From a bacterium (GTDB lineage Bacteria > JAJVIF01), in contig JAJVIF010000002.1 of the NCBI GenBank assembly GCA_022072165.1, forward strand, positions 554,063 to 618,062: DNA of 64,000 nucleotides. The letters are read 5' to 3'. The translations under genes and the position numbers were made by a program. The notes under the pieces were generated by a model, which made no database searches, was not told the origin of the DNA, and saw only the letters and a list, made by a program, of their open reading frames with translations. Below are positions 1 to 64,000 of the stretch, one piece after another. Positions within the stretch are counted from its first letter, which is position 1. Each line of letters opens with the position of its first letter.

Positions 1-360
1 AATCGCATCGACTTCCGCATCGGAAAAACCGGTTACTTCAGCATACCGACGATGCCAGGCGGTGCAGTACTGACACTGTGATGCCATCGATGCCCGGAGC
101 CGGACGGCCTCATGCACGGGCTTCTCCACCTGGGTCACCGCGCCATGAATCGTGCTCAGCGCGTTGAGGAGATCCACCGCCGGAGGCACGGCCAGCACCT
201 GACGCACCGTGTTGTTGATCGCCTTGTGCTGCGCCTTGTACCGCCCGATGGCCTCCTGCGCTTCAGCCGAGGCCCCGGCTTCGTCTCCCAGGGGCAGGCG
301 CGGGGTCCACTGGTACTCCGGCGGCAGAACAGGGTCGGTGGTGGATGGTGTCGAGGTCAT
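1..360 (-). CDS. AhpD / carboxymuconolactone-decarboxylase-like protein, 3' end cut by the window edge
   Basis: The frame starts at an ATG at 360 and is still open at base 1, so only the first 120 residues are visible. They contain a CxxC pair (Cys96, Cys99) followed by His103 in the motif SQCQYCTAWHRR, the active-site layout of AhpD-type alkylhydroperoxidase/CMD proteins, in which the cysteines reduce peroxides or pass electrons. The first 60 residues are polar and not recognisable. It lies 45 nt downstream of pyrF on the same strand and could share its transcript. A weak CGGAG precedes the ATG. Family assignment rests on the CxxC-H motif; the substrate cannot be inferred. Confidence 0.75.
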   Translation of the reverse strand, partial: MTSTPSTTDPVLPPEYQWTPRLPLGDEAGASAEAQEAIGRYKAQHKAINNTVRQVLAVPPAVDLLNALSTIHGAVTQVEKPVHEAVRLRASMASQCQYCTAWHRRYAEVTGFSDAEVDAI

Positions 361-405
361 GGCACTTATGCTCCGTGAAGTCGTTTCCGCGCCTGGCGCG
401 GGGTA

Positions 406-1146
406 TCAGTAGCCCGGTTCGCCCAGTTCCCGCAGGATCCCTTCCGCCACTTTCCGGGGATTGGGAGCGTTGTAGATCGGTCGACCGCAGACAACGTAGT
501 CGACCTCCAGCGCCCGGGCTTCCTCGGCCGTGGCGGTGTGGGCATGGTCATCGGCGTCGCTGGTCGCCGGACGGAGTCCGGGGCAAACCAGCATCAGGTC
601 GCGCCCAAACTCGCGTCGCAACAGCGCGGCTTCGGCGAAGGTGCAGACCACCCCATCCGCACCGGCTTCTTTTGCCATCCGCGCCAGATGCAGCACCCCT
701 TCCTGACGAGTCCGGAAGGTGAAGCCCAGGGGGGTGAGGTCCTCTTCCGCCAGATGCGTCAGCAATGTGATCGCCAGGAGCTTCGGGGCCGCTGGCAGGT
801 TCTCACCATCGGCGGCCTTAGCGTAGTGATCCAACTCACGCCGTGCCGCCTGCAGCATGGACGGTCCTCCCAGGGCATGGACTGTCAGCAGGCGGGCCGG
901 CACCCGGGCCAGGATGCTCCGGCAGGCATGTTTCACGGTGTTGGGGATGTCATGCAGCTTGAAGTCGAGCATGAGCCGGTCGCCGGTCCGCTCGACAACC
1001 CGCTTCAGGCCGCCAAAGCCGATGCCGGGAAAGGCGACCCAGTGGAGTTTGAACAGCACGGGGAGCGGGGCGAGCTGCCCGATGATCTCTTCGAGGGCGA
1101 CCACATCCGGTGTGTCGAGGGCGACGATGAGACGGGGGGAGGTCAT
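406..1146 (-). CDS. pyrF: Orotidine 5'-phosphate decarboxylase
   Basis: Decarboxylates OMP to UMP, the last step of de novo pyrimidine synthesis, in the cytoplasm. The 246-residue product has the family's normal length for a single TIM barrel. Visible signatures are the early LIVALDTPD strand, the catalytic DFKLHDIPNT segment (Asp-x-Lys-x-x-Asp), the GADGVVCTFAE loop and the phosphate-binding CPGLRP and VCGRPIYNAP loops. A longer reading from 1251 has no family residues before MTSPRLIVALD, so I chose the ATG at 1146; a TACACT hexamer ends 6 nt before that ATG, predicting a leaderless mRNA. Divergent from the FmdB-like gene with 57 nt between them. Confidence 0.95.
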   Translation of the reverse strand: MTSPRLIVALDTPDVVALEEIIGQLAPLPVLFKLHWVAFPGIGFGGLKRVVERTGDRLMLDFKLHDIPNTVKHACRSILARVPARLLTVHALGGPSMLQAARRELDHYAKAADGENLPAAPKLLAITLLTHLAEEDLTPLGFTFRTRQEGVLHLARMAKEAGADGVVCTFAEAALLRREFGRDLMLVCPGLRPATSDADDHAHTATAEEARALEVDYVVCGRPIYNAPNPRKVAEGILRELGEPGY

Positions 1147-1152
1147 GCGACG

Positions 1153-1158
1153 AGTGTA
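1153..1158 (-). promoter_or_regulatory. -10-like TACACT of pyrF (leaderless)
   Basis: On the minus strand TACACT is followed by 6 nt and then the pyrF ATG. A purine-rich GGAAGGAG exists but lies about 18 nt from the ATG, too far to be a normal ribosome site. No clear -35 is visible. Confidence 0.5.
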
Positions 1159-1191
1159 GCGCCTCTCCTTCCCGCTCCCGGGGCTGCCGGG

Positions 1192-1197
1192 TATAGT
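1192..1197 (+). promoter_or_regulatory. -10-like TATAGT of the FmdB-like gene (leaderless)
   Basis: TATAGT is followed by six bases and the ATG at 1204. There is no Shine-Dalgarno sequence in the gap and no good -35 upstream. Confidence 0.5.
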
Positions 1198-1203
1198 GCA
1201 GCT

Positions 1204-1539
1204 ATGCCGATTTACGTCTACGAGGTCGACGGCGGGACCTGCGACAAACATGGCTGCTCCGGGCGCTTCGAGATGCTGGAGCCGCTAAATCGCGACCCCA
1301 TGCAGACCTGCCCGCGCTGCCGCAAAGGGGTGCACCGCATCCCGGCAGCCGCAGTCGGACAGATGGGGCAGAGCGATCCCCTGGCGGCCCTCGCGAAAGC
1401 GGGGTTTTATGGCTTTGTCCGGGATGATGACGGCTCGCTGGTGGACAAATACAGCGGGAAGGGGATTGACGAGGTGATCCAGGACGAGGCCCTGCGGGAG
1501 AGGATCAAAGGCCCCCACAAGGTCGAGGGCCTTGAGTAA
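1204..1539 (+). CDS. FmdB-like zinc-ribbon protein
   Basis: A 111-residue soluble protein beginning MPIYVYEV, the usual opening of FmdB-type 'putative regulatory' zinc ribbons. The expected cysteines are present but spread out: CDKHGC and then CPRC, giving a four-Cys metal site in the first 45 residues. The C-terminal half (to KGPHKVEGLE) is charged and not recognisable. Proteins of this family are widely conserved and their molecular role is not established. The start is fixed by similarity of the N-terminus and by the TATAGT six bases upstream. A much longer frame reading through from 538 is antisense to pyrF and not credible. Confidence 0.75.
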   Translation: MPIYVYEVDGGTCDKHGCSGRFEMLEPLNRDPMQTCPRCRKGVHRIPAAAVGQMGQSDPLAALAKAGFYGFVRDDDGSLVDKYSGKGIDEVIQDEALRERIKGPHKVEGLE

Positions 1540-1558
1540 CAGGAAACCTGGGCAGACG

Positions 1559-1586
1559 TTGATTTTCCACCCGTGCGTCGTATACT
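1559..1586 (+). promoter_or_regulatory. Promoter of tRNA-Gly
   Basis: TTGATT at 1559-1564 and TATACT at 1581-1586 are separated by 16 bp, close to the sigma-70 consensus. Transcription would start near 1593, about 25 nt before the mature tRNA 5' end. Confidence 0.7.
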
Positions 1587-1618
1587 GACCTCCCCTGACT
1601 TGCTCAGGGATGCTCCTT

Positions 1619-1693
1619 GCGGGAGTAGCTCAGTGGTAGAGCACAACCTTGCCAAGGTTGGGGTCGCGGGTTCGAATCCCGTCTCCCGCTCCA
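1619..1693 (+). tRNA. tRNA-Gly (anticodon GCC)
   Basis: The sequence folds into a full cloverleaf: acceptor arms GCGGGAG and CTCCCGC, D-arm GCTC/GAGC, anticodon stem CAACC/GGTTG around a TTGCCAA loop giving anticodon GCC, and a T-arm GCGGG-TTCGAAT-CCCGT. A discriminator T and an encoded CCA follow. It has its own promoter and a hairpin just downstream. Confidence 0.97.
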
Positions 1694-1704
1694 GAACTTC
1701 CCGT

Positions 1705-1732
1705 CGCCCCCCGACCTGCCCGTCGGGGGGCG
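1705..1732 (+). terminator. Hairpin after tRNA-Gly
   Basis: Perfect 11-bp stem (CGCCCCCCGAC with GTCGGGGGGCG) and a six-base loop begin 12 nt after the tRNA CCA. The tail (CGCCTTTCC) is only weakly T-rich, so termination efficiency is uncertain. Confidence 0.65.
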
Positions 1733-1912
1733 CGCCTTTCCCCCCCAGACCAGCCCGTTCTCGCCCCACCCAGCCAGTTCTCGCACCGTCCAGCAAGATG
1801 TCGCCGGCTGATATCAGATTCGATTAGGTCCCCGGCCCCTCCTCCCGGCGATGGTAGGAATGCCGGACTGCTGTGCACCGGCGATGTCACACGCTGCCGG
1901 GAGCCGCACCGC

Positions 1913-3448
1913 ATGGCCCGTACCTGGACCCGCGAGCACGCCATCAACCTCCAGACCCTGCGCAAAGCGCAGCGCTGGACGCTGGATCAGCTTGCGCGAC
2001 GGGCAAATCTTGAAGTGTCGGTGGTCCAGGAACTGGAACGGGCGACAGAGATGGATGTTGAGGACGAGGAAGTCCTGCGACGCCTCGCGATGACTCTCGG
2101 AGTCCTGCCCAAACAACTGTGCAATTCCCCTTTGAAGGCGAGTAAGGCGGGGTCCACTATCCCAACTCGCCTCATGCCTCTACCGCCGACGCCGCAGACT
2201 CCTGCGCCTGTCACAGCCACCTCTGCCACGGTCGCGACCACCTCGTCATCCATGCCGCAACGACCCGGCACCTGGGCGGTCGCCATCGTGGCAGTGACCC
2301 TCATGGGAGTCGCACTGATACCCCGGAGTTGCAGTGCGCCCGCCTCCAGCGCGACCACGCATCAGCCGCCGCGTGCCGCATCATCTGTCCGCTCATCGAT
2401 GCCAGTCGACGCAGTCCCACATTCAGCGGCAGCTGCCTATCTGGCAGCAGATTTGGCGGCAGGCAGTCCGTTGCCGTCCGCAGGAGTGCTGAAAGAGGCC
2501 CTCAGCCAGCTGCCAGCCGGTGCAGGCGCGGAAACGGCGCAGGTCCTGGCCGGACGTCCGGAGCCTGAAGCCCCGGAGCTTCTGGTCGATCAACTCACGA
2601 CCGTCTCGCCCGCCGGCGTTGCAGCCGCCATCAGCGGCCTGATGCAGCAGCCGCCGTCGGTTGTCGGCGCTGCGCTGGAAGCCGCCGCCGATCGCGCCGA
2701 GCCCCGACTCGCCGAGCGACTCATCATCGTGCTGGTCCTGCAGGGAGACACCCGGTCGATGCAGCAGACCCTCTCCCGCTATCTGGAGCGACTCCTGCGC
2801 GCCCACGACCACGAGCTCCCCTGGCCCCATCCGGGAGTCCGAGCCGCCCTCGCCCTGCCGTCAGTCCCTCCCAGCGCAGCACTCCAGGAGGCCGCCGCCG
2901 CGGTCCTTCAGGATGAAGCGCGTCCGGTAGCCGAACGGGATGCTCTCTCACAGCTACTTTCGGCTTCCGGTGCGTTGCCTGATTCACCAGCTTCAGCCAC
3001 ACCAGCAGCGCAGCCTGCGCCAGCGGAGCCACTCGCGCTGGGAAGCATCGCCACCGACCCACCGGCCACTCCCTCTCACGAGGCCGTGTTACCAGCCGCG
3101 AGCCCCGCAGCAGCTTCCGACACCCCAGTGCCGACCATCGGCACCCTGCAGCGGCTGATGTCATCGCCAGTGACAGATCCCGCACAGGTCGCGCCGATCC
3201 TCCAGCAGACCGCCGCCGCCCTGTCGCAGGCGGATCCGGCCACGCAGGCGGAAGTCCGACAGTTGCTGCAATCGTGGCTGGTCCAGGTTCCGGCGGACTG
3301 GCTCATCGTGACCATGGCCGAGGACCGGCTCTGGTATCGCCTGGGAACACTTCTCTTCCCGGACGAGGCCGGTCGCTGGGAACCGGCTTTCGGGACCAGC
3401 GAGGAGACCTGGCTGATCCTCGTCGTCTCCCGCCTGCTCAGTCTTTAG
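1913..3448 (+). CDS. RodZ-like protein: XRE-type HTH, one membrane span, long Ala/Pro-rich outer region
   Basis: 511 residues. Residues about 10-70 form an XRE/Cro-type helix-turn-helix (core LDQLARRANLEVSVVQELER). A Pro/Thr-rich linker follows, then one hydrophobic span at about 120-137 (WAVAIVAVTLMGVALI), then about 370 residues of Ala- and Pro-rich helices. This HTH-linker-TM order is that of RodZ, the cytoskeletal anchor that links MreB to the membrane, but the C-terminal domain is not the usual RodZ beta domain and is larger, so the role is an inference. The ATG at 1913 has GGGAG 8 nt upstream. Ends 4 nt inside the convergent tag gene. Confidence 0.65.
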   Translation: MARTWTREHAINLQTLRKAQRWTLDQLARRANLEVSVVQELERATEMDVEDEEVLRRLAMTLGVLPKQLCNSPLKASKAGSTIPTRLMPLPPTPQTPAPVTATSATVATTSSSMPQRPGTWAVAIVAVTLMGVALIPRSCSAPASSATTHQPPRAASSVRSSMPVDAVPHSAAAAYLAADLAAGSPLPSAGVLKEALSQLPAGAGAETAQVLAGRPEPEAPELLVDQLTTVSPAGVAAAISGLMQQPPSVVGAALEAAADRAEPRLAERLIIVLVLQGDTRSMQQTLSRYLERLLRAHDHELPWPHPGVRAALALPSVPPSAALQEAAAAVLQDEARPVAERDALSQLLSASGALPDSPASATPAAQPAPAEPLALGSIATDPPATPSHEAVLPAASPAAASDTPVPTIGTLQRLMSSPVTDPAQVAPILQQTAAALSQADPATQAEVRQLLQSWLVQVPADWLIVTMAEDRLWYRLGTLLFPDEAGRWEPAFGTSEETWLILVVSRLLSL

Positions 3449-4020
3449 TCGCTGACGGGTTGCTGCATCCAGCGGGGCTTGAGCCGGGCGACTTTCCCGA
3501 AGACCGGGCAGTCTTCCCGATGGGCTCCTGGCAGATATCCGGTCGATACCAAAAACTCATTCGTAATTTCTCCACCCGTAAAGACAAACTGCTTTTTGAA
3601 CAGCTTCACCCACTCGCCCTTTGTCCGGGGATGGTGGGCATCGAGCCAGGCGCTGAAGGACCCATGCGACTCCTGGAGCTGCTGGATCCGACGGGCATTC
3701 TCGATGGCTGCTTCGATTTTGCGGCGATTCCGGATGATGCCCGCGTTCCCCATCAGACGCTCGATCTGCTTGTCCTTGTAGCGGGCGACTTTGGCGATGT
3801 CGAAGCCATCATAGGCCTCGCGGAAGGATGCCTCCTTCTTGAGGATCGTGAGCCAGCTCAGCCCCGCCTGATTGATCTCCAGTACCAGCCGCTCGAAGAG
3901 ACGCTGGTCGTCCTCCACCGGAAAGCCGTACACGTGATCGTGATAGGGCGCGTGCCACTCGGAGTCCTGGGCGAAGTCGCAGTACCACCCTCCCGGACCG
4001 GGAGGCGCAAGATCCGCCAT
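3445..4020 (-). CDS. tag: DNA-3-methyladenine glycosylase I
   Basis: Base-excision-repair glycosylase that removes 3-methyladenine from alkylated DNA. The 191-residue length fits the family. Conserved elements: the YHD motif near residue 26, the substrate-pocket Glu in LVLEINQAGLSW (equivalent of E. coli Tag Glu38, with the pocket Trp of AGLSW), GIIRNRRKI, and a C-terminal His-x3-Cys (HREDC) which with an N-terminal Cys and the YHD His can make the Tag 'zinc snap'. The ATG follows the stop codon of the upstream Tag-like gene with no gap, so translation is coupled. It is third in a MOSC / Tag-like / Tag operon. Confidence 0.9.
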   Translation of the reverse strand: MADLAPPGPGGWYCDFAQDSEWHAPYHDHVYGFPVEDDQRLFERLVLEINQAGLSWLTILKKEASFREAYDGFDIAKVARYKDKQIERLMGNAGIIRNRRKIEAAIENARRIQQLQESHGSFSAWLDAHHPRTKGEWVKLFKKQFVFTGGEITNEFLVSTGYLPGAHREDCPVFGKVARLKPRWMQQPVSD

Positions 4021-4518
4021 CTAGCACTCCATGCCCTGAGTCCCGAACTCCTCCATGAGACCTGAACCGAGCAGGAACATCGAGGTCACGCCGGGACCGG
4101 CGAACGCGAAGGTCGCTTTCATCACTTTGCACCAGCCAGCGTAGTCGAGCTCTCGATGACTCTCGAGCCAGGCCCGAAACGAGCCATGCGACTTCTGGAG
4201 CGCCAGAATCGTTTTGGCGTTGTCGATGGTCGCGAGGATCTTCTTTTCGTTGCGAATGATGCCAGGGTCATTCAGGAGGCGCTCCAGATCGGCATCGCCG
4301 AACTTCGCCACTTTCGCGACACTGAAGTTCTTAAAAGCCTTCTCAAAGTGCTCCCGCTTGTTCATCACCATCAGCCAGTTCATCCCGGCGATGTTGATCG
4401 CGAGGATCAGATGCTCAAAGAGCTGATCATCGGTCTCGGCCGGGAAGTAATGCTGCGAGGCCTGCCACTCTTTGAAAGTCTGTGGCTTGCTCGACATCTT
4501 GCCGGGTTTCACAGGCAT
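4021..4518 (-). CDS. Degenerate Tag-like protein lacking the substrate Glu and zinc ligands
   Basis: 165 residues with the same helical core as the adjacent tag product (FEHLILAINIAGMNW, PGIIRNEKKI, QKSHGSFRAWLESH) but the pocket Glu is replaced by Ala in LILAIN, the YHD motif is missing, and the C-terminus lacks the His-x3-Cys zinc pair. By analogy with E. coli Tag it should not recognise 3-methyladenine in the normal way. It may have another substrate, bind DNA without cleaving, or act as a partner of the intact enzyme encoded immediately downstream. GAGGAG lies 9 nt before the ATG and contains part of the MOSC gene's stop. Confidence 0.75.
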   Translation of the reverse strand: MPVKPGKMSSKPQTFKEWQASQHYFPAETDDQLFEHLILAINIAGMNWLMVMNKREHFEKAFKNFSVAKVAKFGDADLERLLNDPGIIRNEKKILATIDNAKTILALQKSHGSFRAWLESHRELDYAGWCKVMKATFAFAGPGVTSMFLLGSGLMEEFGTQGMEC

Positions 4519-4524
4519 GGGTGC

Positions 4525-4980
4525 TTACTCCTCTTCCGCAACGGCTGACAGTTGCAGGATATCGCCGACTCGTACGGTCCCGCCCTGGAGGACCCGGGCG
4601 CGAATCCCGCCCCGATTCAACAGCAGCTCTTTCGCGCCAGGTCCGATGGTCTGCTCCATCCAGTGGCAGGGATGCGCCAGACGGGTGCCTTCCAGCAGGA
4701 CCTCACCCAGCGTAAAGCGCTGGCCAATCAGATCATTCAGGGGCAGGTTCGCGATGGTGAAATTGCGACGGCTGGCACCCGGCACATACGCGACGCCCAC
4801 TCCAGATGCTGTCTCCTGCACCGCCGATTCCTCGATCAGACTGACAGCATCCTCCTCTTTCAATCCATAGTAGCGATCACCCACGATCCCCTGTCCGGCA
4901 TCGACCTGGACGGTGTCGTGGGCTTCCATCGGTGCTTCTTCGACCGGGGCAATGTGGATGGCGGTGAGCAGGCCTGTCAT
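4525..4980 (-). CDS. MOSC-domain protein
   Basis: 151 residues, a single MOSC (molybdenum cofactor sulfurase C-terminal) domain of the small stand-alone type. Seen: GIVGDRYYG near residue 35, SLIEESAVQ, the conserved cysteine in HPCHWMEQ, and the closing GGTVRVGD strand. MOSC proteins handle molybdenum-cofactor sulfur or N-hydroxylated substrates; the substrate here is unknown. First gene of the cluster with the two Tag-family genes. TACACT lies 8 nt before the ATG and there is no Shine-Dalgarno site, so the mRNA may be leaderless. Confidence 0.85.
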   Translation of the reverse strand: MTGLLTAIHIAPVEEAPMEAHDTVQVDAGQGIVGDRYYGLKEEDAVSLIEESAVQETASGVGVAYVPGASRRNFTIANLPLNDLIGQRFTLGEVLLEGTRLAHPCHWMEQTIGPGAKELLLNRGGIRARVLQGGTVRVGDILQLSAVAEEE

Positions 4981-4988
4981 ACCGCCGG

Positions 4989-4994
4989 AGTGTA
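4989..4994 (-). promoter_or_regulatory. -10-like TACACT of the MOSC/Tag operon (leaderless)
   Basis: TACACT on the minus strand ends 8 nt before the MOSC ATG. It is the only promoter-like element in the 53-nt gap to pntB and would serve the three-gene cluster. Confidence 0.5.
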
Positions 4995-5033
4995 CCAGCC
5001 GTGGGGGTCAGGCTCGTGACGTCGTGCCGGATG

Positions 5034-6485
5034 CTACTCCGCGCTCTTGAACTCCCCGACTAACGTCGCCAGCGTCTCTTTGGCGTCGCCATAAATCATG
5101 GTGGTGTTCGGGTAGAAGAAGAGCTCGTTCTCGATGCCGGAGAAGCCGGTCCCCTTGCCGCGCTTGAGGACAAAGACCTGGCGGGCCTTGTCGACATCGA
5201 TGATCGGCATCCCAAAGATGGGACTCGACTTGTCATGACGCGCCTCGGGATTCACGGTGTCATTCGCCCCCACCACCACCGCGACATCCACCCCCTCCAT
5301 GACCTCGTTGATGGCATCCATCTCCCAGAGTTTGTCGTAGGAGACCGAGGCCTCGGCCAGCAGTACGTTCATGTGCCCGGGCATCCGGCCAGCCACCGGA
5401 TGGATGGCGAAGCGGACTTCGCACCCGTGGTCCTCCAGCTGTTCCGCCAGTTCCTTGATGACATGCTGCGCCTGCGCGACGGCCATGCCATAGCCAGGGA
5501 CAAAGACCACGGAGCTGGCTGCCTCCAGCACCGGATAGGCATCCGGCGCGGGGAGCGACTTGATCTCGCCAGTCTTCCCTTCGCGCTTCGGACCGCTGGC
5601 GGCGGCCATCGCCCCGAAGAGGACATTGGAGAGCGACCGGTTCATGGCCTTGCACATCACCATCGAGAGGATGATGCCGCTGGCTCCCACCAGCCCCCCA
5701 GCCACGATGAGCATCATGTTTTCCAGGACAAAGCCGGCCATCCCCGCCGCCATGCCGGAGTAGCTGTTGAGGAGCGCGATCACCACCGGCATGTCCGCGC
5801 CACCGATGGGGATCGTCACGAGGACCCCCAGCACCAGCGACAGCCCCAGCAGGGCATAGAAGATGGTCGTGTTAGCCGGATTGATTGTCAGGAGAATCCC
5901 CAGCACCAGTGCGCCGATGCCCAGGGCTGCGTTAAAGACCGGCATGCCCGGAAACACGATGGGCTTACCGGTCATCACTTCCTGCAGCTTGGCCCAGGCG
6001 ATGAGGCTCCCGGTAAGGGTGACCCCACCGATCAGGACCGCCAGCGAAATCACAAATGCCGTGTAGGAACTCACCGGTTCGCCCGGTCGGGCGGTGTATT
6101 CAGCCCAGCCCACCAGCAGACTCGCGAGCCCCCCGAAGCCATTGAAGAGCGCGACCAGCTGCGGCATCCCGGTCATGGGGACCGTACTCGCCTGCCAGTA
6201 CCCGATCCCCCCGCCGATGATCAGACCAGCCGCGATGAGGATCTTGGGCAGACTCGCCGGATTGCCGGTGATCTCGGGATTGATGAGCGTCGCGACCACC
6301 GCAATCGCCATCCCGATACCGGAGAGGATGTTCCCCCGGCGGGCATCCTTCACCCGGTTCATCATCTTCAGCCCGAAGATGAACATCACCGCCCCTACCA
6401 GGTAGGCGACCGTGATCACGATTTCCAGAATCGCCCCCAGCGTGCCGCTGGCAGCCAGTGTCGGAGTGAGATGCAGTCCGGTCAT
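5034..6485 (-). CDS. pntB: NAD(P) transhydrogenase subunit beta
   Basis: Membrane subunit of the proton-translocating transhydrogenase, which uses the proton gradient to make NADPH from NADH. The 483-residue product shows the N-terminal multi-span domain (many hydrophobic helices to about residue 270, including GGADMPVVIALLNSYSG) and the soluble NADP(H)-binding domain III (VVFVPGYGMAVAQAQH near residue 325, then VVVGANDTVNPEA and IFGMPIIDVD). Third gene of the pntAA-pntAB-pntB operon; start ATG at 6485, 42 nt after pntAB. Confidence 0.95.
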   Translation of the reverse strand: MTGLHLTPTLAASGTLGAILEIVITVAYLVGAVMFIFGLKMMNRVKDARRGNILSGIGMAIAVVATLINPEITGNPASLPKILIAAGLIIGGGIGYWQASTVPMTGMPQLVALFNGFGGLASLLVGWAEYTARPGEPVSSYTAFVISLAVLIGGVTLTGSLIAWAKLQEVMTGKPIVFPGMPVFNAALGIGALVLGILLTINPANTTIFYALLGLSLVLGVLVTIPIGGADMPVVIALLNSYSGMAAGMAGFVLENMMLIVAGGLVGASGIILSMVMCKAMNRSLSNVLFGAMAAASGPKREGKTGEIKSLPAPDAYPVLEAASSVVFVPGYGMAVAQAQHVIKELAEQLEDHGCEVRFAIHPVAGRMPGHMNVLLAEASVSYDKLWEMDAINEVMEGVDVAVVVGANDTVNPEARHDKSSPIFGMPIIDVDKARQVFVLKRGKGTGFSGIENELFFYPNTTMIYGDAKETLATLVGEFKSAE

Positions 6486-6527
6486 GGGTATGCGAGCCTC
6501 TTGTGTCCGAGCCGTCAGGCGGGAATG

Positions 6528-6812
6528 TTACTTCTTGCGGAACATACCGAGCATGCGGTCCGTGACGAGATAGCCGCCGACCACGTTAATGGAGGCGAAG
6601 ATCACCGCGGCGAAGCCGATCCAGGTGGCCAGATCGCTGTTCTCCGCGCCGATGGCGAGGAGCGCCCCCACGATGGTGATGCCGGAGATGGCGTTCGAGC
6701 CCGACATCAGCGGCGTATGCAGCAGGGAGGGAACCTTGCCAATCACTTCAACTCCCAGCAGGGCCGCGAGGACCGCCAGGAACAGCAGGGGCATGAGGAA
6801 GTGGATATCCAT
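6528..6812 (-). CDS. pntAB: NAD(P) transhydrogenase subunit alpha part 2 (membrane)
   Basis: 94 residues with three hydrophobic spans. It corresponds to the C-terminal membrane portion of a one-piece PntA and here is a separate gene, the split arrangement common outside enterobacteria. Typical residues are HTPLMSGSNAISG and SINVVGGYLVTDRML. Begins 5 nt after the pntAA stop, so the two are translationally linked. Confidence 0.93.
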   Translation of the reverse strand: MDIHFLMPLLFLAVLAALLGVEVIGKVPSLLHTPLMSGSNAISGITIVGALLAIGAENSDLATWIGFAAVIFASINVVGGYLVTDRMLGMFRKK

Positions 6813-6817
6813 GCTTG

Positions 6818-7978
6818 TTACGCTCCCTTGCCGGCGGGGGTCGCCAGATTCTCAAGAGCCCCACGGATCTGGTCGTTCCGCAGGCTCCCCTGATGCACGA
6901 TCACACAGCTGGTGAGGATGTCGTCCTCCAGGTTGAGCACGAAGCCCTGCTCCTTGTCCCAGTACTCGGACAGGAGGTTGTAGAGATTGGCGGCATACAT
7001 CTGCGAGGCGTGAGCCGCGACCATCCCGGGTAGATTCCCCAGCCCGATGAGGCGGACGCCGTTGTCGGTGATGACTTCCTCGTTGAGCCGGACCCCTTCG
7101 ACATTGCCGCCGGTTTCCACGGCGAGGTCCACGATCACGCTGCCGGGCTTCATCCCCGCCACCATGGGGGCATCGATCAGAATCGGGGCTTTGCGTCCGA
7201 ACAACTGAGCGGTTGTGATCACCAGGTCCGACTGGGCACACTGCTTTGCCTGCCCCGCCTTTTGCAGCGCCAGCTGCTCCGGTGTCAGTTGCGTGGCATA
7301 GCCGCCGGCGGTCTGGCCCGTTTCCCCCAGATCGATTTCCAGGAACTTCGCCCCCAGCGACTGCACCTGCTCCTTCACCACCGGACGGGTATCAAATGCG
7401 GTGACCCGGGCCCCGAGCCGATGGGCGGTCGCGATCGCCTGCAGCCCCGCGACCCCGGCTCCGATGATGAAGACATTGGCCGGCGCGATGGTCCCGGCGG
7501 GGGTCATCATCATCGGCAGAATCCGGTCGAGCCGCTCCGCACCGAGGATGACCGCCACATAGCCAGCGAGATTCGCCTGACTGGAGAGGACATCCATCTT
7601 CTGCGCACGGGTGGTGCGGGGGATGTACTCCATCGAAATGACAGAGAGCCCCTGGTCGATGCTGGCCTGGACCCCATCAGGATGGAACATCGGGTCGAAG
7701 AGCCCGACCACCAGCGTCCCGGCCTTCACCTGGCGGAGCTCCGCCGGGTCCGGGCGACGGACACACAGCAGGATGTCGACCCCGGTGAGGATGGCCTGCC
7801 GATCCGCAATGGTCGCGCCCAGTGCGGTGAACTCGGCATCACTAAGACCCAGCGATGCCCCCGCCCCGGACTCCAGGACCACGTCCGCGCCCAGCTTGAT
7901 GAGTTTGCCCGCCACCTGCGGCGTCAGCGCGATCCGCCGTTCCCCCGGCGTCATCTCGCGCATGAATCCGATGCGCAT
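6818..7978 (-). CDS. pntAA: NAD(P) transhydrogenase subunit alpha part 1 (NAD-binding)
   Basis: 386-residue soluble domain I that binds NAD(H). It has the alanine-dehydrogenase-like N-terminus (GFMREMTPGERRIALTP), the segment QANLAGYVAVILGAE, the Rossmann loop GAGVAGLQAIATAHRLGA near residue 170 with the acidic residue in AFDTRP, and the QLFGRKAPILI / TGGNVEG region. The frame is open further upstream, but the residues before MRIGFMRE are not conserved; the ATG at 7978 has GAGGGGG and AGGAGG upstream. First gene of the operon; a TACGGT -10-like element lies near 8011-8016. Confidence 0.95.
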   Translation of the reverse strand: MRIGFMREMTPGERRIALTPQVAGKLIKLGADVVLESGAGASLGLSDAEFTALGATIADRQAILTGVDILLCVRRPDPAELRQVKAGTLVVGLFDPMFHPDGVQASIDQGLSVISMEYIPRTTRAQKMDVLSSQANLAGYVAVILGAERLDRILPMMMTPAGTIAPANVFIIGAGVAGLQAIATAHRLGARVTAFDTRPVVKEQVQSLGAKFLEIDLGETGQTAGGYATQLTPEQLALQKAGQAKQCAQSDLVITTAQLFGRKAPILIDAPMVAGMKPGSVIVDLAVETGGNVEGVRLNEEVITDNGVRLIGLGNLPGMVAAHASQMYAANLYNLLSEYWDKEQGFVLNLEDDILTSCVIVHQGSLRNDQIRGALENLATPAGKGA

Positions 7979-8068
7979 GGGTACCCCCTCAGCCTCCTGG
8001 GAGGCCGACCGGGTACCGTAGCACACTTACCCGCATGGCTGGCTGATTTTCAGGCGGCTGACGGTCCG

Positions 8069-8863
8069 TTACCGGCCGAAGATCTCCCGGAAAAAGACCC
8101 GCATTGCTTCCCAGGCCCGACGCGCTGCCCGCTCCTGATACGCCGCGCCAGTGGAGGGATCATCCCCCGCTCCGGGGTTCGTGAAGGAATGCACCGCCCC
8201 GCCATAGTCGACCCACTCATAGGGCACGCTAGCGGCCTCCATCGCTGATTTGAAAGCCGCGATGTCCTCCGCTTTCACAAACGGATCCACCGCTCCATGC
8301 AGCACCAGGAGCTCCCCTGTGATCTGCTCCACTTCCCCCGGACGCGGCGCTGCAGGATTGCCGTGGAAGCTCACCACTGCATCAAGGTCCGCGCCGCTAA
8401 AGGCGAGCTGCAGCGAGGCGGTCCCCCCAAAACAGAATCCAATCGATGCCAGCTGGCCCGGATCCACTTCCGGCTGACTCGACAGCACATCGAGGGCTGC
8501 CTGCCCGAGGCGCTGGAAGCGATCCAGGTCGGTCCGGGCTGCGCCCGCCCAGGCTGCAGCCTGGCTACGGTCGGTGGTGGACTGCCCGCCACCGTAGTAA
8601 TCCGCCGCGAAGGCGACATACCCCATCTCCGCCAGTTCCCGCGCCCGGCGCACGACATAGTCGCCTCGCCCGGTCCATTCGTGGACCACCAGGACCCCCG
8701 GGCGGGGATCGGCTACGGCGTCATCCCAGGCGAGGATCCCGATGTGCTCGGTCCCATCGAAGTCGTAGGCGATCTCGCGGGTTTGCACTGCCGCAAACGC
8801 CGGGAGTCCCGTGAGGGCGAGGGTGGTGAGAGTCAGCAGGCAGGTGGTCAGCAGGTGTCGCAT
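8069..8863 (-). CDS. Secreted dienelactone-hydrolase-family esterase
   Basis: 264-residue alpha/beta hydrolase. Residues 1-25 are a signal peptide (hydrophobic LLTLTTLALTGLPAFA), so the enzyme is exported. The catalytic triad is complete: Cys144 in GFCFGG, Asp193 in HGAVDPF and His225 in GAVHSF, the Cys-Asp-His set of dienelactone hydrolases. The fold markers PGVLVVHEW and AADYYGGG are also present. A natural substrate cannot be assigned. The ATG at 8863 has an AAAGGA site 11-16 nt upstream; longer readings run into the arsR region and lack family residues. Divergent from arsR with 141 nt between. Confidence 0.88.
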   Translation of the reverse strand: MRHLLTTCLLTLTTLALTGLPAFAAVQTREIAYDFDGTEHIGILAWDDAVADPRPGVLVVHEWTGRGDYVVRRARELAEMGYVAFAADYYGGGQSTTDRSQAAAWAGAARTDLDRFQRLGQAALDVLSSQPEVDPGQLASIGFCFGGTASLQLAFSGADLDAVVSFHGNPAAPRPGEVEQITGELLVLHGAVDPFVKAEDIAAFKSAMEAASVPYEWVDYGGAVHSFTNPGAGDDPSTGAAYQERAARRAWEAMRVFFREIFGR

Positions 8864-8969
8864 GGGGACAGGAGTCCTTTCCTCGTTGGCTTCTGGCTTA
8901 CGTTGGCCGTGAGTCCAGCATATCAGCCAAGGCAGTTTTGCCGGGCTGGAAAAATTTTGGTCCCACCCC

Positions 8970-8997
8970 TTGACAAACATCAGAATAGCCATATAGT
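8970..8997 (+). promoter_or_regulatory. Promoter of the arsR-rhodanese-persulfide dioxygenase operon (leaderless)
   Basis: Consensus TTGACA at 8970-8975, a 16-bp spacer, and TATAGT at 8992-8997. The start codon at 9005 lies 7 nt past the -10, so transcription should start at or next to the ATG. Any repressor bound here would also cover the start codon. Confidence 0.8.
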
Positions 8998-9004
8998 TGT
9001 AGGC

Positions 9005-9343
9005 ATGAACGGTCAGACCTCCCAGACCTGCCTCATGGACTCCTCCTTCCTGGAGCAGGCTGCCGAGACCCTCAAGGTCGTCGCCCATCCGGTCCGACTC
9101 CGGCTTCTGGAACTGATTTGCCGGGAGGAAGTCCCTGTGACGCTCCTCGCGGAGCAGGCTGGGATTCCCCAGGCGGTCGCGAGCCAGCATCTGCGGTTGC
9201 TCGCCCGTGCCGGCGCGGTGGAGTCGCGACGCGCCGGGCATCAGGTTTACTACTACATCACCAACCCCCATGTCCTGGCGTTACTGAGCTGTATGCAGCA
9301 GCACGCCCCGGGCATGGACACTTCCCAGGAGACCCGCCCATGA
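9005..9343 (+). CDS. ArsR-family repressor, likely persulfide/redox-sensing (BigR/SqrR type)
   Basis: 112 residues: a single ArsR/SmtB winged helix (VAHPVRLRLLELICREE, then the recognition helix QAVASQHLRLLARAGAV and wing RRAGHQVYYYI). It lacks the ELCV metal box; instead Cys39 and Cys96 sit in the first helix and the last helix, near the positions of the two cysteines that form a di- or tetrasulfide in BigR and SqrR. Its gene overlaps a rhodanese gene by 4 nt and precedes a persulfide dioxygenase, which is the target set of such sensors. I infer sulfide/persulfide control; a metal sensor is less likely. Confidence 0.8.
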   Translation: MNGQTSQTCLMDSSFLEQAAETLKVVAHPVRLRLLELICREEVPVTLLAEQAGIPQAVASQHLRLLARAGAVESRRAGHQVYYYITNPHVLALLSCMQQHAPGMDTSQETRP

Positions 9344-9900
9344 GCCTCACTTCGATCACCCCCCAGGAATTGCAGCAGCGCATCGCCGCCGGTGAAGCCC
9401 TGCAATTGCTCGACATTCGGGGCCATGGCGAGTACATGGCCGAACACATCCCCCATGCGGTGAACATCCCCATGGAGCGCTGCGAAGCACGCCTGGCGGA
9501 CCTCCACACGGATCGCCCGGTGGTCCTGATCTGCCAGAGCGGCCGGCGTGCGACCATGACTCACTCCTGGCTCGCGCCGGAGCGTCCCAATGCCCTGATC
9601 CTCGAAGGGGGCACCAGCGCCTGGAAGACCGCTGGCTTCCCTGTCGTCAGCGACCAGGCGACCCACCGCTGGTCACTGGAGCGTCAGACCCGCCTCGGCG
9701 CCGGATTGCTGGTCCTGCTGGGGCTGACCCTGAGCGCGACCGTGAATCCCACCTGGATTTTTCTTGTCGCCTTTGTCGGCATGGGACTCACCTTTGCGGG
9801 AGCTACCGATATCTGCATGATGGGGATCCTGCTGCAGAAGGCCCCCTGGAATCGTCCGGCGAAAGCCGCCTGCCAGACCCCAGCGACCAGCACCACCTGA
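9340..9900 (+). CDS. Rhodanese with C-terminal DUF2892-type membrane domain
   Basis: 186 residues. Residues 1-110 are a rhodanese domain with active-site Cys65 in the loop CQSGRRA and the conserved DIRGHGEY and GGTSAWK segments; it should carry persulfide sulfur for transfer. Residues about 120-172 form two membrane spans followed by PWN, the pattern of YgaP/DUF2892 proteins, so the enzyme is inner-membrane-bound facing the cytoplasm. ATGA overlap with arsR couples translation. Confidence 0.9.
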   Translation: MSLTSITPQELQQRIAAGEALQLLDIRGHGEYMAEHIPHAVNIPMERCEARLADLHTDRPVVLICQSGRRATMTHSWLAPERPNALILEGGTSAWKTAGFPVVSDQATHRWSLERQTRLGAGLLVLLGLTLSATVNPTWIFLVAFVGMGLTFAGATDICMMGILLQKAPWNRPAKAACQTPATSTT

Positions 9901-9951
9901 CCCGCTCCGGTTTTTGCTACTTTCGGAATCCATCTGCCAGGAGAGCCCGCC

Positions 9952-11316
9952 ATGTTTACTGTCGAGACCATCACGACCCCCGGTCTGGCCCAGCACAGCT
10001 ATCTGATCACGAGTGGCCAGGAGGCCTTCATCATTGATCCGCGTCGGGATATCGACATCTACCTCGAGCGTCTCACCAGCCAGGGACTGACCCTGAAAGG
10101 GGTGGCGGAGACCCATTCCCACGCCGACTTCGTGGCGGGAACCCGGGCACTCTCCGAGGCGACCGGCGCGCCGCTCTACTCCGGGTCGCTGTCACCGGAG
10201 GCGGGGGTGCCGCATGTCCATCTCGAGGATGGGCAGGTCCTGCTGGTCGGCGACACGGAGATCGTGGCGATCCACACCCCGGGGCATACCCCCGACCACT
10301 TCGCGTACTACGTCACGGACCGCCATGATCCGTCCCAGACGCCGGCCCTCTTTTCCGGGGATGTAATGTTTGTCGGGGATCTCGGACGGCCGGAGTTGCT
10401 GGGTGGTGCCATGGCACAGGAACTCGCACCGGCGCTCTACGACACCATGTGGACCAAGATCCGAGCCCTGCCCGGGCACACCATCCTCTATCCGGGGCAT
10501 GGCGCAGGGAGTCTGTGTGGCAAGAATCTCTCCAGCAAGCCGACCAGCACACTGGATGACGAGTTCGCGACCTCGCCCGCATTGCAACTCACCAAAGAGG
10601 CTTTCGTGGAATACATGCTGGCGGATCAGCCCCGGGTTCCTGGCCACTTCTCCACGATGGTGCAGCTCAACAAGACGGGGCAGGAAGCCCCCAAGGCATT
10701 CGAAGCGCTGACTCCCCTCGATGCCACCAGCCTGCAGGCGGCCCTGGCGGATCCGCAGACCCTGGTGCTGGATGCCCGTGCCGCTGATGCCTTTTCCGCG
10801 GGCCACATTCCGGAGACGACCTACATGGGGGTCAATCCGGGGATGCCGACCTGGATGGGATGGCTCCTGTCGCCAGGACAGCGCGTGATAGCGATTGTCG
10901 ACTCCCCGACACAGGCAGCGGACCTCCAGCGCTGGATGGTCCGGGTCGGCTTCGACCGCCTCGATGGCTACTTCGTCTTCGATGCCGGCACTTGGACCGG
11001 TCCGCTGGCGACCACCGCGACCATCGATGGCAGCACGTTCGAGGCGGGTCAGGTGACCGGTCAGTTCATCGATGTCCGGACCCCGGCGGAGTTCGCCCGG
11101 GGAACCCTGCCTGGCGCGCAGTCGATCCCGCTCTGTGAGCTGCCATCCCGACTCGGCGAACTGAATCAGTCGCAGCCGGTGACGCTCTTTTGTCAGGGGG
11201 GATATCGCGGGACCATCGCGGCGAGTCTGCTGGAGCAGGCGGGATTCAGCGAGGTCACCAACATTAGCGGCGGCTACGCGGCCGTGCAGCAGACCGGCTG
11301 TGCTGTGACGGGGTAA
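9952..11316 (+). CDS. Persulfide dioxygenase (MBL fold) fused to two rhodanese domains
   Basis: 454 residues. Residues 1-240 are a metallo-beta-lactamase fold of the ETHE1/Blh type: metal motif THSHADF, HTPGHTPDHF, SGDVMFVGDLGRPELLG and LYPGHGAGSLCG. ETHE1 enzymes oxidise glutathione persulfide to sulfite with O2. A first rhodanese domain (about 265-345) has lost its active-site cysteine; a second (about 365-454) keeps it as Cys414 in FCQGGYR. AGGAG lies 9 nt before the ATG. Third gene of the sulfide operon: the membrane rhodanese and this enzyme would clear persulfide under control of the ArsR repressor. Confidence 0.9.
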   Translation: MFTVETITTPGLAQHSYLITSGQEAFIIDPRRDIDIYLERLTSQGLTLKGVAETHSHADFVAGTRALSEATGAPLYSGSLSPEAGVPHVHLEDGQVLLVGDTEIVAIHTPGHTPDHFAYYVTDRHDPSQTPALFSGDVMFVGDLGRPELLGGAMAQELAPALYDTMWTKIRALPGHTILYPGHGAGSLCGKNLSSKPTSTLDDEFATSPALQLTKEAFVEYMLADQPRVPGHFSTMVQLNKTGQEAPKAFEALTPLDATSLQAALADPQTLVLDARAADAFSAGHIPETTYMGVNPGMPTWMGWLLSPGQRVIAIVDSPTQAADLQRWMVRVGFDRLDGYFVFDAGTWTGPLATTATIDGSTFEAGQVTGQFIDVRTPAEFARGTLPGAQSIPLCELPSRLGELNQSQPVTLFCQGGYRGTIAASLLEQAGFSEVTNISGGYAAVQQTGCAVTG

Positions 11317-11340
11317 CGGCTGGCTCGTGAGGGGGAAGTG

Positions 11341-11375
11341 ACGGTCGCTGGCGAGTCCGGCGACCGTCTGTGTTT
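11341..11375 (+). terminator. Terminator of the sulfide operon
   Basis: Arms ACGGTCGC and GCGACCGT pair around an 11-nt loop, 24 nt after the persulfide dioxygenase stop, followed by the T-rich CTGTGTTTA. Confidence 0.6.
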
Positions 11376-11397
11376 AGGGCCGATGTCCCCCTCATTC

Positions 11398-11595
11398 TGG
11401 ACTGCGGCGCAAGCGCTGCCGTCCAGTCCCAATCTGTCACTTATGAAAACACCGACCTGAAGGTCGCCCCTCCCGGCGCGACTGGGTCCCCCCCCGCTTG
11501 CGGGGGTGGTCGCGTAGCGACCGGGGGCTCTGACCGCGACCGGGGCCTCTGACCGCGACCGGGACGCCCCGTCCCGGCGGCTATAGCGCCTCCGC
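11398..11595. repeat. Palindromic repeat island 1 (between convergent genes)
   Basis: About 200 bp of back-to-back short inverted repeats without coding capacity, between the convergent sulfide operon and gmhA. It contains the 47-bp core unit at 11484-11530 made of two hairpins (CCCCCGCTTGCGGGGG and arms GGTCGC/GCGACC), two further copies of the right half, and the palindrome GGGACGCCCCGTCCC, which is also found near 18119. Relatives occur at 13619 and 18337. Confidence 0.75.
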
Positions 11596-12174
11596 TTACC
11601 GATCCAGCAACGCGCACCAGCAATGGATGATGAAACCGTGGACTTCCTGGATCCGGGCGGTCCGCTCATGCGGAACTGTCACGGCGGCATGACACATCGA
11701 TGCCAGCGCGCCCCCATCGCGACCCAGCAATCCGATCGTCTGGAGCCCCCCTTTGTGCGCCTCTTCCACTGCCCGACAAACATTGGGACTGTTCCCGCTG
11801 GTGGAAATCGCGATCAGGCAGTCGCCCGGACGCCCCAGGGCTTCCACCTGACGGGCAAACACCTGCTCGAAGCCGTAGTCATTCCCAATCGCGGTCAGAG
11901 CCGACGTGTCAGCATGGAGGGCGATGGCCCGCTTGCCCGGGCGCTCCCGCTCGAAGCGTCCGGTCAGCTCCGCCGCGAAGTGCTGTGCATCCGCCGCCGA
12001 CCCGCCATTGCCGCAGATCAGCAACGCGCCTCCCTGCAACAGGCTCTCTTCCATCAGTGCTGCTGCCTGGGCAATCGCCGGCAGGAGGGCTGAGGCATCC
12101 GCAAACGCCCCTTGCGCTTCCGCCAGATCGTGCGCCAGGAGTGTCAGGTGGTCAGGAGCAGCGGTGAATTCCAT
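11596..12174 (-). CDS. gmhA: Phosphoheptose isomerase (sedoheptulose-7-phosphate isomerase)
   Basis: 192-residue SIS-domain enzyme that converts sedoheptulose 7-phosphate to D-glycero-D-manno-heptose 7-phosphate, the first step toward the heptose of LPS cores or other surface glycans. Diagnostic residues: CGNGGSAADAQHFAAEL (phosphate loop and metal/active-site residues), the phosphate loop STSGNSPNV, and the C-terminal RIQEVHGFIIH with the catalytic His. Starts 12 nt after the glycosyltransferase stop, forming a two-gene operon. No heptose kinase or epimerase is visible nearby. Confidence 0.92.
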   Translation of the reverse strand: MEFTAAPDHLTLLAHDLAEAQGAFADASALLPAIAQAAALMEESLLQGGALLICGNGGSAADAQHFAAELTGRFERERPGKRAIALHADTSALTAIGNDYGFEQVFARQVEALGRPGDCLIAISTSGNSPNVCRAVEEAHKGGLQTIGLLGRDGGALASMCHAAVTVPHERTARIQEVHGFIIHCWCALLDR

Positions 12175-12186
12175 GCCGGGTCTCTT

Positions 12187-13329
12187 TTACGCCAGGATGC
12201 CGACCTGATGTCGGGCGAGGTGAGTGTAGGCCTCGTAGGTTTTCCGCGCGGTCTGCCGCCAGGTCAGTTGTCGCGCCCGCTGCGGTCCTGCCTGGTGATA
12301 CCGCAGCCAGGTGGGACGATCGGTCAACAGCAGGATCAGCGCTTCCGACCAGGCCACCGGGTCCAGGGGATCAAGGAGGAGACCGGCGTTTCCCACCACT
12401 TCCGGCAGACTCGTAGCACTGCTCGCCAGGACCGGAGTCCCAGTGGCCATCGCCTGCAGGGGTGGCAGCCCGAAGCCCTCGAAGAGACTGGGGTAGCAGA
12501 AGGCCCTTGCTCCCTGCAACAGCGGATGAAGATCGTCCGCATCGACATACCCGATGAAGTGCGTGGTGTCAGCGATCTCCAGCTGCTGTGCGAGCTGCTC
12601 CAGCCGCCCCCGCTCTCCATGATCCGGACCCGCCAGCACCAGCGCCGGAGCCGGTGTCGCCGTGGTCAGCCCCTCCAGCATCAGGCGATACGCCTTGAGC
12701 AGGACCGGCAGGTTTTTCCGCTTGTCCAGCGCCCCCAGATAGCAGATGTATTCCCCGGGGATGCCGGCCCGAGTGGTGTAGCCCCGGAGAAATTCGGCAT
12801 CGAGCTCGGCGAAGAGCTCATCTTCCACGCCGAGCGGGATGACCCGGAGCTTGTGCGGACTGGTCCAGTTCATGCGCCGGACATCCGTGGCGGTCGCTTC
12901 CGAGTCGCAAAAAATGAGGGCTGCCTGCGCAGCGCTTCGGGGGACATAGGTGCGATAGAGCCAGCGTGTCCGTGGTGCGACCCCCTCGGGATGCAACAGG
13001 AAGCTCAAGTCGTGGATGGTGATGATGCCGGGACAGGGGAGTCGTCCGGGAAGCGTGAAATCCGGCGAGTGATAGACCTCGAGGGCATGACGGGCGATGA
13101 CACCGGGGAGCTGGTACTGCTCCCACAACACCCGGTTACCTCCCGGCACCTCGACCCCTTCCCAATGGACACCAGGCGGCAGGAAATCGAGGAGTGACAA
13201 CTGAGGCACGAAGATTGTCAGACGGTCATCCGCCATGTAGTTCACCAGGTGCCGCAGCAACTGGCGGGTATAGGCGCCGATCCCGCCGTGATCCTGCAGG
13301 GACCGGGCATTGAAGCCGAGTCGCATCAT
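12187..13329 (-). CDS. Glycosyltransferase, GT4 family (GT-B fold)
   Basis: 380 residues. N-terminal acceptor domain opens with GFNARSLQDHGGIGAYTRQL; C-terminal donor domain has YICYLGALDKRKNLPVLLKA and the EGFGLPPLQAMA motif with the two glutamates (EX7E) that bind the nucleotide-sugar. Retaining transferases of this type add mannose, glucose or similar sugars to surface polysaccharides. It heads the operon with gmhA, consistent with envelope glycan assembly. Two adjacent ATG codons at 13329 and 13326 could start it; TACGCT lies 8 nt before the first. Confidence 0.88.
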   Translation of the reverse strand: MMRLGFNARSLQDHGGIGAYTRQLLRHLVNYMADDRLTIFVPQLSLLDFLPPGVHWEGVEVPGGNRVLWEQYQLPGVIARHALEVYHSPDFTLPGRLPCPGIITIHDLSFLLHPEGVAPRTRWLYRTYVPRSAAQAALIFCDSEATATDVRRMNWTSPHKLRVIPLGVEDELFAELDAEFLRGYTTRAGIPGEYICYLGALDKRKNLPVLLKAYRLMLEGLTTATPAPALVLAGPDHGERGRLEQLAQQLEIADTTHFIGYVDADDLHPLLQGARAFCYPSLFEGFGLPPLQAMATGTPVLASSATSLPEVVGNAGLLLDPLDPVAWSEALILLLTDRPTWLRYHQAGPQRARQLTWRQTARKTYEAYTHLARHQVGILA

Positions 13330-13735
13330 GCTGGGATAGCGTAGCAGTCCGCTGCTGGGAATGTGCGGGCGTCACGGCTTCGTGAGGCGGCCTGCGGAGG
13401 CATCCCTCCCGGGGACCGTAGCGGGCTGCGCCGCCTTCATTCGCGAGGTCACTGGCAGGACGAGGAGGTCCCGAATCCCATCGACCTCCAGGTCGATGGG
13501 TCGGGGGACTTCAGTCCCCGACACGCCAGCGCATGGATCCGTACGGACGCCTTATCACGTCCCGGGTCTAAAGACCCGGGCTCCGGCGCAGGCGCATTCG
13601 TTGTCGTAACGACGATGTGGGTCCCCCCCCGCTTGCGGGGGTGGCGGCGCAGCCGCCGGGGGCTCTTCCCGCAGCCGCCGGGGGCTCCTCGCGCACCGAC
13701 CCTGTGGCGCAGCTCAGCGCCACCGCACATCACGC
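13330..13735. repeat. Palindromic repeat island 2
   Basis: A 406-bp gap with no credible gene. From 13466 it is a chain of hairpins: arms CATCGACCT/AGGTCGATG, GGGGACT/AGTCCCC, CCCGGGTC/GACCCGGG around TAAA, then the 47-bp core unit at 13619-13665 and another half copy to about 13690. Bases 13330-13465 contain the -10 of the glycosyltransferase gene but otherwise nothing I recognise. Confidence 0.75.
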
Positions 13736-14812
13736 CTACTCCTTGCTGAATCCCCGCATCGACTTCGTAATCGCTTTCCAGCGCTGCTGCTCCGCCCGAC
13801 TCAGATTCGCGTCCTCGACCCGGGCGGCATACGCCCGTTCCCGGCGGAGCTTCTCCCAGCTCGCATGACGCCCGCTATCTAGCGACCCCTCTGTCAGCGC
13901 TGCCAGGATCGCGCAGCCGGGCTCCGCTTCGTGGCGACAGTCGGCAAAGCGGCAGGACTCGGCGAGTGCATCGATGTCCGGAAAGACCGAGCCCCCAGGA
14001 CTGCTTCCCCACAGCTGTAACTCGCGTATCCCCGGCGAATCGATGATCAGCGCACCTGTCGGCAGACGAAACAACTCCCGGTGGGTGGTGGTGTGACGGC
14101 CCCGGGAGTCATCGGTCCGGACCCCCTGCGTTTTTTGCACGACTGCCTCGCTGAGGTAGTTGAGGAGTGTCGACTTCCCGGCACCGGACGACCCCAGCAG
14201 CACCACGGTTTGCCCGGCAGCGAGGTACTCCCCCAGGATCGCTGTCCCCTCGGTGGCGAGGACACTCAGCGCGTGGACCGCCACGTCCGGCAACGCGCCG
14301 TTGGTTGCTGCCACTGCACTTTCAGGATCGGGATGCAGGTCCGCTTTGGTGAGCAGAATGACTGGCCGCACACCCGCTCCGGCCAGGGCCTCGGCATACC
14401 GCTCCAGCCGCCGCAGATTGAAGTCCCCATCGAGTCCGCAGACGACGAACGCCAGATCCACATTGGCGGCCATCACCTGCTCGATGTCCCGATCACCGGA
14501 CGCCCGTCGTGAGAGCTTGCTTTGACGCGGCAGCACCTGATGGATCACCCGCAGGTCCTCGCCGGTGGCATCGGCCACCAGGACCCAGTCGCCCACCGCC
14601 GGTAAATCCGATGGGGACTCCGCCAGGTGCCGCAGCCGTCCTGCCAGCACCGCGGGTCCCTCGCCACCGGGTGTCAGCACCCGCCAGCTGTCGCCGCGCA
14701 GCCACAGCACCCGGGCGGGGACCCAGGCAGCATCCTTCTCAGCGGCCTGAAAGCGCTCTTCCCAGTCGGCTTTCCAGCCATAAGGGGCTAAGGCAGTATG
14801 GACAGGATTCAC
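13736..14812 (-). CDS. rsgA: Small ribosomal subunit biogenesis GTPase RsgA
   Basis: Circularly permuted GTPase that checks late maturation of the 30S subunit. Order of parts: OB fold (about 30-105), then the G4-like LLTKADL, G1 LLGSSGAGKSTLLN, G2-region RHTTTHREL, G3 DSPGIRE, and a C-terminal zinc knuckle with Cys-x4-Cys-x-His and a further Cys (CRFADCRHEAEPGC). From the GTG at 14812 the protein is 358 residues and opens MNPVHTALAPYGW, the usual 'YGW' start. TACACT lies 7 nt before that GTG. A longer ATG reading would overlap galU. Confidence 0.92.
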   Translation of the reverse strand: MNPVHTALAPYGWKADWEERFQAAEKDAAWVPARVLWLRGDSWRVLTPGGEGPAVLAGRLRHLAESPSDLPAVGDWVLVADATGEDLRVIHQVLPRQSKLSRRASGDRDIEQVMAANVDLAFVVCGLDGDFNLRRLERYAEALAGAGVRPVILLTKADLHPDPESAVAATNGALPDVAVHALSVLATEGTAILGEYLAAGQTVVLLGSSGAGKSTLLNYLSEAVVQKTQGVRTDDSRGRHTTTHRELFRLPTGALIIDSPGIRELQLWGSSPGGSVFPDIDALAESCRFADCRHEAEPGCAILAALTEGSLDSGRHASWEKLRRERAYAARVEDANLSRAEQQRWKAITKSMRGFSKE

Positions 14813-14819
14813 AGACTCG

Positions 14820-14825
14820 AGTGTA
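14820..14825 (-). promoter_or_regulatory. -10-like TACACT of rsgA (leaderless)
   Basis: TACACT on the minus strand, 7 nt before the GTG start of rsgA. It lies only 14 bp from the galU -10 at 14840-14845 on the other strand, so the two divergent promoters share about 40 bp. Confidence 0.5.
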
Positions 14826-14839
14826 CCTGCCGCCTTCGC

Positions 14840-14845
14840 TAAGAT
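14840..14845 (+). promoter_or_regulatory. -10-like TAAGAT of galU (leaderless)
   Basis: TAAGAT is followed by 7 nt and the galU ATG at 14853. No ribosome-binding site lies between. The same hexamer precedes the antiporter gene at 48041. Confidence 0.45.
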
Positions 14846-14852
14846 GGGCTCT

Positions 14853-15794
14853 ATGACATCGCCTGTCCGGAAAGCCGTCATCCCCGCCGCCGGCCTCGGC
14901 ACCCGCTTCCTGCCTGCCACCAAAGCGCAGCCGAAAGAGATGCTGCCGATTGTCGACACGCCGGCGATTCAGTATGTCGTGCAGGAAGCCCTCGATGCCG
15001 GGTTGACCGACATCCTGATCATCGTCAGCCGGGGCAAGCACGCGATCATCGACCACTTCGATCGCGCATTCGAGCTGGAGACCACCCTCCGCGAACGGGG
15101 CAAGGAAGCAGAGCTGGCGCTGGTGGAGTCGGTGTCGCATCTGGCGAACATTCACTTTGTCCGGCAGAAGGAGCCCCTCGGACTGGGGCACGCGGTCCTC
15201 TGCGCGAAAGATCATGTGGGCAATGAGCCCTTCTGTGTCCTGCTGGGTGATGACCTGGTCTCTACCGATGTCCCCTGCCTCTCCCGGCTCATGGATGCCT
15301 ATGCCCAGACCGGGCTTGGCTGCATTGCGCTGGAAGAACTCCCCGAGGAGACCCTCCACACCAAGGGAGTCGTCGGTGCTGAAGAACTCGGCCTGTTAGG
15401 ACGCACGGCGATGTCGCCTTTGGGTCTCGCCCCCGAGGAACTGCAGCGCTTTCTGCAGCTGACCGCCCTGGTCGAAAAGCCCGCCCCTGGAACAGCCCCT
15501 TCCAATCTGGGGATCCTGGGGCGCTACTGCCTTCCCCCCGGCATCTTTGAGTTGCTCGAAGCGACCCCGCCAGGTCGCGGAGGGGAGATTCAGCTGACCG
15601 ATGCCCTGATCGCGCTCCAGCGTCGGGAAGGCCTCCTGGGGTATCACTATCCCGGGATCCGGTGGGACACCGGGAATGTCCTGGGCTTTCTGGGAGCCAG
15701 CATCGACTTCGCCCTGCTCCGTCCGGAGCTCCGCGGCGACATGCTGAGCCATCTGCGGCAGGTGGTCGCTCGCGAGGACGGACGGGGCGGCTAG
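14853..15794 (+). CDS. galU: UTP-glucose-1-phosphate uridylyltransferase
   Basis: Makes UDP-glucose from glucose-1-phosphate and UTP for surface polysaccharide and glycolipid synthesis. The 313-residue product has the nucleotidyltransferase signature AAGLGTRFLPATKAQPKEML with its catalytic Arg/Lys, the IVDTPAIQYVVQEALDAG segment, LGLGHAVLCAK, LLGDDLV, the LVEKPAPGTAPSNL loop and the sugar-binding GIRWDTGNVLGFL near the end. An ATG three codons upstream is possible; I preferred 14853 because VRKAVIPAAG should be close to the N-terminus. Divergent from rsgA. Confidence 0.94.
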   Translation: MTSPVRKAVIPAAGLGTRFLPATKAQPKEMLPIVDTPAIQYVVQEALDAGLTDILIIVSRGKHAIIDHFDRAFELETTLRERGKEAELALVESVSHLANIHFVRQKEPLGLGHAVLCAKDHVGNEPFCVLLGDDLVSTDVPCLSRLMDAYAQTGLGCIALEELPEETLHTKGVVGAEELGLLGRTAMSPLGLAPEELQRFLQLTALVEKPAPGTAPSNLGILGRYCLPPGIFELLEATPPGRGGEIQLTDALIALQRREGLLGYHYPGIRWDTGNVLGFLGASIDFALLRPELRGDMLSHLRQVVAREDGRGG

Positions 15795-15935
15795 CCTGGA
15801 AAAACTCCCGCCTCGGACGGAAAATCTGGTACATCCCCCTTGTTCGATGCAATGTCGAATGCTATGTTGAGCCCAACGAGACGGGCAGTCACAGTCCCGA
15901 TGGACATGATCGCACCAGGTGGAAGGAGCCCAGCA

Positions 15936-16271
15936 TTGCAGGAAGGAACCCTACAGCGGATGCAGACCCCCGCCATCGCGGGCGCAGTGGTCAGCATTGT
16001 CAGCTTTTCGCTCTACCAGTACTGGCGCGCTGGAGAGGCCTATTTTGAAGCCTCAGCCAACGTGCTGCTCATGACTGGCGTCATCATCACCGGACTTTTC
16101 GCGCTGACCTGCTGGCTGGTCGCGCATCGACATTTCGCCGAGGGGCGCGGCCTCTCCCTCTGGTACTGTACCCTGGCGCTGCTCGGTCCTTTAGGACTCA
16201 TCATCATGCTCTACGCCACTACCGACCACTATCCCGGGCGGAAGCCGAAGTACCGACGCTCCGCCGCGTAA
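15936..16271 (+). CDS. Small three-span membrane protein, unknown function
   Basis: From TTG at 15936 the product is 111 residues with three hydrophobic segments (around AIAGAVVSIVSFSLY, VLLMTGVIITGLFALTCWLV and LALLGPLGLIIMLYA) and a basic C-terminus. I chose TTG because GGAAGGAG lies exactly 7 nt upstream; the ATG at 15960 has GGAAGGA 12 nt upstream and is the alternative. The frame is open to 15840. No family recognised. It lies 141 nt downstream of galU and ends at a strong terminator. Confidence 0.65.
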   Translation: MQEGTLQRMQTPAIAGAVVSIVSFSLYQYWRAGEAYFEASANVLLMTGVIITGLFALTCWLVAHRHFAEGRGLSLWYCTLALLGPLGLIIMLYATTDHYPGRKPKYRRSAA

Positions 16272-16299
16272 CAACCTCCCATCCCGTGATGAGCTGGCA

Positions 16300-16335
16300 G
16301 CACCGCGTCTGACACGACGCGGTGCCTCCGTTTTT
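16300..16335 (+). terminator. Rho-independent terminator
   Basis: Arms GCACCGCGTC and GACGCGGTGC with a six-base loop, then CTCCGTTTTT. It ends the small membrane-protein transcript. Confidence 0.85.
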
Positions 16336-16382
16336 GCGATCTGCCATACGGCGAGTTTTCGCCAGTAACGAAAGCCTCGGGG

Positions 16383-16388
16383 TACCCT
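16383..16388 (+). promoter_or_regulatory. -10-like TACCCT of the small membrane-protein pair (leaderless)
   Basis: TACCCT is followed by 6 nt and the GTG start at 16395. No Shine-Dalgarno site is present. Confidence 0.4.
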
Positions 16389-16394
16389 ACCGCC

Positions 16395-16580
16395 GTGAGC
16401 GATGACAACATCACCGGCCCCTACCTGCGTGATCGTGAGGGGCATCGCGTGCCACCTGCGAGTAAAGAGCGGCCACCCTATTGGTACGAAGTCGTGGTGT
16501 TTGTGCTGGTCCGCTACGCCTGGCTCTGGATCCCGCTGGGACTGGCAGCCTGGTGGTGGCGTCGACAGGGAGCTGCATGA
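16395..16580 (+). CDS. Single-span small membrane protein
   Basis: 61 residues starting at GTG. The first 30 are polar and charged; one hydrophobic segment (VVVFVLVRYAWLWIPLGLAAWWW) follows and the protein ends RRQGAA, which predicts a cytoplasmic basic tail. The stop overlaps the next gene's ATG (ATGA), so the two are co-translated. No family recognised. Confidence 0.6.
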   Translation: MSDDNITGPYLRDREGHRVPPASKERPPYWYEVVVFVLVRYAWLWIPLGLAAWWWRRQGAA

Positions 16581-16825
16581 ATCACGAGTCAGACATTTCG
16601 GGGGGCCCGCCTGCTGCCGATCCGCCGATGGTGGTGGAGTGGTGGCGCAAACCGCTCTACTACTTCTTCAAGCTGCTGCCACTGGTCGTTTTGATCGTGC
16701 TGGTCTGGAACTTCATCACGGTGACTGCTGAAAAGCAGCGGGAACGTCAGGCTGCCGCAACTTCAGCAGCACCACCCGCTCCTGACACGACCCATACGGT
16801 GCCGTCACCGCCCCAGGGGCCGTAA
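16577..16825 (+). CDS. Single-span small membrane protein, partner of the upstream gene
   Basis: 82 residues. One hydrophobic span (LYYFFKLLPLVVLIVLVWNFI, about 25-45), then a basic stretch and an Ala/Pro/Thr tail. GGGAG lies 6 nt before the ATG inside the upstream gene. Its last 110 bp are antisense to the 3' end of the lipoprotein gene at 16716-17798; both frames look real, but one C-terminus could be wrong. Confidence 0.55.
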   Translation: MNHESDISGGPPAADPPMVVEWWRKPLYYFFKLLPLVVLIVLVWNFITVTAEKQRERQAAATSAAPPAPDTTHTVPSPPQGP

Positions 16826-17798
16826 GTGCCTCGTACTGCAAAGAATCCTGCCGAAGGCGGCGGCGCAGTTCTTCCAGAAGCGGGGCGGCATCAGCGGGGG
16901 GATTCTGCGCCAGACGCCAGGTCCAGTACGCCCGGATTTCTTCCGGCACTGCCGCATCGGAGAGAAACTGCCCCAAGCGTGGGACATCCCCCGCGCCGAA
17001 CAGCAACTGGGCCGCGACCAGTCCCGTCACGCTGGACTCGCGCGCTTCTTTGAGAAAGCCGTCCGGATCAGTCGCATAGATGGCTTCCACCGGCGAAAAG
17101 AGCCGGACGACATCGCTCCCCTGACGGGCATAGGTCCGGATTACGTCGGCCGCCTGTACCGGGGTCAGCGCCGGACGGAGCTGCTCATGACACCAGGTGC
17201 CATAGCGACAAGCGCCATGACGAGTGAGGGGTGCCTGATGTGTGATGAGCAAATCGAGGGCGTAGTGCGTGAGATCGGCCGAGGGGTCGAAGTGGGTCGC
17301 GACTTCCAGCCAGTCACCGAATCGGGGGGTTCCTACAGCCACCCGAAGTTCATCCCGGAGGTGTTGATTGACTTCGTCCTGCGTCAGCGACGTGTAGTTC
17401 CGCAGCAGGAACGTCACCACGGAAGGAGTGAAGGCGCGCAGTTGGAGCCATTGCCGGAACCGGGTGGCGGTTTCGCCCGGGATGGCCGTAAAGAGGGCCG
17501 CCAACACATCAGACTCCCCGAGGTCCGGGAAATGCGCGCTGATGTACTTCGTCGCCACGCCCCGGTCATACTCGTTCCACTCGGCATAGGGCTTCTGTCG
17601 TGCCCGAATGAGCGGCTGCTCGATACTGGAGCGGGTCGGGACGGGGATATCTTCGAGGATGGGGTCCGCCAGCGGGCAGTCGAGCAACGGCTGCTGGTTA
17701 GAGAGCGCGGTGGTTGTGGCGGGAGTCGGGGCAGCCGAGCGCTGGGCGTCGCACGCCACGAGTCCCGGCAGCAGCAGCAGTACCAACAGGAGCCGCAT
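16716..17798 (-). CDS. Lipoprotein of unknown function
   Basis: 360 residues. Residues 1-16 are a lipoprotein signal (hydrophobic run, lipobox LVAC with Cys16). The rest is helical and rich in Arg/Leu, with four further cysteines (CPLAD, CRYGTWC and CQER) that could form disulfides outside the cytoplasm. I chose ATG 17798 because only it gives a signal peptide; the frame is open to 18029 through repeat DNA. Not recognised. Confidence 0.65.
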   Translation of the reverse strand: MRLLLVLLLLPGLVACDAQRSAAPTPATTTALSNQQPLLDCPLADPILEDIPVPTRSSIEQPLIRARQKPYAEWNEYDRGVATKYISAHFPDLGESDVLAALFTAIPGETATRFRQWLQLRAFTPSVVTFLLRNYTSLTQDEVNQHLRDELRVAVGTPRFGDWLEVATHFDPSADLTHYALDLLITHQAPLTRHGACRYGTWCHEQLRPALTPVQAADVIRTYARQGSDVVRLFSPVEAIYATDPDGFLKEARESSVTGLVAAQLLFGAGDVPRLGQFLSDAAVPEEIRAYWTWRLAQNPPADAAPLLEELRRRLRQDSLQYEALTAPGAVTAPYGSCQERVVLLKLRQPDVPAAFQQSP

Positions 17799-17870
17799 CC
17801 GAGCAATATATCCCGCCCGGAGCCCGTAGGTGGCTTCATAAGTAACACCAGCGGTGCGGCCGCTGCCTAC

Positions 17871-18042
17871 CCCCTCCCCAGCCCTCCCCCGGACCAAGGT
17901 CCAGGGGGGGGAGCCTGAGCCAGCAAACTGACGATTTTGTGCTGTCCCCCCCCACCTGACTTTGGTCGGGAGTGGCAAGGGGGGGAGGGTTGGTCCTAGG
18001 CGGCGCAAGCGCCGCAGTCCAGGTCTCAAGACCTGGCCTCCG
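17871..18042. repeat. Direct repeat copy 1 (about 172 bp)
   Basis: An imperfect copy of 18159-18333. Both copies start CCCCTCCCCAGCCCTCC, contain GGACCAAGGTCC, the shared stretch GAGCCTGAGCCAGCAAACTG, a GC hairpin around GGCGCAAGCGCC, and end at the palindrome GTCCAGGTCT-AAGACCTGG. It lies upstream of the lipoprotein gene in non-coding DNA. Confidence 0.85.
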
Positions 18043-18158
18043 TTCGAAATACTTCACCCGCCATCGGAGGGGCGACCCCCGGTCGCCCGGTGCCCCGACG
18101 CCCGCGTCGGTGGGCCCCGGGACGCCCCGTCCCAACAGCTATGCCGCTGTGATCTCCC

Positions 18159-18333
18159 CCCCTCCCCAGCCCTCCCTCGGACCAAGGTCCAGGGGGAGGG
18201 AGCCTGAGCCAGCAAACTGACGATTTTCGTTCTGTCCCCCCCACCCGACCCTGGTCGGGAGGGGGGGCAAGGGGGAAGGGTTTGTCCTCTGCGGCGCAAA
18301 CGCCGCCGTCCAGGTCTAAAGACCTGGCCTCCG
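18159..18333. repeat. Direct repeat copy 2 (about 175 bp)
   Basis: Second copy of the 172-bp unit, starting 288 bp after the first. Differences fall largely in homopolymer runs and in loops; the palindrome arms are kept. It is followed directly by the 47-bp hairpin core unit. Confidence 0.85.
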
Positions 18334-18336
18334 AGC

Positions 18337-18383
18337 GGGTCCCCCCCCGCTTGCGGGGGTGGCGGCGCAGCCGCCGGGGGCCT
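18337..18383. repeat. 47-bp double-hairpin core unit, copy 3
   Basis: Nearly identical to 13619-13665 and, apart from the second hairpin arms, to 11484-11530. A further half copy follows to about 18402. The remaining 17799-18432 region holds bases 18043-18158, which carry the hairpins GCGACCCCCGGTCGC and GGGACGCCCCGTCCC, and no gene. Confidence 0.8.
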
Positions 18384-18420
18384 TTCAGCCGCCGGGGGCT
18401 CTCCAGCGACCAGAGCAGGC

Positions 18421-18426
18421 TACACT
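18421..18426 (+). promoter_or_regulatory. -10-like TACACT of the epimerase gene (leaderless)
   Basis: TACACT, then six bases (CCCCTC) and the ATG at 18433. No Shine-Dalgarno site. Confidence 0.5.
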
Positions 18427-18432
18427 CCCCTC

Positions 18433-19392
18433 ATGCGTATCGCGATCACCGGCGGAGCGGGCTTCATCGGATCCCATGTGGCGGGCCTCTGTGTCGAACG
18501 GGGCCTCTCACCAATCGTCATCGATGATCTGTCGGTCGGACGCCTTGGCAATGTCCCCACCGACATTCCCTTTGTCCATACCGATGTTCGCAACACCGAT
18601 GCCCTGCGACAGGCCTTCGCCGGGTGTGAGGTGGTCTGCCATCTCGCGGCCCGGGTCTCCATCCGGGGGGCGGTCCAGCGCTTTGTCGATGATGCCGATG
18701 TCAATGTGCTCGGGACCCTCTCGGTCCTGGAAGCCGCCCGGGATGCCGGAGTCCGGCGGGTGGTCTATGCCAGCAGCATGGCGGTTTATGGAGAACCGGT
18801 CCGGTCCCCGCAGGATGAAACCCATCCCCTGCTGCCGACCAGCCCCTATGGTGTCGGCAAGCGGAGTGCGGAGCAGTATGTCCAGACCCTGACACCCCTT
18901 TGGGGGATGGAGCACGCGGTCCTGCGGTACTTCAACACCTATGGCCCCCGGCAAACCCCCTCTCCCTATGTCGGCGTGATGACTATCTTTATCCAGCGTT
19001 GCCTGCAGGGACTGGCCCCGCAGATTTTCGGCGATGGCGAGCAGTCCCGGGACTTCACCTATGTCGGCGACATCGCGAATGCGACCCTGCGCGCCGCCCA
19101 GAGCCCGGTGGATCAGGTGCTGACCAATGTTGGGACGGGTGTCGGGACGAGTGTCAACGAGCTGGCGCGACTGGTGATCGAGACTACCGGCGCGGCGGTC
19201 GAGCCCGAGTATCTACCCCCAGCCGCGGGCGAAGCCCGGGATTCCCTGGCGGATGTGTCCCGACTGCGGGATCTCTGTGATGGCTGGGCACCTGCCAGCC
19301 GCATCGCGGACCATCTGACCGAGGTGGTGGAGTGGAATCGCGAGATGCAGTGGCTCGTTGAGAGCGACCTGTCGCAGTCTGCAGGCAAATGA
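18433..19392 (+). CDS. NAD-dependent epimerase/dehydratase (UDP-glucose 4-epimerase-like)
   Basis: 319-residue extended short-chain dehydrogenase. The N-terminal GGAGFIGSHV is the GxxGxxG dinucleotide loop, VIDDLSVG the adenine-ribose acid, HLAARVS the central strand, SSMAVYGEP carries the catalytic Ser, and SPYGVGKRSAEQY the Tyr-x3-Lys pair. FNTYGPRQ and FGDGEQSRDFTYVGD match sugar-nucleotide epimerases. Likely substrate is a UDP-hexose, feeding surface glycans along with galU, but a dTDP- or GDP-sugar dehydratase is not excluded. Confidence 0.9.
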   Translation: MRIAITGGAGFIGSHVAGLCVERGLSPIVIDDLSVGRLGNVPTDIPFVHTDVRNTDALRQAFAGCEVVCHLAARVSIRGAVQRFVDDADVNVLGTLSVLEAARDAGVRRVVYASSMAVYGEPVRSPQDETHPLLPTSPYGVGKRSAEQYVQTLTPLWGMEHAVLRYFNTYGPRQTPSPYVGVMTIFIQRCLQGLAPQIFGDGEQSRDFTYVGDIANATLRAAQSPVDQVLTNVGTGVGTSVNELARLVIETTGAAVEPEYLPPAAGEARDSLADVSRLRDLCDGWAPASRIADHLTEVVEWNREMQWLVESDLSQSAGK

Positions 19393-19557
19393 AGACACGA
19401 TTGGGTTGATGGAGTCCGATGAAATTGCTGGCTAATGCCTGGTGAGCTGGCTTACCGAGCCCGACTGACCAGACTTCGCTCCTACGAAACCGAGACCTGG
19501 CTGCATCGAACTTGGTGCCTGTCCATTTTGTACGCATTCACCCAAGAGGTGCCTCTC

Positions 19558-20589
19558 ATGCGCCAGACTCTCGCTCCCCTTTCCGGGGCTCTCCTCCTCT
19601 CTGCACTCGCCTTCGCCGGTTGTGGCGGCGGCAGCCAGGTGCCGGCGACTTCTGCCGGTCCCGAACTCATCGCTCCGAAGCCAGCTCCTGAAGCCCGTGG
19701 CGCGATGACCCTGAATGGTGGCCCCGCCAACACTACCGATCTGATCGCTGGCAAGCACTACGATGCCGGCGACATCGAAGTCACCAACGATGGTGACAAC
19801 CTCTATGTGAGATACACCCTGGCGGCTGGCTGGACGATGTCCGAAGCCCATCTGTACGTCGGCACCAGTCTGCCCAGCAAGACGGCCCCCGGTCAGTTCC
19901 CGTACAAAGTCTCCAATCTGGGCGGCGTCACGGAGTACACCTTTACCGTCCCCCTCTCCTGGGAGTGCGGCACGGAGATCTATCTGGCAGCCCACGCGGT
20001 GGTCACCGACAGCAGCGTCGGCGGTGCCGGGACTCAGACCGGTTGGGGCTTTGGCCCCCTCGCCTTCAAAAAGGCCTGGGGCTGGTTCATGACCTACTCA
20101 GTCGAGCCGGTGTGTGAATTGCCCGAGCAGACCATCAGCTTCAAGGTGGCGCATCCCTACGGCAGCATCGCCTACTTCAAGACCCGCTTTACCGGCATCG
20201 GCGCTGGGTACAGCGTCATGGACAACACCGACTACGCGGGCTGGTGCGTCGACCTCTTCCACAACATCACCCCTGGCACCCAGTACACCGGCAAGCTCTA
20301 CAGCAGCTATGACAACAACCTCCCCGCTGACCTGCAGGATGACGACTGGGATCTCGTGAACTACCTGCTGAACCACAAGCAGGGAACCCGCGATGACATC
20401 CAGAAAGCCATCTGGTACTTCATCGGTGGCGGTACTTATCCCACCTCTGCGGCCGCCCAGGCGATGATCGCTGATGCCCAGGCGAATGGGGAGGGGTACG
20501 TCCCCCCGGCTGGCAAGATCACCGCAGTCGTGGTGGATCCGGATCAGAACGTCCAGATCACCATCATCGAGACGGTCTGCGACTGCTAA
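19558..20589 (+). CDS. Thioester-domain-like lipoprotein 1
   Basis: 343 residues. Lipoprotein signal with lipobox Cys22 (AFAGCGGG). Residues 45-190 look like a beta-sandwich (LNGGPANTTDLIAG, then alternating strands, with a TVPLSWECGTEIYLAAHA core). Residues 195-343 resemble the Cys-Gln thioester domain (TED) of surface adhesins: GWCVDLFHNI (Cys230) and, 52 residues on, DIQKAIWYF (Gln282), where TEDs have Q-x-A-[I/L]-W. A thioester between Cys230 and Gln282 would let the protein bond covalently to amine groups; this is inference. AAGAGGTG lies before the ATG. A 343-residue paralogue follows. Confidence 0.72.
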   Translation: MRQTLAPLSGALLLSALAFAGCGGGSQVPATSAGPELIAPKPAPEARGAMTLNGGPANTTDLIAGKHYDAGDIEVTNDGDNLYVRYTLAAGWTMSEAHLYVGTSLPSKTAPGQFPYKVSNLGGVTEYTFTVPLSWECGTEIYLAAHAVVTDSSVGGAGTQTGWGFGPLAFKKAWGWFMTYSVEPVCELPEQTISFKVAHPYGSIAYFKTRFTGIGAGYSVMDNTDYAGWCVDLFHNITPGTQYTGKLYSSYDNNLPADLQDDDWDLVNYLLNHKQGTRDDIQKAIWYFIGGGTYPTSAAAQAMIADAQANGEGYVPPAGKITAVVVDPDQNVQITIIETVCDC

Positions 20590-20624
20590 GTCCCTCAGGC
20601 TTCGGAATCGACAGCCGAACGCCG

Positions 20625-20661
20625 CCGGGCTCCCCATCAGGGGAGCCCGGTGACTTTTTTT
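20625..20661 (+). terminator. Terminator after lipoprotein 1
   Basis: Perfect 11-bp stem CCGGGCTCCCC / GGGGAGCCCGG, loop ATCA, then TGAC and seven T. It separates the tandem paralogues into two transcripts. Confidence 0.93.
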
Positions 20662-20758
20662 GACTGGAAGCAAACCCTCGCAAATCTTGCGACCAGGCCA
20701 GCGGGTCGCCTACCATGCGATGGCTCACACACACACACGCAGGCGCAAGGAAGATTCC

Positions 20759-21790
20759 ATGCCGCGACTTTCACACGTTCTCTCCTGGCCATTGCTGGCC
20801 CTGGTTCTGCTGCTCGCAGGCTGCGGCGGGGGAACCACCACTGCCATCACCGACCAGACTCAGGTCCCGCTGCCGAAACCGGCTCCCGAAGCCCGGAGTG
20901 CCATGTCCCTCAACGGGGGACCCGGCAACACCACCGACTTCATCGCCGGCCAGTTCTACGACGCCGGTGATGTGGAAGTCACCAACACGGGCACCGAACT
21001 GATTGTCCACATCACGTTATCTGGCGGTTGGGTGATGACAGCGACTCACCTTTACGTCGGCACCACTATCCCCAAGAGCACCGCCCCTGGTTCGTTTCCC
21101 TATAAAGCGCTGGACCTGCCGCTGGTGACGGAGTACACCTACACCGTCCCCCTGACCTGGGACTGTGGCTCCGAAATCTTTCTGGCGGTCCATGGCAATG
21201 TACAAAAACAGACGCCTTTCGGCTGGTTAACCCAATCCGCCTGGGGCAAGGGGCCCATTAAGTTCAAAAAGGGCTGGGGCTGGTTCCTGAGCTACGAGAT
21301 CGAGCCGGTCTGCCAGCTCCCGGCGGATGTGACCTCCTTCCGCATTCGCTATCCCAACAGTCCCACCGCCTTCTTCCGGACTCGCTTCTTCGATGTGCCC
21401 CCGGGGATGACGATCCAGAACGACGTCGACTACTCCGGCTGGTGTGTCGACCTGTTCCACAATATCCCACCGCCCCGCCTGCACACGGGCCGGCTGTGGT
21501 CCACCTATGACAACGCCCTGCCAGCCCATCTGCAGGACGATGACTGGGATCTGGTGAACTACCTGCTGAACAACCGGCAGGGAGCGGTTGACGATGTCCA
21601 GGAAGCTCTCTGGTACTTCGTTGGCGGCGGTGGGTATCCCTACTCGACCGTAGCGCAGGAGATGGTCGAGGATGCGCTGGCGAACGGCGAAGGCTTCGTG
21701 CCGGGACCGGACGAGAAAATCGCCATCGTGGTGGACCCGGTTCAGGACATCCAGATCACCATCATCGAGGCGATCTGCGACTGCTCATAA
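20759..21790 (+). CDS. Thioester-domain-like lipoprotein 2
   Basis: 343 residues, the same length as its tandem neighbour and alignable throughout. Lipobox Cys22 (LLLAGCGGG). The candidate thioester pair is kept: Cys229 in SGWCVDLFHNI and Gln281 in DVQEALWYF. Both proteins share KPAPEAR, LNGGP-NTTD, the LQDDDWDLVNYLLN segment and a C-terminal Cys-Asp-Cys. Conservation of the Cys and Gln between diverged copies supports a functional role. AAGGAA lies 8 nt before the ATG. The pair differs mostly in surface loops. Confidence 0.72.
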   Translation: MPRLSHVLSWPLLALVLLLAGCGGGTTTAITDQTQVPLPKPAPEARSAMSLNGGPGNTTDFIAGQFYDAGDVEVTNTGTELIVHITLSGGWVMTATHLYVGTTIPKSTAPGSFPYKALDLPLVTEYTYTVPLTWDCGSEIFLAVHGNVQKQTPFGWLTQSAWGKGPIKFKKGWGWFLSYEIEPVCQLPADVTSFRIRYPNSPTAFFRTRFFDVPPGMTIQNDVDYSGWCVDLFHNIPPPRLHTGRLWSTYDNALPAHLQDDDWDLVNYLLNNRQGAVDDVQEALWYFVGGGGYPYSTVAQEMVEDALANGEGFVPGPDEKIAIVVDPVQDIQITIIEAICDCS

Positions 21791-21819
21791 GCGCGCAGTC
21801 CGGCTCGGGCAATACCCAT

Positions 21820-21847
21820 ACGGCTCCCTGCAACGGGGAGCCGTTTT
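21820..21847 (+). terminator. Terminator after lipoprotein 2
   Basis: Arms ACGGCTCCC and GGGAGCCGT with a short loop, ending in TTTT. Same design as the terminator behind the first copy. Confidence 0.85.
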
Positions 21848-21878
21848 GCTGTCCCGTTCAAATGGCGCAGTGTGTCGC

Positions 21879-23249
21879 TCAGAAGAGCGAGGTGAAAATC
21901 TGCGCGAGCTGCCAGACCAGCAGCACCACCGCCACCATGCCAGCCGCCACCAGCCAGAGCGCCCATTGCTCCATCGCTGGCGCTTCGGCATGCGCTGCCG
22001 TAAAGCCGGGATCTTTCGCCCGGATCCGTACGAAGATATCGGCGCGCAGACGCTTCAACTCCTGCTGCAGGTCCGGACTCATGGGTTGCTCGCCGAGGAA
22101 CTGACCCGCAGAGAGGAGCTTGTCCATGCTCTTGAGCAGCACCATGTCATCCGGATAGAGTTCCAGTCCCCGCTTCAGTGCCGCGTACGCCCAGGAATTG
22201 AGAAAGAGCTGGTTCCCGCGATTCGGCAGAAGGCGTCGCAGATTGCTGACGAACTCTCCATCGCTGGTGGTGCCGCTGGTGAAGGCGTGTTGCGCGTGGT
22301 CGAAGTACCACTCCGTGAGGGCGGCCTTCAGCGGGTGATTCATCTGCGCTTCCCGGGCAAAGTCATACACCGACCGCACCTGCGCGTTGTCGGCCGCTGC
22401 GAACTCCGAGATGGACTTCCGGGTCGGGAAGAAGGTGTACTGCTTGCGGAACATTTGCGGAGCCAGATAAAGCGCCTTTTCGAAGTGCTCGACTGCCCGC
22501 CCCAGCAGTGTGAAGTAGCGTCGCTGGGAGCGCCCCTTGTACGCCGGCAGCCCCGTGGCGTCCCGCTCCACCGCCTGCAGCACCGTCTCATCCAGGGAGA
22601 TCATCCCCAGCATGTAATGGGCATCGGCGAGACTCGGATTCAGCGTCAAAGCCCGGTCGAGCCACTCCCGGGCTGCCACGAGATTCAGATGGAGGTAATA
22701 CGCCATGCCCAGTTCCACCATGAGGCTGGGGTCATCGGGGTCAAGATTCAGGGCGCGACGAAAGTGCCGGATGGCGCGGTCGTACCGCTTGCGCTCCACA
22801 TAATCCTGGGCGCGCTGTCGCTCATAGGCCGCGGATCCGGCCGGCGCACCAGCGTTAGCGTAGGCTTCTTCCTGCGAGGTGTAGTACTTCGACTTCCGCG
22901 CCTGGCGCTCGGCAGCCGACCGGGGACGTCCGCTCCCCGGCGGGTCCATGTCCGGCGGCACCTGCCAGCCCTCGGGCCAGCTGCCATTCCGTCGCGCTCC
23001 ATTTTTCAGCGCGGGACCGCTGTACTGCTGGTCGTAGTCGCGACGTTTCGCGGGATCCGACAGGGTCTCGAACGCCTCATTAAGGGCCTTCATGTGGGTT
23101 TCGGCCCAGTCCCGACGCTCCGGATTTTTGTCGGGGTGGTACTCCTTCGCCAGCCAGCCGAACGCCTTGCGAATCATCGCCTGAGACGCATTGGGGTGGA
23201 CTTGCAGGACCTCGTAGAGGTCCTTGCTGGCATTGGGGCCGGAGGGCAT
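21879..23249 (-). CDS. J-domain protein with TPR repeats and a C-terminal membrane anchor
   Basis: 456 residues. Residues about 10-75 form a J domain with the HPD signature (KEYHPDKNPE), the element that stimulates DnaK. A Pro/Gly-rich linker (75-115) leads to TPR helices (pairs such as YDRAIRHFRRALNLDPDD and AREWLDRALTLNPSLADAHY), and one span at the very C-terminus (LWLVAAGMVAVVLLVWQLA) makes a tail-anchored membrane protein. It is not DnaJ itself: there is no Gly/Phe or zinc domain. It may recruit DnaK to the membrane. TACAAT lies 11 nt before the ATG. Confidence 0.8.
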   Translation of the reverse strand: MPSGPNASKDLYEVLQVHPNASQAMIRKAFGWLAKEYHPDKNPERRDWAETHMKALNEAFETLSDPAKRRDYDQQYSGPALKNGARRNGSWPEGWQVPPDMDPPGSGRPRSAAERQARKSKYYTSQEEAYANAGAPAGSAAYERQRAQDYVERKRYDRAIRHFRRALNLDPDDPSLMVELGMAYYLHLNLVAAREWLDRALTLNPSLADAHYMLGMISLDETVLQAVERDATGLPAYKGRSQRRYFTLLGRAVEHFEKALYLAPQMFRKQYTFFPTRKSISEFAAADNAQVRSVYDFAREAQMNHPLKAALTEWYFDHAQHAFTSGTTSDGEFVSNLRRLLPNRGNQLFLNSWAYAALKRGLELYPDDMVLLKSMDKLLSAGQFLGEQPMSPDLQQELKRLRADIFVRIRAKDPGFTAAHAEAPAMEQWALWLVAAGMVAVVLLVWQLAQIFTSLF

Positions 23250-23284
23250 GTGTCGATGGCATTGTACGAGCCCCCGTGACAATC

Positions 23285-23310
23285 AAAAGCCCCCGGCGGT
23301 CACCGGGGGC
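23285..23310 (-). terminator. Terminator of the giant lipoprotein gene
   Basis: On the minus strand GCCCCCGG pairs with CCGGGGGC and is followed by TTTTGATT, 24 nt past the stop of the upstream gene. It separates this gene from the J-domain gene downstream. Confidence 0.8.
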
Positions 23311-23334
23311 GTGTGAAATCGCTCGCAGGACGAC

Positions 23335-26300
23335 TTACCAGGTCAGGTTGGACTGCAAACCCAGCAGGTAGGCATCCCGCGTCCCGACCTGCGTCCGGGT
23401 CTGTGTCCCGGCACCAGGGTCGAAGTCGACACTGGGTGAATTGAACGTGCCGGCGATCCGCGGCTCATTGAGCGCGTTGATCGCTATGAACACCGCGTCT
23501 TCATCGGATGTTCCACCATAAGTGGCCACACTCTCGTACAAACCAGCCGCGCTCAGTGCCAGGATATAGGCATCCGAAGCACCAGCACTGCTCCGGTTCA
23601 CGACTCCACCGCCGGGGTCAAAGTCAACGGTGCCAGTAAAGTTGCCGCTGATCCGTACCGCGCCTGCCGATGTCAGCGCGATGGCTCGTCCCTGATCCAG
23701 CAACGTGCTCCCCCAGAAGCGACCATAGTTCAGCACACCGAGGGTGAGTGGCCAGGATGTCAGATAGGCATCCTGATCGCCCGCTGACGTACTGGTCACC
23801 GCCGTACCGTAGGGGTTGAAGTTCACCGTACCCGTGTACCCCCCGGTGACAAAGACGGTCGTGGCATTCAGCGCGATGGCATTGGCGTACTCGTTTGTGG
23901 CGCCGCCCCACCGGCGATTCCCTACATAGGCTCCTGCCAGCGAGACCCCGCAGTAGAAGGCATCAAACCCTCCATTGGATGTCAGCGAGGTCGTACCGGA
24001 AGTGGGGTTGAGATCCGCCGAACCCTGGAAGTAGCCGCTCATCCAGATGGTGCCATCGCTCGCCATCGCGACGCCGGTGATCAGATCGGTACCCGTCCCA
24101 CCAGAGAGCCCCCCATGCAGGAAGGTGGCCGGCATATCGAGGGTCACATAGAAGCCGTCGAAGCTCCCAAAGTTTGTTCGCATCTGCACCCCGGCACCGG
24201 GATCGAAGTCCGCATTGCCGCTGACGCTGCCGCCGATGGCAAAGCGTGATGCTCCAGGCTGCTTCGAGATCGTGCTGATGCGCACCAACGCCCCACCACC
24301 GGCGAACTGATCCACCCGCACGAACTCGCCCGCCGCCTGGGTCAGGTGCAGCAGGTAGCCATCGCCAGCGCCAACCCGCGACAGGGTCTGGACGCCAGCG
24401 CCGGGATCAAAGTCCATACTGGTTGACACAAAGTACCCCCCCACGACCACGTTGCCATTTTCCAGATTCGCAATGGCGAGTCCGAATTCCTGGCCAGTAC
24501 CTCCCACCGTCGCCACCCAACGGAACGCGCCATAAGGATCCAGGGAAAGGCAGTAGATATCGTCAGTGCCCGCACTGGTGCGATTCTGTGTCCCGGCGCC
24601 GGGGTCGAAGTCGACAGTTCCCTGGAAGGTCCCGGCAATGTAGGCATTCCCACTGCCATCCAGACAGACCCCAATCGCCGTGGTGACTCCACCCGAAGCT
24701 CCCCAGGTCATGGCGAAACTGGATGTCAGCACCGTGCCCACCCGGGTCGGGGAGAACGCGGTCCCGGTCGCGCTTGTGGGATGCAATGGATCAGTCGCGT
24801 AGGTGGTGAACGTCACCGATGAGGTGCCTGGGTTGGTGTACGGCCCCAGCCCCGTGATCGGAAACGACGTCCCGCTCGCTTTAGGCGAGCCGGGAGTGAG
24901 GTTGTCATACACCCGGAAGGTGATGAGGTCGCCTTCGGGATCTGTGACATTGAAACCTGGCACTACAGTTCCGGCGTTCATCTGGAAACTCTGACCACTC
25001 TGAATGGTGCTCGCCGCCAGGCTCACATTGGTCAGCGGCATGATCGTTGGCGCACGGTTGGCACCCAGGGTTGTCGACAGATTGGGGGCATCAATGGGGG
25101 TCACCACGATGCCATCGCTGTAACGCACGTTGATGGTTCGGACCTGCGGGCTGGCAGTGGAATTGGCCCAGATGCCCGACGGCGAGGTGTAGGTCGGGAG
25201 CGGGGCATACGGCGGATTAATGACCCCCGCCACCACGAAACTGTTGGCTCCTCCATCCCAGTCAATCTCCACCGTGATGGGATTGTTGTCCGGCTCAAAA
25301 GCACTGGTGACCTGCACGGTATGGGTGGTCGACAGCCCGGAAATCACGGTCCCCGGAGTCGAGAAGGTCGCCACGGGTGGATCGTTCGGTACGGTCATGA
25401 CCACCTGGAAGGCCTGATACGCCACCGGCTCGGGCAGGGCATCCGACCCGGTCAGCGGCAGTGGCGGGACCACCGCGCCGTTCAGCGGGAAGTACCAGGT
25501 GATCCGGCTGGCAAGGTTGATTTCGGGGTCGGCCACCCGGACCAGGCCGGTGTACAGCCCGTTGACCTGCCCCGACGTGATCGACTTGGTGACAGTATGC
25601 CGGAAGTAGAGCGGATCCCCTGGCTCCCCGCTGTCCTGCGCCGCATCCCCACCATACGCGCTGTCATCATCTGTCAGTGCGCCACCGGGGAAGGTCACGA
25701 CTGCCGTGGCATCCCCCAGGACTCCCGGAATACAGACACTGAGGCTGGGGGCACCATTCGCACCGACCGGGACCGTCATCGGGTTGGGATCATCCGCGAG
25801 GTCAGCTGCACTGGTGCCGGTTGCCCGGGCATCCCAGTCGACGACATGAAAGCGAAGCTCGCTGGCCGAGATGGCATTTGTATAGAACCCGCCTCCCTCA
25901 CCGAGGAAGCTGATCCGCTCCACATCAAGCGACCCATGCGGCTCGCGATAGATAAAGTTCGTCACATTGGCCGGGCTGGAGGGCAATCGATTGGCGCGCT
26001 TCGCTACGCCCGAGGCACCACCCCGGGGGTCCGTGAACTTCGCCAGTAGCGCGACATCGAAGCTGAAGCCCGCACCCAGCTGGGAGCGTCGGAGGGAAAT
26101 CGTGTCCCGGATCGCCTGCCCCTGATGCAGCACACCGTAACCGGTCCAGCCATTCCGATTCGGGCCGATGTTCGTGCCCTGCCACCCGGTGGTGGCGTTG
26201 TAGTTCCCCGTTACCGTGCCACCATTGCTGATGGCTGAGCCGGTATTGGGATCCAGGCGGGGGTCCAGAGTCTCGTTCACCAGTGCGCGATACGGAAAGG

Positions 26301-26928
26301 TGTTCGCGAGGAATCCGCTGATGTCCAGCAGGTCATTCGGCTTGTAGTACCCATCGGCGTTGGTCACCAGGTTGGTGTTCACCAGCACGCTGTCGGTTCC
26401 GGAGAAGTAGGTGCTGCCGATGATGCTTGGGGTATCCACCATGTAGAGCACCCGGCCACTAATGCCCAGGTCCGCCCGATTCGCGGCGGTCGCAGGAGCG
26501 CTGAGGTTGCTGGGGGCCGGGAAGGGATGCGCCAGCTGGTACGTCAGATCGACGGTCGTTGCCGTCCCGGTAACTCCCACGATCTTGAGGTCCGAGGGCT
26601 TGAAGTAAACCGAGATGTCCAGTTCATACTGGTCATCAGTCGCCTGTCCACTCCGACTCTGCGCTAGCCCGGCGGTTGCCGTCAGCGTTGACGGGTCCAC
26701 AGAGATTCGATAAAGCGCGGTTGCCCCCTCGAACACTCCGGCACCATCCACAAGCCCACCTATGCCGGCAGACGGGGATTCCGTGCGGGGTCCAGCAGCA
26801 GCTTGTGGAAGAGGAACGGATGAAGTGCTGAGCGGCGACTGATCGGCGGTAGGCAGCGTTGCTGAGCCACCGGAACATCCGACCAGCGCAAGTGCGACTG
26901 CGGGGAGCAGCCAACGCATTTCAGGCAT
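23335..26928 (-). CDS. Giant lipoprotein with beta-propeller (SBBP-type) repeats
   Basis: 1197 residues. Lipobox Cys18 (LALVGC). The N-terminal 500 residues share blocks with the lipoprotein at 56873 (AHPFPAP, AANRADL, GWTGYGVLHQGQ, EPHGSLDVERISF). About 590-780 resemble Ig/cadherin-like segments (TVEIDWDGG, DPEGDLITFRVYDN). The last 420 residues repeat a unit near 65 residues with the marker DFDPGAGxQ preceded by G-x-F-x-G, as in SBBP beta-propeller proteins. Likely a cell-surface protein; ligand unknown. AAGGAGG lies 7 nt before the ATG. Confidence 0.75.
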   Translation of the reverse strand: MPEMRWLLPAVALALVGCSGGSATLPTADQSPLSTSSVPLPQAAAGPRTESPSAGIGGLVDGAGVFEGATALYRISVDPSTLTATAGLAQSRSGQATDDQYELDISVYFKPSDLKIVGVTGTATTVDLTYQLAHPFPAPSNLSAPATAANRADLGISGRVLYMVDTPSIIGSTYFSGTDSVLVNTNLVTNADGYYKPNDLLDISGFLANTFPYRALVNETLDPRLDPNTGSAISNGGTVTGNYNATTGWQGTNIGPNRNGWTGYGVLHQGQAIRDTISLRRSQLGAGFSFDVALLAKFTDPRGGASGVAKRANRLPSSPANVTNFIYREPHGSLDVERISFLGEGGGFYTNAISASELRFHVVDWDARATGTSAADLADDPNPMTVPVGANGAPSLSVCIPGVLGDATAVVTFPGGALTDDDSAYGGDAAQDSGEPGDPLYFRHTVTKSITSGQVNGLYTGLVRVADPEINLASRITWYFPLNGAVVPPLPLTGSDALPEPVAYQAFQVVMTVPNDPPVATFSTPGTVISGLSTTHTVQVTSAFEPDNNPITVEIDWDGGANSFVVAGVINPPYAPLPTYTSPSGIWANSTASPQVRTINVRYSDGIVVTPIDAPNLSTTLGANRAPTIMPLTNVSLAASTIQSGQSFQMNAGTVVPGFNVTDPEGDLITFRVYDNLTPGSPKASGTSFPITGLGPYTNPGTSSVTFTTYATDPLHPTSATGTAFSPTRVGTVLTSSFAMTWGASGGVTTAIGVCLDGSGNAYIAGTFQGTVDFDPGAGTQNRTSAGTDDIYCLSLDPYGAFRWVATVGGTGQEFGLAIANLENGNVVVGGYFVSTSMDFDPGAGVQTLSRVGAGDGYLLHLTQAAGEFVRVDQFAGGGALVRISTISKQPGASRFAIGGSVSGNADFDPGAGVQMRTNFGSFDGFYVTLDMPATFLHGGLSGGTGTDLITGVAMASDGTIWMSGYFQGSADLNPTSGTTSLTSNGGFDAFYCGVSLAGAYVGNRRWGGATNEYANAIALNATTVFVTGGYTGTVNFNPYGTAVTSTSAGDQDAYLTSWPLTLGVLNYGRFWGSTLLDQGRAIALTSAGAVRISGNFTGTVDFDPGGGVVNRSSAGASDAYILALSAAGLYESVATYGGTSDEDAVFIAINALNEPRIAGTFNSPSVDFDPGAGTQTRTQVGTRDAYLLGLQSNLTW

Positions 26929-27055
26929 GGTGAGCCTCCTTGAATGCGAGATGTGCGTGAGCAGGTTAGCTGTGCATTGTGGGCCTGATTTTGGCCAATT
27001 GTCCAGTGAAACAGCCCTCAAGATGCGAGTTGGCCGCATCACAACCACGCCACTT

Positions 27056-27913
27056 TTATCCCTTGGTCGGGAAGGCTCCGGCACGCAACAAAATCACGGT
27101 CACTAAAAACAGCAGGATGCCGAAGGCCCACGCGAAACCATTGTAAATCTGCAGCACCAGACGACGCTGTCGTTCTTCGGCCTGATCCTCCACCAGATGC
27201 TGTCCCAGGGCCATCACCTGCGGATCCGTGGGCGCCAGGGCGTGGTACCGCTCCAGATAGAACTGCGCGGGCTCATAGTGACGCAGCTTCAGGTGGAGCT
27301 TGTGCAGCAGCAACCAGGGCTTCGCGAGATGTGGCGCCAGACTCGTCGCCCGCTCCCCCAGGACCACCGCCTCTTCCCAGTACCCCTGTCGTGCCCGCAA
27401 GAGGGCAAGGTTGTAAAAGCCCTTCGCCCCTTCCTCAACGCGCAGTTGCTCTTCCAGTTGTTGCAGGCGCAGATTGATCTCGCCATAGAGGGGATCGCCC
27501 TGCTTCAGTAGTCGCCCGAACTCGGCATACAACAGGATGGCGTGTTGAAATGCCTTCTCGAACTCCGCCGCCTGCGCTTCCAGATAGAGGGCTGCCAGCC
27601 CTGCCCGCTGGTCCACTTCCCGGGCGAGTTCCAGCCGGACCCGGCCATCAGTGATCTGGCCCTGTGCGATTTCCAGGGCCGCCTCCCTCAGGAGATGCGC
27701 GGCAAAGCTGGTGAGGGCGCGATGGGCCTCCAGGGGAGAGGCGCAATGGGGGCACTCATCGGGGACAGGATCTTGCAGTTCGCCTTCACAAAACGGACAC
27801 TCTGGCAATAGCCCTAAGCCGAACTCCTGCAGCAGCGCATCAACGCTTCCGCCGCCCCCAGGGAAGGGCAGCGACCCGGGGACCATGTCCGGTGCGAGGG
27901 GTTCAGCAGGCAT
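27056..27913 (-). CDS. Zinc-ribbon / TPR membrane protein
   Basis: 285 residues. A four-cysteine zinc ribbon (CPFC near 39 and CPHC near 54) is followed by helical TPR-like repeats (NLALLRARQGYWEEAVVLGERA and a following pair) and one C-terminal span (FAWAFGILLFLVTVILL). This layout, with ribbon and TPRs in the cytoplasm on a tail anchor, parallels the J-domain protein at 21879. A TATACT lies about 17 nt before the ATG. No specific family recognised. Confidence 0.65.
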   Translation of the reverse strand: MPAEPLAPDMVPGSLPFPGGGGSVDALLQEFGLGLLPECPFCEGELQDPVPDECPHCASPLEAHRALTSFAAHLLREAALEIAQGQITDGRVRLELAREVDQRAGLAALYLEAQAAEFEKAFQHAILLYAEFGRLLKQGDPLYGEINLRLQQLEEQLRVEEGAKGFYNLALLRARQGYWEEAVVLGERATSLAPHLAKPWLLLHKLHLKLRHYEPAQFYLERYHALAPTDPQVMALGQHLVEDQAEERQRRLVLQIYNGFAWAFGILLFLVTVILLRAGAFPTKG

Positions 27914-27961
27914 ACGGCTGTCAACTTGGGAGTATAGCGGGAAGCCCGACAGAAAAATACG

Positions 27962-28552
27962 TCAGGACCAGGCGGGGCGCAGTTGGGCCGCCTGCCACTT
28001 CCGGATGCCCCGGAAGCTGGTCAAAATCAGAATCAGCATCCCGGCGATGATCCAGACCCAGCGACTCTCTCCTTCTGGTGCCGACTGCTTGCGCAATTCC
28101 GGAGCCTGTCGCAGATGTGTCAGCAGGCTGTCGGTGGCCAGATAGAGATGCCCCTGTTCACATTCGAGGGCGACCCGGGCCGTCAGTTGCCGGAGGGTCC
28201 AGGGATCGAGGGTTTGCTGAAGGGCGTCATCAAACACCAGCGCCATCCGATGCTGCTCGGGGACCAGCAACAGGAGAAACGACCGTTCCCCCATTACGCC
28301 CTGGGCTTGCCATTCCGCGAGCGTCCGCTCCCCATACCCGGGTAGATCCCAGGTGCCTTGGGCCGGTAGCGCGAGGACCGTCCCTCGTACCTGCAAGTCC
28401 TGCTCCAGTTCCCGGAGCGCTCGCTGCAGGCCCGCGATCTGCCCCGGACTCAGGACCCCGGCGGTGTCCTGGACCGCTCCCACATAGGCGGGATAGCTCC
28501 ACGCTGGCATCGCGAAGAGGAGCCCAGTCAGGATGACCAGCAGGAGTCGCAT
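27962..28552 (-). CDS. TPM-domain (YgcG-like) protein
   Basis: 196 residues. Signal peptide (MRLLLVILTGLLFAMPAWS), then a TPM domain opening with VQDTAGVLSPGQIAGLQRAL, and a C-terminal membrane span (WIIAGMLILILTSF) with a short basic tail. TPM domains occur in envelope proteins including a photosystem II repair factor; bacterial members have no settled function. The Gly-rich tail seen in many YgcG proteins is absent. The ATG at 28552 gives the signal peptide; the longer frame does not. Confidence 0.75.
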   Translation of the reverse strand: MRLLLVILTGLLFAMPAWSYPAYVGAVQDTAGVLSPGQIAGLQRALRELEQDLQVRGTVLALPAQGTWDLPGYGERTLAEWQAQGVMGERSFLLLLVPEQHRMALVFDDALQQTLDPWTLRQLTARVALECEQGHLYLATDSLLTHLRQAPELRKQSAPEGESRWVWIIAGMLILILTSFRGIRKWQAAQLRPAWS

Positions 28553-28629
28553 CAGATTAAGGTCGATGAAGCGCCCCAGAGTGTGAACCGGCCCCGGGCC
28601 CCCGAACTGGAGTACCCTTCCCGCTGGCG

Positions 28630-28806
28630 ATGCCGGCCTCACTTACGATCCTCCTGGGTTCCGCCGCTCTTAGCGCAGCACTGGGCTGGAGTTGTGCTGC
28701 CTGGCGCGGCTGGAGTCCCCGACAACGACCCCTCGCGCTGTTGCTGGGGATGCACCTGGGACCTCTCGGCTGGCTGGCAGTCCTCCTGGCCCCACGACGT
28801 CGTTGA
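28630..28806 (+). CDS. Very short two-span membrane protein
   Basis: 58 residues from an ATG at 28630 to TGA at 28804-28806. Two hydrophobic segments (LTILLGSAALSAALGW and LALLLGMHLGPLGWLAVLLA) flank a basic turn (RGWSPRQR), and it ends PRRR, a clear hairpin membrane topology with positive ends. The G-x2-LGPLG-x2-AVLL pattern is common in small bacterial membrane proteins. No Shine-Dalgarno site; TACCCT lies 11 nt upstream. It ends 38 nt before the thioesterase gene. Confidence 0.5.
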   Translation: MPASLTILLGSAALSAALGWSCAAWRGWSPRQRPLALLLGMHLGPLGWLAVLLAPRRR

Positions 28807-28830
28807 CCGCCCGCCGGGTCGGGATAACAG

Positions 28831-28836
28831 TACACT
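28831..28836 (+). promoter_or_regulatory. -10-like TACACT of the thioesterase gene (leaderless)
   Basis: TACACT, seven bases (CAGCCCC) and ATG 28844. No Shine-Dalgarno site. Confidence 0.5.
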
Positions 28837-28843
28837 CAGCCCC

Positions 28844-29359
28844 ATGCCCCCACGCGCCAAACCGGTCTCCGCTTCCCGCTCCGAAATGGTGGAGCTGATC
28901 CTGCCCAACGACGCCAACCCCTACGGCTACATCATGGGGGGACGGGTCATGCATCTGGTCGACATCTGCGGCGCCCTGGCGGCCTCCCGCCACGCCGAGG
29001 GGTATGTGGTGACCGCCTCCATCGACTCCATGGCATTTCTGCGGCCTATCCGGGTCGGCGATCTCATTGTCCTGAAGTCTTCGGTGAATGCCGTCAACGA
29101 CACCAGTATGGAAGTGGGCGTCAAAATCTGGGGGGAGGAGATTCTCACCCAGCGACGATTCGTGACCGGCTCGGCGTATGTCACCTATGTCCATATGGCG
29201 GGTCCCGACTTTCGCCCCACGGAAGTCCCGGACCTGATCCTGGAAACACCCGAAGATGAACGCCGTCATGCCGGAGCGGCGGATCGTCGCGCGCTCAGAC
29301 TCCAACTTCGGGATCAGCTGCGAGAACGGGCGCGTCAGGCGGGCGGGGAAGTCAGGTAG
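28844..29359 (+). CDS. Acyl-CoA thioesterase (hotdog fold)
   Basis: 171 residues, one hotdog domain of the YciA/cytosolic acyl-CoA hydrolase type. Conserved: the NDANPYGYIMGGRVMHLVD helix-strand with the catalytic Asp/Asn region, AASRHAEG, and TASIDSMAFLRPIRVGD. These enzymes hydrolyse acyl-CoAs to control CoA and fatty-acid pools. A longer frame from 28583 only adds sequence that belongs to the short membrane protein in another frame. Its 3' end overlaps the convergent lipoprotein gene by 25 bp. Confidence 0.88.
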   Translation: MPPRAKPVSASRSEMVELILPNDANPYGYIMGGRVMHLVDICGALAASRHAEGYVVTASIDSMAFLRPIRVGDLIVLKSSVNAVNDTSMEVGVKIWGEEILTQRRFVTGSAYVTYVHMAGPDFRPTEVPDLILETPEDERRHAGAADRRALRLQLRDQLRERARQAGGEVR

Positions 29360-30273
29360 GTACTCACGACCCACTCCGCCAGGGGGCGGAGCTGCGCAGC
29401 GGTCGCTTCTGAAGTCGGGACCGAGAACGTCAGGGTCAGCTGCACGGCCTGCGGGTCCACCACCTGCTGCAGCATCTGCCCATCGGGATCTTCATCCACC
29501 CATCGCGGCATTGATGACTCATCCACCGGAGGCAGCGTATCGAAGCTCCCCGGTGGGGCCTGCATCGCTTCTTCGACCAGCGTCGCCCGGGGTGCATCGA
29601 GTTCCGTCCGGGGGCGCAACGCCCAGGTGGGCGATTCCCGGAGGAGCACCCGCACCTCCAGCCAGGGGGAGTCGGCGGCAGCACTCCGCTGGGCACTCGA
29701 CGCTTCCCGTGCCGCTCCGATGACCGCAGGCTGCTGCCGGAGCCATTGCAGCAATTCCACGACCTGCCGGCCATCGACCACGGTGTCATGTGCCTTGAGT
29801 TCGGTACCTGCGCTGATGGTCATCCGCCGCGTGCATGGCGCAACATCACAATCCCGCAGGTCAACGGCACGAAAAAGTTGGGCCGTGCCCGGCGGTCGCT
29901 GCTCCTCGGGCCAGAGGGCGGGATCGTGGGCAATCCGCAAGTCCAGACGGGCTATCTGGTCGGGCTGCGCGAGCAGATCGGGGAGGTCGGATGCCAGTAG
30001 CCCGCGAATCGTCCCCGGCAACGCGCCATCCGACAGCACTAACAACGGCGCGAGCTGCTCCGGCGTGTAAAGCGCCTCAGGGTTGATGTCGACCAGTCGC
30101 TCGGGGCGCTCTTCTGTGATCGGAGCGAGGCCATCGTGCTTCGCGCCCTGCTGTGCGGCCTTTTCAGAGCAGCTGATTGCGCTGAGCAGCACAACCACTG
30201 ACACAGCCCAGAGCGCAGCAACTCCCCTGCCCGGACCGAGCCGGGAGCGGTTAGCACAGCTGCGCCAGGGCAT
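29335..30273 (-). CDS. Lipoprotein of unknown function
   Basis: 312 residues from ATG 30273 (a GTG directly before it is possible). Lipobox Cys35 (SAISC). The body is rich in Pro, Arg and Leu; a CDVAPC pair in the middle could form a disulfide. A late segment (VQLTLTFSVPTSEATAAQLRPL) looks like a beta strand and helix. Coupled to the upstream lipoprotein gene (TAA, then GTG-ATG). Function unknown. Confidence 0.65.
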   Translation of the reverse strand: MPWRSCANRSRLGPGRGVAALWAVSVVVLLSAISCSEKAAQQGAKHDGLAPITEERPERLVDINPEALYTPEQLAPLLVLSDGALPGTIRGLLASDLPDLLAQPDQIARLDLRIAHDPALWPEEQRPPGTAQLFRAVDLRDCDVAPCTRRMTISAGTELKAHDTVVDGRQVVELLQWLRQQPAVIGAAREASSAQRSAAADSPWLEVRVLLRESPTWALRPRTELDAPRATLVEEAMQAPPGSFDTLPPVDESSMPRWVDEDPDGQMLQQVVDPQAVQLTLTFSVPTSEATAAQLRPLAEWVVSTYLTSPPA

Positions 30274-30276
30274 CAC

Positions 30277-30759
30277 TTACTTGCCCTGGCCGGGCTGGGG
30301 CAGGTTCTCCGGCGAAGGGTCCTGGTAGTCGAGGTCTTTGCCAGAGAGTGACGCCGCTTCATAGACTGCGACCTTGATCGGCTGGCCGTCTTTGATGGCG
30401 TAGAGATAGACCTTCTTCAGGCCGGACATGCGCCCTGAGGACTCGGCGTACCACTGCATGACGGTCATAATCGCTTCTTCGAGCTTCTTTGGATCGCTGT
30501 CATCGAGCACCTGCACGTTCATGGAGCCTGATTTCCGCAGACCGGGGAACGTGGGCTTGCCGATGATCGAGTGGAAGCCGGTGGCTGAGTTGTACCGCTC
30601 CAGCACCGCCTCGTGGACTCCCAGCTCCTTCTGGCGCTGCGGATCAATCAGATCGCCACAGCCGATCAGCGTCAGGAACGAGATCAGCAACAGGCACCAG
30701 ATACCGATGCGGGGAGCGGACAGACTGACGAGCACGCGGGGCCTCCTCGATTGCGCCAT
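30277..30759 (-). CDS. Small lipoprotein of unknown function
   Basis: 160 residues. Lipoprotein signal with Cys34 (TLIGCGD). The mature part has short strands (KVYLYAIKDGQPIKVAVYEAA) and a Pro/Gln-rich end. It is the first of a two-lipoprotein operon. A 24-bp perfect dyad (30756-30779) spans its start codon, so expression may be controlled at the site of initiation. No family recognised. Confidence 0.65.
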   Translation of the reverse strand: MAQSRRPRVLVSLSAPRIGIWCLLLISFLTLIGCGDLIDPQRQKELGVHEAVLERYNSATGFHSIIGKPTFPGLRKSGSMNVQVLDDSDPKKLEEAIMTVMQWYAESSGRMSGLKKVYLYAIKDGQPIKVAVYEAASLSGKDLDYQDPSPENLPQPGQGK

Positions 30760-30779
30760 CGGTCAGTGTTGACCGATGG
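30756..30779. promoter_or_regulatory. 24-bp perfect inverted repeat over the lipoprotein start codon
   Basis: Ten-base arms CCATCGGTCA and TGACCGATGG are separated by GTGT. The left arm contains the complement of the ATG of the gene at 30277-30759. It could be an operator or, in the mRNA, a hairpin sequestering the start. Confidence 0.65.
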
Positions 30780-30981
30780 GCTGACATACCACGGGGGCTA
30801 GTGTACGGCACCTCCTGACCGGTGTGCAGTCTGACCAAAATGCAGACACCTGCGCCGTAACTATTGAACAAATACAGGACACTTCCAAATTGAATCAGTT
30901 GCTACGCACTCTCTCTCCCGTGATACTCCCTGCCATTCCGCCGGACAACCGAAACCGTCACGCCCGACCCACGAGGATCGA

Positions 30982-31602
30982 ATGTCACCGTCTTCAGATC
31001 AAATTGCTCTTATCGCGGCTGCGATGCCAGCCTTGCCTCCTCCCGAGGCACCGGAGGAATTGCATAACCTTGCCCGCACCTACGGTGGATCGCTCCTGAA
31101 TTATCACCGGGTGGTGGCGCAAGCGCTCGGCATACTGGAAGCGCAGGCCGGACTTGTCCGGACTTTGGCGACCCCAACTGACGAATTGTCTTCGACCGAT
31201 CGCTGTCTGATCGGACTGATGACCGCGATCGCGGATGAATGTCCTTACCTCGGACAAATGGTCCGTTTCAATCTGCAATCAATCGCCGGAAAGGACACGC
31301 TCCCCTCAGAGGAGACGATCACGGGGCTCTGGGAAGGATTTGACCATCCACCAGCGAATGGGCGGGTCCGGGAGATCTGCCGTTATGCCCGGCGGGTAGC
31401 GTCGAATCCCAGGGCCGTGACACCAGAGGATTTCACCCGCCTGCGGGGGGTCGGGTTGTCCGAGGCAGCGATCCTCGAAATCGTGCAGATCGTGGCCTAT
31501 TGCCGGTATGTGGCAGTGACCATCCAGGGACTGGGGATTCAGTCTGATCTGGACGAAGACTCGCTGAACCGTCGACTGGCCAGCCTGCGTCAGCCGGGCT
31601 GA
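30982..31602 (+). CDS. Carboxymuconolactone-decarboxylase / AhpD-like protein with a single active-site Cys
   Basis: 206 residues, all helical. The DECPYLGQMVRFNLQS segment matches the CMD/AhpD core, but the second cysteine of the CxxC pair is missing (Cys-Pro-Tyr-Leu), so a dithiol peroxidase mechanism is unlikely. A repeat of the helical motif is seen near SEAAILEIVQIVAYCRYVA. It resembles 'peroxidase-related' CMD proteins. GAGGAT lies before the ATG at 30982. The 3' end of the gene is one copy of a 32-bp direct repeat. Confidence 0.75.
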   Translation: MSPSSDQIALIAAAMPALPPPEAPEELHNLARTYGGSLLNYHRVVAQALGILEAQAGLVRTLATPTDELSSTDRCLIGLMTAIADECPYLGQMVRFNLQSIAGKDTLPSEETITGLWEGFDHPPANGRVREICRYARRVASNPRAVTPEDFTRLRGVGLSEAAILEIVQIVAYCRYVAVTIQGLGIQSDLDEDSLNRRLASLRQPG

Positions 31603-31612
31603 CCAACATTGC
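31581..31612 (+). repeat. 32-bp repeat, copy 1 (end of CMD gene)
   Basis: Covers the last codons and stop of the CMD gene and contains the palindrome GTCAGCC-G-GGCTGAC. Copy 2 lies 78 bp downstream with one base changed in the centre. Confidence 0.85.
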
Positions 31613-31658
31613 CTTCTGATCACAGCACCCCACCGACTTCCCCATGACAGGGGCAATC

Positions 31659-31690
31659 CAGCCTGCGTCAGCCTGGCTGACCAACATTGC
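31659..31690 (+). repeat. 32-bp repeat, copy 2 (intergenic)
   Basis: Same 32 bp with one change, containing the palindrome GTCAGCC-T-GGCTGAC. It lies about 110 bp upstream of the secreted TPR-like gene, whose promoter region it may occupy. Confidence 0.85.
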
Positions 31691-31798
31691 ATCTCATTGG
31701 CAGGAGTTGTATCTGGTGCAGCGACTCTAAGGCAGTACAGTCAGCGTCGGCGACCCTGCGAGCCGGCGTCCGGACGTGTCTGTCACAGGAGCCGCTCC

Positions 31799-33289
31799 AT
31801 GCCATCGCACTTCGCCTCGCGCCCCTTTCCCCTCACTGACTGGGCTCTGCCTCTCATCATGGCGACCTCCCTGGCCCTGATCGCGCTCCCCGGACAGGCC
31901 CAGGCCGACGATTTCGCCACCAGCCTGCGGGGTTTCGGCGGCTACGCCATGCTGCGTCAGGGCGACCTCCACGGCGCCTCTGACTTTTTCCGTACCGCCT
32001 ACGCGAAGCAGAACCATGACCCGCTCATCCTGCAGGGCCTGGGCGAAGTGGCGATCTATGAGCATGATGCGACCACCCTCGCGGCCTGCCGGGGGCTGCT
32101 GCTGCAGGTGGGGGCGACCGATCGTCTCGCCTGGCTCGATGCACGGCTGGCCCATGCCCGCGGCGAATGGGGTAATGCCCTCGCGCAGTACAGCGTCTTT
32201 TTGACTCGTCAGGAATGGGCTGGCATGGCCCTCGAAAGCATCCAGGCGATTCATTTCGAAGTCGGGGATCGGCCGTTCCGCGCCCTGCTCAGCGGTCTGG
32301 CAAGCACCGATGCCGCAGCTGCCGACCGCCTGGCCCAGCTCAATCCCCGGTGGGTGGCCAGTTCCTACGCTGATGAAGCCACCGACTCCGCGCCCCAGCC
32401 CTGGCAGGCTGAAGCCTATGTTGCTGCTAACGACCTCCCCACCATTGAGCAGGCGGTCCGCGAGTTTTGGCGGACGCGGCAAGATGCCGCCGCCCGGGCG
32501 CTCCTGGCTTCCGCCGCAGAGCGCTATCCCCGGCACACCCAGGTCCAGGCGCTGCTGAAAGAACAACTGCTGGTCGAGAGCAATCTGCAACCGGTGCCGC
32601 CAGCCAAGCGGACCCTCCCAGCCGGCAGTCTGGCATCGACATGGTCCGGGGAATCGGGCTGGGAGTTCGCGGGGATGATGCCACGGGATCTGGCACTGGC
32701 CGGACCCCTCGCAACCTACTGGGGACAGTTGTCCGCGATCTTCAATGTGAGCGAGGGGTACTACCTCGGGCTCCTGCGGGAGTTCCAGCAGTTGAAAACC
32801 GACATCGATTCCAATGTCCAGAGCCGATCGGCTGGTGGTCTGATGGAGAACCTCGCCCACTTCAACATGCTGGTGCAGGGAGCCATCACGATGAGCGAGC
32901 GCGAGATCACCTCCACAGGACAACTCCCGATCCCGTATGGCTTCGAGGCGTTCGCCGCCAAGCTGCGGGAGTATCAGGACCTGCGGACCTCCGCCTTTGC
33001 GGACCTGCAGTCCCTGGTCCGGACGCAACGGACCGATTACGCCGACTCCGCCAAAGCCAAAGCCGAGGGATTGGTCCCGCTGGCAGAGGAAGCGGTCCGC
33101 CTCTTCCTGCAGGCCTACGACCGGTCACCGCAAGAGTGGAAAGTCGAGCCCAAGCCGGAGTCTGCTGAGGGCGGCCTGGTGGGAGAAGCTGCCGATGAGC
33201 CAATGAGTGATGGCCGACGGCTCTATGGCCCGGAGTTCGACTTCGATATCCCTGAAGACGGGGACACGATCCCCATCGGCGAGGGGTAG
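31799..33289 (+). CDS. Secreted TPR-like protein
   Basis: 496 residues. Cleavable signal peptide (about 1-36, ending QAQADD). Residues 45-270 read as paired helices of TPR type (GDLHGASDFFRTAYAKQNHD, GEWGNALAQYSVFL, RALLASAAERYPRHTQVQAL). The C-terminal half is helical with a charged, acidic end (EFDFDIPEDGDTIPIGEG). Likely an exported scaffold or binding protein; function unknown. AGGAG lies 9 nt before the ATG at 31799. It ends before a strong hairpin. Confidence 0.7.
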   Translation: MPSHFASRPFPLTDWALPLIMATSLALIALPGQAQADDFATSLRGFGGYAMLRQGDLHGASDFFRTAYAKQNHDPLILQGLGEVAIYEHDATTLAACRGLLLQVGATDRLAWLDARLAHARGEWGNALAQYSVFLTRQEWAGMALESIQAIHFEVGDRPFRALLSGLASTDAAAADRLAQLNPRWVASSYADEATDSAPQPWQAEAYVAANDLPTIEQAVREFWRTRQDAAARALLASAAERYPRHTQVQALLKEQLLVESNLQPVPPAKRTLPAGSLASTWSGESGWEFAGMMPRDLALAGPLATYWGQLSAIFNVSEGYYLGLLREFQQLKTDIDSNVQSRSAGGLMENLAHFNMLVQGAITMSEREITSTGQLPIPYGFEAFAAKLREYQDLRTSAFADLQSLVRTQRTDYADSAKAKAEGLVPLAEEAVRLFLQAYDRSPQEWKVEPKPESAEGGLVGEAADEPMSDGRRLYGPEFDFDIPEDGDTIPIGEG

Positions 33290-33318
33290 CCCCGGTACCA
33301 GAGCACCGGATGCAGCAC

Positions 33319-33342
33319 TGCACCCCCCGACATCGGGGGGTG
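33319..33342 (+). terminator. Hairpin after the secreted TPR-like gene
   Basis: Arms GCACCCCCC and GGGGGGTGC around GACATC. There is no T-run, so it could act for either strand or only as a 3' stabiliser. Confidence 0.55.
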
Positions 33343-33370
33343 CTCGCGTGCGGTACATCGATCAGCAGGC

Positions 33371-33784
33371 CTATTGCCCGGCAGTCGAGTCGGGCAGTGC
33401 TGCCACATTCCTGGCAGCCTGCGATACCCGGGGGCGATCGGCGGCTTTCGGCACCATGCGGTGGATGAGCAGGAACGCGAGTCCCAGGAAGCCACAGATC
33501 AGCGCCGGGACCACCATCTCGCGCTCCTCAGCTGCACCGGATCCCAGGAGAAAAGCGGCCCCTAAAAAGAGGAGAATGATGGCGGCCTTCAGATTTCCAT
33601 AGGCGTCCCCAGAGGGGTCATCCGGCGGGATGTCCGGCAGGGGCTGGCCAAGTTCCAGGGCTTTCATACGCTCGATATGCAGCATCTCGCGACGTCGCTG
33701 ACGCGCCATCAGGCCGGACCACGCGAGGAAAACGCCCCCCACAATGCCGCTGATCGGTACGAGCATGACGAAAAAGGCTTCCAT
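33371..33784 (-). CDS. Small membrane protein (DUF6249-like)
   Basis: 137 residues: one N-terminal span (FFVMLVPISGIVGGVFLAWSGL), a basic RQRRREMLHIERMKALELGQ helix, a Pro/Asp linker, and two C-terminal spans (AAIILLFLGAAFLL and LICGFLGLAFLLI). The membrane-helix plus 'REML..ERM.A.E.G' pattern is that of DUF6249 proteins. GGAGG ends 5 nt before the ATG at 33784. Divergent from the ECF sigma gene; the shared gap holds an inverted repeat. Confidence 0.7.
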   Translation of the reverse strand: MEAFFVMLVPISGIVGGVFLAWSGLMARQRRREMLHIERMKALELGQPLPDIPPDDPSGDAYGNLKAAIILLFLGAAFLLGSGAAEEREMVVPALICGFLGLAFLLIHRMVPKAADRPRVSQAARNVAALPDSTAGQ

Positions 33785-33852
33785 GAGTCCTCCAGGGCCG
33801 GATTCGCTCTGCGCTCCGGGTGTGCTGACCGTTGGAGTTCCCAACGCGGCGA

Positions 33853-33879
33853 TTTGTTTCACCCACCTGCTGAAACAAA
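33853..33879. promoter_or_regulatory. Inverted repeat between the DUF6249-like and sigma genes
   Basis: Arms TTTGTTTC and GAAACAAA are 11 bp apart. Each arm reads TGAAAC outward, a hexamer like the -35 of several ECF sigma factors. A fitting -10 is not obvious on either side, so I leave open whether it is a pair of ECF promoter elements or a repressor operator. Confidence 0.55.
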
Positions 33880-33908
33880 GCCCCCCGGACCGGCATCACT
33901 CTGGCATC

Positions 33909-34514
33909 ATGACCGTCACCATGCCGCTCCTGTTGCCGCTCAAGCCAGCGCTGCTCCAGTCATCGATGCCCCGTGAGGTATCGGAGGCGGTCCTGCTCGC
34001 CCAGCTGCGGAACGGCGGAGAAGAGGCCTTCCGTTGGCTGGTAGAGCGACATCAGCGTCCGGTCTTTGGCCTGCTGCACCGGATGGGCTTCGATCAGGAC
34101 ACCGTTGAGGACCTTGCGCAGGAAGCCTTCCTGAAGGCTTGGCGGTCGCTCCCCGGCTTCCGGGGCGACTGCCAGATCGCGACCTGGCTCTACCGCATTG
34201 TCTATCGCCAGGCGCTCCAGCACATACGCAGCCGGGAGCGGCAGTTCCGCCTCCAGGACGAGGCACAGACGCTGCGGGATGTTGCAGAGACTCCACTCCC
34301 GGATGCCGCACGCACCGAGTTACGACTGACCCTCGACTCGGCCCTCAGCCAGCTGCCGGCCCCGCAGCGGCTGGCGCTGGGCCTGTACTACTTCCAGGAG
34401 CAGTCCTACGAGGAAGTCGCGGCCATCATGCAATTGCCCCTCAATACGGTGAAGACCCACATCCGGCGCGGAAAACTCCGGTTGCGAGAGCTCCTGCAGG
34501 AGCGACAAGCATGA
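33909..34514 (+). CDS. ECF-type RNA polymerase sigma factor
   Basis: About 201 residues from ATG 33909. Region 2 (QLRNGGEEAFRWLVERHQRPVFGL, then DTVEDLAQEAFLKAWRSLPGF and the -10-recognition ATWLYRIVYRQAL) and region 4 (LSQLPAPQRLALGLYYFQEQSYEEVAAIM, helix-turn-helix NTVKTHIRRGKLRLREL) are both complete. The start is uncertain because no ribosome site is visible; MPREVSE at 33966 is an alternative. Its stop overlaps the ATG of a zinc anti-sigma gene, the usual pairing. Confidence 0.9.
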   Translation: MTVTMPLLLPLKPALLQSSMPREVSEAVLLAQLRNGGEEAFRWLVERHQRPVFGLLHRMGFDQDTVEDLAQEAFLKAWRSLPGFRGDCQIATWLYRIVYRQALQHIRSRERQFRLQDEAQTLRDVAETPLPDAARTELRLTLDSALSQLPAPQRLALGLYYFQEQSYEEVAAIMQLPLNTVKTHIRRGKLRLRELLQERQA

Positions 34515-34951
34515 CCTCACATCCGACTCCTGAGCGCATCGCGATGTACTTCGATGGGATCCCGCTGCAGGCTGCCGACCACGGATTGGCCGCGCATCTG
34601 GCGACCTGCCCAGAGTGCCGTCAGCTGGCCGATGAGCTTCAGCGCCTTGATTCCCGGCTGGCATCACCAGTCCCGGTGCTGGTCCCACAGGATTTCACGC
34701 ATCGGGTGATGCAGCAGGTCGCGATCGAAACCCCAATGACAAGTCCCTGGGTGCTGCCGACAGAAGTCCTCTCGGGTGTGGTCATGGGGGCAGTGGGTCT
34801 TGCAATGCTGCTGGCCCCTCAGGGCACGGCCGATCCAGTGCTATGGGGCCTGTCAGGCGCGCAGTGGTATGCCCTGGCGGCTATGACCCTCCTGGGGATC
34901 GCACCCCTCTGGACCAGCTGGCGGATGTTGTCGGGTCAGGCTGACGCCTGA
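34511..34951 (+). CDS. Zinc-binding anti-sigma factor (ZAS type)
   Basis: 146 residues. The N-terminal domain has the ZAS signature His-x3-Cys-x2-Cys (HLATCPECRQL) which clamps the sigma factor and often reacts to thiol stress. Two membrane spans follow (VLSGVVMGAVGLAMLLA and LAAMTLLGIAPLW), so the signal would be sensed at the membrane. ATGA overlap with the sigma gene sets their ratio. Confidence 0.85.
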   Translation: MTSHPTPERIAMYFDGIPLQAADHGLAAHLATCPECRQLADELQRLDSRLASPVPVLVPQDFTHRVMQQVAIETPMTSPWVLPTEVLSGVVMGAVGLAMLLAPQGTADPVLWGLSGAQWYALAAMTLLGIAPLWTSWRMLSGQADA

Positions 34952-34997
34952 TCCCCGTTACGCACAGGGTTCCTGATGAGCCGGCAGAGCCGCCAGA

Positions 34998-36053
34998 TTA
35001 CGACCGGGGATCCAGAGCGTCGCGGAGTCCCTCGCCAAGGAAGTTGAACGCCACCACGGTCACCGCGATCAGCATCCCGGGATAGGTCGCCAGCCACCAC
35101 ATCTCGATGCCACGGGTCACCACGAACTTCTGCGCATCCGCCACCATGTTCCCCCATGACGGCATGGGGGGCTGGACGCCCATCCCAAAGTACGACAGCG
35201 CGGACTCCGTGAGGATCGCTCCGGGGATGGAAAGGGTCGCGGCCACGATGATGGGGCCGACCGAGTTGGGAATGAGATGCCGCAGGAGGATGCGGGAGAG
35301 TCCGGCCCCGGACGCCCGGGACGCCTGGATGTATTCCTCTTCCTTTTGCGCCAGCACCTGCCCCCGGACGAGGCGGCTGACCCCCATCCAGCTGGTGGCA
35401 CCGATCACCATCATCACGTTGAAGATGTTCGGCGAGAGGACTGCCTGAATCGTAATGATGAGGAAAAAGGTCGGGAGCGAGAGCATGATCTCCGTGAACC
35501 GCGAAATGAGGCTGTCCACGAGTCCCCCAAAGAAGCCGCTGATCGCCCCCAGGAGGGTGCCGATGGTGACGGCAATCCCCACCGCCACGAATCCGACAGT
35601 CAGGCTGATGCGCCCGCCATAGAGACACCGGGAGAGATAGTCCCGCCCCAGTTCATCGGTCCCCCAGATATGCCGCTCCATGCCCAGAATGATGGGAATC
35701 TTCCGGGTCTCCAGCAGCTGCTGATACTTGCCATCGAACGAGACATCCTTCCCGATCTCGATGGGGTAGTAGCCCGGCTTCTTCGGCAGACCATCGTGGT
35801 TGGCCAGCAACGGCTGGTCCGGCGGGACAAAGAGAAAAGCCCCGATGAAGCACATGAAGAAGAGGCCCAGCAGGATCCAGAAGCTGACCACCGCTGCGTG
35901 GTTCTTCTTAAAGCGCTTGAGCACCAGTTGCGCGAACGACTCCGGGGCGAGGGTGTTCGCCCGCTCCAGTCCGGCAAAGGGATCAGCCGGGACCGTCGGC
36001 ATCGACGGCGCACCGGAGAGGGGCAGCGTAGCAGCGGTGTCAGCAGCAGGCAC
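34998..36053 (-). CDS. ABC oligopeptide transporter permease (DppC/OppC family)
   Basis: 351 residues. N-terminal extension, one span (VVSFWILLGLFFMCFIGAFLF), then an enlarged outer loop, GTDELGRDYLSRCLYGGRISL, and the five-span permease core with the ABC-contact loop EYIQASRASGAGLSRILLRH. It would form a heterodimeric channel with the DppB-type protein encoded 26 nt upstream. No ATPase gene is in this operon. Confidence 0.9.
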   Translation of the reverse strand: MPAADTAATLPLSGAPSMPTVPADPFAGLERANTLAPESFAQLVLKRFKKNHAAVVSFWILLGLFFMCFIGAFLFVPPDQPLLANHDGLPKKPGYYPIEIGKDVSFDGKYQQLLETRKIPIILGMERHIWGTDELGRDYLSRCLYGGRISLTVGFVAVGIAVTIGTLLGAISGFFGGLVDSLISRFTEIMLSLPTFFLIITIQAVLSPNIFNVMMVIGATSWMGVSRLVRGQVLAQKEEEYIQASRASGAGLSRILLRHLIPNSVGPIIVAATLSIPGAILTESALSYFGMGVQPPMPSWGNMVADAQKFVVTRGIEMWWLATYPGMLIAVTVVAFNFLGEGLRDALDPRS

Positions 36054-36079
36054 GGGTCAGGCGACTCCTTGGCGCAGGT

Positions 36080-37774
36080 TCAGGACTCGAAGCTCTTGCG
36101 AATCCGGGGATTCGCCCAGGCGTACAGGACGTCCGCGAGCAACTGCCCGAGGATGATCATCATGGAGCCGAAGAGAATCCCGGCCATGATCATGGGATAG
36201 TCCCGCTGGAACACCGCTGAGAGTCCCAGCTTGCCCATCCCCGGCCAGCTGAAGATGGTCTCCACGATGAAGCTGCCACCAATCAAAAATGGCAGCGTCA
36301 GACCCAACAGGGTAATGATCGGGATCATGGCGTTTTTCAGCACATGGCGCATGATCACGGTGTTGTACGGCAGCCCCTTGGCTTTGGCGGTCCGGACATA
36401 GTCCTGATGAATGACGTCCAGGACCGCCGCCCGGGTGTAGCGCATGGTGCCCGCCAGAGCCCCCAGGGTCATAACCGTCAGGGGCATGGCCATATGTCGC
36501 AGGCGATCCACCACCGAGCTCCAGTCGGACCAGCTGAAGGTGGTGCCGGAGGTCTGCATCCCGCCGCTGGGGAACCAGCCCAGGTTGTACGAGAAGATCA
36601 TCAGCATAATCAGGGCGAGCCAGAAGTTCGGCAGACTGATCCCCACAAAGGTGAGGAACGTCAGGACATAGTCCAGCACCGAGTTTTTCTTCAGGGCGAC
36701 GACGATGCCGATGGGGATGGCGATGATGAACTCCAGCACGAGGACCATCAGTACGAGGAAGAACGTGTTGTTCAGCGCTTCCAGATAGAGTTCTGTCACG
36801 GGCCGTCGTTCGGTAAAGGACTGCCCTAAATCAAACGTCTTCGCCGGCTGCGCCACCACTGCCCGGAGCTTCACCGGCTGGGCATAGAGCCCCGCCTCGC
36901 CAACCGCCAGCGGTTCCCCCCGCCAGGTGAACCGTGACAGATCCCCCAGCTGGTCGGCACTCTGCTGATCGGCCAGCGCGAAGAGCTTCGAGGTCTCCCG
37001 GTCCCGGGTCACCAGCAACAACTCTTTGTTGAGCGGCAGACCTGAAGCCCGCACCCGCTTCTGACTCTGCCGCAGCTGGAGACTGACATTGTCGAAGAGC
37101 AGCGTTTTCTCCGGCTGCCCGTCTTCCTCCAGCATCTTCACCCGGACTTCACCACGCCCGTTATTGATCTCCAGCACCTCAACCCGCTGACGGGGATTCA
37201 TGTTGGAGACTTCGTTGTCGTTCGCCGAGGCCTCGTCAAAGATGCCGATCACCATCGGCTCCTTGGTCCAGATAAAGATGGCGTGCCAGTCGGCCTGGCG
37301 ATCCTTGTCAAACGCTTCCCGCAGGACGCCGGAGGTCTTGGGAACTTTGAGGGTCCGCTTCATCGACCCCGACTGCTTTTCCTGCTTCTCAAAGACCGCG
37401 CTGGCTGCTTCCCGCTGACCCACAGACTGCCCATTCACCAGAATCAGCGAGTCCCGGTCGATGCGGAGATTTAGCGAGGAGCGCCGCAGGGCGGTCATCG
37501 TCTCTTTGTCGAGCACGACGTCGATGATGGGAGGGGGAGCCGGGTTGTAGACGAGATTCCGGAGCCAGTAGACGTAGCTGACATACCAGGGCTTGTCGAG
37601 GCCGAGCTGGCGCTTGAGGTTCTCTATGACCGATGCCGGGATTTTCTTCGGGTCCCCGACCAGCATCTGGACCGGGTCGCCGGGTGCCGCGCGGATGATG
37701 CCGTACGCCAGGAAGGTCGTAGCGAGCACGATCGGAATCGCCTGCAGCAGTCGTCGGAGAATGAATCTCAGCAC
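36080..37774 (-). CDS. ABC oligopeptide transporter permease (DppB/OppB family) with a large periplasmic insertion
   Basis: 564 residues against about 310 for the family. The N-terminal span and loop are typical (FILRRLLQAIPIVLATTFLA, LGLDKPWYVSYVYWL) and the C-terminal five-span core is complete (EALNNTFFLVLMVLVLEFI, the coupling loop DYVRTAKAKGLPYNTVIMRH, WPGMGKLGL). Between them, from about 75 to 315, is an inserted charged domain rich in beta strands, placed on the outer side of the membrane before LGQSFTERRPV. It starts with GTG. It may dock the enlarged binding protein encoded upstream. Confidence 0.88.
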   Translation of the reverse strand: MLRFILRRLLQAIPIVLATTFLAYGIIRAAPGDPVQMLVGDPKKIPASVIENLKRQLGLDKPWYVSYVYWLRNLVYNPAPPPIIDVVLDKETMTALRRSSLNLRIDRDSLILVNGQSVGQREAASAVFEKQEKQSGSMKRTLKVPKTSGVLREAFDKDRQADWHAIFIWTKEPMVIGIFDEASANDNEVSNMNPRQRVEVLEINNGRGEVRVKMLEEDGQPEKTLLFDNVSLQLRQSQKRVRASGLPLNKELLLVTRDRETSKLFALADQQSADQLGDLSRFTWRGEPLAVGEAGLYAQPVKLRAVVAQPAKTFDLGQSFTERRPVTELYLEALNNTFFLVLMVLVLEFIIAIPIGIVVALKKNSVLDYVLTFLTFVGISLPNFWLALIMLMIFSYNLGWFPSGGMQTSGTTFSWSDWSSVVDRLRHMAMPLTVMTLGALAGTMRYTRAAVLDVIHQDYVRTAKAKGLPYNTVIMRHVLKNAMIPIITLLGLTLPFLIGGSFIVETIFSWPGMGKLGLSAVFQRDYPMIMAGILFGSMMIILGQLLADVLYAWANPRIRKSFES

Positions 37775-37806
37775 GTCGTAACCGTCTCCCGCACCCTTGG
37801 GGTTGT

Positions 37807-37848
37807 GCGGCGGGGGCCAGTCCTCACACCGGAGAGCTGGCCCGCCGC
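37807..37848 (-). other. Intercistronic stem-loop between binding-protein and permease genes
   Basis: On the plus strand GCGGCGGG-GGCCAG pairs with CTGGCC-CGCCGC (12 bp with a two-base bulge). It starts 24 nt after the binding-protein stop and has no T-run on the minus strand. Such structures protect the upstream mRNA from 3' decay and lower permease expression relative to binding protein. Confidence 0.65.
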
Positions 37849-37871
37849 GAAATGGTGTCAGCGCCTGCAGA

Positions 37872-39890
37872 TTACTCCGCGCTGGGCGCGGCCCCGCCGA
37901 TGGCCGGGCCGTAGCCCTTCACCTGCCAGACCGACGCATCCATAGGAGGCACGACATACGACGAGTCGTTGGGCTCCACCTGCGGCAGACCCTCCAGACG
38001 CTTCTGCGCGCCACCCGACTTCTTGTTGTAGAAGAGGAAGAGGTACGGCAGGTCACGGGCAAGTTCGTGCTGAATCTGGCTGTAGATGCCCTTCCGCTCG
38101 TCCTCATCGACGGTGATCTGGCCCTTCAGCAGCAGTTCATCGACCGTGGGGTTGGAGTAAAAGCCATAGTTCAGACCGTCGTCGAACTGCGACGAATGGA
38201 AGATCGAGAAGTCATCCGGGTCCACACCCAGGGACCAGCCCAGGATAAACGCCTCGAAGTTGTGTTTGCGGATGAAGTTCTGCGTGAAGCTCGACCACTC
38301 TATCAGGCGTGGGCGAGCATCGATGCCGACCAGCTTCAGGTCGCTCTGGATGAGCACCGCGGTCTGATTGCGGTAGGGGTTCCCCTCATTGGTGATGAGG
38401 TCGAAGCGGAAGGGACGGCCATCCTTTTCGCGGATGCCATCGCCATCGGAGTCCTTCCAGCCCGCCGCTTCCAGCAACTGCTTGGCCTTCTCGACGTTGT
38501 ACTCGTAGCCCTTGACGGTGGGATCGTAGTACGGCGACATCGGCGGGATGTTGGCGTTGCAAAGCTCGCCGTGCCCCTTGATGACCTGCGAGATCAGGTT
38601 GTCCCGGTTGACCGCGTAGGCAATCGCCTGCCGGACTTCCAGGTCCTTGAAGAACGTGGATTTGTGGTTGAAGCCCATATAGCTGTAGCCCAGGCCCACG
38701 GCGGTCCGGAACTGCCGGATTTCCGGATGCTCCGTCCCCACCTTGTCGAGGTCCTGGATCATGATGGCGCCCAGATCGATCTCGGCGGCCTGCAGCTGCT
38801 TCTGCTCCAGCTCGCTGCTGGGGGTCTTCTTGAAGATGATGCGCTCGATTGGTGCCGGCTTGCCGAAGTAGGCTTCGTTGCGCACCAGGTGGACGTCCTC
38901 ACCCTCGTACTTATCGAGCTTGTAGGGGCCGCCACCGATGGGATAGCGATTGAAGTCTGCGCCATTCCAGTCACGGTTCTCGTCGAGGTCGAACTGCGCC
39001 CGGGGGATGATGCCGTAGCCGACATTGGAGCGGAGCCAGGGAGCGAAGGGGGATTTCATGTGGAAGGTGACGGTGTAGTCATCGAGGACTTCGATGCGGT
39101 CCAGGTCCTTGAAGTCCCCTTTGCGGGGCGAGGGGACGTTGTCGTCAAGGATGGAGGAGTATGTGAACTCCACATCCTGCGCCGTCACCTCGGTGCCATC
39201 GGAGAACGTCACACCCTGGCGAATGAAGTAGGTGTAGGAGCTGCCGTCCGGAGCCACCGTGAAGCCTTCCGCCAGCTGCGGAATCGGGTTCCACTTGTCA
39301 TCGATGCTGATGAGGCGGTTAAAGACGAAGTTGACGATGTCCGAAGAGGCGGTGTCCTGCGTCAGAATCGGATTGAGATTCGAGGACTTCCCGATGGAGC
39401 CAATGATCATCTGGTTGGCACCAAACGGACCGGGGCCGGAGTACTTGTGGGTGGCCCCTTCAGGATGCAGCCGCTTATAGTGCTCGTCCCGTGACTCCTG
39501 ATAGATCTTGTCCGGCAGGACGTCATACCCCGGCTTCAGCCGACGCCACCACATGCTGGTACCGGCCGGCAGCACGATCTGCGTGGCCCCCACCGTGATG
39601 GTTTTGTCCTCTTCGAGTTTGACATCCTCGCCGACCATGAGGTCGCTGTCGGCCCAGGGGGTGTCTTCCCGCTTGGTCCACCAGTCTTTCGGCGTGTTGG
39701 CGGTAGTCCAGTTGCTGTACGAATCCCTGGCGAGCTCGGTCGACACCGGAGTCGACCCACCCTTGGTGCCCTGACCACCTCCCTGGGGACCGCCGCCGCC
39801 GCCGGAACCGGGGCAGCCGGTCGCAAGTACCAGCAGCGCAATCGCGCTCAGGGTCACGCCCCACAGGCGGAGAGAGGGAGGGACTGGCAT
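37872..39890 (-). CDS. Oligopeptide-binding lipoprotein (SBP family 5)
   Basis: 672 residues, about 100 more than usual. Lipobox Cys26 (LATGC), then a Gly-rich spacer and an extra N-terminal segment to about residue 115 (SNWTTANTPKDWWTKRED, a short hairpin TVGATQIVLPAG). The SBP_bac_5 fold then begins (SSNLNPILTQDTASSDIVNF) and runs through FTVAPDGSSYTYFIRQGVTF, NVEKAKQLLEAAGWKDSDGD and ILGWSLGVDPDD. It delivers peptides to the DppB/C channel encoded downstream. ATG 39890 has GGAG 11-14 nt upstream. Confidence 0.9.
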   Translation of the reverse strand: MPVPPSLRLWGVTLSAIALLVLATGCPGSGGGGGPQGGGQGTKGGSTPVSTELARDSYSNWTTANTPKDWWTKREDTPWADSDLMVGEDVKLEEDKTITVGATQIVLPAGTSMWWRRLKPGYDVLPDKIYQESRDEHYKRLHPEGATHKYSGPGPFGANQMIIGSIGKSSNLNPILTQDTASSDIVNFVFNRLISIDDKWNPIPQLAEGFTVAPDGSSYTYFIRQGVTFSDGTEVTAQDVEFTYSSILDDNVPSPRKGDFKDLDRIEVLDDYTVTFHMKSPFAPWLRSNVGYGIIPRAQFDLDENRDWNGADFNRYPIGGGPYKLDKYEGEDVHLVRNEAYFGKPAPIERIIFKKTPSSELEQKQLQAAEIDLGAIMIQDLDKVGTEHPEIRQFRTAVGLGYSYMGFNHKSTFFKDLEVRQAIAYAVNRDNLISQVIKGHGELCNANIPPMSPYYDPTVKGYEYNVEKAKQLLEAAGWKDSDGDGIREKDGRPFRFDLITNEGNPYRNQTAVLIQSDLKLVGIDARPRLIEWSSFTQNFIRKHNFEAFILGWSLGVDPDDFSIFHSSQFDDGLNYGFYSNPTVDELLLKGQITVDEDERKGIYSQIQHELARDLPYLFLFYNKKSGGAQKRLEGLPQVEPNDSSYVVPPMDASVWQVKGYGPAIGGAAPSAE

Positions 39891-40127
39891 AGGGGATGCA
39901 CTCCTTTGACGGCGTCGGGGACCCAGCGCGGGACCCTCCGACGGTACCGATGACATGGGGATCAGCGAGTCCTGACACGGGGCCAGCGTCGGCCTGCCCC
40001 GTAACCCGGCCATTATCTGGCACGCAGTAACCGGGCGCAAATGAGTGCCGGGTGACAAACGTCTCCAGCCATGCGGGTTTGTGGGCTCCCGGTGCCTTGC
40101 AGATGCCCCGGCAGCCAGCGGGGATTT

Positions 40128-40388
40128 TTACCCCGCCCGCTCCAGATGGGGGCGTTCCCCGGCGATCGTGCCGTAGGGACTGTGAATCTCAGCGTTCCCC
40201 CGAATCTTGTACCCGTGCACCTTGCCATCCAGAAAAAGCACAAAGACCTCACCGGCATTGAGGCGTTCCGGCATGGCGGTCCCCTTCACCCCTTCTGACA
40301 TTTCAATCACGCTGATGGTGACATTGTTCTCCAGCGCCCGGATGAGCAGAAAAGCAGGAGCGGGAGCCGGACCGGAGGCGTGTGACAT
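40128..40388 (-). CDS. Small conserved-looking protein of unknown function
   Basis: 86 residues with an AALENN-type helix, then strands (NVTISVIEM, GEVFVLFLDGKVHGYKI) and a His-containing loop. The alternation of hydrophobic and charged residues and a TAGAAT hexamer 6 nt before the ATG (the local leaderless pattern) favour a real gene. No family recognised. Confidence 0.5.
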   Translation of the reverse strand: MSHASGPAPAPAFLLIRALENNVTISVIEMSEGVKGTAMPERLNAGEVFVLFLDGKVHGYKIRGNAEIHSPYGTIAGERPHLERAG

Positions 40389-40394
40389 GCCGTG

Positions 40395-40400
40395 ATTCTA
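40395..40400 (-). promoter_or_regulatory. -10-like TAGAAT of the 86-residue gene (leaderless)
   Basis: On the minus strand TAGAAT, six bases (CACGGC) and the ATG at 40388. Confidence 0.4.
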
Positions 40401-40408
40401 GCGATTCT

Positions 40409-40780
40409 TCACCGAATTGGGAGATCCCGGTCGGGCCGGGAAGTGTCTGCAGCCTGGGGTTCGCGACTCGCCGCGATCAGGGCAATGATCAGCACAAGCA
40501 GCAGCCAGATCATCGGGACCATGAAGATGCCCAGAGCGGGTCCGATGGGCATCGGGACCAGCAGGACAATGCCCGCGACCGCATGGAGGGGCGACTGCCG
40601 CATGATCACGAGACTCGCCGCCCTGTTCTGACGCTGGCGTCGCGCTTCCTCCGCCTCTGACAGCCACGGCCGGGGTTGCATCGGGAGCTTCCCCTCCAGG
40701 CTCAGCTTCCCCATGATGGCGAAAATCGCCGCATCCATCAGCGACACAATGGCCAGAATCAGCTGGGGCATGGGCGGCAT
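40409..40780 (-). CDS. Three-span membrane protein, divergent relative of the SdpI-like neighbour
   Basis: 123 residues, spans near LILAIVSLMDAAIFAIM, SPLHAVAGIVLLVPM and LGIFMVPMIWLLLVLIIAL. The stretch QNRAASLV and the C-terminal LPIR recur at matching places in the protein encoded just upstream (VNRAAGRV and LPIR), so I read this as a diverged tandem paralogue. GAGGTG lies 8 nt before the ATG. Confidence 0.65.
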   Translation of the reverse strand: MPPMPQLILAIVSLMDAAIFAIMGKLSLEGKLPMQPRPWLSEAEEARRQRQNRAASLVIMRQSPLHAVAGIVLLVPMPIGPALGIFMVPMIWLLLVLIIALIAASREPQAADTSRPDRDLPIR

Positions 40781-40806
40781 GTGGCGACACCTCAGGAAGC
40801 ATCAGG

Positions 40807-41184
40807 CTAGCGAATGGGGAGCTGGTGATCTGATCGGGGGGTTGAAGTCCCGGCTACGGGGGATCGATGCGCCTGCACGATAACGATCCAGAGCCAGATG
40901 TTGCCTCCCAGGACGACCGCCAGGAACGGCCAGGGTTGCCAGGTCGCCGGGATCACCAAAAAGGTCAGCCCCATCGCGCCGATGGCAATCCCCCAGGACT
41001 GCATGACCCGCCCAGCGGCCCGGTTCACCCGGTACCAGACCTCGGAATCTTTCAGCGTCGCGGGGGTCCGGACTCCCATCCAGATGTTCGGCTTCACCCG
41101 GTCGTGGGCCAGGAGACTGCCGATCCAGGAGACCAGCCCCCCTACAAGTGCCACGATCAGCATTGGTGCCCAGGCTGACTGCAT
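40807..41184 (-). CDS. SdpI-like membrane protein
   Basis: 125 residues with three to four spans. It has the SdpI/YhfL signature: RVKPNIWMGVRTPATLKDSEVW and a following VNRAAG. In Bacillus, SdpI is the immunity protein against the killing peptide SdpC and a signal-receptor; widely distributed homologues often have no Sdp toxin nearby, and none is seen here. Upstream AGGAG at 11 nt. Followed by a diverged copy. Confidence 0.8.
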   Translation of the reverse strand: MQSAWAPMLIVALVGGLVSWIGSLLAHDRVKPNIWMGVRTPATLKDSEVWYRVNRAAGRVMQSWGIAIGAMGLTFLVIPATWQPWPFLAVVLGGNIWLWIVIVQAHRSPVAGTSTPRSDHQLPIR

Positions 41185-41222
41185 CCTGACTTTGCTCCTG
41201 TTGGCCTTGTCCGGTGATCCGG

Positions 41223-42419
41223 CTACTGGTCCCCCGCCCCTTCGAGAAGCACCGCGACCCCCATCCCGCCACTGACACAGAGCGTCGCGACACCCCGCCG
41301 AACTTGCCGGCGACGCATCTCATACGCCAGGTGCAACAGGATCCGGGCACCCGTACAACCGATGGGATGTCCGATGCTGATGCCCCCGCCGTTGACGTTC
41401 AGTCTGTCAGACGGAATCCCGAGGTCCTGGTTGCAGGCGAGGACCTGACAGGCGAAGGCTTCATTGATCTCCCACAGATCGATGTCGCTGATTGCGAGGT
41501 CGTGCCGTGCCAGCAGCTTCTTTACCGCAGGTACTGGTCCGATCCCCATGCGCTTTGGGTCCACCCCAGCCTGTGCCCAGTCTTCGATCCGTGCCAGGGG
41601 CGTCAGATTGCGAGCGGCCGCATCCTCAGCGGACATCAGCAGCAGCGACGCCGCGCCATCGGTAATCGCCGAGGCATTCCCGGCGGTCACGACACCCTCG
41701 GGGTTGAACACCGGGGCCAGCCGTCCCAGTGCCTCCAGGGAACTGGGGCGAATCGCTTCGTCTTCGGCCAGAGTCGAGGTCCGGCCTTTGGAATCCGTGA
41801 TGTTGAAGGGGAGGATTTCCTCTGCGAGATGTCCCCCACTCTGCGCGGCAAGGGCTCGTTCATAGGAAAGGAGCGCGTAGGCATCGGTGGCTTCCCGGGA
41901 GATGCCATATTCCGCGGCCAGCAGGTCTGCGGTGGCTCCCATCGGCATCCCGGCCATCGGACAGTTGAAACCATCCTGGTACATCGCATCGACCAGGGGC
42001 TGGCTCCCCAGGCGCATCCCCCACCGGGCCTGCATGACGTAGTACGGCAGTCCCGACATACTCTCGGTGCCCCCCACCAGGGCATACCGCGCCTGCCCAC
42101 TTTCGATTTCATGGACCCCATTGATGACTGCCCGAAGCCCGGAAGCACAGGCCTGGTTCACAGTCCAGGCGGGGACACTAGCGGGTAATCCTCCCAGCAC
42201 GGCAATCTGCCGGGCGATGTTGGGACCATAGGACGCCTGCCGTCCGCACCCGTAGATCACGACCCCGTCATCGCCCATCTCTTCGGGCGACACTCCCCCT
42301 TCTTCCATCACATGCTGCATGGTCGGGATCGCCAGGTCCCGGGGATGGATGTCGCGCAGCGCCCCCCCGTACTTCCCGATGGGGGTCCGCATCGCGGCCA
42401 CGATGACGATGTCGCTCAT
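41223..42419 (-). CDS. Acetyl-CoA acetyltransferase (thiolase II family)
   Basis: 398 residues. The nucleophile Cys is in VNQACASGLRAV, the second active site in NVNGGGISIGHPIGCTGAR (His) and the third Cys in CVSGGMGVAVLLE. This is a full three-motif thiolase, which condenses or cleaves acetyl-/3-ketoacyl-CoA; biosynthetic or degradative direction cannot be told. TACACT 7 nt before the ATG predicts a leaderless mRNA. Confidence 0.93.
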   Translation of the reverse strand: MSDIVIVAAMRTPIGKYGGALRDIHPRDLAIPTMQHVMEEGGVSPEEMGDDGVVIYGCGRQASYGPNIARQIAVLGGLPASVPAWTVNQACASGLRAVINGVHEIESGQARYALVGGTESMSGLPYYVMQARWGMRLGSQPLVDAMYQDGFNCPMAGMPMGATADLLAAEYGISREATDAYALLSYERALAAQSGGHLAEEILPFNITDSKGRTSTLAEDEAIRPSSLEALGRLAPVFNPEGVVTAGNASAITDGAASLLLMSAEDAAARNLTPLARIEDWAQAGVDPKRMGIGPVPAVKKLLARHDLAISDIDLWEINEAFACQVLACNQDLGIPSDRLNVNGGGISIGHPIGCTGARILLHLAYEMRRRQVRRGVATLCVSGGMGVAVLLEGAGDQ

Positions 42420-42426
42420 GGGGGCG

Positions 42427-42432
42427 AGTGTA
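42427..42432 (-). promoter_or_regulatory. -10-like TACACT of the thiolase gene (leaderless)
   Basis: On the minus strand TACACT, seven bases (CGCCCCC) and the ATG at 42419. Confidence 0.5.
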
Positions 42433-42465
42433 CTCCCGACACCACAGTGCTATCGCAGCCCGGCG

Positions 42466-43698
42466 TTAGGAGTTCACCGCATGGGAGGCCTGATAGGCCC
42501 GGATCGCCTCGGGATTGGTGTAGCCGGTCATGGCCCGGACTTTCGGCACGACCCGCTCCAGCGCAGCGGCCAGGGCTTCCACTTCGGCGGCGGTGGTGTA
42601 GCGGCTCAATGAGAGTCGCAGGCTGCCTCTGGCAGCGTCATCACTGAGCCCCATCGCTCGCAGGACATGGGACGGCACCGCTTGTCCGGTGGAGCAGGCC
42701 GAGCCCGCAGAACAGGCGAAGCCTTCCTGGTCCAGCAGCAAGAGGGCAGTGGAACCAAGGAGTCCGGTGAAAGTGAGATTGCTGGTGTTGGGGGTGCGGG
42801 GAGCTCCCCCGCCATTGACTGTCACATCGGGAATGCAGGCGAGGATGGTCGCTTCCAGGCTGTCGCGCAGGGCGGTCATGCTGGCGACTTTGGTTTCCAG
42901 ACACCGCGATGCCAGCTCACAGGCGACCCCGAGCCCCACGATGCCCGGCACATTTTCAGTCCCGGCCCGCAAGCCCCGCTCCTGATGCCCTCCCCGGACA
43001 CAGGGCTCCATCGCCGCCCCGGAGCGCACAAAGAGCGCACCGATCCCTTTAGGACCGTGCAGTTTGTGCCCAGCCAGGGAGAGAAAGGTGATGCCGGGAA
43101 TCGCCGCGAGATCGATTGGTATTTTGCCAGTCGCCTGGACCGCATCGGTATGGAGCGGGACCCCGGCTGCGGCACAGATCGCCGCCAGCTCCGCCATCGG
43201 CTGCACCACTCCGGTCTCATTGTTCGCCCACATCAGCGAGACCAGCGCAGTTTCTCCCGGACGAATCGCGGCCTGCAGGTCAGCAGGATGCAGGAGTCCA
43301 TCGCGATCCACCGGGAGCTCGGTCAGGTCGTAGCCAACACTCTTCAGATGGCGCAAGGTCGCCAGGACTGCCGGATGCTCGATGGCCGACGTGATCAGGT
43401 GGGTCCCTTCACAGCAGGACAACGCGCCATGAATCGCGAGCGTGTTGCTTTCGGTTCCGCCTGACGTAAAGCAGATTTCCTGGGGCTGTGCCCCGAGCAG
43501 CGACGCCACCTGCTCTCGCGCCGTCTGGATCGCCCTCGCCGCCAGAGTCCCCAACCGATGCCCGCTCGAGGGGTTGCCATAGAGCCCCCCCAACCAGGGA
43601 AGCATCGCTTCCACGACCTCCGGCGCTGCCGGGGTCGTGGCGTTGTGGTCGAAGTAACAGATCTCTGTGGGTCCGGCGGGCGGGACGGTGTCGCTCAT
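42466..43698 (-). CDS. Cysteine desulfurase (NifS/IscS type)
   Basis: 410-residue PLP enzyme that takes sulfur from cysteine for Fe-S and thiocofactor assembly. Seen: DHNATTPAAPEVVEAML, GNPSSGHRLG, PLP-phosphate His/Asn region, the lysine in LAGHKLHGPKGIG and the catalytic Cys in SAGSACSTGQ, with the extended loop of the NifS/IscS class (not the SufS class). Its ATG overlaps the stop of the scaffold-like gene upstream by 4 nt. Confidence 0.94.
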   Translation of the reverse strand: MSDTVPPAGPTEICYFDHNATTPAAPEVVEAMLPWLGGLYGNPSSGHRLGTLAARAIQTAREQVASLLGAQPQEICFTSGGTESNTLAIHGALSCCEGTHLITSAIEHPAVLATLRHLKSVGYDLTELPVDRDGLLHPADLQAAIRPGETALVSLMWANNETGVVQPMAELAAICAAAGVPLHTDAVQATGKIPIDLAAIPGITFLSLAGHKLHGPKGIGALFVRSGAAMEPCVRGGHQERGLRAGTENVPGIVGLGVACELASRCLETKVASMTALRDSLEATILACIPDVTVNGGGAPRTPNTSNLTFTGLLGSTALLLLDQEGFACSAGSACSTGQAVPSHVLRAMGLSDDAARGSLRLSLSRYTTAAEVEALAAALERVVPKVRAMTGYTNPEAIRAYQASHAVNS

Positions 43699-44339
43699 AC
43701 GGCGATGACCTCGAGGCGGGGGCTGACGTATTGTCGCAAACGTTCCTCTACCAGTCCACGCAGGGTCAGGGTCGAGGCCGCGCAGGAGGAACAGGAGCCT
43801 ATAAGATGCACGATCACCCGGTCGCCATCCACATCGATCAGCGTCAGGTCGCCGCCATCCCCCTGCAGGTAGGGACGAACTTCCTTGTTCAGCACATCCG
43901 TGATGCGGGCGACTTTCGCCAGTCCCGGGAGGTTGTCGTACGCCGCTGCCAGTGTGTCATCGGCTGAAGATTCCGCCAGGCCACCGGGAGTCACGCCCAG
44001 TTCATGACAGAGGACCACATAGCCCCGGGCTTCCACTTCACGCCAGAGCTCCCGCAGGAGATCTTCCAGGTCCGGATGACACGAACCACAGCCCCCTCCC
44101 GCCCGGGTGTGAGCGGTCAGCTCCGCGACTTCGTGCAGCTCGTGTTGTAAGGCGGTCTGCTTCAGGAGCCGCTCGGGAACACCAAAGCAGTAGCAGATCA
44201 GAGGATCGGTTTCCGGTTGGGCCGGAATCACGACGGTCGCGGCGTCATCCACCAGCAGGGTGGTTCCCGCGGACACACGCCCCGGTGGATCGGGGATGTA
44301 CAGATCCGCCCAACGGGGCTCCGGGAGCGACCAGGTCAT
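43695..44339 (-). CDS. Short NifU-like protein: BFD [2Fe-2S] domain plus Nfu domain, no IscU domain
   Basis: 214 residues. A BFD-type [2Fe-2S] site uses Cys49, Cys51, Cys84 and Cys87 (ICYCFGV and CGSC). A C-terminal Nfu domain has the Cys183-x2-Cys186 pair in GSCSSCAAS, which carries a transferable Fe-S cluster, with the typical VRPYLQGDGGDL start. Azotobacter NifU has the same order but with an IscU-like domain in front, which is absent here; only about 45 unrelated residues precede the BFD domain. TATAGT 6 nt before the ATG. Paired with the desulfurase. Confidence 0.88.
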   Translation of the reverse strand: MTWSLPEPRWADLYIPDPPGRVSAGTTLLVDDAATVVIPAQPETDPLICYCFGVPERLLKQTALQHELHEVAELTAHTRAGGGCGSCHPDLEDLLRELWREVEARGYVVLCHELGVTPGGLAESSADDTLAAAYDNLPGLAKVARITDVLNKEVRPYLQGDGGDLTLIDVDGDRVIVHLIGSCSSCAASTLTLRGLVEERLRQYVSPRLEVIAV

Positions 44340-44345
44340 GGCGGG

Positions 44346-44351
44346 ACTATA
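44346..44351 (-). promoter_or_regulatory. -10-like TATAGT of the NifU-like/desulfurase operon (leaderless)
   Basis: On the minus strand TATAGT, six bases and the ATG at 44339. Confidence 0.5.
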
Positions 44352-44446
44352 CCCGGTCGCTGCCGGCAGATGCTGGAGAAATGCGCGTCGTATCAGGTAC
44401 AGTGCTGCAGTACATCTGCTCACTCTCGCGCGTCCCGGAGTTCCCC

Positions 44447-44980
44447 ATGACCCTGACCCACGGCACCACCGCCCCCGACTTCGCCCTCCCCGGCACCGAT
44501 GGGCGCACCCACTCTCTCGCCGACTATGCCGGGGCACGCGCGCTGGCCGTGATCTTTTCCTGTAACCACTGCCCTTATGTCCAGGCCTATGAAGACCGGA
44601 TGATGACGCTGCAGCGCGACCTGGGACCCCAGGGATTCCAGCTGATCGCCATCAACGCTAACGAAACGAAAAACTACCCCGCCGACAGCTTCGAGCACAT
44701 GGTCGAGCGGGCTGTGGAACTGGGGTTCAACTTCCCTTATCTGCGCGATGAGACGCAGGAAGTTGCAACAGCCTACGGAGCCGAGCGGACCCCGCATATC
44801 TTCCTGTTTGATGCGGACCGCCAGCTGGTCTACACCGGCGCGATCGATGACAACTGGAAAGAACCCGCGGCGGTCCAGCGCCAGTACCTGCGGGAGGCCA
44901 TCGAGGCGGTCCTGGCAGGGGAGCCGGTGCCGGAACCATCGACACAGGCCATCGGATGCTCCATCAAGTGGAACGCCTGA
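44447..44980 (+). CDS. Thioredoxin-fold protein (AhpC/TSA-ResA-like)
   Basis: 177 residues. A CNHCPY motif (Cys-x2-Cys) after the strand RALAVIFS, DFALPGTDGRTHSLADYAG at the N-terminus and the ERTPHIFLFDADRQLVYTGAI cis-Pro region match redoxin-type thioredoxins; this 'SCNHCPYVQAYEDR' subgroup is usually annotated thioredoxin family protein. No signal peptide, so cytoplasmic thiol chemistry is likely. GGAG lies 7 nt before ATG 44447. Divergent from the NifU-like gene. Confidence 0.88.
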   Translation: MTLTHGTTAPDFALPGTDGRTHSLADYAGARALAVIFSCNHCPYVQAYEDRMMTLQRDLGPQGFQLIAINANETKNYPADSFEHMVERAVELGFNFPYLRDETQEVATAYGAERTPHIFLFDADRQLVYTGAIDDNWKEPAAVQRQYLREAIEAVLAGEPVPEPSTQAIGCSIKWNA

Positions 44981-45236
44981 TCTGTATCTCCAGCCACTTG
45001 CATACAGCAGAATGCTATACTCACGGGGCCAGTCAGCCCTGCAGCATGTCAACTACCACGGTTAAAGTGACTGAAATGGCGACAGACTACTGGCCAGCTG
45101 ACGCATAAACAGGCCTATACTCACAATCTGATGTATGTCAGGCCGGAGGGTCAGGAAAGTGTGAAGCAAGTAACAATCCCGTGACCTGTCACCAACTTCG
45201 CTTGACATGAAGTGGTGTAGTGCGTAAGGTACCGCC
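44981..45236. other. Non-coding gap upstream of the candidate small RNA
   Basis: No credible gene. TATACTCAC occurs at 45016 and again exactly 100 bp on at 45116, each in a -10-like context, and the palindrome GTGAC-CT-GTCAC sits at 45181-45192 just before the small-RNA promoter. Otherwise nothing recognised. Confidence 0.5.
45202..45230 (+). promoter_or_regulatory. Promoter of the candidate small RNA
   Basis: Consensus TTGACA at 45202-45207, a 17-bp spacer and TAAGGT at 45225-45230. Transcription would begin around 45237. Confidence 0.6.
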
Positions 45237-45425
45237 CGGTCTAGCAGGCGCAGACCATCAGCGGCCTACGGAGAAGGCGAAGCAGCACGCAGGCGCAGTT
45301 CTCCCGATCCGTAAGCCCACTCTGCGCTGTCCACCTGTCACGTCCGGATAGGCAGTCTGAAACGTACAGACGGATGGATAGCGGCCCCCCGTCGGACTCA
45401 CAAGCCCGACGGGGGGTATCTTTTT
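45237..45425 (+). ncRNA. Candidate structured small RNA, about 190 nt
   Basis: Bounded by a consensus promoter and a strong intrinsic terminator, with no reading frame in between. Predicted helices: GGTCT/AGACC (45238-45256); a long arm GGC-TACGGA-GAA pairing with TTC-TCCGTA-GCC (45263-45317); GTCTG/CAGAC (45355-45371); and the terminator stem. It does not show the SRP, tmRNA or RNase P core motifs. Its length is similar to 6S RNA but I cannot show the 6S long-hairpin shape. I see no Rfam family in it. Confidence 0.5.
45385..45425 (+). terminator. Terminator of the candidate small RNA
   Basis: Arms CCCCCCGTCGG and CCGACGGGGGG (11 bp) around a ten-base loop, then TATCTTTTT. The T-run is only on the plus strand, so it serves plus-strand transcription. 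Confidence 0.92.
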
Positions 45426-45504
45426 GCCCCGTCGCCTTGCCCTCATGCATTCTGCTTTACACCAACGCGGCTTTGATCCAGTGAATCGAAGCAACAGCCC
45501 GTAC

Positions 45505-46305
45505 TCAGGCATAGTGTGGGCTCTTCAAAAAATGCTCCAGTGCCCGGACCCACCGGGTGCCATACCAGCAATACAACGTGCCGTCATCCACAAACACCTG
45601 CCCCTGTTGCACGGCCCGCGATCCCGGCAACAGTGCCTCGTACTCAGCAACATGCTTCTCCTCGAACGGGAAGGGCTCCGATGACAGGCAGACCATATCC
45701 GGATCCTCAGACTCCAGTTCATCCACGGTAATCGCGGGATAGCGGTCTGTCGCATTGCCCCAGGGATTCGCGCAATGCAGCAGTTCCAGGACCGAGTGGA
45801 CGTAAGTGTCGCGATTGATGGTCATGTAGGGCTTGCGCCAGATCAGATACGCCAGGGATCGCGCGGCTCGTTGCTGCATGGTGGCACGAACTTCCGCTTC
45901 CAGCGATCGCATCCTGCTGGTCCACTCCGCAGCGGTCGCGTCCTCCCCGGTGATAGCCCCCAGCAGGGAGACCAGGTCGATGTTGTCCGCCACCGTGCGT
46001 GGAAACGTCACGAGGCAGGGGAAGTCTGCTGCCAGCGCCTCGACATCTTCTCTACGGTTTTCTTCTTCATTCACCAGGATCAGGTCTGGCTGCAAGTCGC
46101 GGATGCGGTCCAGGTGCGGGGTCTTGGTGCCGCCGACTTTCGGCAGCGGTGCCACGACCTCTGTGGGATACCAGCACCAGTCGGTGACTCCCGCCAGCGA
46201 GCCGGCCGCGCCCAGTTCGGCCAGACTCTCGGTGAGCGAGGGGACCAGCGACACGATGCGTCGGGCGGGCCGCGAAAGATCGTCAGGGGAGGTCAGAAGT
46301 GGCAC
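45505..46305 (-). CDS. BtuF-like (helical-backbone metal receptor) binding protein without a signal peptide
   Basis: 266 residues. The pattern RRIVSLVPSLTESLAELGAAG, VTDWCWYP, VGGTKTPHLDRIRDLQPDLIL and a late DMVCLSSEPFPF is that of BtuF-type vitamin B12/metal receptors. There is no signal peptide or lipobox: the protein opens MPLLTSPDDLSRPARR. It may be cytoplasmic, as in a known class of 'cobalamin-binding' stand-alone proteins. It starts at GTG, with TACGCT 7 nt before it, which supports the short N-terminus. No transporter genes adjoin it. Confidence 0.8.
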   Translation of the reverse strand: MPLLTSPDDLSRPARRIVSLVPSLTESLAELGAAGSLAGVTDWCWYPTEVVAPLPKVGGTKTPHLDRIRDLQPDLILVNEEENRREDVEALAADFPCLVTFPRTVADNIDLVSLLGAITGEDATAAEWTSRMRSLEAEVRATMQQRAARSLAYLIWRKPYMTINRDTYVHSVLELLHCANPWGNATDRYPAITVDELESEDPDMVCLSSEPFPFEEKHVAEYEALLPGSRAVQQGQVFVDDGTLYCWYGTRWVRALEHFLKSPHYA

Positions 46306-46312
46306 GAGCTTA

Positions 46313-46318
46313 AGCGTA
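46313..46318 (-). promoter_or_regulatory. -10-like TACGCT of the receptor gene (leaderless, GTG start)
   Basis: On the minus strand TACGCT, seven bases (TAAGCTC) and GTG at 46305. Confidence 0.5.
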
Positions 46319-46360
46319 CCGGATGCCGCGTGTCGGACATACTCAGCTCAAACAAAGCCA

Positions 46361-46389
46361 ACACGCCCTGGCATCAGGCCGGAGCGTGT
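46361..46389 (-). terminator. Possible terminator of the HNH/H1-tail gene
   Basis: Minus strand: arms ACACGC and GCGTGT with partial pairing inside, then TGGCTTTGTTTG. It lies about 30 nt after the stop. Confidence 0.4.
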
Positions 46390-46421
46390 CCGTGTGACTC
46401 ACTGCGGCGCAGTGCGGCTGG

Positions 46422-47702
46422 CTACTTGGCCTTCGCTGCTGTCTTCTTCGCCGCCATCTTTTTGGCCGCTGGCTTGGCAGCGGCTTTGGTGGCGGTCTTC
46501 TTTGCTGGGATCGGCTCGACCTTGACCTCGACCGTCTTCTTGGCCGCCGGCTTCGCGGCAGCTTTGGTCGCGGTCTTTTTCGCAGCGGTCCCCTTCGCGG
46601 CGGTCTTTTTCGACACTGGGGCTTTGGCGGTGGATTTCGCCGCTGGGCTCGCGATGTGGGTCGCAATCAGGGCTTCCAGCTTGGTCTTCACCAGCCCCTG
46701 GAGCTCCTGCTGCATCCGCAGGATTTCATCCTCGGTCGAGAAGTGACACCACTTGTGGTGGAACGGATTGAGGAGACAGAGATTCTCCAGAGACTCATTC
46801 CCCCCCTGGGCCAGTCGCTGGATGTGGTGGACCTCAATGTACGGCGTCCCTTCCGGGGTTGCGAAGGTCAGCTCCTCGCCGATGAACGAGGTGTTGCCAT
46901 AGAGCAGGACCGCCAGCCCCTTGAGGCCGGTGTAGGGCACCGCGCACTCGATGGTGTATTCGCGCTTGGTCGCCCGCTTGATGTCCATGCGGTCGAGTTT
47001 GTTTGCCACGACTTGCTCCCGCTCCACGAGGACCGGATGTGCCAGGTAGCTGCCAGGCGTCTCATCCCGGGTCAGAATCCCCAGGGTCGCGAAGAGTTCC
47101 AGGATCTGGAAAATCCGTGACTCGATGTCGGTTTCATCCGGGTAGACATCGGCGAAATCCGGACCGGCAAAGCTCGCCAAGTTGCTGACGTTGAGGTCAG
47201 GACGATTCCGCTCCTGCACATAGTCCACCAGCGCATCGGCCACATCGATGACCCAGGTATAGGCCGGCGCTGGGAGGGTGACCCATCCCGGCGCGTTGAT
47301 AGCGGCGGGAGCCACCGCCTGCCGTGCAGCTTTTACGGGCGGGGGAGCCTCCACCAGTTCCTCTTCGTCCTCGACATCCACTACCGGTACCGGCGCAGTT
47401 TTCGTAGGAGCCGCTTTGGGCTGAGCAGGCTTGTCGGTTGCTGCCTTGGCAGCTGCCGGCGCGGGCGCAGGGGCGGCGGCGCGAACAGCGGCCCCTCCTT
47501 CGATCTTCGCGCCATGGAGGGCGAAGGCGTCGCCATGACTGTCGAGCTTGCCATCGCGGACCAGCGCCTTCAGCGCTTTGTGCGCTTCCGCCAGGCTGAC
47601 CTGCATCAGGTCGGCAGCGATGTCTGCATCGAAGAGTTGCTCCTTCGACTTAAAAACCCATTGAAAGAGCTTGGCGAGCAGCATGTTGGGCTCAAGGGCC
47701 AT
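46422..47702 (-). CDS. HNH-motif protein with an N-terminal wing-helix-like domain and a histone H1-like Lys/Ala tail
   Basis: 426 residues. The N-terminus (LLAKLFQWVFKSKEQLFDAD) looks like a winged helix. An Ala/Pro linker follows. Residues 288-320 carry an HNH-type nuclease pattern: IEVHHIQRLAQGG with His292-His293, NLCLLNPFHHKWCH with Asn307 and His315/His320. Residues about 355-426 are a basic tail of KKTA/AAK repeats, with TATKAAAKPAAKK present twice, as in eukaryotic and bacterial H1-like proteins. It may bind DNA non-specifically and cleave it. ATG 47702 was preferred; 47777 is possible. Confidence 0.7.
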   Translation of the reverse strand: MALEPNMLLAKLFQWVFKSKEQLFDADIAADLMQVSLAEAHKALKALVRDGKLDSHGDAFALHGAKIEGGAAVRAAAPAPAPAAAKAATDKPAQPKAAPTKTAPVPVVDVEDEEELVEAPPPVKAARQAVAPAAINAPGWVTLPAPAYTWVIDVADALVDYVQERNRPDLNVSNLASFAGPDFADVYPDETDIESRIFQILELFATLGILTRDETPGSYLAHPVLVEREQVVANKLDRMDIKRATKREYTIECAVPYTGLKGLAVLLYGNTSFIGEELTFATPEGTPYIEVHHIQRLAQGGNESLENLCLLNPFHHKWCHFSTEDEILRMQQELQGLVKTKLEALIATHIASPAAKSTAKAPVSKKTAAKGTAAKKTATKAAAKPAAKKTVEVKVEPIPAKKTATKAAAKPAAKKMAAKKTAAKAK

Positions 47703-47898
47703 GGAGGGCGTGACCTCGAGAGAGACGGGGTAGTGGGTAACACGAAGCGACCGGGCTGTCGGGGCCGTCAGTGGCATCTGTCACAACAGGTGCCTGGCCG
47801 GTCCATCGACCGCAGCCCCCGGTGGAGCTGGCAGGAGATGTCCTGCGGTGTGGAAGCGTAGCACAGCCAGGCGTCCGTTGGGGGCCATTTTGAAGGAG

Positions 47899-47927
47899 TT
47901 GTATGGGAGGTCGCAGGTGTGGCATCT
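47899..47927 (+). promoter_or_regulatory. Possible promoter of the antiporter leader
   Basis: TTGTAT at 47899-47904, a 17-bp spacer and GCATCT at 47922-47927. A weak match; it would start RNA near 47934, just before the first hairpin. Confidence 0.35.
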
Positions 47928-47933
47928 GAGATG

Positions 47934-48016
47934 TAAGGGGTCAAGCCCTACCGCAGTAGGTTCTGTGTGCCGGAAGGCACCAGCCCCGGGTTGTTCCAGC
48001 CCGGGGCTGTCGTTTT
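47934..48016 (+). promoter_or_regulatory. Structured leader with terminator-like hairpin before the antiporter gene (riboswitch candidate)
   Basis: Three consecutive hairpins: CCTAC-CGCA-GTAGG (47947-47960), GTGCC-GGAA-GGCAC (47967-47980) and CAGCCCCGGG pairing with CCCGGGGCTG (47981-48009), the last followed by TCGTTTT. The order aptamer-like hairpins then intrinsic terminator fits a transcription attenuator. Downstream is a cation/proton antiporter. A second route to the gene is TAAGAT at 48041. Confidence 0.5.
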
Positions 48017-48040
48017 GACAGAGGGCGCAAGGCCCCCACG

Positions 48041-48046
48041 TAAGAT
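48041..48046 (+). promoter_or_regulatory. -10-like TAAGAT close to the antiporter start
   Basis: TAAGAT, eight bases and ATG 48055. TTGACA lies 20 bp upstream (48015-48020), a longer spacer than normal. If used, this promoter gives a leaderless mRNA that skips the structured leader. Confidence 0.4.
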
Positions 48047-48054
48047 GACACGTA

Positions 48055-49557
48055 ATGCCTGGCCCGGAACCACAAGCGACTGCGATGCTGCTGCTCCTCT
48101 GGGGCTCGCTGGCGCTGGGTGCGGTCCTGGCAGCAGGGCGTCTGGGACGCCAGGGCGTACCGCTCCTTCTCGCCTTCCTGTTGTTGGGGATGCTGGCGGG
48201 GTCCGAAGGGATCGGCGGGATCCAGTTCGAGGACTACTCCCTGAGTTTCCGCATTGGCACGGTCGCGCTCATCTTTATCCTGTTCGATGGCGGCCTCAAT
48301 GCGCGCCTGCCTGACTTGCGGCAGGCGCTCCTCCCTGCGGGCCTCCTCGCCACTGTCGGCGTCCTCTTCACCTGCCTCCTCACCGCCCTGTGTGCTTATA
48401 CCCTGGGCCTCCCCTGGCCGGAAGCCCTGCTGATCGGAGCGATCGTCGCTCCAACAGATGCCGCAGCCGTTTTTTCCGTGCTTCAGACTTCCGGCGTCCG
48501 CCTGCGCGATCGTCTCGCGACTGTTCTGGAACTCGAATCGGGACTCAACGACCCGTTGTCGGTCATCCTGACCATTGCGCTGACCACCGCGATGATGGAG
48601 GGGACCGAGGTGGGGGTGGGACTGGCGGGGAGCGTATTGCTTCAGCTGGTCCTTGGCGGGTTGGCGGGGTATGTCGGCGCAAAAATTGGGGAAGGCGTCC
48701 TCCGCCTCTCCCTGCCGGGGGTGATGCTGTATCCCGTCCTCACGCTCTGCCTGAGCCTCCTGATCTTTGCCTTGACGACGCTGATTGGCGGCAGTGGTTT
48801 CCTGGCGGTGTATGTCAGTGCCCTCCTGCTAAATCAGAGCCTGCTGCCGGAGCGCCCTTCGCTGGTCCGGGTCCACAACTTCCTGGCCTGGTCCGGGCAG
48901 CTGGTGATGTTCCTGGCCCTGGGACTCCTGATTTTTCCATCGCAGCTCTGGACCGTGGCGGACCTCGGACTGGAACTCGCGCTGGCCCTGGTTCTCATCG
49001 CCCGCCCACTGACTGTCTTCCTGCTCCTGGCACCGCTGCGGTTTTCCTGGAAGGAAATGCTGCTCATCAGTTGGGTCGGCCTGAGGGGGGCGGTCCCCAT
49101 TGTGCTCGCCACCATTCCGCTGATGGCCGGCCTGCCCAGCGGTCTGCAACTGTTCAACCTGGTCTTCTTTGTGGTCGTGGTCAGTGTTGCGATCCAGGGC
49201 ACAACAGTCCGGCAGGTGACGGCCCGGCTCGGCATGCAGGATGCCCTGCCGCCCCCGCCGCCGGCCCGGGTGGAAATCGTGACCACCCTGCCGGTTGAAG
49301 CCTCAGTCCTGATGTTTTGTGTGGAGCCCGACTCCCCGGGTGCCGGCAAGCGTCTGGCAGACATCGACTTCCCGGAAGGCTCCGCGGCCATTCTGGTGGT
49401 GCGGCATCAGGCGCTGAAAGTTCCCCGGGGCTCGACCGTGCTCGAAGCTGATGACTATGTGCACGTCATGTGTCACGCAGAAGATCACGAACAACTCGCC
49501 GGACTGTTTCGACGCGATCTTGCTGCGCCGGATGCTCCTGCGGACACGGCCGCCTAG
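48055..49557 (+). CDS. NhaP2/CvrA-type cation/proton antiporter with C-terminal TrkA-C domain
   Basis: 500 residues. Twelve or so spans to about residue 385, with CPA1 antiporter motifs FDGGLNARLPDLR, IGAIVAPTDAAAVFS and the proton-site helix VLELESGLNDPLSV. The cytoplasmic end (GAGKRLADIDFPEGSAAILV) is an RCK-C/TrkA-C ligand domain, typical of K+/H+ (NhaP2) members, which raise tolerance to high potassium or sodium and set internal pH. A MLLLLW start ten codons on is an alternative. Stop shared palindromically with the convergent gene (CTAG). Confidence 0.9.
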   Translation: MPGPEPQATAMLLLLWGSLALGAVLAAGRLGRQGVPLLLAFLLLGMLAGSEGIGGIQFEDYSLSFRIGTVALIFILFDGGLNARLPDLRQALLPAGLLATVGVLFTCLLTALCAYTLGLPWPEALLIGAIVAPTDAAAVFSVLQTSGVRLRDRLATVLELESGLNDPLSVILTIALTTAMMEGTEVGVGLAGSVLLQLVLGGLAGYVGAKIGEGVLRLSLPGVMLYPVLTLCLSLLIFALTTLIGGSGFLAVYVSALLLNQSLLPERPSLVRVHNFLAWSGQLVMFLALGLLIFPSQLWTVADLGLELALALVLIARPLTVFLLLAPLRFSWKEMLLISWVGLRGAVPIVLATIPLMAGLPSGLQLFNLVFFVVVVSVAIQGTTVRQVTARLGMQDALPPPPPARVEIVTTLPVEASVLMFCVEPDSPGAGKRLADIDFPEGSAAILVVRHQALKVPRGSTVLEADDYVHVMCHAEDHEQLAGLFRRDLAAPDAPADTAA

Positions 49558-50813
49558 CCCTTCGGCGGTCCACCTGGCGGACCACCAGGCCCCGGTCCCC
49601 GGGGGCCACGCGGTTTCGGTTGGGAAGGTTCTGTCGGCCCCTGCCGCTGGCCTCGCTGCCCGACCAGCCCGCCATCGAGTCGCTGCTCCAGCCCGACCAG
49701 CGCTTCTTCCAGAATCTGATCTTCCAGCTCACCAGTCGCAAGGAGTATCCAGTTTTCCCGGACATGGATTTTCCAGTTCCCCCGGAAGGCGTGGGGGCCG
49801 TCGGATAATCGTGCCTGCAGCCGCTCCGCGTGCTCCTGGCGGGCCATTCCCTGCGGCAGCCGTGCGACAAACAGCGTAATCGGATTCAGGCCATCGCTGA
49901 AGGTGCTGGTCACAATGGGAAATGGATCCAGTTGCAGCAGATCCTTCCCTGCGGGCTCATAGCCCGCCGGGAGTCGCGCCAACGGCCCTCGCTCATGGAG
50001 TCTTGGCAGAAGCGTATCGAGGAAGCCACGCCGACGCTCAGCCTGCTCGGGAGTCACGCCGAGGCGTCCTCGCAGCGGGCCGAGTCCCCGGATGGTCTCT
50101 CCCGGGGACTTCACCGCAGGGGCGAACCAGAACTGGGCATCGCTGATGCCCGCTTCCAGCTGTCGGTAGCTGGAGCGAAACCTCAGGCTTCCATCAAGCC
50201 CGTAGCGGACCACCTGCAACGGCAGGCCCAACTGGTCATCGAGGACCAGTTCCACATAGCCCCCCTGGACAACCGGGGAGCGGAGCCGGAACGCTTTGCC
50301 CGATCGCTTCGATCCATCGGCGACCTGAGTCCCCAGTGGCGTGATCTGCAGGTGGCGCAACGCCCCTTCCAGTCGCTGATGCGGCGGAGGCGAGAAGCGC
50401 TCCATCAGGGATCCTTGCGAAGGCTCCGCGAACCACGGGACATCCGGGAGACCCATCGTGTCCGCCGCTGCGATCTGCGCCCGAAACTGCGGCGCGCCTT
50501 CGGCTGACAGGGCCTTGGGCTTGGTGATGAAGTACGCCGGCCCCTTGCCCTGCTGTGGTTCAACCCCATCACGGAAAATCCAGCGCTGATCCGTACCAGG
50601 CTTCGCTCCGTAGACCGTCAGTACCCGTTCCCCCTGCCATCGAGTCGTGCGCTGCTTTTCCAGGGCCGCCAGAATCAGCCGGGCTTCAGTGGACAACTCA
50701 CTCCTGGGTCCACGCCCCCCCTGTGCCAGCGCCGGGTCCCCCACCAACAACCCCACGACGGTCACCAACAGGACCGGCAGGAGGAGGCGGAGATAGCGCA
50801 TCAGCGGCTGCAT
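49554..50813 (-). CDS. Secreted RseB/MucB-like (LolA-fold) protein with a Gly/Pro tail
   Basis: 419 residues. Signal peptide to about residue 31 (LLVGDPALAQ). The middle (RLILAALEKQRTTRWQGERVL, VELVLDDQLGLPLQVVRYG, RFRSSYRQLEAGISDAQFW) follows the pattern of RseB/MucB and LolA-like periplasmic sensors, which regulate ECF sigma pathways in response to envelope lipids or lipoproteins. The last 30 residues are PRGPRGPGPGGPPGGPPKG-like. It is third in an operon with an ECF sigma and a single-span regulator. Confidence 0.75.
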   Translation of the reverse strand: MQPLMRYLRLLLPVLLVTVVGLLVGDPALAQGGRGPRSELSTEARLILAALEKQRTTRWQGERVLTVYGAKPGTDQRWIFRDGVEPQQGKGPAYFITKPKALSAEGAPQFRAQIAAADTMGLPDVPWFAEPSQGSLMERFSPPPHQRLEGALRHLQITPLGTQVADGSKRSGKAFRLRSPVVQGGYVELVLDDQLGLPLQVVRYGLDGSLRFRSSYRQLEAGISDAQFWFAPAVKSPGETIRGLGPLRGRLGVTPEQAERRRGFLDTLLPRLHERGPLARLPAGYEPAGKDLLQLDPFPIVTSTFSDGLNPITLFVARLPQGMARQEHAERLQARLSDGPHAFRGNWKIHVRENWILLATGELEDQILEEALVGLEQRLDGGLVGQRGQRQGPTEPSQPKPRGPRGPGPGGPPGGPPKG

Positions 50814-50831
50814 CAGGACGTCGGTGCTCCG

Positions 50832-51317
50832 TCAGAGTTTGTAGTCGGAATAGGTGCTGCGTCCGACCATTTTGAGGCCGGTGTCGGCCACCAGTGGCTG
50901 CGCGGCTTCGACTTCCAGGGCGTGCTGCCCCATCACATCCGCCGCGGCATCCAGCGCCCGATCCCATTGGGTGGCGCCCGGGTCCTGGGTGTAGGCCTGA
51001 TCCCACTCGGCATAGAGGCTGGCGAGCGCGGGGTCAGAGACGAGAGAGCCGCCGGTACCACCGGGCATCCGCTGGCCGATCTGCAGTCCGGTGAAGGTCG
51101 CGAGCATGAGCCCCGCCGTCACCATCAGGCCCCGGGCCCAGGCGGTCTGCCACCAGGGGAGTCCAAAGGGACCCGTTTCCTTTGCGATAGCGGCATGAAG
51201 GCGGGCAATCAGCCGCTCTTCATCGATTTCATCCCCCGCGAGCCGGGGGAGTTTGCCGACCGGCGACGCGTCCGGATCCCGGAGCGGCGTCGGCTGGATG
51301 TCGTAGTCGTCGTGCAT
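50832..51317 (-). CDS. Single-span membrane regulator of the ECF sigma operon (anti-sigma-like)
   Basis: 161 residues. Polar N-terminus (EERLIARLHAAIAKETG), one span (ARGLMVTAGLMLATFTGLQI) and about 75 periplasmic residues. It lacks a zinc motif but sits between the sigma and the RseB-like genes, the place of RseA/MucA-type anti-sigma factors. AGAGGT lies 10 nt before the ATG. Assignment is by context. Confidence 0.6.
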   Translation of the reverse strand: MHDDYDIQPTPLRDPDASPVGKLPRLAGDEIDEERLIARLHAAIAKETGPFGLPWWQTAWARGLMVTAGLMLATFTGLQIGQRMPGGTGGSLVSDPALASLYAEWDQAYTQDPGATQWDRALDAAADVMGQHALEVEAAQPLVADTGLKMVGRSTYSDYKL

Positions 51318-51412
51318 GCGTGCCGTACCTCTGGCACCTCAGGGGGCCGCCCCCGGAGGTGGGATGCCCGTCGCCGGGCAAGCTGACAGGGTCGTGGGTG
51401 CCGGGTTAGACG

Positions 51413-52048
51413 TCACCACCCGAACTTTGTTTCAAGGATCAGCTTGAGCTGTGCCCTGGCCCGGGCCAGCCGGCTTTTGACCGTCCCCTCTGCGACTCCC
51501 AGGCTCTCGGCGATCTCCTGATAGGAGAGGTCTTCCATCTCGCGGAGGATCAGGATCTGCCGGTAGAGAGGCTCGACCTCCAGCAGGGCTTTGCGGACCA
51601 TTCGGACCTGATCTTCCCCGAGGGAGTATTCCTCCGGGGTGCGCCGCGTATCGCGGTAGGTGCCGCCGGTCCGCTCTTCATGCGCCGGATCGATGGCATC
51701 CTGCACCTGGGGACGTCTTTTGCGTCGACGTTCCCGGTCGATCGTGACCGTAAAAGCGATGCGATAGAGCCAGGTGGTGAACGAGGCATCGCCTTTGAAG
51801 TTTGGCAGCCCCCGCCAGGCCCGCAGGAAGACCTCCTGCAGGACATCATCGACCTCTTCGCCCCGGACACCATGATGGATCACCATGTTCCGGAGACTCC
51901 CGGCATAGCGACGTACCAGCCCATCGAAGGCTGCCATCTCGCCCTTTTGGGCCCGCGCAACCAACATCTGGTCGCTCAGGGGCTCCGCACTCGCGATGGA
52001 CGTCACCTCCTCCGTCGGCCAGACCGGGGATGCCAGTATGGGGTCCAT
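51413..52048 (-). CDS. ECF-type RNA polymerase sigma factor
   Basis: 211 residues. Region 2: QMLVARAQKGEMAAFDGLVRRYAGSL, DVLQEVFLRAWRGLPNF and the -10-reading FTTWLYRIAFTVTIDR. Region 4: LEVEPLYRQILILREMEDLSYQEIAESLG followed by helix GTVKSRLARARAQLK. From ATG 52048 there is a 27-residue N-terminal extension; an ATG at residue 28 is the alternative. An ECF promoter overlaps the leader, suggesting self-activation. Confidence 0.9.
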   Translation of the reverse strand: MDPILASPVWPTEEVTSIASAEPLSDQMLVARAQKGEMAAFDGLVRRYAGSLRNMVIHHGVRGEEVDDVLQEVFLRAWRGLPNFKGDASFTTWLYRIAFTVTIDRERRRKRRPQVQDAIDPAHEERTGGTYRDTRRTPEEYSLGEDQVRMVRKALLEVEPLYRQILILREMEDLSYQEIAESLGVAEGTVKSRLARARAQLKLILETKFGW

Positions 52049-52060
52049 CAGTGAGGGTAA

Positions 52061-52085
52061 GACGCCCTCCGTTTCAGAGCGTTCC
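52061..52085 (-). promoter_or_regulatory. ECF-type promoter of the sigma operon
   Basis: Minus strand GGAAC, a 16-bp spacer and CGTC, the consensus of many ECF promoters. The start site would be about 52054, only a few bases before the ATG at 52048, so the sigma gene is likely autoregulated and nearly leaderless. Confidence 0.7.
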
Positions 52086-52136
52086 CCAACCCGGGATTAT
52101 CAGGGGGTTGCCGCCGGGGACAGCCGGGGGAAAATT

Positions 52137-52151
52137 GTTGCAAATTGCAAC
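52137..52151. promoter_or_regulatory. 15-bp inverted repeat upstream of mscL and the sigma gene
   Basis: GTTGCAA-A-TTGCAAC is a perfect 7-1-7 dyad, the spacing of Fur and similar dimeric repressors. It is not the same sequence as the operator before feoB. Confidence 0.5.
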
Positions 52152-52453
52152 CATCACGGCGGGCGGAGGGAGAGCAGTCACAGACTGAAACAGCCTGATA
52201 TGAGGCGGATCGATGATCGGCTGGCTCCGCCCGAGATGCGATACCCCTCGAAGAATCGGCAGTCCATCGGAGCTTCCCCCCGCCAGGAACACCTTTTTCA
52301 GCATTTTTTCGTGGTCTTTTGCCCGCAGGACTTCGATTGGCACCAGGGATGTAACTCTGTATCGCGGACAGGGAGGCTCCCTTAGTCCCATCGGACGTAA
52401 CGACCCCGATGTCCAGCACAGGGATCACGAGCAGACCAGGGAGGCCAGCGGCA

Positions 52454-52891
52454 ATGCTGCAGGAGTTTCGCGAGTTCGCCCTCAAGGGCAACGTCGTTGA
52501 TATGGCAGTCGGCATCATCATCGGCGGCGCATTCGGCGGAGTCGTCACTTCTCTTGTCAACGATGTCCTGATGCCCCCCCTGGGGCAACTCACCGGCAAA
52601 GTCGATTTCTCCAGCCTCTACATCAATCTCTCGGGCACTCCCTACGACTCCCTCGCCGCTGCAGAAGCGGCAGGCGCGGCCGTCATCAAGTACGGGGTTT
52701 TCTTCAACGCCCTCATCAACTTCGGCATCCTTGCCTTTGCGGTCTTCCTGCTGGTGAAGCAGATCAACAACCTGCGTCGCGAAGCCCCTCCGCCGCCACC
52801 GGACACCAGGCCCTGCCCCTTCTGCAAGCAGTCCATTTCCCTGGAAGCGACGCGCTGCGCGTACTGCACCTCAGAAGTCGCCCTCGCCTGA
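52454..52891 (+). CDS. mscL: Large-conductance mechanosensitive channel with a C-terminal zinc ribbon
   Basis: Channel that opens under membrane tension to release solutes on osmotic down-shock. The first 110 residues are a standard Msc[20 protein letters not shown] (TM1), [19 protein letters not shown], the periplasmic loop and [19 protein letters not shown] (TM2). The usual C-terminal helix is replaced by a proline run and a four-Cys zinc ribbon (Cys121, Cys124, Cys135, Cys138). Total 145 residues. GGGAGG lies 10 nt before the ATG. Confidence 0.93.
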
Positions 52892-53583
52892 TCCGGGTCG
52901 GCGTCGCCCGAACCTGAAAGAGAGACATTGCAGGTCGACAGTCGCGCCAACCGCGCACTGGACGCCTCCCTGGTGAGTCGCTCGCTCGCCTACTGGCGGT
53001 CGCGGGGGAGAGTCCGCCCCGGATTGGCCCCTCCCCCCGACCGCCACCAGGAGCCCTGCAGCCCAGGAGCAACGAGCAGGTGCCGGACAGATCACAGCTC
53101 TACGCGAGGACGAAAGTGAGCATGGACATGGTGACCCGTATCTCCTGGACGCGTCTCCTGCCCTGGTGTGCCCGGCAGATGGTGGCAGCCCCTGCGGTGC
53201 CTGTGACCATCTGCCCGTGGCTCCAGGTGGCCCGGCAGTTCCTGAGTCTTCCCTGCTGCTTTACCCGCCAGGGATAGTCAGGACCCGAAATCTGAAACCT
53301 TCGGGACGTGCGTACCGGTCCGAAGGCAGGCGAGTAGCACGTACGCATCTTTAGCGCCCGGAACCGGCATCCTCGGCCGCCCCCGAGTCCCGATTCCGGG
53401 CGCGCTGATTTTGCTGGTGACCAGATTCCGACAGGCCGCAATGAATCGTGTTCCCTTCACAGGCCGCGATAAATCCTTTTCGTATCCCAGGCCGCGATAA
53501 ATCGCGGCCCTAACATCGACCACCCCAGTCGTGACCAAGTTGGACGACGGCGCTTGCGCCGTCGATGCAATCGATACCCCATA
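52892..53583. other. Long gap with repeat DNA between mscL and purE
   Basis: 692 bp with no credible gene. 52892-53330 has only short weak frames with poor codon pattern. 53330-53570 carries palindromic repeats (next entry). Confidence 0.6.
53432..53570. repeat. Palindromic repeat island 3
   Basis: Three copies of an 18-22 bp unit CAGGCCGCGATAAATC at 53432, 53460 and 53489, spaced 28-29 bp; the third is completed to the palindrome GGCCGCGAT-AAATCGCGGCC. It ends with GACGGCGC-TT-GCGCCGTC at 53547-53564. The units decay away from the complete copy. Confidence 0.7.
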
Positions 53584-54051
53584 ATGCCGCTGACGATGGA
53601 GACCCCGCCACGCCTCGGCATCATCATGGGGAGCCGGTCCGACTGGCCGACCATGGCCCATGCCGCCGCCATCCTCGACCGCTACCAGATCCCGTATGAA
53701 GCCCGGGTCGTCTCTGCCCACCGGACTCCCGGCTGGCTCGCTGATTACGCCACGTCCTCCCAGGACCGGGGGCTTGTGCTCCTGATTGCCGGCGCAGGTG
53801 GCGCGGCCCATCTGCCGGGGATGGCGGCAGCCTTTTCGCTGCTCCCCGTGATCGGGGTTCCTATTCGCTCCCGCAGCCTCGATGGCCTCGACAGCCTTCT
53901 CTCTATTGCCCAGATGCCCGCCGGCGTGCCGGTCCTCACGACCCCCATCGGCGAGGCTGGGGCGGAGACCGCCGGCTGGCTGGCCCTCCGGATTCTGGCC
54001 CTGCAGGACCCCGCATTGCGACGGCAACTGCGAGAAGGCACCCATCCATGA
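53584..54051 (+). CDS. purE: N5-carboxyaminoimidazole ribonucleotide mutase
   Basis: Class I PurE converts N5-CAIR (made by PurK) to CAIR in purine synthesis. The 155-residue product has [24 protein letters not shown] and [12 protein letters not shown], the three nucleotide-binding loops. An ATG at 53596 (METPPRLG) is an alternative start and has CATAAT just upstream. ATGA overlap with purK. Confidence 0.93.
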
Positions 54052-55184
54052 CCTCCCACGCCGTGATTTCGCCTGGCGCGACCATCGGTGTGCTTGGGTC
54101 TGGGCAACTCGGACGGATGTTCGCCCTCGCTGCCCGGGCGATGGGCTATCGCATACATGTCCTCTCTCCGGACCCCGATGCCCCGACCGCGCAGGTGGCG
54201 GACATGGAAGTCATCGCGAGCTACGACGATCTGGAAGCCGTGCGTCGGTTTGGCAGCGGGGTCGATGTCGTGACCTTCGAGTTCGAGAATGTCCCTGCGG
54301 AGACCACCAACGCCCTGCAGGACATCGTGCCGGTCCGCCCGGATGGCGCGATTCTGCATGTGACCCAAAATCGCCTCCGGGAAAAGCGCTGGCTCCAGTC
54401 GCAAGGGTGTCCTGTCACTCCCTTTACCGAGGCGACCTCAGCTTCAGACCTCATCACCGCTCTCGCTCCTTTGGGGGGCGAAGCAATCTGCAAAACCGCA
54501 GGCTGGGGCTATGACGGCAAAGGGCAGGTCCGGGTCACGCCCGGGATGTCGTCGGATGACATCTGGGCCGCCCTGGGGAGTAGTCCGGTCATTTGCGAGG
54601 CGATTGTTCCCTTTGAGCGGGAAGTGTCGGTGGTCATCGCCCGGGGACTCGATGGCGACATGCAGGATTATGGGCTCTTCGAGAATCACCATGAGCACCA
54701 CATCCTCGATCTGACCCTGGCACCAGCCTGCGTAGCAGTCTCCATCACCGATGAGGCCCGCCAGCTGGCCCGGCAGATCGCCAGTGCGCTGGAACTGGTC
54801 GGGGTGCTGTGTGTCGAGATGTTCCTGACGCCCGATGGGGGACTGCTGGTAAACGAACTCGCGCCACGTCCGCATAACTCCGGACATCTCACAATCGAAG
54901 CGTGCCAGACCAGTCAGTTCGCGCAGCAGGTCCGGGCGATCTGCGGGTTACCACTGGGGGATCCGGGCTTCCATGCTCCGGCAGCGATGGCCAACCTCCT
55001 CGGCGACCGTTGGGAGGGGGGAGCTCCCCGCTGGGAGGCCGCCCTGCGGGATCCCCGGGTCAGCCTGCATCTTTACGGGAAGACCGAAGCGCGCGCAGGG
55101 CGCAAAATGGGGCATCTGACAGCGCTGGGAGAGAGCGTGGAAGATGCCAGGAGTCGGGTCCTGGCCGCCAGGGACCGGCTGTAA
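54048..55184 (+). CDS. purK: N5-carboxyaminoimidazole ribonucleotide synthase
   Basis: ATP-grasp enzyme that carboxylates AIR to N5-CAIR with bicarbonate. 378 residues: the N-terminal [21 protein letters not shown], the ATP-grasp lysine strand [45 protein letters not shown] and the [18 protein letters not shown] motif. Translationally coupled to purE. Confidence 0.95.
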
Positions 55185-55238
55185 CACCTGCCGGCAGGTG
55201 TGTCGGAGGTCAAAAAATTGCTACGATGCTCAGTAGAA

Positions 55239-55259
55239 TTGCGGTCTCCTTAACCGCAA
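55239..55259 (+). promoter_or_regulatory. Leader hairpin before ispH
   Basis: TTGCGGT and ACCGCAA pair around CTCCTTA. There is no T-run, so it is not a terminator. It lies about 115 nt before the ispH start. Confidence 0.4.
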
Positions 55260-55373
55260 CGAGGAAGGCGTCAGGTACCTTATATGCAGCAGCCGATACA
55301 CACTCCCTCCCCAGCCACGGTCACCGGTCTGCCGGGACCGGAGGGGGTGCAGCCAGTGCCGCCGAGGGGTTTC

Positions 55374-56270
55374 ATGCAAACCAAGCGTGCCAGGGTGATG
55401 GGCTTCTGCCACGGGGTCAAGAAGGCCTTTGAGAACGCGGTCGCGGTCGCCGATGAGCGACAGCAGGATCCGCGACGCCTCATTTTGTCCGGTGACATCG
55501 TGCACAACGCCGATGTGGTGAATTTTGTCCGGGACAAGGGCATCGCGGTCATGGAGCAGCCGGAGTCAGTGGCCGACTCGACGGTCCTGATCCGGACCCA
55601 CGGCGCAACGAAGCAGGCGATGGAAGTCCTGGAACACAACCGGAACGAAATCATCGACCTCACCTGTAACATCGTCATCAAGGCCCACGATGCCGCGAAG
55701 GATCTGCAGCAGCGCCACCCGATGGTCGTCATCACCGGGAAAAAAAACCATCCTGAGGTGGTCGGCGCGCTCAGCTATCTCGACAACGGACACGCGGTGG
55801 AGACACCTGACGATGTCGCCGCCCTGCCGACACATGACAAAAATGGCGCGAAGATTCGGAGTGTCGGGGTCGTGACCCAGACCACGTTCGGCATCGACAA
55901 GTTCCATCAGATCATGGGCTTGCTCCTGACTCGCTATGGCCGGGTGGAAGCGATTGATACGGTCTGCGATTACACCGAGGTGAACCAGAAGACCAGTCTG
56001 GACCTGGCGGCCGAGGCCGATGTCATGCTGGTAGTGGGGGGCGTCAATTCCTCCAACAGCCTGGAGCTCTTCCGGGTGGTGCAAGCGGCCAACAGCCGGA
56101 CGCACTTCCTGCAAAACGTGGATCAGGTCGACCCCACCTGGTTCCGTCCCACAGACAAGCTGGTCGGGATTTCTGCGGGGGCCTCGACCCCGGAGTGGAT
56201 CATCCGCTTAATCGAACAGCGCGTGGAATCCCTGGAACCTTCCGACGTTGGCTCCATCGCCGCCGAATAG
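55374..56270 (+). CDS. ispH: 4-hydroxy-3-methylbut-2-enyl diphosphate reductase
   Basis: Last enzyme of the MEP isoprenoid pathway; a [4Fe-4S] protein making IPP and DMAPP. 298 residues from the ATG at 55374, which has GAGGGG 5 nt upstream and puts GFCHGVKKAF near the N-terminus as in the family; an ATG at 55284 adds only Pro-rich sequence. Cluster cysteines are in GFCHGV, LTCNIV and DTVCDYTE. The usual DATCP is LTCNI here and NTICNATQ is DTVCDYTEV, so this is a divergent branch. THGAT, HPEVVG and GGVNSSNS are also kept. Confidence 0.88.
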   Translation: MQTKRARVMGFCHGVKKAFENAVAVADERQQDPRRLILSGDIVHNADVVNFVRDKGIAVMEQPESVADSTVLIRTHGATKQAMEVLEHNRNEIIDLTCNIVIKAHDAAKDLQQRHPMVVITGKKNHPEVVGALSYLDNGHAVETPDDVAALPTHDKNGAKIRSVGVVTQTTFGIDKFHQIMGLLLTRYGRVEAIDTVCDYTEVNQKTSLDLAAEADVMLVVGGVNSSNSLELFRVVQAANSRTHFLQNVDQVDPTWFRPTDKLVGISAGASTPEWIIRLIEQRVESLEPSDVGSIAAE

Positions 56271-56285
56271 TCGCTTCCGCCTGCC

Positions 56286-56879
56286 TCACAACAACAACGT
56301 TGGCTGATCGGGAGGAAAGCGCTCCAGTACCATCGTGCCTCCCGGGCAGAGGCCGGGGCAGGTCGCGCGTAACTCGATGCGGGTGTAATCCTCGTTGACT
56401 GTCCCGACATACTGACAGTCCTCACACCAGAAGAGCTTTGGCTCCGCCAGATGGTCGGTGAAGCGGACAGTCATCCCGTCGATGCTCCCCTCGATGGTGT
56501 ACCGGGCGGTGTCGTTCAGGGCCTGCGAACGGGTCGCCCCCTCGCCAGTGATGCGACGTCCCTGTTGCGTTATCCGGAACTCGCTGAAATCTCCGGCATC
56601 TCCAATCTGCTCATAGCGACCACTCCAGACGCCGTTGAGGTCGGTGTACTGCACTGGCGCAGCGACAGGCGGGAGCGCTGGCAGATTCGGGCGGACCTGT
56701 GGCGCAGATGGCGCGGGGGTCGCAGCCGTAGACGCGAGGGAGGCATCCAGGGTCTGACGCAACACCGGCTGGGTCAGCAGCGGCTTGACGAGAAGCAGCG
56801 CGATACCAGCAACAAGGATCGCCAGGGGGATCAGCAGGCGCTCATCACGATACCAGGCTGATGCTCCAGAACTCACCAT
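56286..56879 (-). CDS. Membrane-anchored protein with a lipocalin-like domain
   Basis: 197 residues. One N-terminal span (LLIPLAILVAGIALLLV), a Pro/Ala linker, then a beta domain starting DLNGVWSGRYEQIGDAGDFS and ending with two Cys pairs (WCEDC, CPGLC) that could bind metal or form disulfides outside the membrane. No specific family. Its ATG overlaps the 3' end of the giant lipoprotein gene by 7 nt. Confidence 0.65.
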   Translation of the reverse strand: MVSSGASAWYRDERLLIPLAILVAGIALLLVKPLLTQPVLRQTLDASLASTAATPAPSAPQVRPNLPALPPVAAPVQYTDLNGVWSGRYEQIGDAGDFSEFRITQQGRRITGEGATRSQALNDTARYTIEGSIDGMTVRFTDHLAEPKLFWCEDCQYVGTVNEDYTRIELRATCPGLCPGGTMVLERFPPDQPTLLL

Positions 56880-59638
56880 GACCCATCCGGTGCGTACTGG
56901 ATTAACGCGGCACCGCCGCCCGAGTAGAGCACAACTGGTGGTCCAGGATGGATGTCAACTCCTGACTGGAGTGAGTACAACGCGGTTGGACGATTCCCGA
57001 GTGGTGACCACTCCGCGTCCGTGATCAGACTGAATCCCGGCCCGCTGACCAGCGAGGCTCCGAGGTAGGACAGGTCCGGTCCCAGCCGCCATATGAATGC
57101 GTCATATAGTCCGACAGCGGTCTTGGCATCCACTCCGGAACCCGGGTCGAAGTCGATAGTCCCGTTGAAGCTCCCCCCCAGGAGGAAGGTGCCCGTAGCG
57201 CTCAGGCTGCCTGACGCCACATCGTCTGCACCACCTCCTCCAAAGGTCAGCACCTGTTCCCAGGTTCCGGAATCGCTGAACAGACTGACAAACCCATCGG
57301 TCTGTCCTGCGGACGCCCGGGTGGTGTTCCCGGGTCCGGGATCGAAATCGACGGAGGTCGAGAAGCTGCCGGCGGCATAAATCGCCTGGCTGACGGGGTG
57401 CTGGGCCAGCCCGGTCACCCGGTCATGCCCGGATCCTCCGAAGCCTGCCCCCCACTCGAACTGCCCCGAGGACGTCAGCGTCACCAGCCAGGCATCAGTG
57501 GAAGTACTGGCGGCGGTGTACAACTGCGTTCCGGACGTTGGGTCCAGATCTAATGTGCCATTCATGCTTCCACCGATCACCAGGCGATCCCCGCTGACCG
57601 CATTGATGGACCACGGCGAGCTTCCGCCTGTCTCGTTCCAGGTTCGGGTCCACTGATACTCCCCAGCGGGTGAGAACTTGCTCAGGAACGTGGTGATCCC
57701 GGCGGAGCTGCGGAGATCGGCCGTGGCCGTTGGATCAAAGTCCAGGTCTGATCCGGTAAAGTACCCCGCGATGTACAGGGCACTGCTGGCATCGACCAGC
57801 AGTTTTTGTCCGGCAGACTGAGGAGCTGCAGTCGCGCCTGTGCCGGTGAACGTGACAAAGTCCAGTGATCCCTCCGGCAGGTACCGGGCGATGAAAGCCG
57901 CGCGGTGCAGGCCGTTGTAGGCGACTTGGGTACCAGGACCAGGATCAAAATCGAGATCAGCCGACTGTGACGCTCCCACTAAGGTGAGCCGGCCAGCACT
58001 GTCGATTTGCAAATCCTGGACCAGGTCGGCGTTGGAGCCCGCCAGCTGAAGGACCGGGCCTGGATTCCCGATGGCATCAAACCTCGCGACAATGATGTCG
58101 AGATTGGCTTTGGGCACCCGCAAATCCAGGCAGGGTCCCGGGTCGACGTCAACAGTTCCGGTATGGCTGTAATAGGCAATCGCGATGGAACCGTCAGGAC
58201 CAACCGCAAGGGCGGTCCCGGAGCTGGCATTGGGATCACTGGCCCGGACCCAACCCTGGTAGGCCAGCACTTCGACCGGAAAAACCTGATAGCTCCGGAT
58301 GGGCAGCGCTCTGGCAGCAGAAGCGGCCAGCGTGGTGGGGTCGACCCCGAAGTGCAGTCCGCTATATCCCGTCGCCGATGGCTCCGGATCAGTGACCGTC
58401 ACCAGGGCATAGGTGACCTGGGGTCCGCCCGGTGATGCGTCACGGGTGATGGTGCCGGTAAACAGGTATTCATCGCCGGGGAGACCGGACCCCTGCTGAC
58501 GGGTCAGAGGAACCTGACCTGCCATGACGCCCGGTGCTTCTACCACCACCGTCGGTACGCCACCCGCCCCGGGTAGGATGGCATGAGGTGCCGGATTGTC
58601 CCAAAGGGTGTCATCCGGGGTCTCCGACGCCAGGGCATCCCAGTCCCGAACATGTACCGTAAAGGAGGCGGCACTCCCCGGCTGGTTCAGCAATTGCAAA
58701 CTCGCACAACTCTGGCAGCGCCCGACATCCAGCGCCCCGTGTGGCATCCGGTAGCTGAAGGCCACCGCATCCGGTGGGTCCAGCGGGAACCGTCCAGTGG
58801 CATCCGGGGTCCCTCGCGGGTCACAATACTTGATGAGGATGGCCAGTGGAATCGTGACCGGACCCGCCGCCAGCCGGTCCGCCCGGATCGCCAGCTCAAA
58901 TCGGACCGACTGTCCAGCATGGAGCATATCGAAACCGGTCCAGCCCTGACCATTGGCGCCGGCATTCCCCTGATTCCAGCCTGCCGCAGCGATGTCGTAG
59001 TTCCCCTGCGGCACGCCCCCATTGGAGAGCCTCTGACGATTATCCGCGGCTTCATCGACCAGCAGTTTGTAGGGGAACAGGTTGTTCGTAAATCCGGAAC
59101 GGAGGAGCAGGTCTCCCGTGGCAGCAAATCCATCCGGATTCCTGACCAGCGTTGGGTCGGTGTGGAGCCCCGCCTGGTCGAACGTGACGACTGTATTGTC
59201 CGACAGTATGAGCAGTCGTCCGGTATAGCTCAGGTCGGCACGATTGGCTGCCGTGATGGGGTCGCTAAACTTCGGGGCGGGGAACGGATGCCGATGCTCA
59301 AAAGTCAGAAGGAGATCGTGGTTGACATCCCGCTGGATACTGGCAACCCGCAGCGTATCCCCCCGCAGAAAGCGGGAGATATCGAGGTCATAGTAGCGAC
59401 CCTGACTGACAGCCTGACCGGCCCGTTCCGGCACAATCTGCAGATTTGCCTGCCCCGTGGCATCAATTAACAGCTCCCATTGCGAGGACAGATACTCGTC
59501 ATGAGCCAGCCCGGATTGCGTCACTGGGGCACCCACCAGGTCAGCTGACGGGGCTACACTGCCCGACTCCGGACGACCACAGGACAGGACGCAACCGAGG
59601 AGGCCGCAGGCAATCAGAAGCGTGGATTGAGATGCCAT
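56873..59638 (-). CDS. Giant lipoprotein, paralogue of the 23335 gene product
   Basis: 921 residues. Lipobox Cys20 (VLSC). The N-terminal half matches the other giant lipoprotein in order (RHPFPAP, AANRADL, GGVPQGNYDIAAAGWNQG, FDMLHAGQ, MPHGALDV). The second half has propeller repeats with the DFDPGPG marker (LDFDPGPGTQ, DLDPTSGTQ, DFDPGSG). No Ig-like middle region is seen. The pair shares a domain order seen twice in this window and nowhere else here. Only weak GGGA precedes the ATG; TAAAAT lies about 75 nt upstream with a TGCCAGA/TCTGGCA dyad in the leader. Confidence 0.75.
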   Translation of the reverse strand: MASQSTLLIACGLLGCVLSCGRPESGSVAPSADLVGAPVTQSGLAHDEYLSSQWELLIDATGQANLQIVPERAGQAVSQGRYYDLDISRFLRGDTLRVASIQRDVNHDLLLTFEHRHPFPAPKFSDPITAANRADLSYTGRLLILSDNTVVTFDQAGLHTDPTLVRNPDGFAATGDLLLRSGFTNNLFPYKLLVDEAADNRQRLSNGGVPQGNYDIAAAGWNQGNAGANGQGWTGFDMLHAGQSVRFELAIRADRLAAGPVTIPLAILIKYCDPRGTPDATGRFPLDPPDAVAFSYRMPHGALDVGRCQSCASLQLLNQPGSAASFTVHVRDWDALASETPDDTLWDNPAPHAILPGAGGVPTVVVEAPGVMAGQVPLTRQQGSGLPGDEYLFTGTITRDASPGGPQVTYALVTVTDPEPSATGYSGLHFGVDPTTLAASAARALPIRSYQVFPVEVLAYQGWVRASDPNASSGTALAVGPDGSIAIAYYSHTGTVDVDPGPCLDLRVPKANLDIIVARFDAIGNPGPVLQLAGSNADLVQDLQIDSAGRLTLVGASQSADLDFDPGPGTQVAYNGLHRAAFIARYLPEGSLDFVTFTGTGATAAPQSAGQKLLVDASSALYIAGYFTGSDLDFDPTATADLRSSAGITTFLSKFSPAGEYQWTRTWNETGGSSPWSINAVSGDRLVIGGSMNGTLDLDPTSGTQLYTAASTSTDAWLVTLTSSGQFEWGAGFGGSGHDRVTGLAQHPVSQAIYAAGSFSTSVDFDPGPGNTTRASAGQTDGFVSLFSDSGTWEQVLTFGGGGADDVASGSLSATGTFLLGGSFNGTIDFDPGSGVDAKTAVGLYDAFIWRLGPDLSYLGASLVSGPGFSLITDAEWSPLGNRPTALYSLQSGVDIHPGPPVVLYSGGGAALIQYAPDGSW

Positions 59639-59677
59639 GGCTGTTCCCAGACGAGCCGAGGATAGGAGAGCCGCCTC

Positions 59678-59710
59678 TGCCAGACTCACACTCGCGTCTG
59701 GCAATGCCAG
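59678..59710. promoter_or_regulatory. TGCCAGA half-sites in the leader of the giant lipoprotein
   Basis: TGCCAGA at 59678-59684 and TCTGGCA at 59697-59703 face each other, and a third TGCCAG follows at 59705. They lie just after the TAAAAT -10 at 59714-59719 (minus). Possible operator or mRNA hairpin. Confidence 0.4.
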
Positions 59711-59743
59711 CACATTTTATCGAATTCGGGTCAGACCACAGTT

Positions 59744-62083
59744 TCAGGGCGTTCGGACTTCAGTCCGGAGCGAGAAGATGACCTTGGTGCCCCGTCCCTT
59801 TTGGGAAATCACCTGCAGATCACCATCGATGTCCTCCGCCCGCTCCTGCATCCCGATGAGGCCGAAGTGGGTGTAGTCCCCGTTGACCGTCTTGTTCGCC
59901 TCGAACCCGTGGCCGTCATCCTCCACGATCAGGACCACCTCACCCGGCAGGTACTTCAGATGCACATAAGCGTTGCTCGCCAGGGCATGCTTCTTCACAT
60001 TGGTCAGAGCTTCCTGGGCGATCCGGAAGATGGCGAGTTCCGCCTCCGCGCTCAACGGCGCTTCGGTCCCCTCGACTATGAACTCGACATGGCAGTCGGA
60101 GAGTCCCTGGTTGGACTGCACGATCTTCTTGAGGGTGGCCGTGAGGCCAAGATCCTGCAGGGTCATGGGACGCAAATCGAAGATGAAGCCGCGGATTTCG
60201 TTGAGCGCTCCCTGCGCGATTTCCTTCATCTTGGCGAACTCACGTCCGACCAGCTCGGGCTTCTGCGCCATCATTTTTTCCACGAGATCAAGGCGCAGAA
60301 TCACATTGGCGATCGCCTGTGCCGGCCCATCATGAATCTCCCGGGCGATCCGTTGTCGCTCCATTTCCTGGGAGCGAATGATGGCGGATGACGCAAAGAA
60401 CTCCTGCCGCGAGGTTTCCCGCAGGCGCTGCTTCGCGGTCCCATCGACCTGCTTCATATAGCGCCGAAGATTCCCCTCGAAGAGGGCGACTTTCTCCAGC
60501 AGGTCGCTGTACCGCTGCGTGATGGCAGTCAGATTCTCGAGCAGGACGAGCTGCTTCCCCTGCATCTGACGCGCCTGGTCGAGGCTGGCGATGACTGCGG
60601 CCAGATCTGGGGTCCCCTGTTCCAGAATTCCGACCTTGTTGCCAGCGTCCATACCGACTGTGAACTCGCGACGCAGGGTGGCGGCCTGGTCCTCGAAGGC
60701 CGCCAGCTGCGCGCTGACGCCCTCGAGGGCTGACTGGACTTCCCGCTGAATCTGCGACTGGTACTGCTCCAGATACTGCTTGTACGACCAGAGTCCTTCT
60801 GACACCAACTGCAACTCTTCTGCGAGGGCAATGCCCTGCAGGCTGCTGATTTCCTCAGTCGCCGGAGGCGCATCAACCGGTGCCGTTTCGCCGATTACGT
60901 CAACCTGCTCGACAGGCCCCACGTCAGCGACGGCCGGAGCTTCGAGCTCAACTTCTACCGTCGCTTCAGGCACCGCTGCTGACATTTCCTGTGACGTGAT
61001 CACTGTCCCGCCTTTGGCCTCTGCGGGCACCTGGAAGGGATGGCCCTCTGCCGGTGCAATGCGCTCAGGCTGCCATTGCTCCACCGACTGCGGGCTCTCA
61101 ATCAGGGCCGATTCCATCTGATCAGGTACTACAGCGGAGACCTCATCAACTGCCGGGAATGCATTTGTTGCCGGGAAGTCAGCTGCCCCGGGCAGGACGC
61201 CTTCCGTTACTGGCGAGATGTCATCTGCGGCCGGATAAAAGGCAGCGCGCAGGGCATTGAGCTCTCCGGTTGGATGCGCTGTCAGATCGAAGGCGGTCCG
61301 TTCCGACAATGTCGGAGCCACTGTCGGCGGCTCCAGCTCGATGGAGTGCTCCGGAGCGGCCGTGGGATAGGAGTCGGCATAGAGATCGATGTCCCGATCC
61401 CAGACCCGGGTCTCCTGCAGGTCTGTCGCGTGGTCGATGATCGGCTCTGTCGCGAGTGGCTGGATCTCAACTGACTCGGACTGTGGCCAGTCGTTTGCGG
61501 AGTTTGGCGCTTCCGGGGGCAGCGCTTCGATGACCGGTTCGGTCACAAAGGGATTGAAATCTTCGACGGGTGCAGGGCCAGTCCCATAGGGCGCTGGTGA
61601 CTCCACCGCCGGGACCGCCGGCAGGGCAGCCTGGGCCGCAACCCCATCAACAAGCTCCGCAATCATGGGATGCCGGGGGTGCACATCAGGCTCCAGGGCG
61701 GTCTCGGCCGCGAGGGACTCCAGCCCCCACTCGCGATCGGGGACCTGCTCCTGCGCGGGGCCAAACCAGTCGGTCCGGGGATTACTTTCGGCTTCCGCCG
61801 CGACAGCAGTCTCCTGGTTAGACGCCTCGGTCTCCGGAACCACTGACTCATAGGCCAGCGGATTCACTTCGATGATGGGCGCGCCCCATTCAGGCTCGCC
61901 CGCCAGATCGTTCACCTCGATGATCGGCGCACCCCACTCAGGCTCCGTTGGGGCAGCCTTCGGACGTGCCCAGTCCGGCAACCCCGCCTGGGGATCCGGC
62001 TGTCGAGTGGCAGGAGCGGAGCTTTCCGCTTCAGCTGCCTTCTTTTTGTCTTTGAAGCCGAAGCGTGGGACGCCGAAACGCAC
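59744..62083 (-). CDS. Sensor histidine kinase of the NarL/DegS class with a long disordered N-terminus
   Basis: 779 residues from a GTG with GGGGAGG upstream. Residues about 1-400 are Pro/Glu/Ala-rich and acidic with a tandem EPEWGAPIIEVN repeat and no membrane span, so the kinase is cytoplasmic. A coiled-coil (about 430-560) leads to HisKA_3 (RIAREIHDGPAQAIANVILR, phospho-His in REIHDGP) and the ATPase (AIFRIAQEALTNVKKHA, EDDGHGFEA, FGLIGMQERAEDI, GRGTKVIFSL). DegS-like. No response regulator is next to it. Confidence 0.9.
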   Translation of the reverse strand: MRFGVPRFGFKDKKKAAEAESSAPATRQPDPQAGLPDWARPKAAPTEPEWGAPIIEVNDLAGEPEWGAPIIEVNPLAYESVVPETEASNQETAVAAEAESNPRTDWFGPAQEQVPDREWGLESLAAETALEPDVHPRHPMIAELVDGVAAQAALPAVPAVESPAPYGTGPAPVEDFNPFVTEPVIEALPPEAPNSANDWPQSESVEIQPLATEPIIDHATDLQETRVWDRDIDLYADSYPTAAPEHSIELEPPTVAPTLSERTAFDLTAHPTGELNALRAAFYPAADDISPVTEGVLPGAADFPATNAFPAVDEVSAVVPDQMESALIESPQSVEQWQPERIAPAEGHPFQVPAEAKGGTVITSQEMSAAVPEATVEVELEAPAVADVGPVEQVDVIGETAPVDAPPATEEISSLQGIALAEELQLVSEGLWSYKQYLEQYQSQIQREVQSALEGVSAQLAAFEDQAATLRREFTVGMDAGNKVGILEQGTPDLAAVIASLDQARQMQGKQLVLLENLTAITQRYSDLLEKVALFEGNLRRYMKQVDGTAKQRLRETSRQEFFASSAIIRSQEMERQRIAREIHDGPAQAIANVILRLDLVEKMMAQKPELVGREFAKMKEIAQGALNEIRGFIFDLRPMTLQDLGLTATLKKIVQSNQGLSDCHVEFIVEGTEAPLSAEAELAIFRIAQEALTNVKKHALASNAYVHLKYLPGEVVLIVEDDGHGFEANKTVNGDYTHFGLIGMQERAEDIDGDLQVISQKGRGTKVIFSLRTEVRTP

Positions 62084-62251
62084 GGCGGACCTCCCCGAAG
62101 GAGAGTCGGTGACTCCCTAATATCGATAGTGGTCCGCCTTTTGCGACATCCCGGCATTTGAGGCATCGGCCGGGTGATTCTCGCTGTGGTCTTGACCCCG
62201 ATACATCCCGATTAACAGCGGGGTCCCGGCCCGCGCGACGTTAGCAATGTC

Positions 62252-62734
62252 ATGTCTACACCTACCCACGCGGTCCTCGGACCGGCCACCACCATCCCTG
62301 CCATTGTTGACCGCGCCCAGGATGCCACCCGGCACGCCCACATGGGTGCAGCTGTCCTCGACTTCATTGCGACCGTCTCCCTTGAGTACGGCCGCTTTGA
62401 TGCGCGGCTGTTTAACGCCATTGTCGACTGGCTGGGACCTGTCGCCAGTGAGTTGAAGGTCACCGCGATCCTGGTGCCCAACGATGTCACCGATCCTGGC
62501 CTCCCCAACCATGAAGTGGTGGTCCTGGATACGGGCGAAGAGTTCTATCTCTTCACGACTGCCTGGAATGCCAACATCGGGCAGCCAGTCATCGTGTGCG
62601 CCCGTCCGCCGTTTGAAGGCTCAGGGCACCATGTCCTGCTGCACGCCACCGAGACCATCTTCAAAGTCTCCCTGAGCACTCCCGGCAGTCCCTTCCTGCC
62701 TGAAGTGCCCCACTGGATCCGCCGCGCCTCTTAA
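62252..62734 (+). CDS. Small soluble protein of unknown function
   Basis: 160 residues with an alpha/beta look: a helix-rich first half (AAVLDFIATVSLEYGRF) and strands (EVVVLDTGEEFYLFTT, QPVIVCARPPF). No motif that I recognise. The ATG at 62252 has no clear ribosome site. It is divergent from the sensor kinase gene. Confidence 0.6.
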   Translation: MSTPTHAVLGPATTIPAIVDRAQDATRHAHMGAAVLDFIATVSLEYGRFDARLFNAIVDWLGPVASELKVTAILVPNDVTDPGLPNHEVVVLDTGEEFYLFTTAWNANIGQPVIVCARPPFEGSGHHVLLHATETIFKVSLSTPGSPFLPEVPHWIRRAS

Positions 62735-62770
62735 GCAGCGGCTACGACTCTCAGCGGCACCCGTCGCGTC

Positions 62771-63559
62771 CTAGGGCGCGGCGGGTGCTGTGTTGTCGAT
62801 GACCACGATCATGACGCCCTTTGTTTTCAGCGCCTGGATGTCCTTTTCCAGCGTTTCAGCCTGCGTGGAGTCGAGCACCAGACGGTCGTTGAGCGTAAAG
62901 CCGGGATTGTCGATGAGTGGTTTGAGTGAAGTCAGGGGATTCCCACCGAGCAGCACCTGTTTCAGCTCTTTGAGTTGCCCCAACCCTTCAAGACTCGTGA
63001 GCTGATTGTTCCGGAGATTGAGATCTGCCAGGGCGGAGCAGCCCGCCAGGGGCACGACACTGGCGATGGCGTTGTTTTGCAAATTCAGGAGTTCCAGCGA
63101 TGTCATCTCCCCCAACGGGGCAATGTCTGCGATCTCGTTGCGTCCCAGATGGAGCCAGACCAGGCCGGTACAGCTCCCCAGGGGATCGATGTCGGCGATA
63201 CCGTTGCCCTCAAGGTTCAGCCCCGTGAGACTGGGGAGACTCCGCAAGGGTGCCAGATCACGGACCGCCTGCTCCTGCAGGATGAGGGTCCGCAGGGTGG
63301 TACAGCCTTCCAGTCCTTTGAGCGCATTGACTTTGGGCTCCGCTTGCGGAGGGACAGTCAGCGTTTCGATGCTGGCGAGATGAGTGGCGGTCACTTCGAC
63401 GGCGGGGAGACCGACCAGCCGGCTGACTACCTCGGCCAGGGTCGGATCCGGGATCGGCCCCGCAGCCCGGGGCGTCGTTCCGGAGCGCTGACATCCCATC
63501 AGGAGCAGGAGACCGACGACGAGGCAGCGGGCAACGAGCCAGAGTGTGATGCGGGTCAT
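62771..63559 (-). CDS. Leucine-rich-repeat lipoprotein
   Basis: 262 residues. Lipobox Cys23 (LLLMGC). From about residue 75 it has six or so LRRs of the internalin type with 22-residue period (LPSLTGLNLEGNGIADIDPLG, TGLVWLHLGRNEIADIAPLG, SLELLNLQNNAIASVVPLAG). An outer-face binding protein is likely. I chose ATG 63559 because TACGAT lies 7 nt before it. Confidence 0.82.
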   Translation of the reverse strand: MTRITLWLVARCLVVGLLLLMGCQRSGTTPRAAGPIPDPTLAEVVSRLVGLPAVEVTATHLASIETLTVPPQAEPKVNALKGLEGCTTLRTLILQEQAVRDLAPLRSLPSLTGLNLEGNGIADIDPLGSCTGLVWLHLGRNEIADIAPLGEMTSLELLNLQNNAIASVVPLAGCSALADLNLRNNQLTSLEGLGQLKELKQVLLGGNPLTSLKPLIDNPGFTLNDRLVLDSTQAETLEKDIQALKTKGVMIVVIDNTAPAAP

Positions 63560-63566
63560 AGGGGGC

Positions 63567-63572
63567 ATCGTA
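63567..63572 (-). promoter_or_regulatory. -10-like TACGAT of the LRR gene (leaderless)
   Basis: On the minus strand TACGAT, seven bases (GCCCCCT) and ATG 63559. Confidence 0.45.
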
Positions 63573-63587
63573 GGGGAAGTCTGGCGG

Positions 63588-63616
63588 TTGTGAGGGCGGA
63601 TGATGGGCGGTATACT
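63588..63616 (+). promoter_or_regulatory. Promoter of feoB
   Basis: TTGTGA at 63588-63593, 17-bp spacer, TATACT at 63611-63616. The start site would be near 63623. Confidence 0.7.
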
Positions 63617-63630
63617 GCGTCGGCATCGTG

Positions 63631-63649
63631 ATTGCGATTCATTCGCAAT
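63631..63649 (+). promoter_or_regulatory. Operator-like inverted repeat (Fur-box-like) before feoB
   Basis: ATTGCGA and TCGCAAT are perfect arms around TTCAT, 19 bp in all, at about +8 to +27 of the predicted transcript. A repressor bound here would block transcription; iron-dependent Fur-type control is the natural guess for feoB. Confidence 0.7.
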
Positions 63650-63674
63650 TACGAACTACCGGACCGGAGTCGCC

Positions 63675-64000
63675 ATGTCGACCGCAACTACGCCCGCCCC
63701 GTCTCCCCCTTCGCCGCGTGGCGAAGATGCCAGGCGGCAGGCTGCCCTCGGGACTGCTCCCGAGGGGAGCGCTACCCAGCCCCTCATCGCGATTGTGGGC
63801 AATCCCAACGTGGGCAAGAGTGTCGTCTTTCATCTCCTCACCGGTCAGTATGTGGTCGTCTCAAACTATCCGGGAACCACCATTGAGATTTCCAGAGGCA
63901 AAGCGACCCTGGGCGTACATCAGGTCCGGGTCTATGACACGCCGGGGATGTACTCCCTGTTGCCGGTCACCGAGGAAGAGCGGATTGCACGTCGCATTCT
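63675..64000 (+). CDS. feoB: Ferrous iron transport protein B, 5' part
   Basis: The first 108 residues of FeoB, cut by the window edge. After a 36-residue Pro/Ala extension comes the N-terminal G-protein domain: GNPNVGKSVVFHLLTG (G1), the switch-I Thr in NYPGTTIE, and DTPGMYSLLPVTEEER (G3). FeoB takes up Fe2+ across the inner membrane. CGGAG lies 4 nt before the ATG. No feoA is visible upstream. Confidence 0.9.
   Translation, partial: MSTATTPAPSPPSPRGEDARRQAALGTAPEGSATQPLIAIVGNPNVGKSVVFHLLTGQYVVVSNYPGTTIEISRGKATLGVHQVRVYDTPGMYSLLPVTEEERIARRI

Follow-up and report, generated by a model that had tools for sequence, protein, structure and literature searches.

Tandem genes for two lipoproteins

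The window, a stretch of 64,000 nucleotides from a bacterial contig, carries two adjacent genes for lipoproteins of 343 residues, and these raise the question of whether a thioester domain (TED) can occur on a lipid anchor and, if so, which residues would form its bond. Documented TEDs sit mainly in sortase-anchored adhesins. They have been described in Gram-positive bacteria (PMC4450167, PMC6194298, PMC8092201), and a survey from 2015 reported them exclusively from this group (PMC4450167). The original prediction had noticed in both copies a GWCVD cysteine and, 52 residues later, the glutamine of a Q-x-A-[I/L]-W motif, and had also assigned a terminator to each gene. The motifs are seen in both proteins at this spacing (Cys230 and Gln282 in copy 1, Cys229 and Gln281 in copy 2), both open reading frames exist, and both lipoboxes end at Cys22. 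The elements of the locus are:

19558 to 20589, plus strand: lipoprotein gene 1 (P0001), open reading frame of 343 amino acids, stop included
19612 to 19623, plus strand: lipobox FAGC of copy 1 with the predicted lipidated Cys22, read from the sequence, LspA being encoded in the genome
20623 to 20662, plus strand: intrinsic terminator of gene 1, hairpin 20623 to 20652 followed by seven T
20759 to 21790, plus strand: lipoprotein gene 2 (P0002), open reading frame of 343 amino acids, stop included
20813 to 20824, plus strand: lipobox LAGC of copy 2 with the predicted lipidated Cys22, read from the sequence
21820 to 21848, plus strand: terminator-like hairpin of gene 2, hairpin 21820 to 21844 with a short U tail

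The hairpin behind gene 1 is strong (-31.4 kcal/mol, z -6.5), and the one behind gene 2 (-20.5 kcal/mol, z -3.7) has a weaker U tail, so that each copy does appear to be terminated on its own. In a pairwise comparison, the two proteins were 57-58% identical. Since dN (0.34) is well under dS (1.1), both copies are under purifying selection. A gene for signal peptidase II (LspA) is present in the source genome, as are three genes for Omp85 proteins, and the latter indicate that the source organism is a diderm.

The C-terminal domain has a predicted thioester-domain fold

Each protein contains a companion beta-domain followed by a C-terminal domain, with the key residues placed as follows:

19690 to 20112, plus strand: companion beta-domain of copy 1 (residues 45-185), without a Pfam name
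20113 to 20586, plus strand: predicted TED of copy 1 (residues 186-343), from the fold model and Foldseek
20245 to 20247, plus strand: Cys230 of copy 1, predicted to form the thioester, kept in 63/63 domains
20401 to 20403, plus strand: Gln282 of copy 1, TQxAIW-type glutamine of helix alpha2 and not the bond partner, 58/63 with Glu in five (PMC6194298)
20554 to 20556, plus strand: Gln333 of copy 1, last strand, predicted to form the thioester, kept in 61/61 domains
20888 to 21310, plus strand: companion beta-domain of copy 2, from a profile match
21311 to 21787, plus strand: predicted TED of copy 2 (residues 185-343)
21443 to 21445, plus strand: Cys229 of copy 2, predicted thioester cysteine, from conservation
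21599 to 21601, plus strand: Gln281 of copy 2, helix glutamine, from conservation
21752 to 21754, plus strand: Gln332 of copy 2, predicted thioester glutamine, from conservation

The C-terminal 163 residues (181-343) were modelled with AlphaFold2 from the query and 60 relatives (61 sequences), and folded with a pLDDT of 95.4 and a pTM of 0.91. The model consists of two strands, a third strand ending in Cys230, a fourth strand, three helices, a further strand and the last strand; Gln282 lies on the second of the three helices, and the last strand starts just past Gln333. In solved TEDs, strand C bears the cysteine, alpha2 the TQxxPhiW motif and strand Q the glutamine (PMC6194298), and by strand order the model puts Cys230 and Gln333 where solved TEDs have theirs. 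When the model was searched against the PDB with Foldseek, the best eleven matches were all TEDs (5a0g, 5a0l, 4c0z, 5a0d and 5a0n), the first of them with an E-value of 7e-4 and a probability of 1.00, while the first non-TED had a probability of 0.04. TM-scores to the TEDs were moderate (0.48-0.55 by query length).

At the level of sequence the link runs through the relatives. The Pfam TED family PF08341 matched 23 of the 61 family members and the next family only two; TQXA_dom (TIGR03934) and 'thioester-forming surface-anchored protein' matched two members each. Among ten relatives scored individually, two passed the PF08341 gathering cut-off of 22 bits (L069 with 25.5 bits and L078 with 23.1 bits). 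The two proteins of the window gave no PF08341 match even at E 10, and direct Pfam and NCBIfam scans of both returned nothing meaningful. Searching PDB chains by sequence, from P0001 as well as A2 and A4, yielded nothing or chance matches only. No match was obtained in a PF08341 search of the source genome either, which says little alone, as control searches were equally empty. A profile-profile comparison with six canonical TEDs was weak (E 0.0046, probability 7.6%); the alignment covers the cysteine and the helix and not the last strand, and pairs GWCVD with AYCGD and IQKAIW with TQYALW. These results support a thioester-domain fold for the predicted C-terminal domain of both lipoproteins. 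The assignment put forward originally is thus upheld by the fold model, by Foldseek and by PF08341 through relatives, and not by a direct PF08341 match of the proteins themselves.

A full-length model could be built from four sequences and was poor (pLDDT 51). Its companion domain gave a mixed Foldseek list of beta-sandwich folds (CBM56, DsbD-alpha, Cpa), which was not relied on.

The last-strand glutamine as the probable partner of the cysteine

The original prediction took Gln282, 52 residues after Cys230, to be the bond partner. In characterised TEDs, the thioester joins the cysteine to the glutamine of the last strand, while the Gln and Trp of the QxAxW motif sit on a helix adjoining the bond and form hydrogen bonds to the cysteine backbone (PMC4450167, PMC6194298). 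Neither of these helix residues is required for thioester formation, as mutagenesis has shown for the glutamine (PMC4450167, PMC6194298), with Cpa as the example in PMC4450167. Conservation was counted over 63 domains from bacteria and archaea, 61 of which cover the last-strand glutamine. The Cys230 column was kept in 63/63 domains and the Gln333 column in all 61 that reach it; both belong to the five fully invariant columns of the family (P189, W229, C230, N272 and Q333). The helix glutamine was kept in 58/63; the other five have Glu at this position and retain both the cysteine and the last-strand glutamine. In an alignment of six canonical TEDs, the cysteine and the last-strand glutamine were again invariant (C51 and Q170 among the invariant columns), whereas three of the six (L088, L092 and L093) lack the helix glutamine in the corresponding motif. 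Given the invariance of the one pair and the replacement or loss of the helix glutamine, the bond pair suggested by sequence is most likely Cys230-Gln333 (Cys229-Gln332 in copy 2), 103 residues apart.

A bond between Cys230 and Gln282 would agree with the equal spacing of 52 residues in both copies and with the position of the helix glutamine near the cysteine in solved TEDs (PMC6194298). This adjacency does not discriminate, since the helix glutamine touches the cysteine in those structures too, and since any TED should place the two side by side, a model that shows Gln282 next to Cys230 would be no evidence for the pairing. With Glu in five relatives that keep both other residues, with no helix glutamine in three canonical TEDs, and with a Cpa bond that does without it (PMC4450167), we rejected this pair, which has next to no probability; Gln282 corresponds instead to the helix glutamine of TEDs.

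The motifs themselves amount to more than chance, given the retention of the cysteine in all 63 domains and of the helix glutamine in 58, and a dN well under dS. Both copies read WCVD at the cysteine, in agreement with the TED pattern [YFL]C-hydrophobic-hydrophilic except for the W before Cys. On helix 98-108 of the model, DIQKAIW and DVQEALW follow TQxx-hydrophobic-W with T changed to I or V, and VQITII and IQITII follow the weak last-strand motif (hydrophobic-Q-hydrophilic-hydrophobic-hydrophobic), loosely at its hydrophilic third place.

Conservation also bears on two other readings. Copy 1 has further cysteines at positions 137, 186, 341 and 343 besides Cys22 and Cys230, so Cys230 might be an ordinary disulfide or metal-site cysteine. 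However, every other cysteine column is occupied in at most 23 of 63 sequences, which leaves no conserved partner for Cys230, and a disulfide role was rejected; we consider this reading very improbable. Alternatively, the fold could be TED-related and form no thioester, with Cys and Gln serving a structural role and any binding being non-covalent. The Pfam score of the window proteins, which is below detection, would be compatible with this, but both residues that form the bond in TEDs are invariant across bacteria and archaea despite identities of 22-30% in many relatives, which makes the loss of the bond an improbable alternative to a Cys230-Gln333 thioester.

Comparison with known thioester proteins

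The predicted fold resembles class I TEDs (SfbI-TED 5A0L, CpTIE 5A0G, PnTIE 5A0N and Cpa 4C0Z) in the order of strands and helices, with the cysteine on the mid strand, QxA[I/L]W on a helix and the glutamine on the last strand, at an identity of about 10-14%. The window proteins differ from them in having a W before the cysteine instead of Y, F or L, and a Cys-Gln spacing of 103 residues versus 115-142 in the six TEDs compared. Moreover, TIE proteins are defined by an N-terminal TED, an isopeptide or ester stalk and an LPXTG signal, whereas here the TED is C-terminal, the lipobox is N-terminal, and both window proteins are without an LPXTG signal or an isopeptide or ester stalk domain. Class II TEDs (BaTIE, SaTIE and EfmTIE86) are alike in the head lobe and its residues, but carry a beta-sandwich insert of about 75 residues from helix 3 to strand P (PMC6194298), where the window domain has a link of about 10 residues.

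Bacterial alpha-2-macroglobulins are likewise lipid-anchored proteins of diderms with an internal Cys-Gln thioester, as proposed for the window proteins. They are large multi-domain proteins of a fold unrelated to the TED, and their CxEQ motif, in which Gln follows Cys at a distance of three residues, is absent from the window proteins.

A model for anchoring and attachment

Each gene would encode an outer-membrane-type lipoprotein of a diderm, with a lipidated Cys22, a short linker, the beta-rich companion and the divergent TED at the C-terminus. Folding would set Cys230 on strand C against Gln333 on the last strand, and the two side chains would react spontaneously, releasing ammonia, to give an internal thioester against which Gln282 and Trp286 of the helix may pack. 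A particular amine, such as a lysine on a partner surface or matrix protein, could then attack the thioester, by which the lipoprotein would become covalently bound and the cell tethered. We consider this explanation as a whole likely, from the divergent lipid-anchored TED to the Cys230-Gln333 thioester, the capture of an amine and the tethering of the cell.

The strongest rival accepts the thioester and turns it inwards: facing the periplasm, it would tie the lipoprotein to an envelope component or to its paralogue, as a staple rather than an outward adhesin. A lipobox alone does not confer surface exposure, and the copies are adjacent paralogues. The neighbouring genes code for a nucleotidyltransferase, a DnaJ-TPR protein and an NAD-dependent epimerase, of which the last two are housekeeping genes rather than adhesion systems; neither adhesion genes nor target candidates were found among these neighbours. 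However, archaeal relatives, including many from Thermoplasmatota, often carry the TED close to the N-terminus and end in a membrane helix, an arrangement that points the TED outward in cells without a diderm-type periplasm, and the TEDs studied experimentally are surface proteins (PMC4450167, PMC6194298). We therefore regard a periplasmic orientation as unlikely, and outward display with a probable adhesive role as the preferred reading.

Adjoining the DnaJ-TPR gene, a putative lipoprotein of 1249 residues, without Pfam matches at E 0.001, is encoded at 23338-27084 on the minus strand.

Distribution and architectures of the family

Within the window's small phylum, copies of the same architecture were found in just two further genomes (L003 and L004), whose sequences are identical to loci L010 (bacterium isolate AUK107) and L012 (Planctomycetota bacterium CSMAG_1386). 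A contig scan with the C-terminal alignment detected relatives in records labelled Nanoarchaeota, Thermoplasmatota, Euryarchaeota, Bathyarchaeota, Dehalococcoidia, Bacteroidales and Flagellimonas, many of them diverged to 22-30% identity. The family was present in 22/293 genomes from the phylum of the Thermoplasmatota locus and in 15/301 genomes from the family of the Flagellimonas locus, with several close copies in some genomes; outside the window's phylum it was rare (2 of about 380 genomes). Three genomes from the phylum of the Thermoplasmatota locus, G479 (L040/L057), G493 (L039) and G511 (L042/L059), have three to five TED matches each, several of them close together on one contig. A search of IMG/VR for relatives found none. 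In BFVD, the one viral match of note to the predicted TED was A0A481Z1C1, a collagen-repeat protein of Mimivirus LCMiAC01 (E 2.8e-3 and probability 1.00 by Foldseek); it would be unusual for a collagen-like protein of a virus to carry a TED.

In the archaeal locus L008, as in the window's class, the companion domain is whole and lies N-terminal to the TED; in L014 and L015 it lies C-terminal to it. Bacteroidales L013 and roughly a dozen other relatives, most of them from Flavobacteriaceae, have a TED that interrupts the companion domain, of which profile positions of about 12-119 precede the insertion and 127-149 follow; Cpa is a precedent for such an insertion into another domain (PMC6194298). 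Flavobacteriaceae members mostly have lipoboxes too. Thus, the lipid anchor proposed originally is borne out by the lipoboxes of both copies, while its being unique to the source genome is ruled out by these relatives.

The window domain falls into a branch of TEDs that had gone unrecognised in diderm bacteria and archaea; its members are lipid- or membrane-anchored and often inserted in a companion beta-domain. In an incomplete coverage of the literature, no link of TEDs to archaea, Bacteroidetes or lipoproteins was found, and PF08341 may already include, unremarked, canonical TEDs from other bacteria. On balance, we lean towards a working TED branch, mostly invisible to current profiles, in diderm bacteria (the window's phylum and Bacteroidota) and several archaeal phyla. 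If this is true, covalent attachment by thioester is not an invention of Gram-positive bacteria tied to sortase; lipid anchors or membrane helices can display the TED, which can also be built into a companion beta-domain. Should the bond form, covalent adhesion would be far older and wider, reaching into uncultured lineages, and a compact domain of 163 residues with Cys and Gln about 103 apart would offer a small covalent tag.

Some further architectures were observed. The companion domain is split by the TED insertion in L013, L055, L063, L068, L070-L076, L078, L079 and L082, from Bacteroidota and some others, and in L005 the last companion segment precedes the remainder, like a circular permutation. 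L009 (Bathyarchaeota) and L011 (Dehalococcoidia) have in common a second C-terminal region that follows the TED and starts with TPGFWKN.
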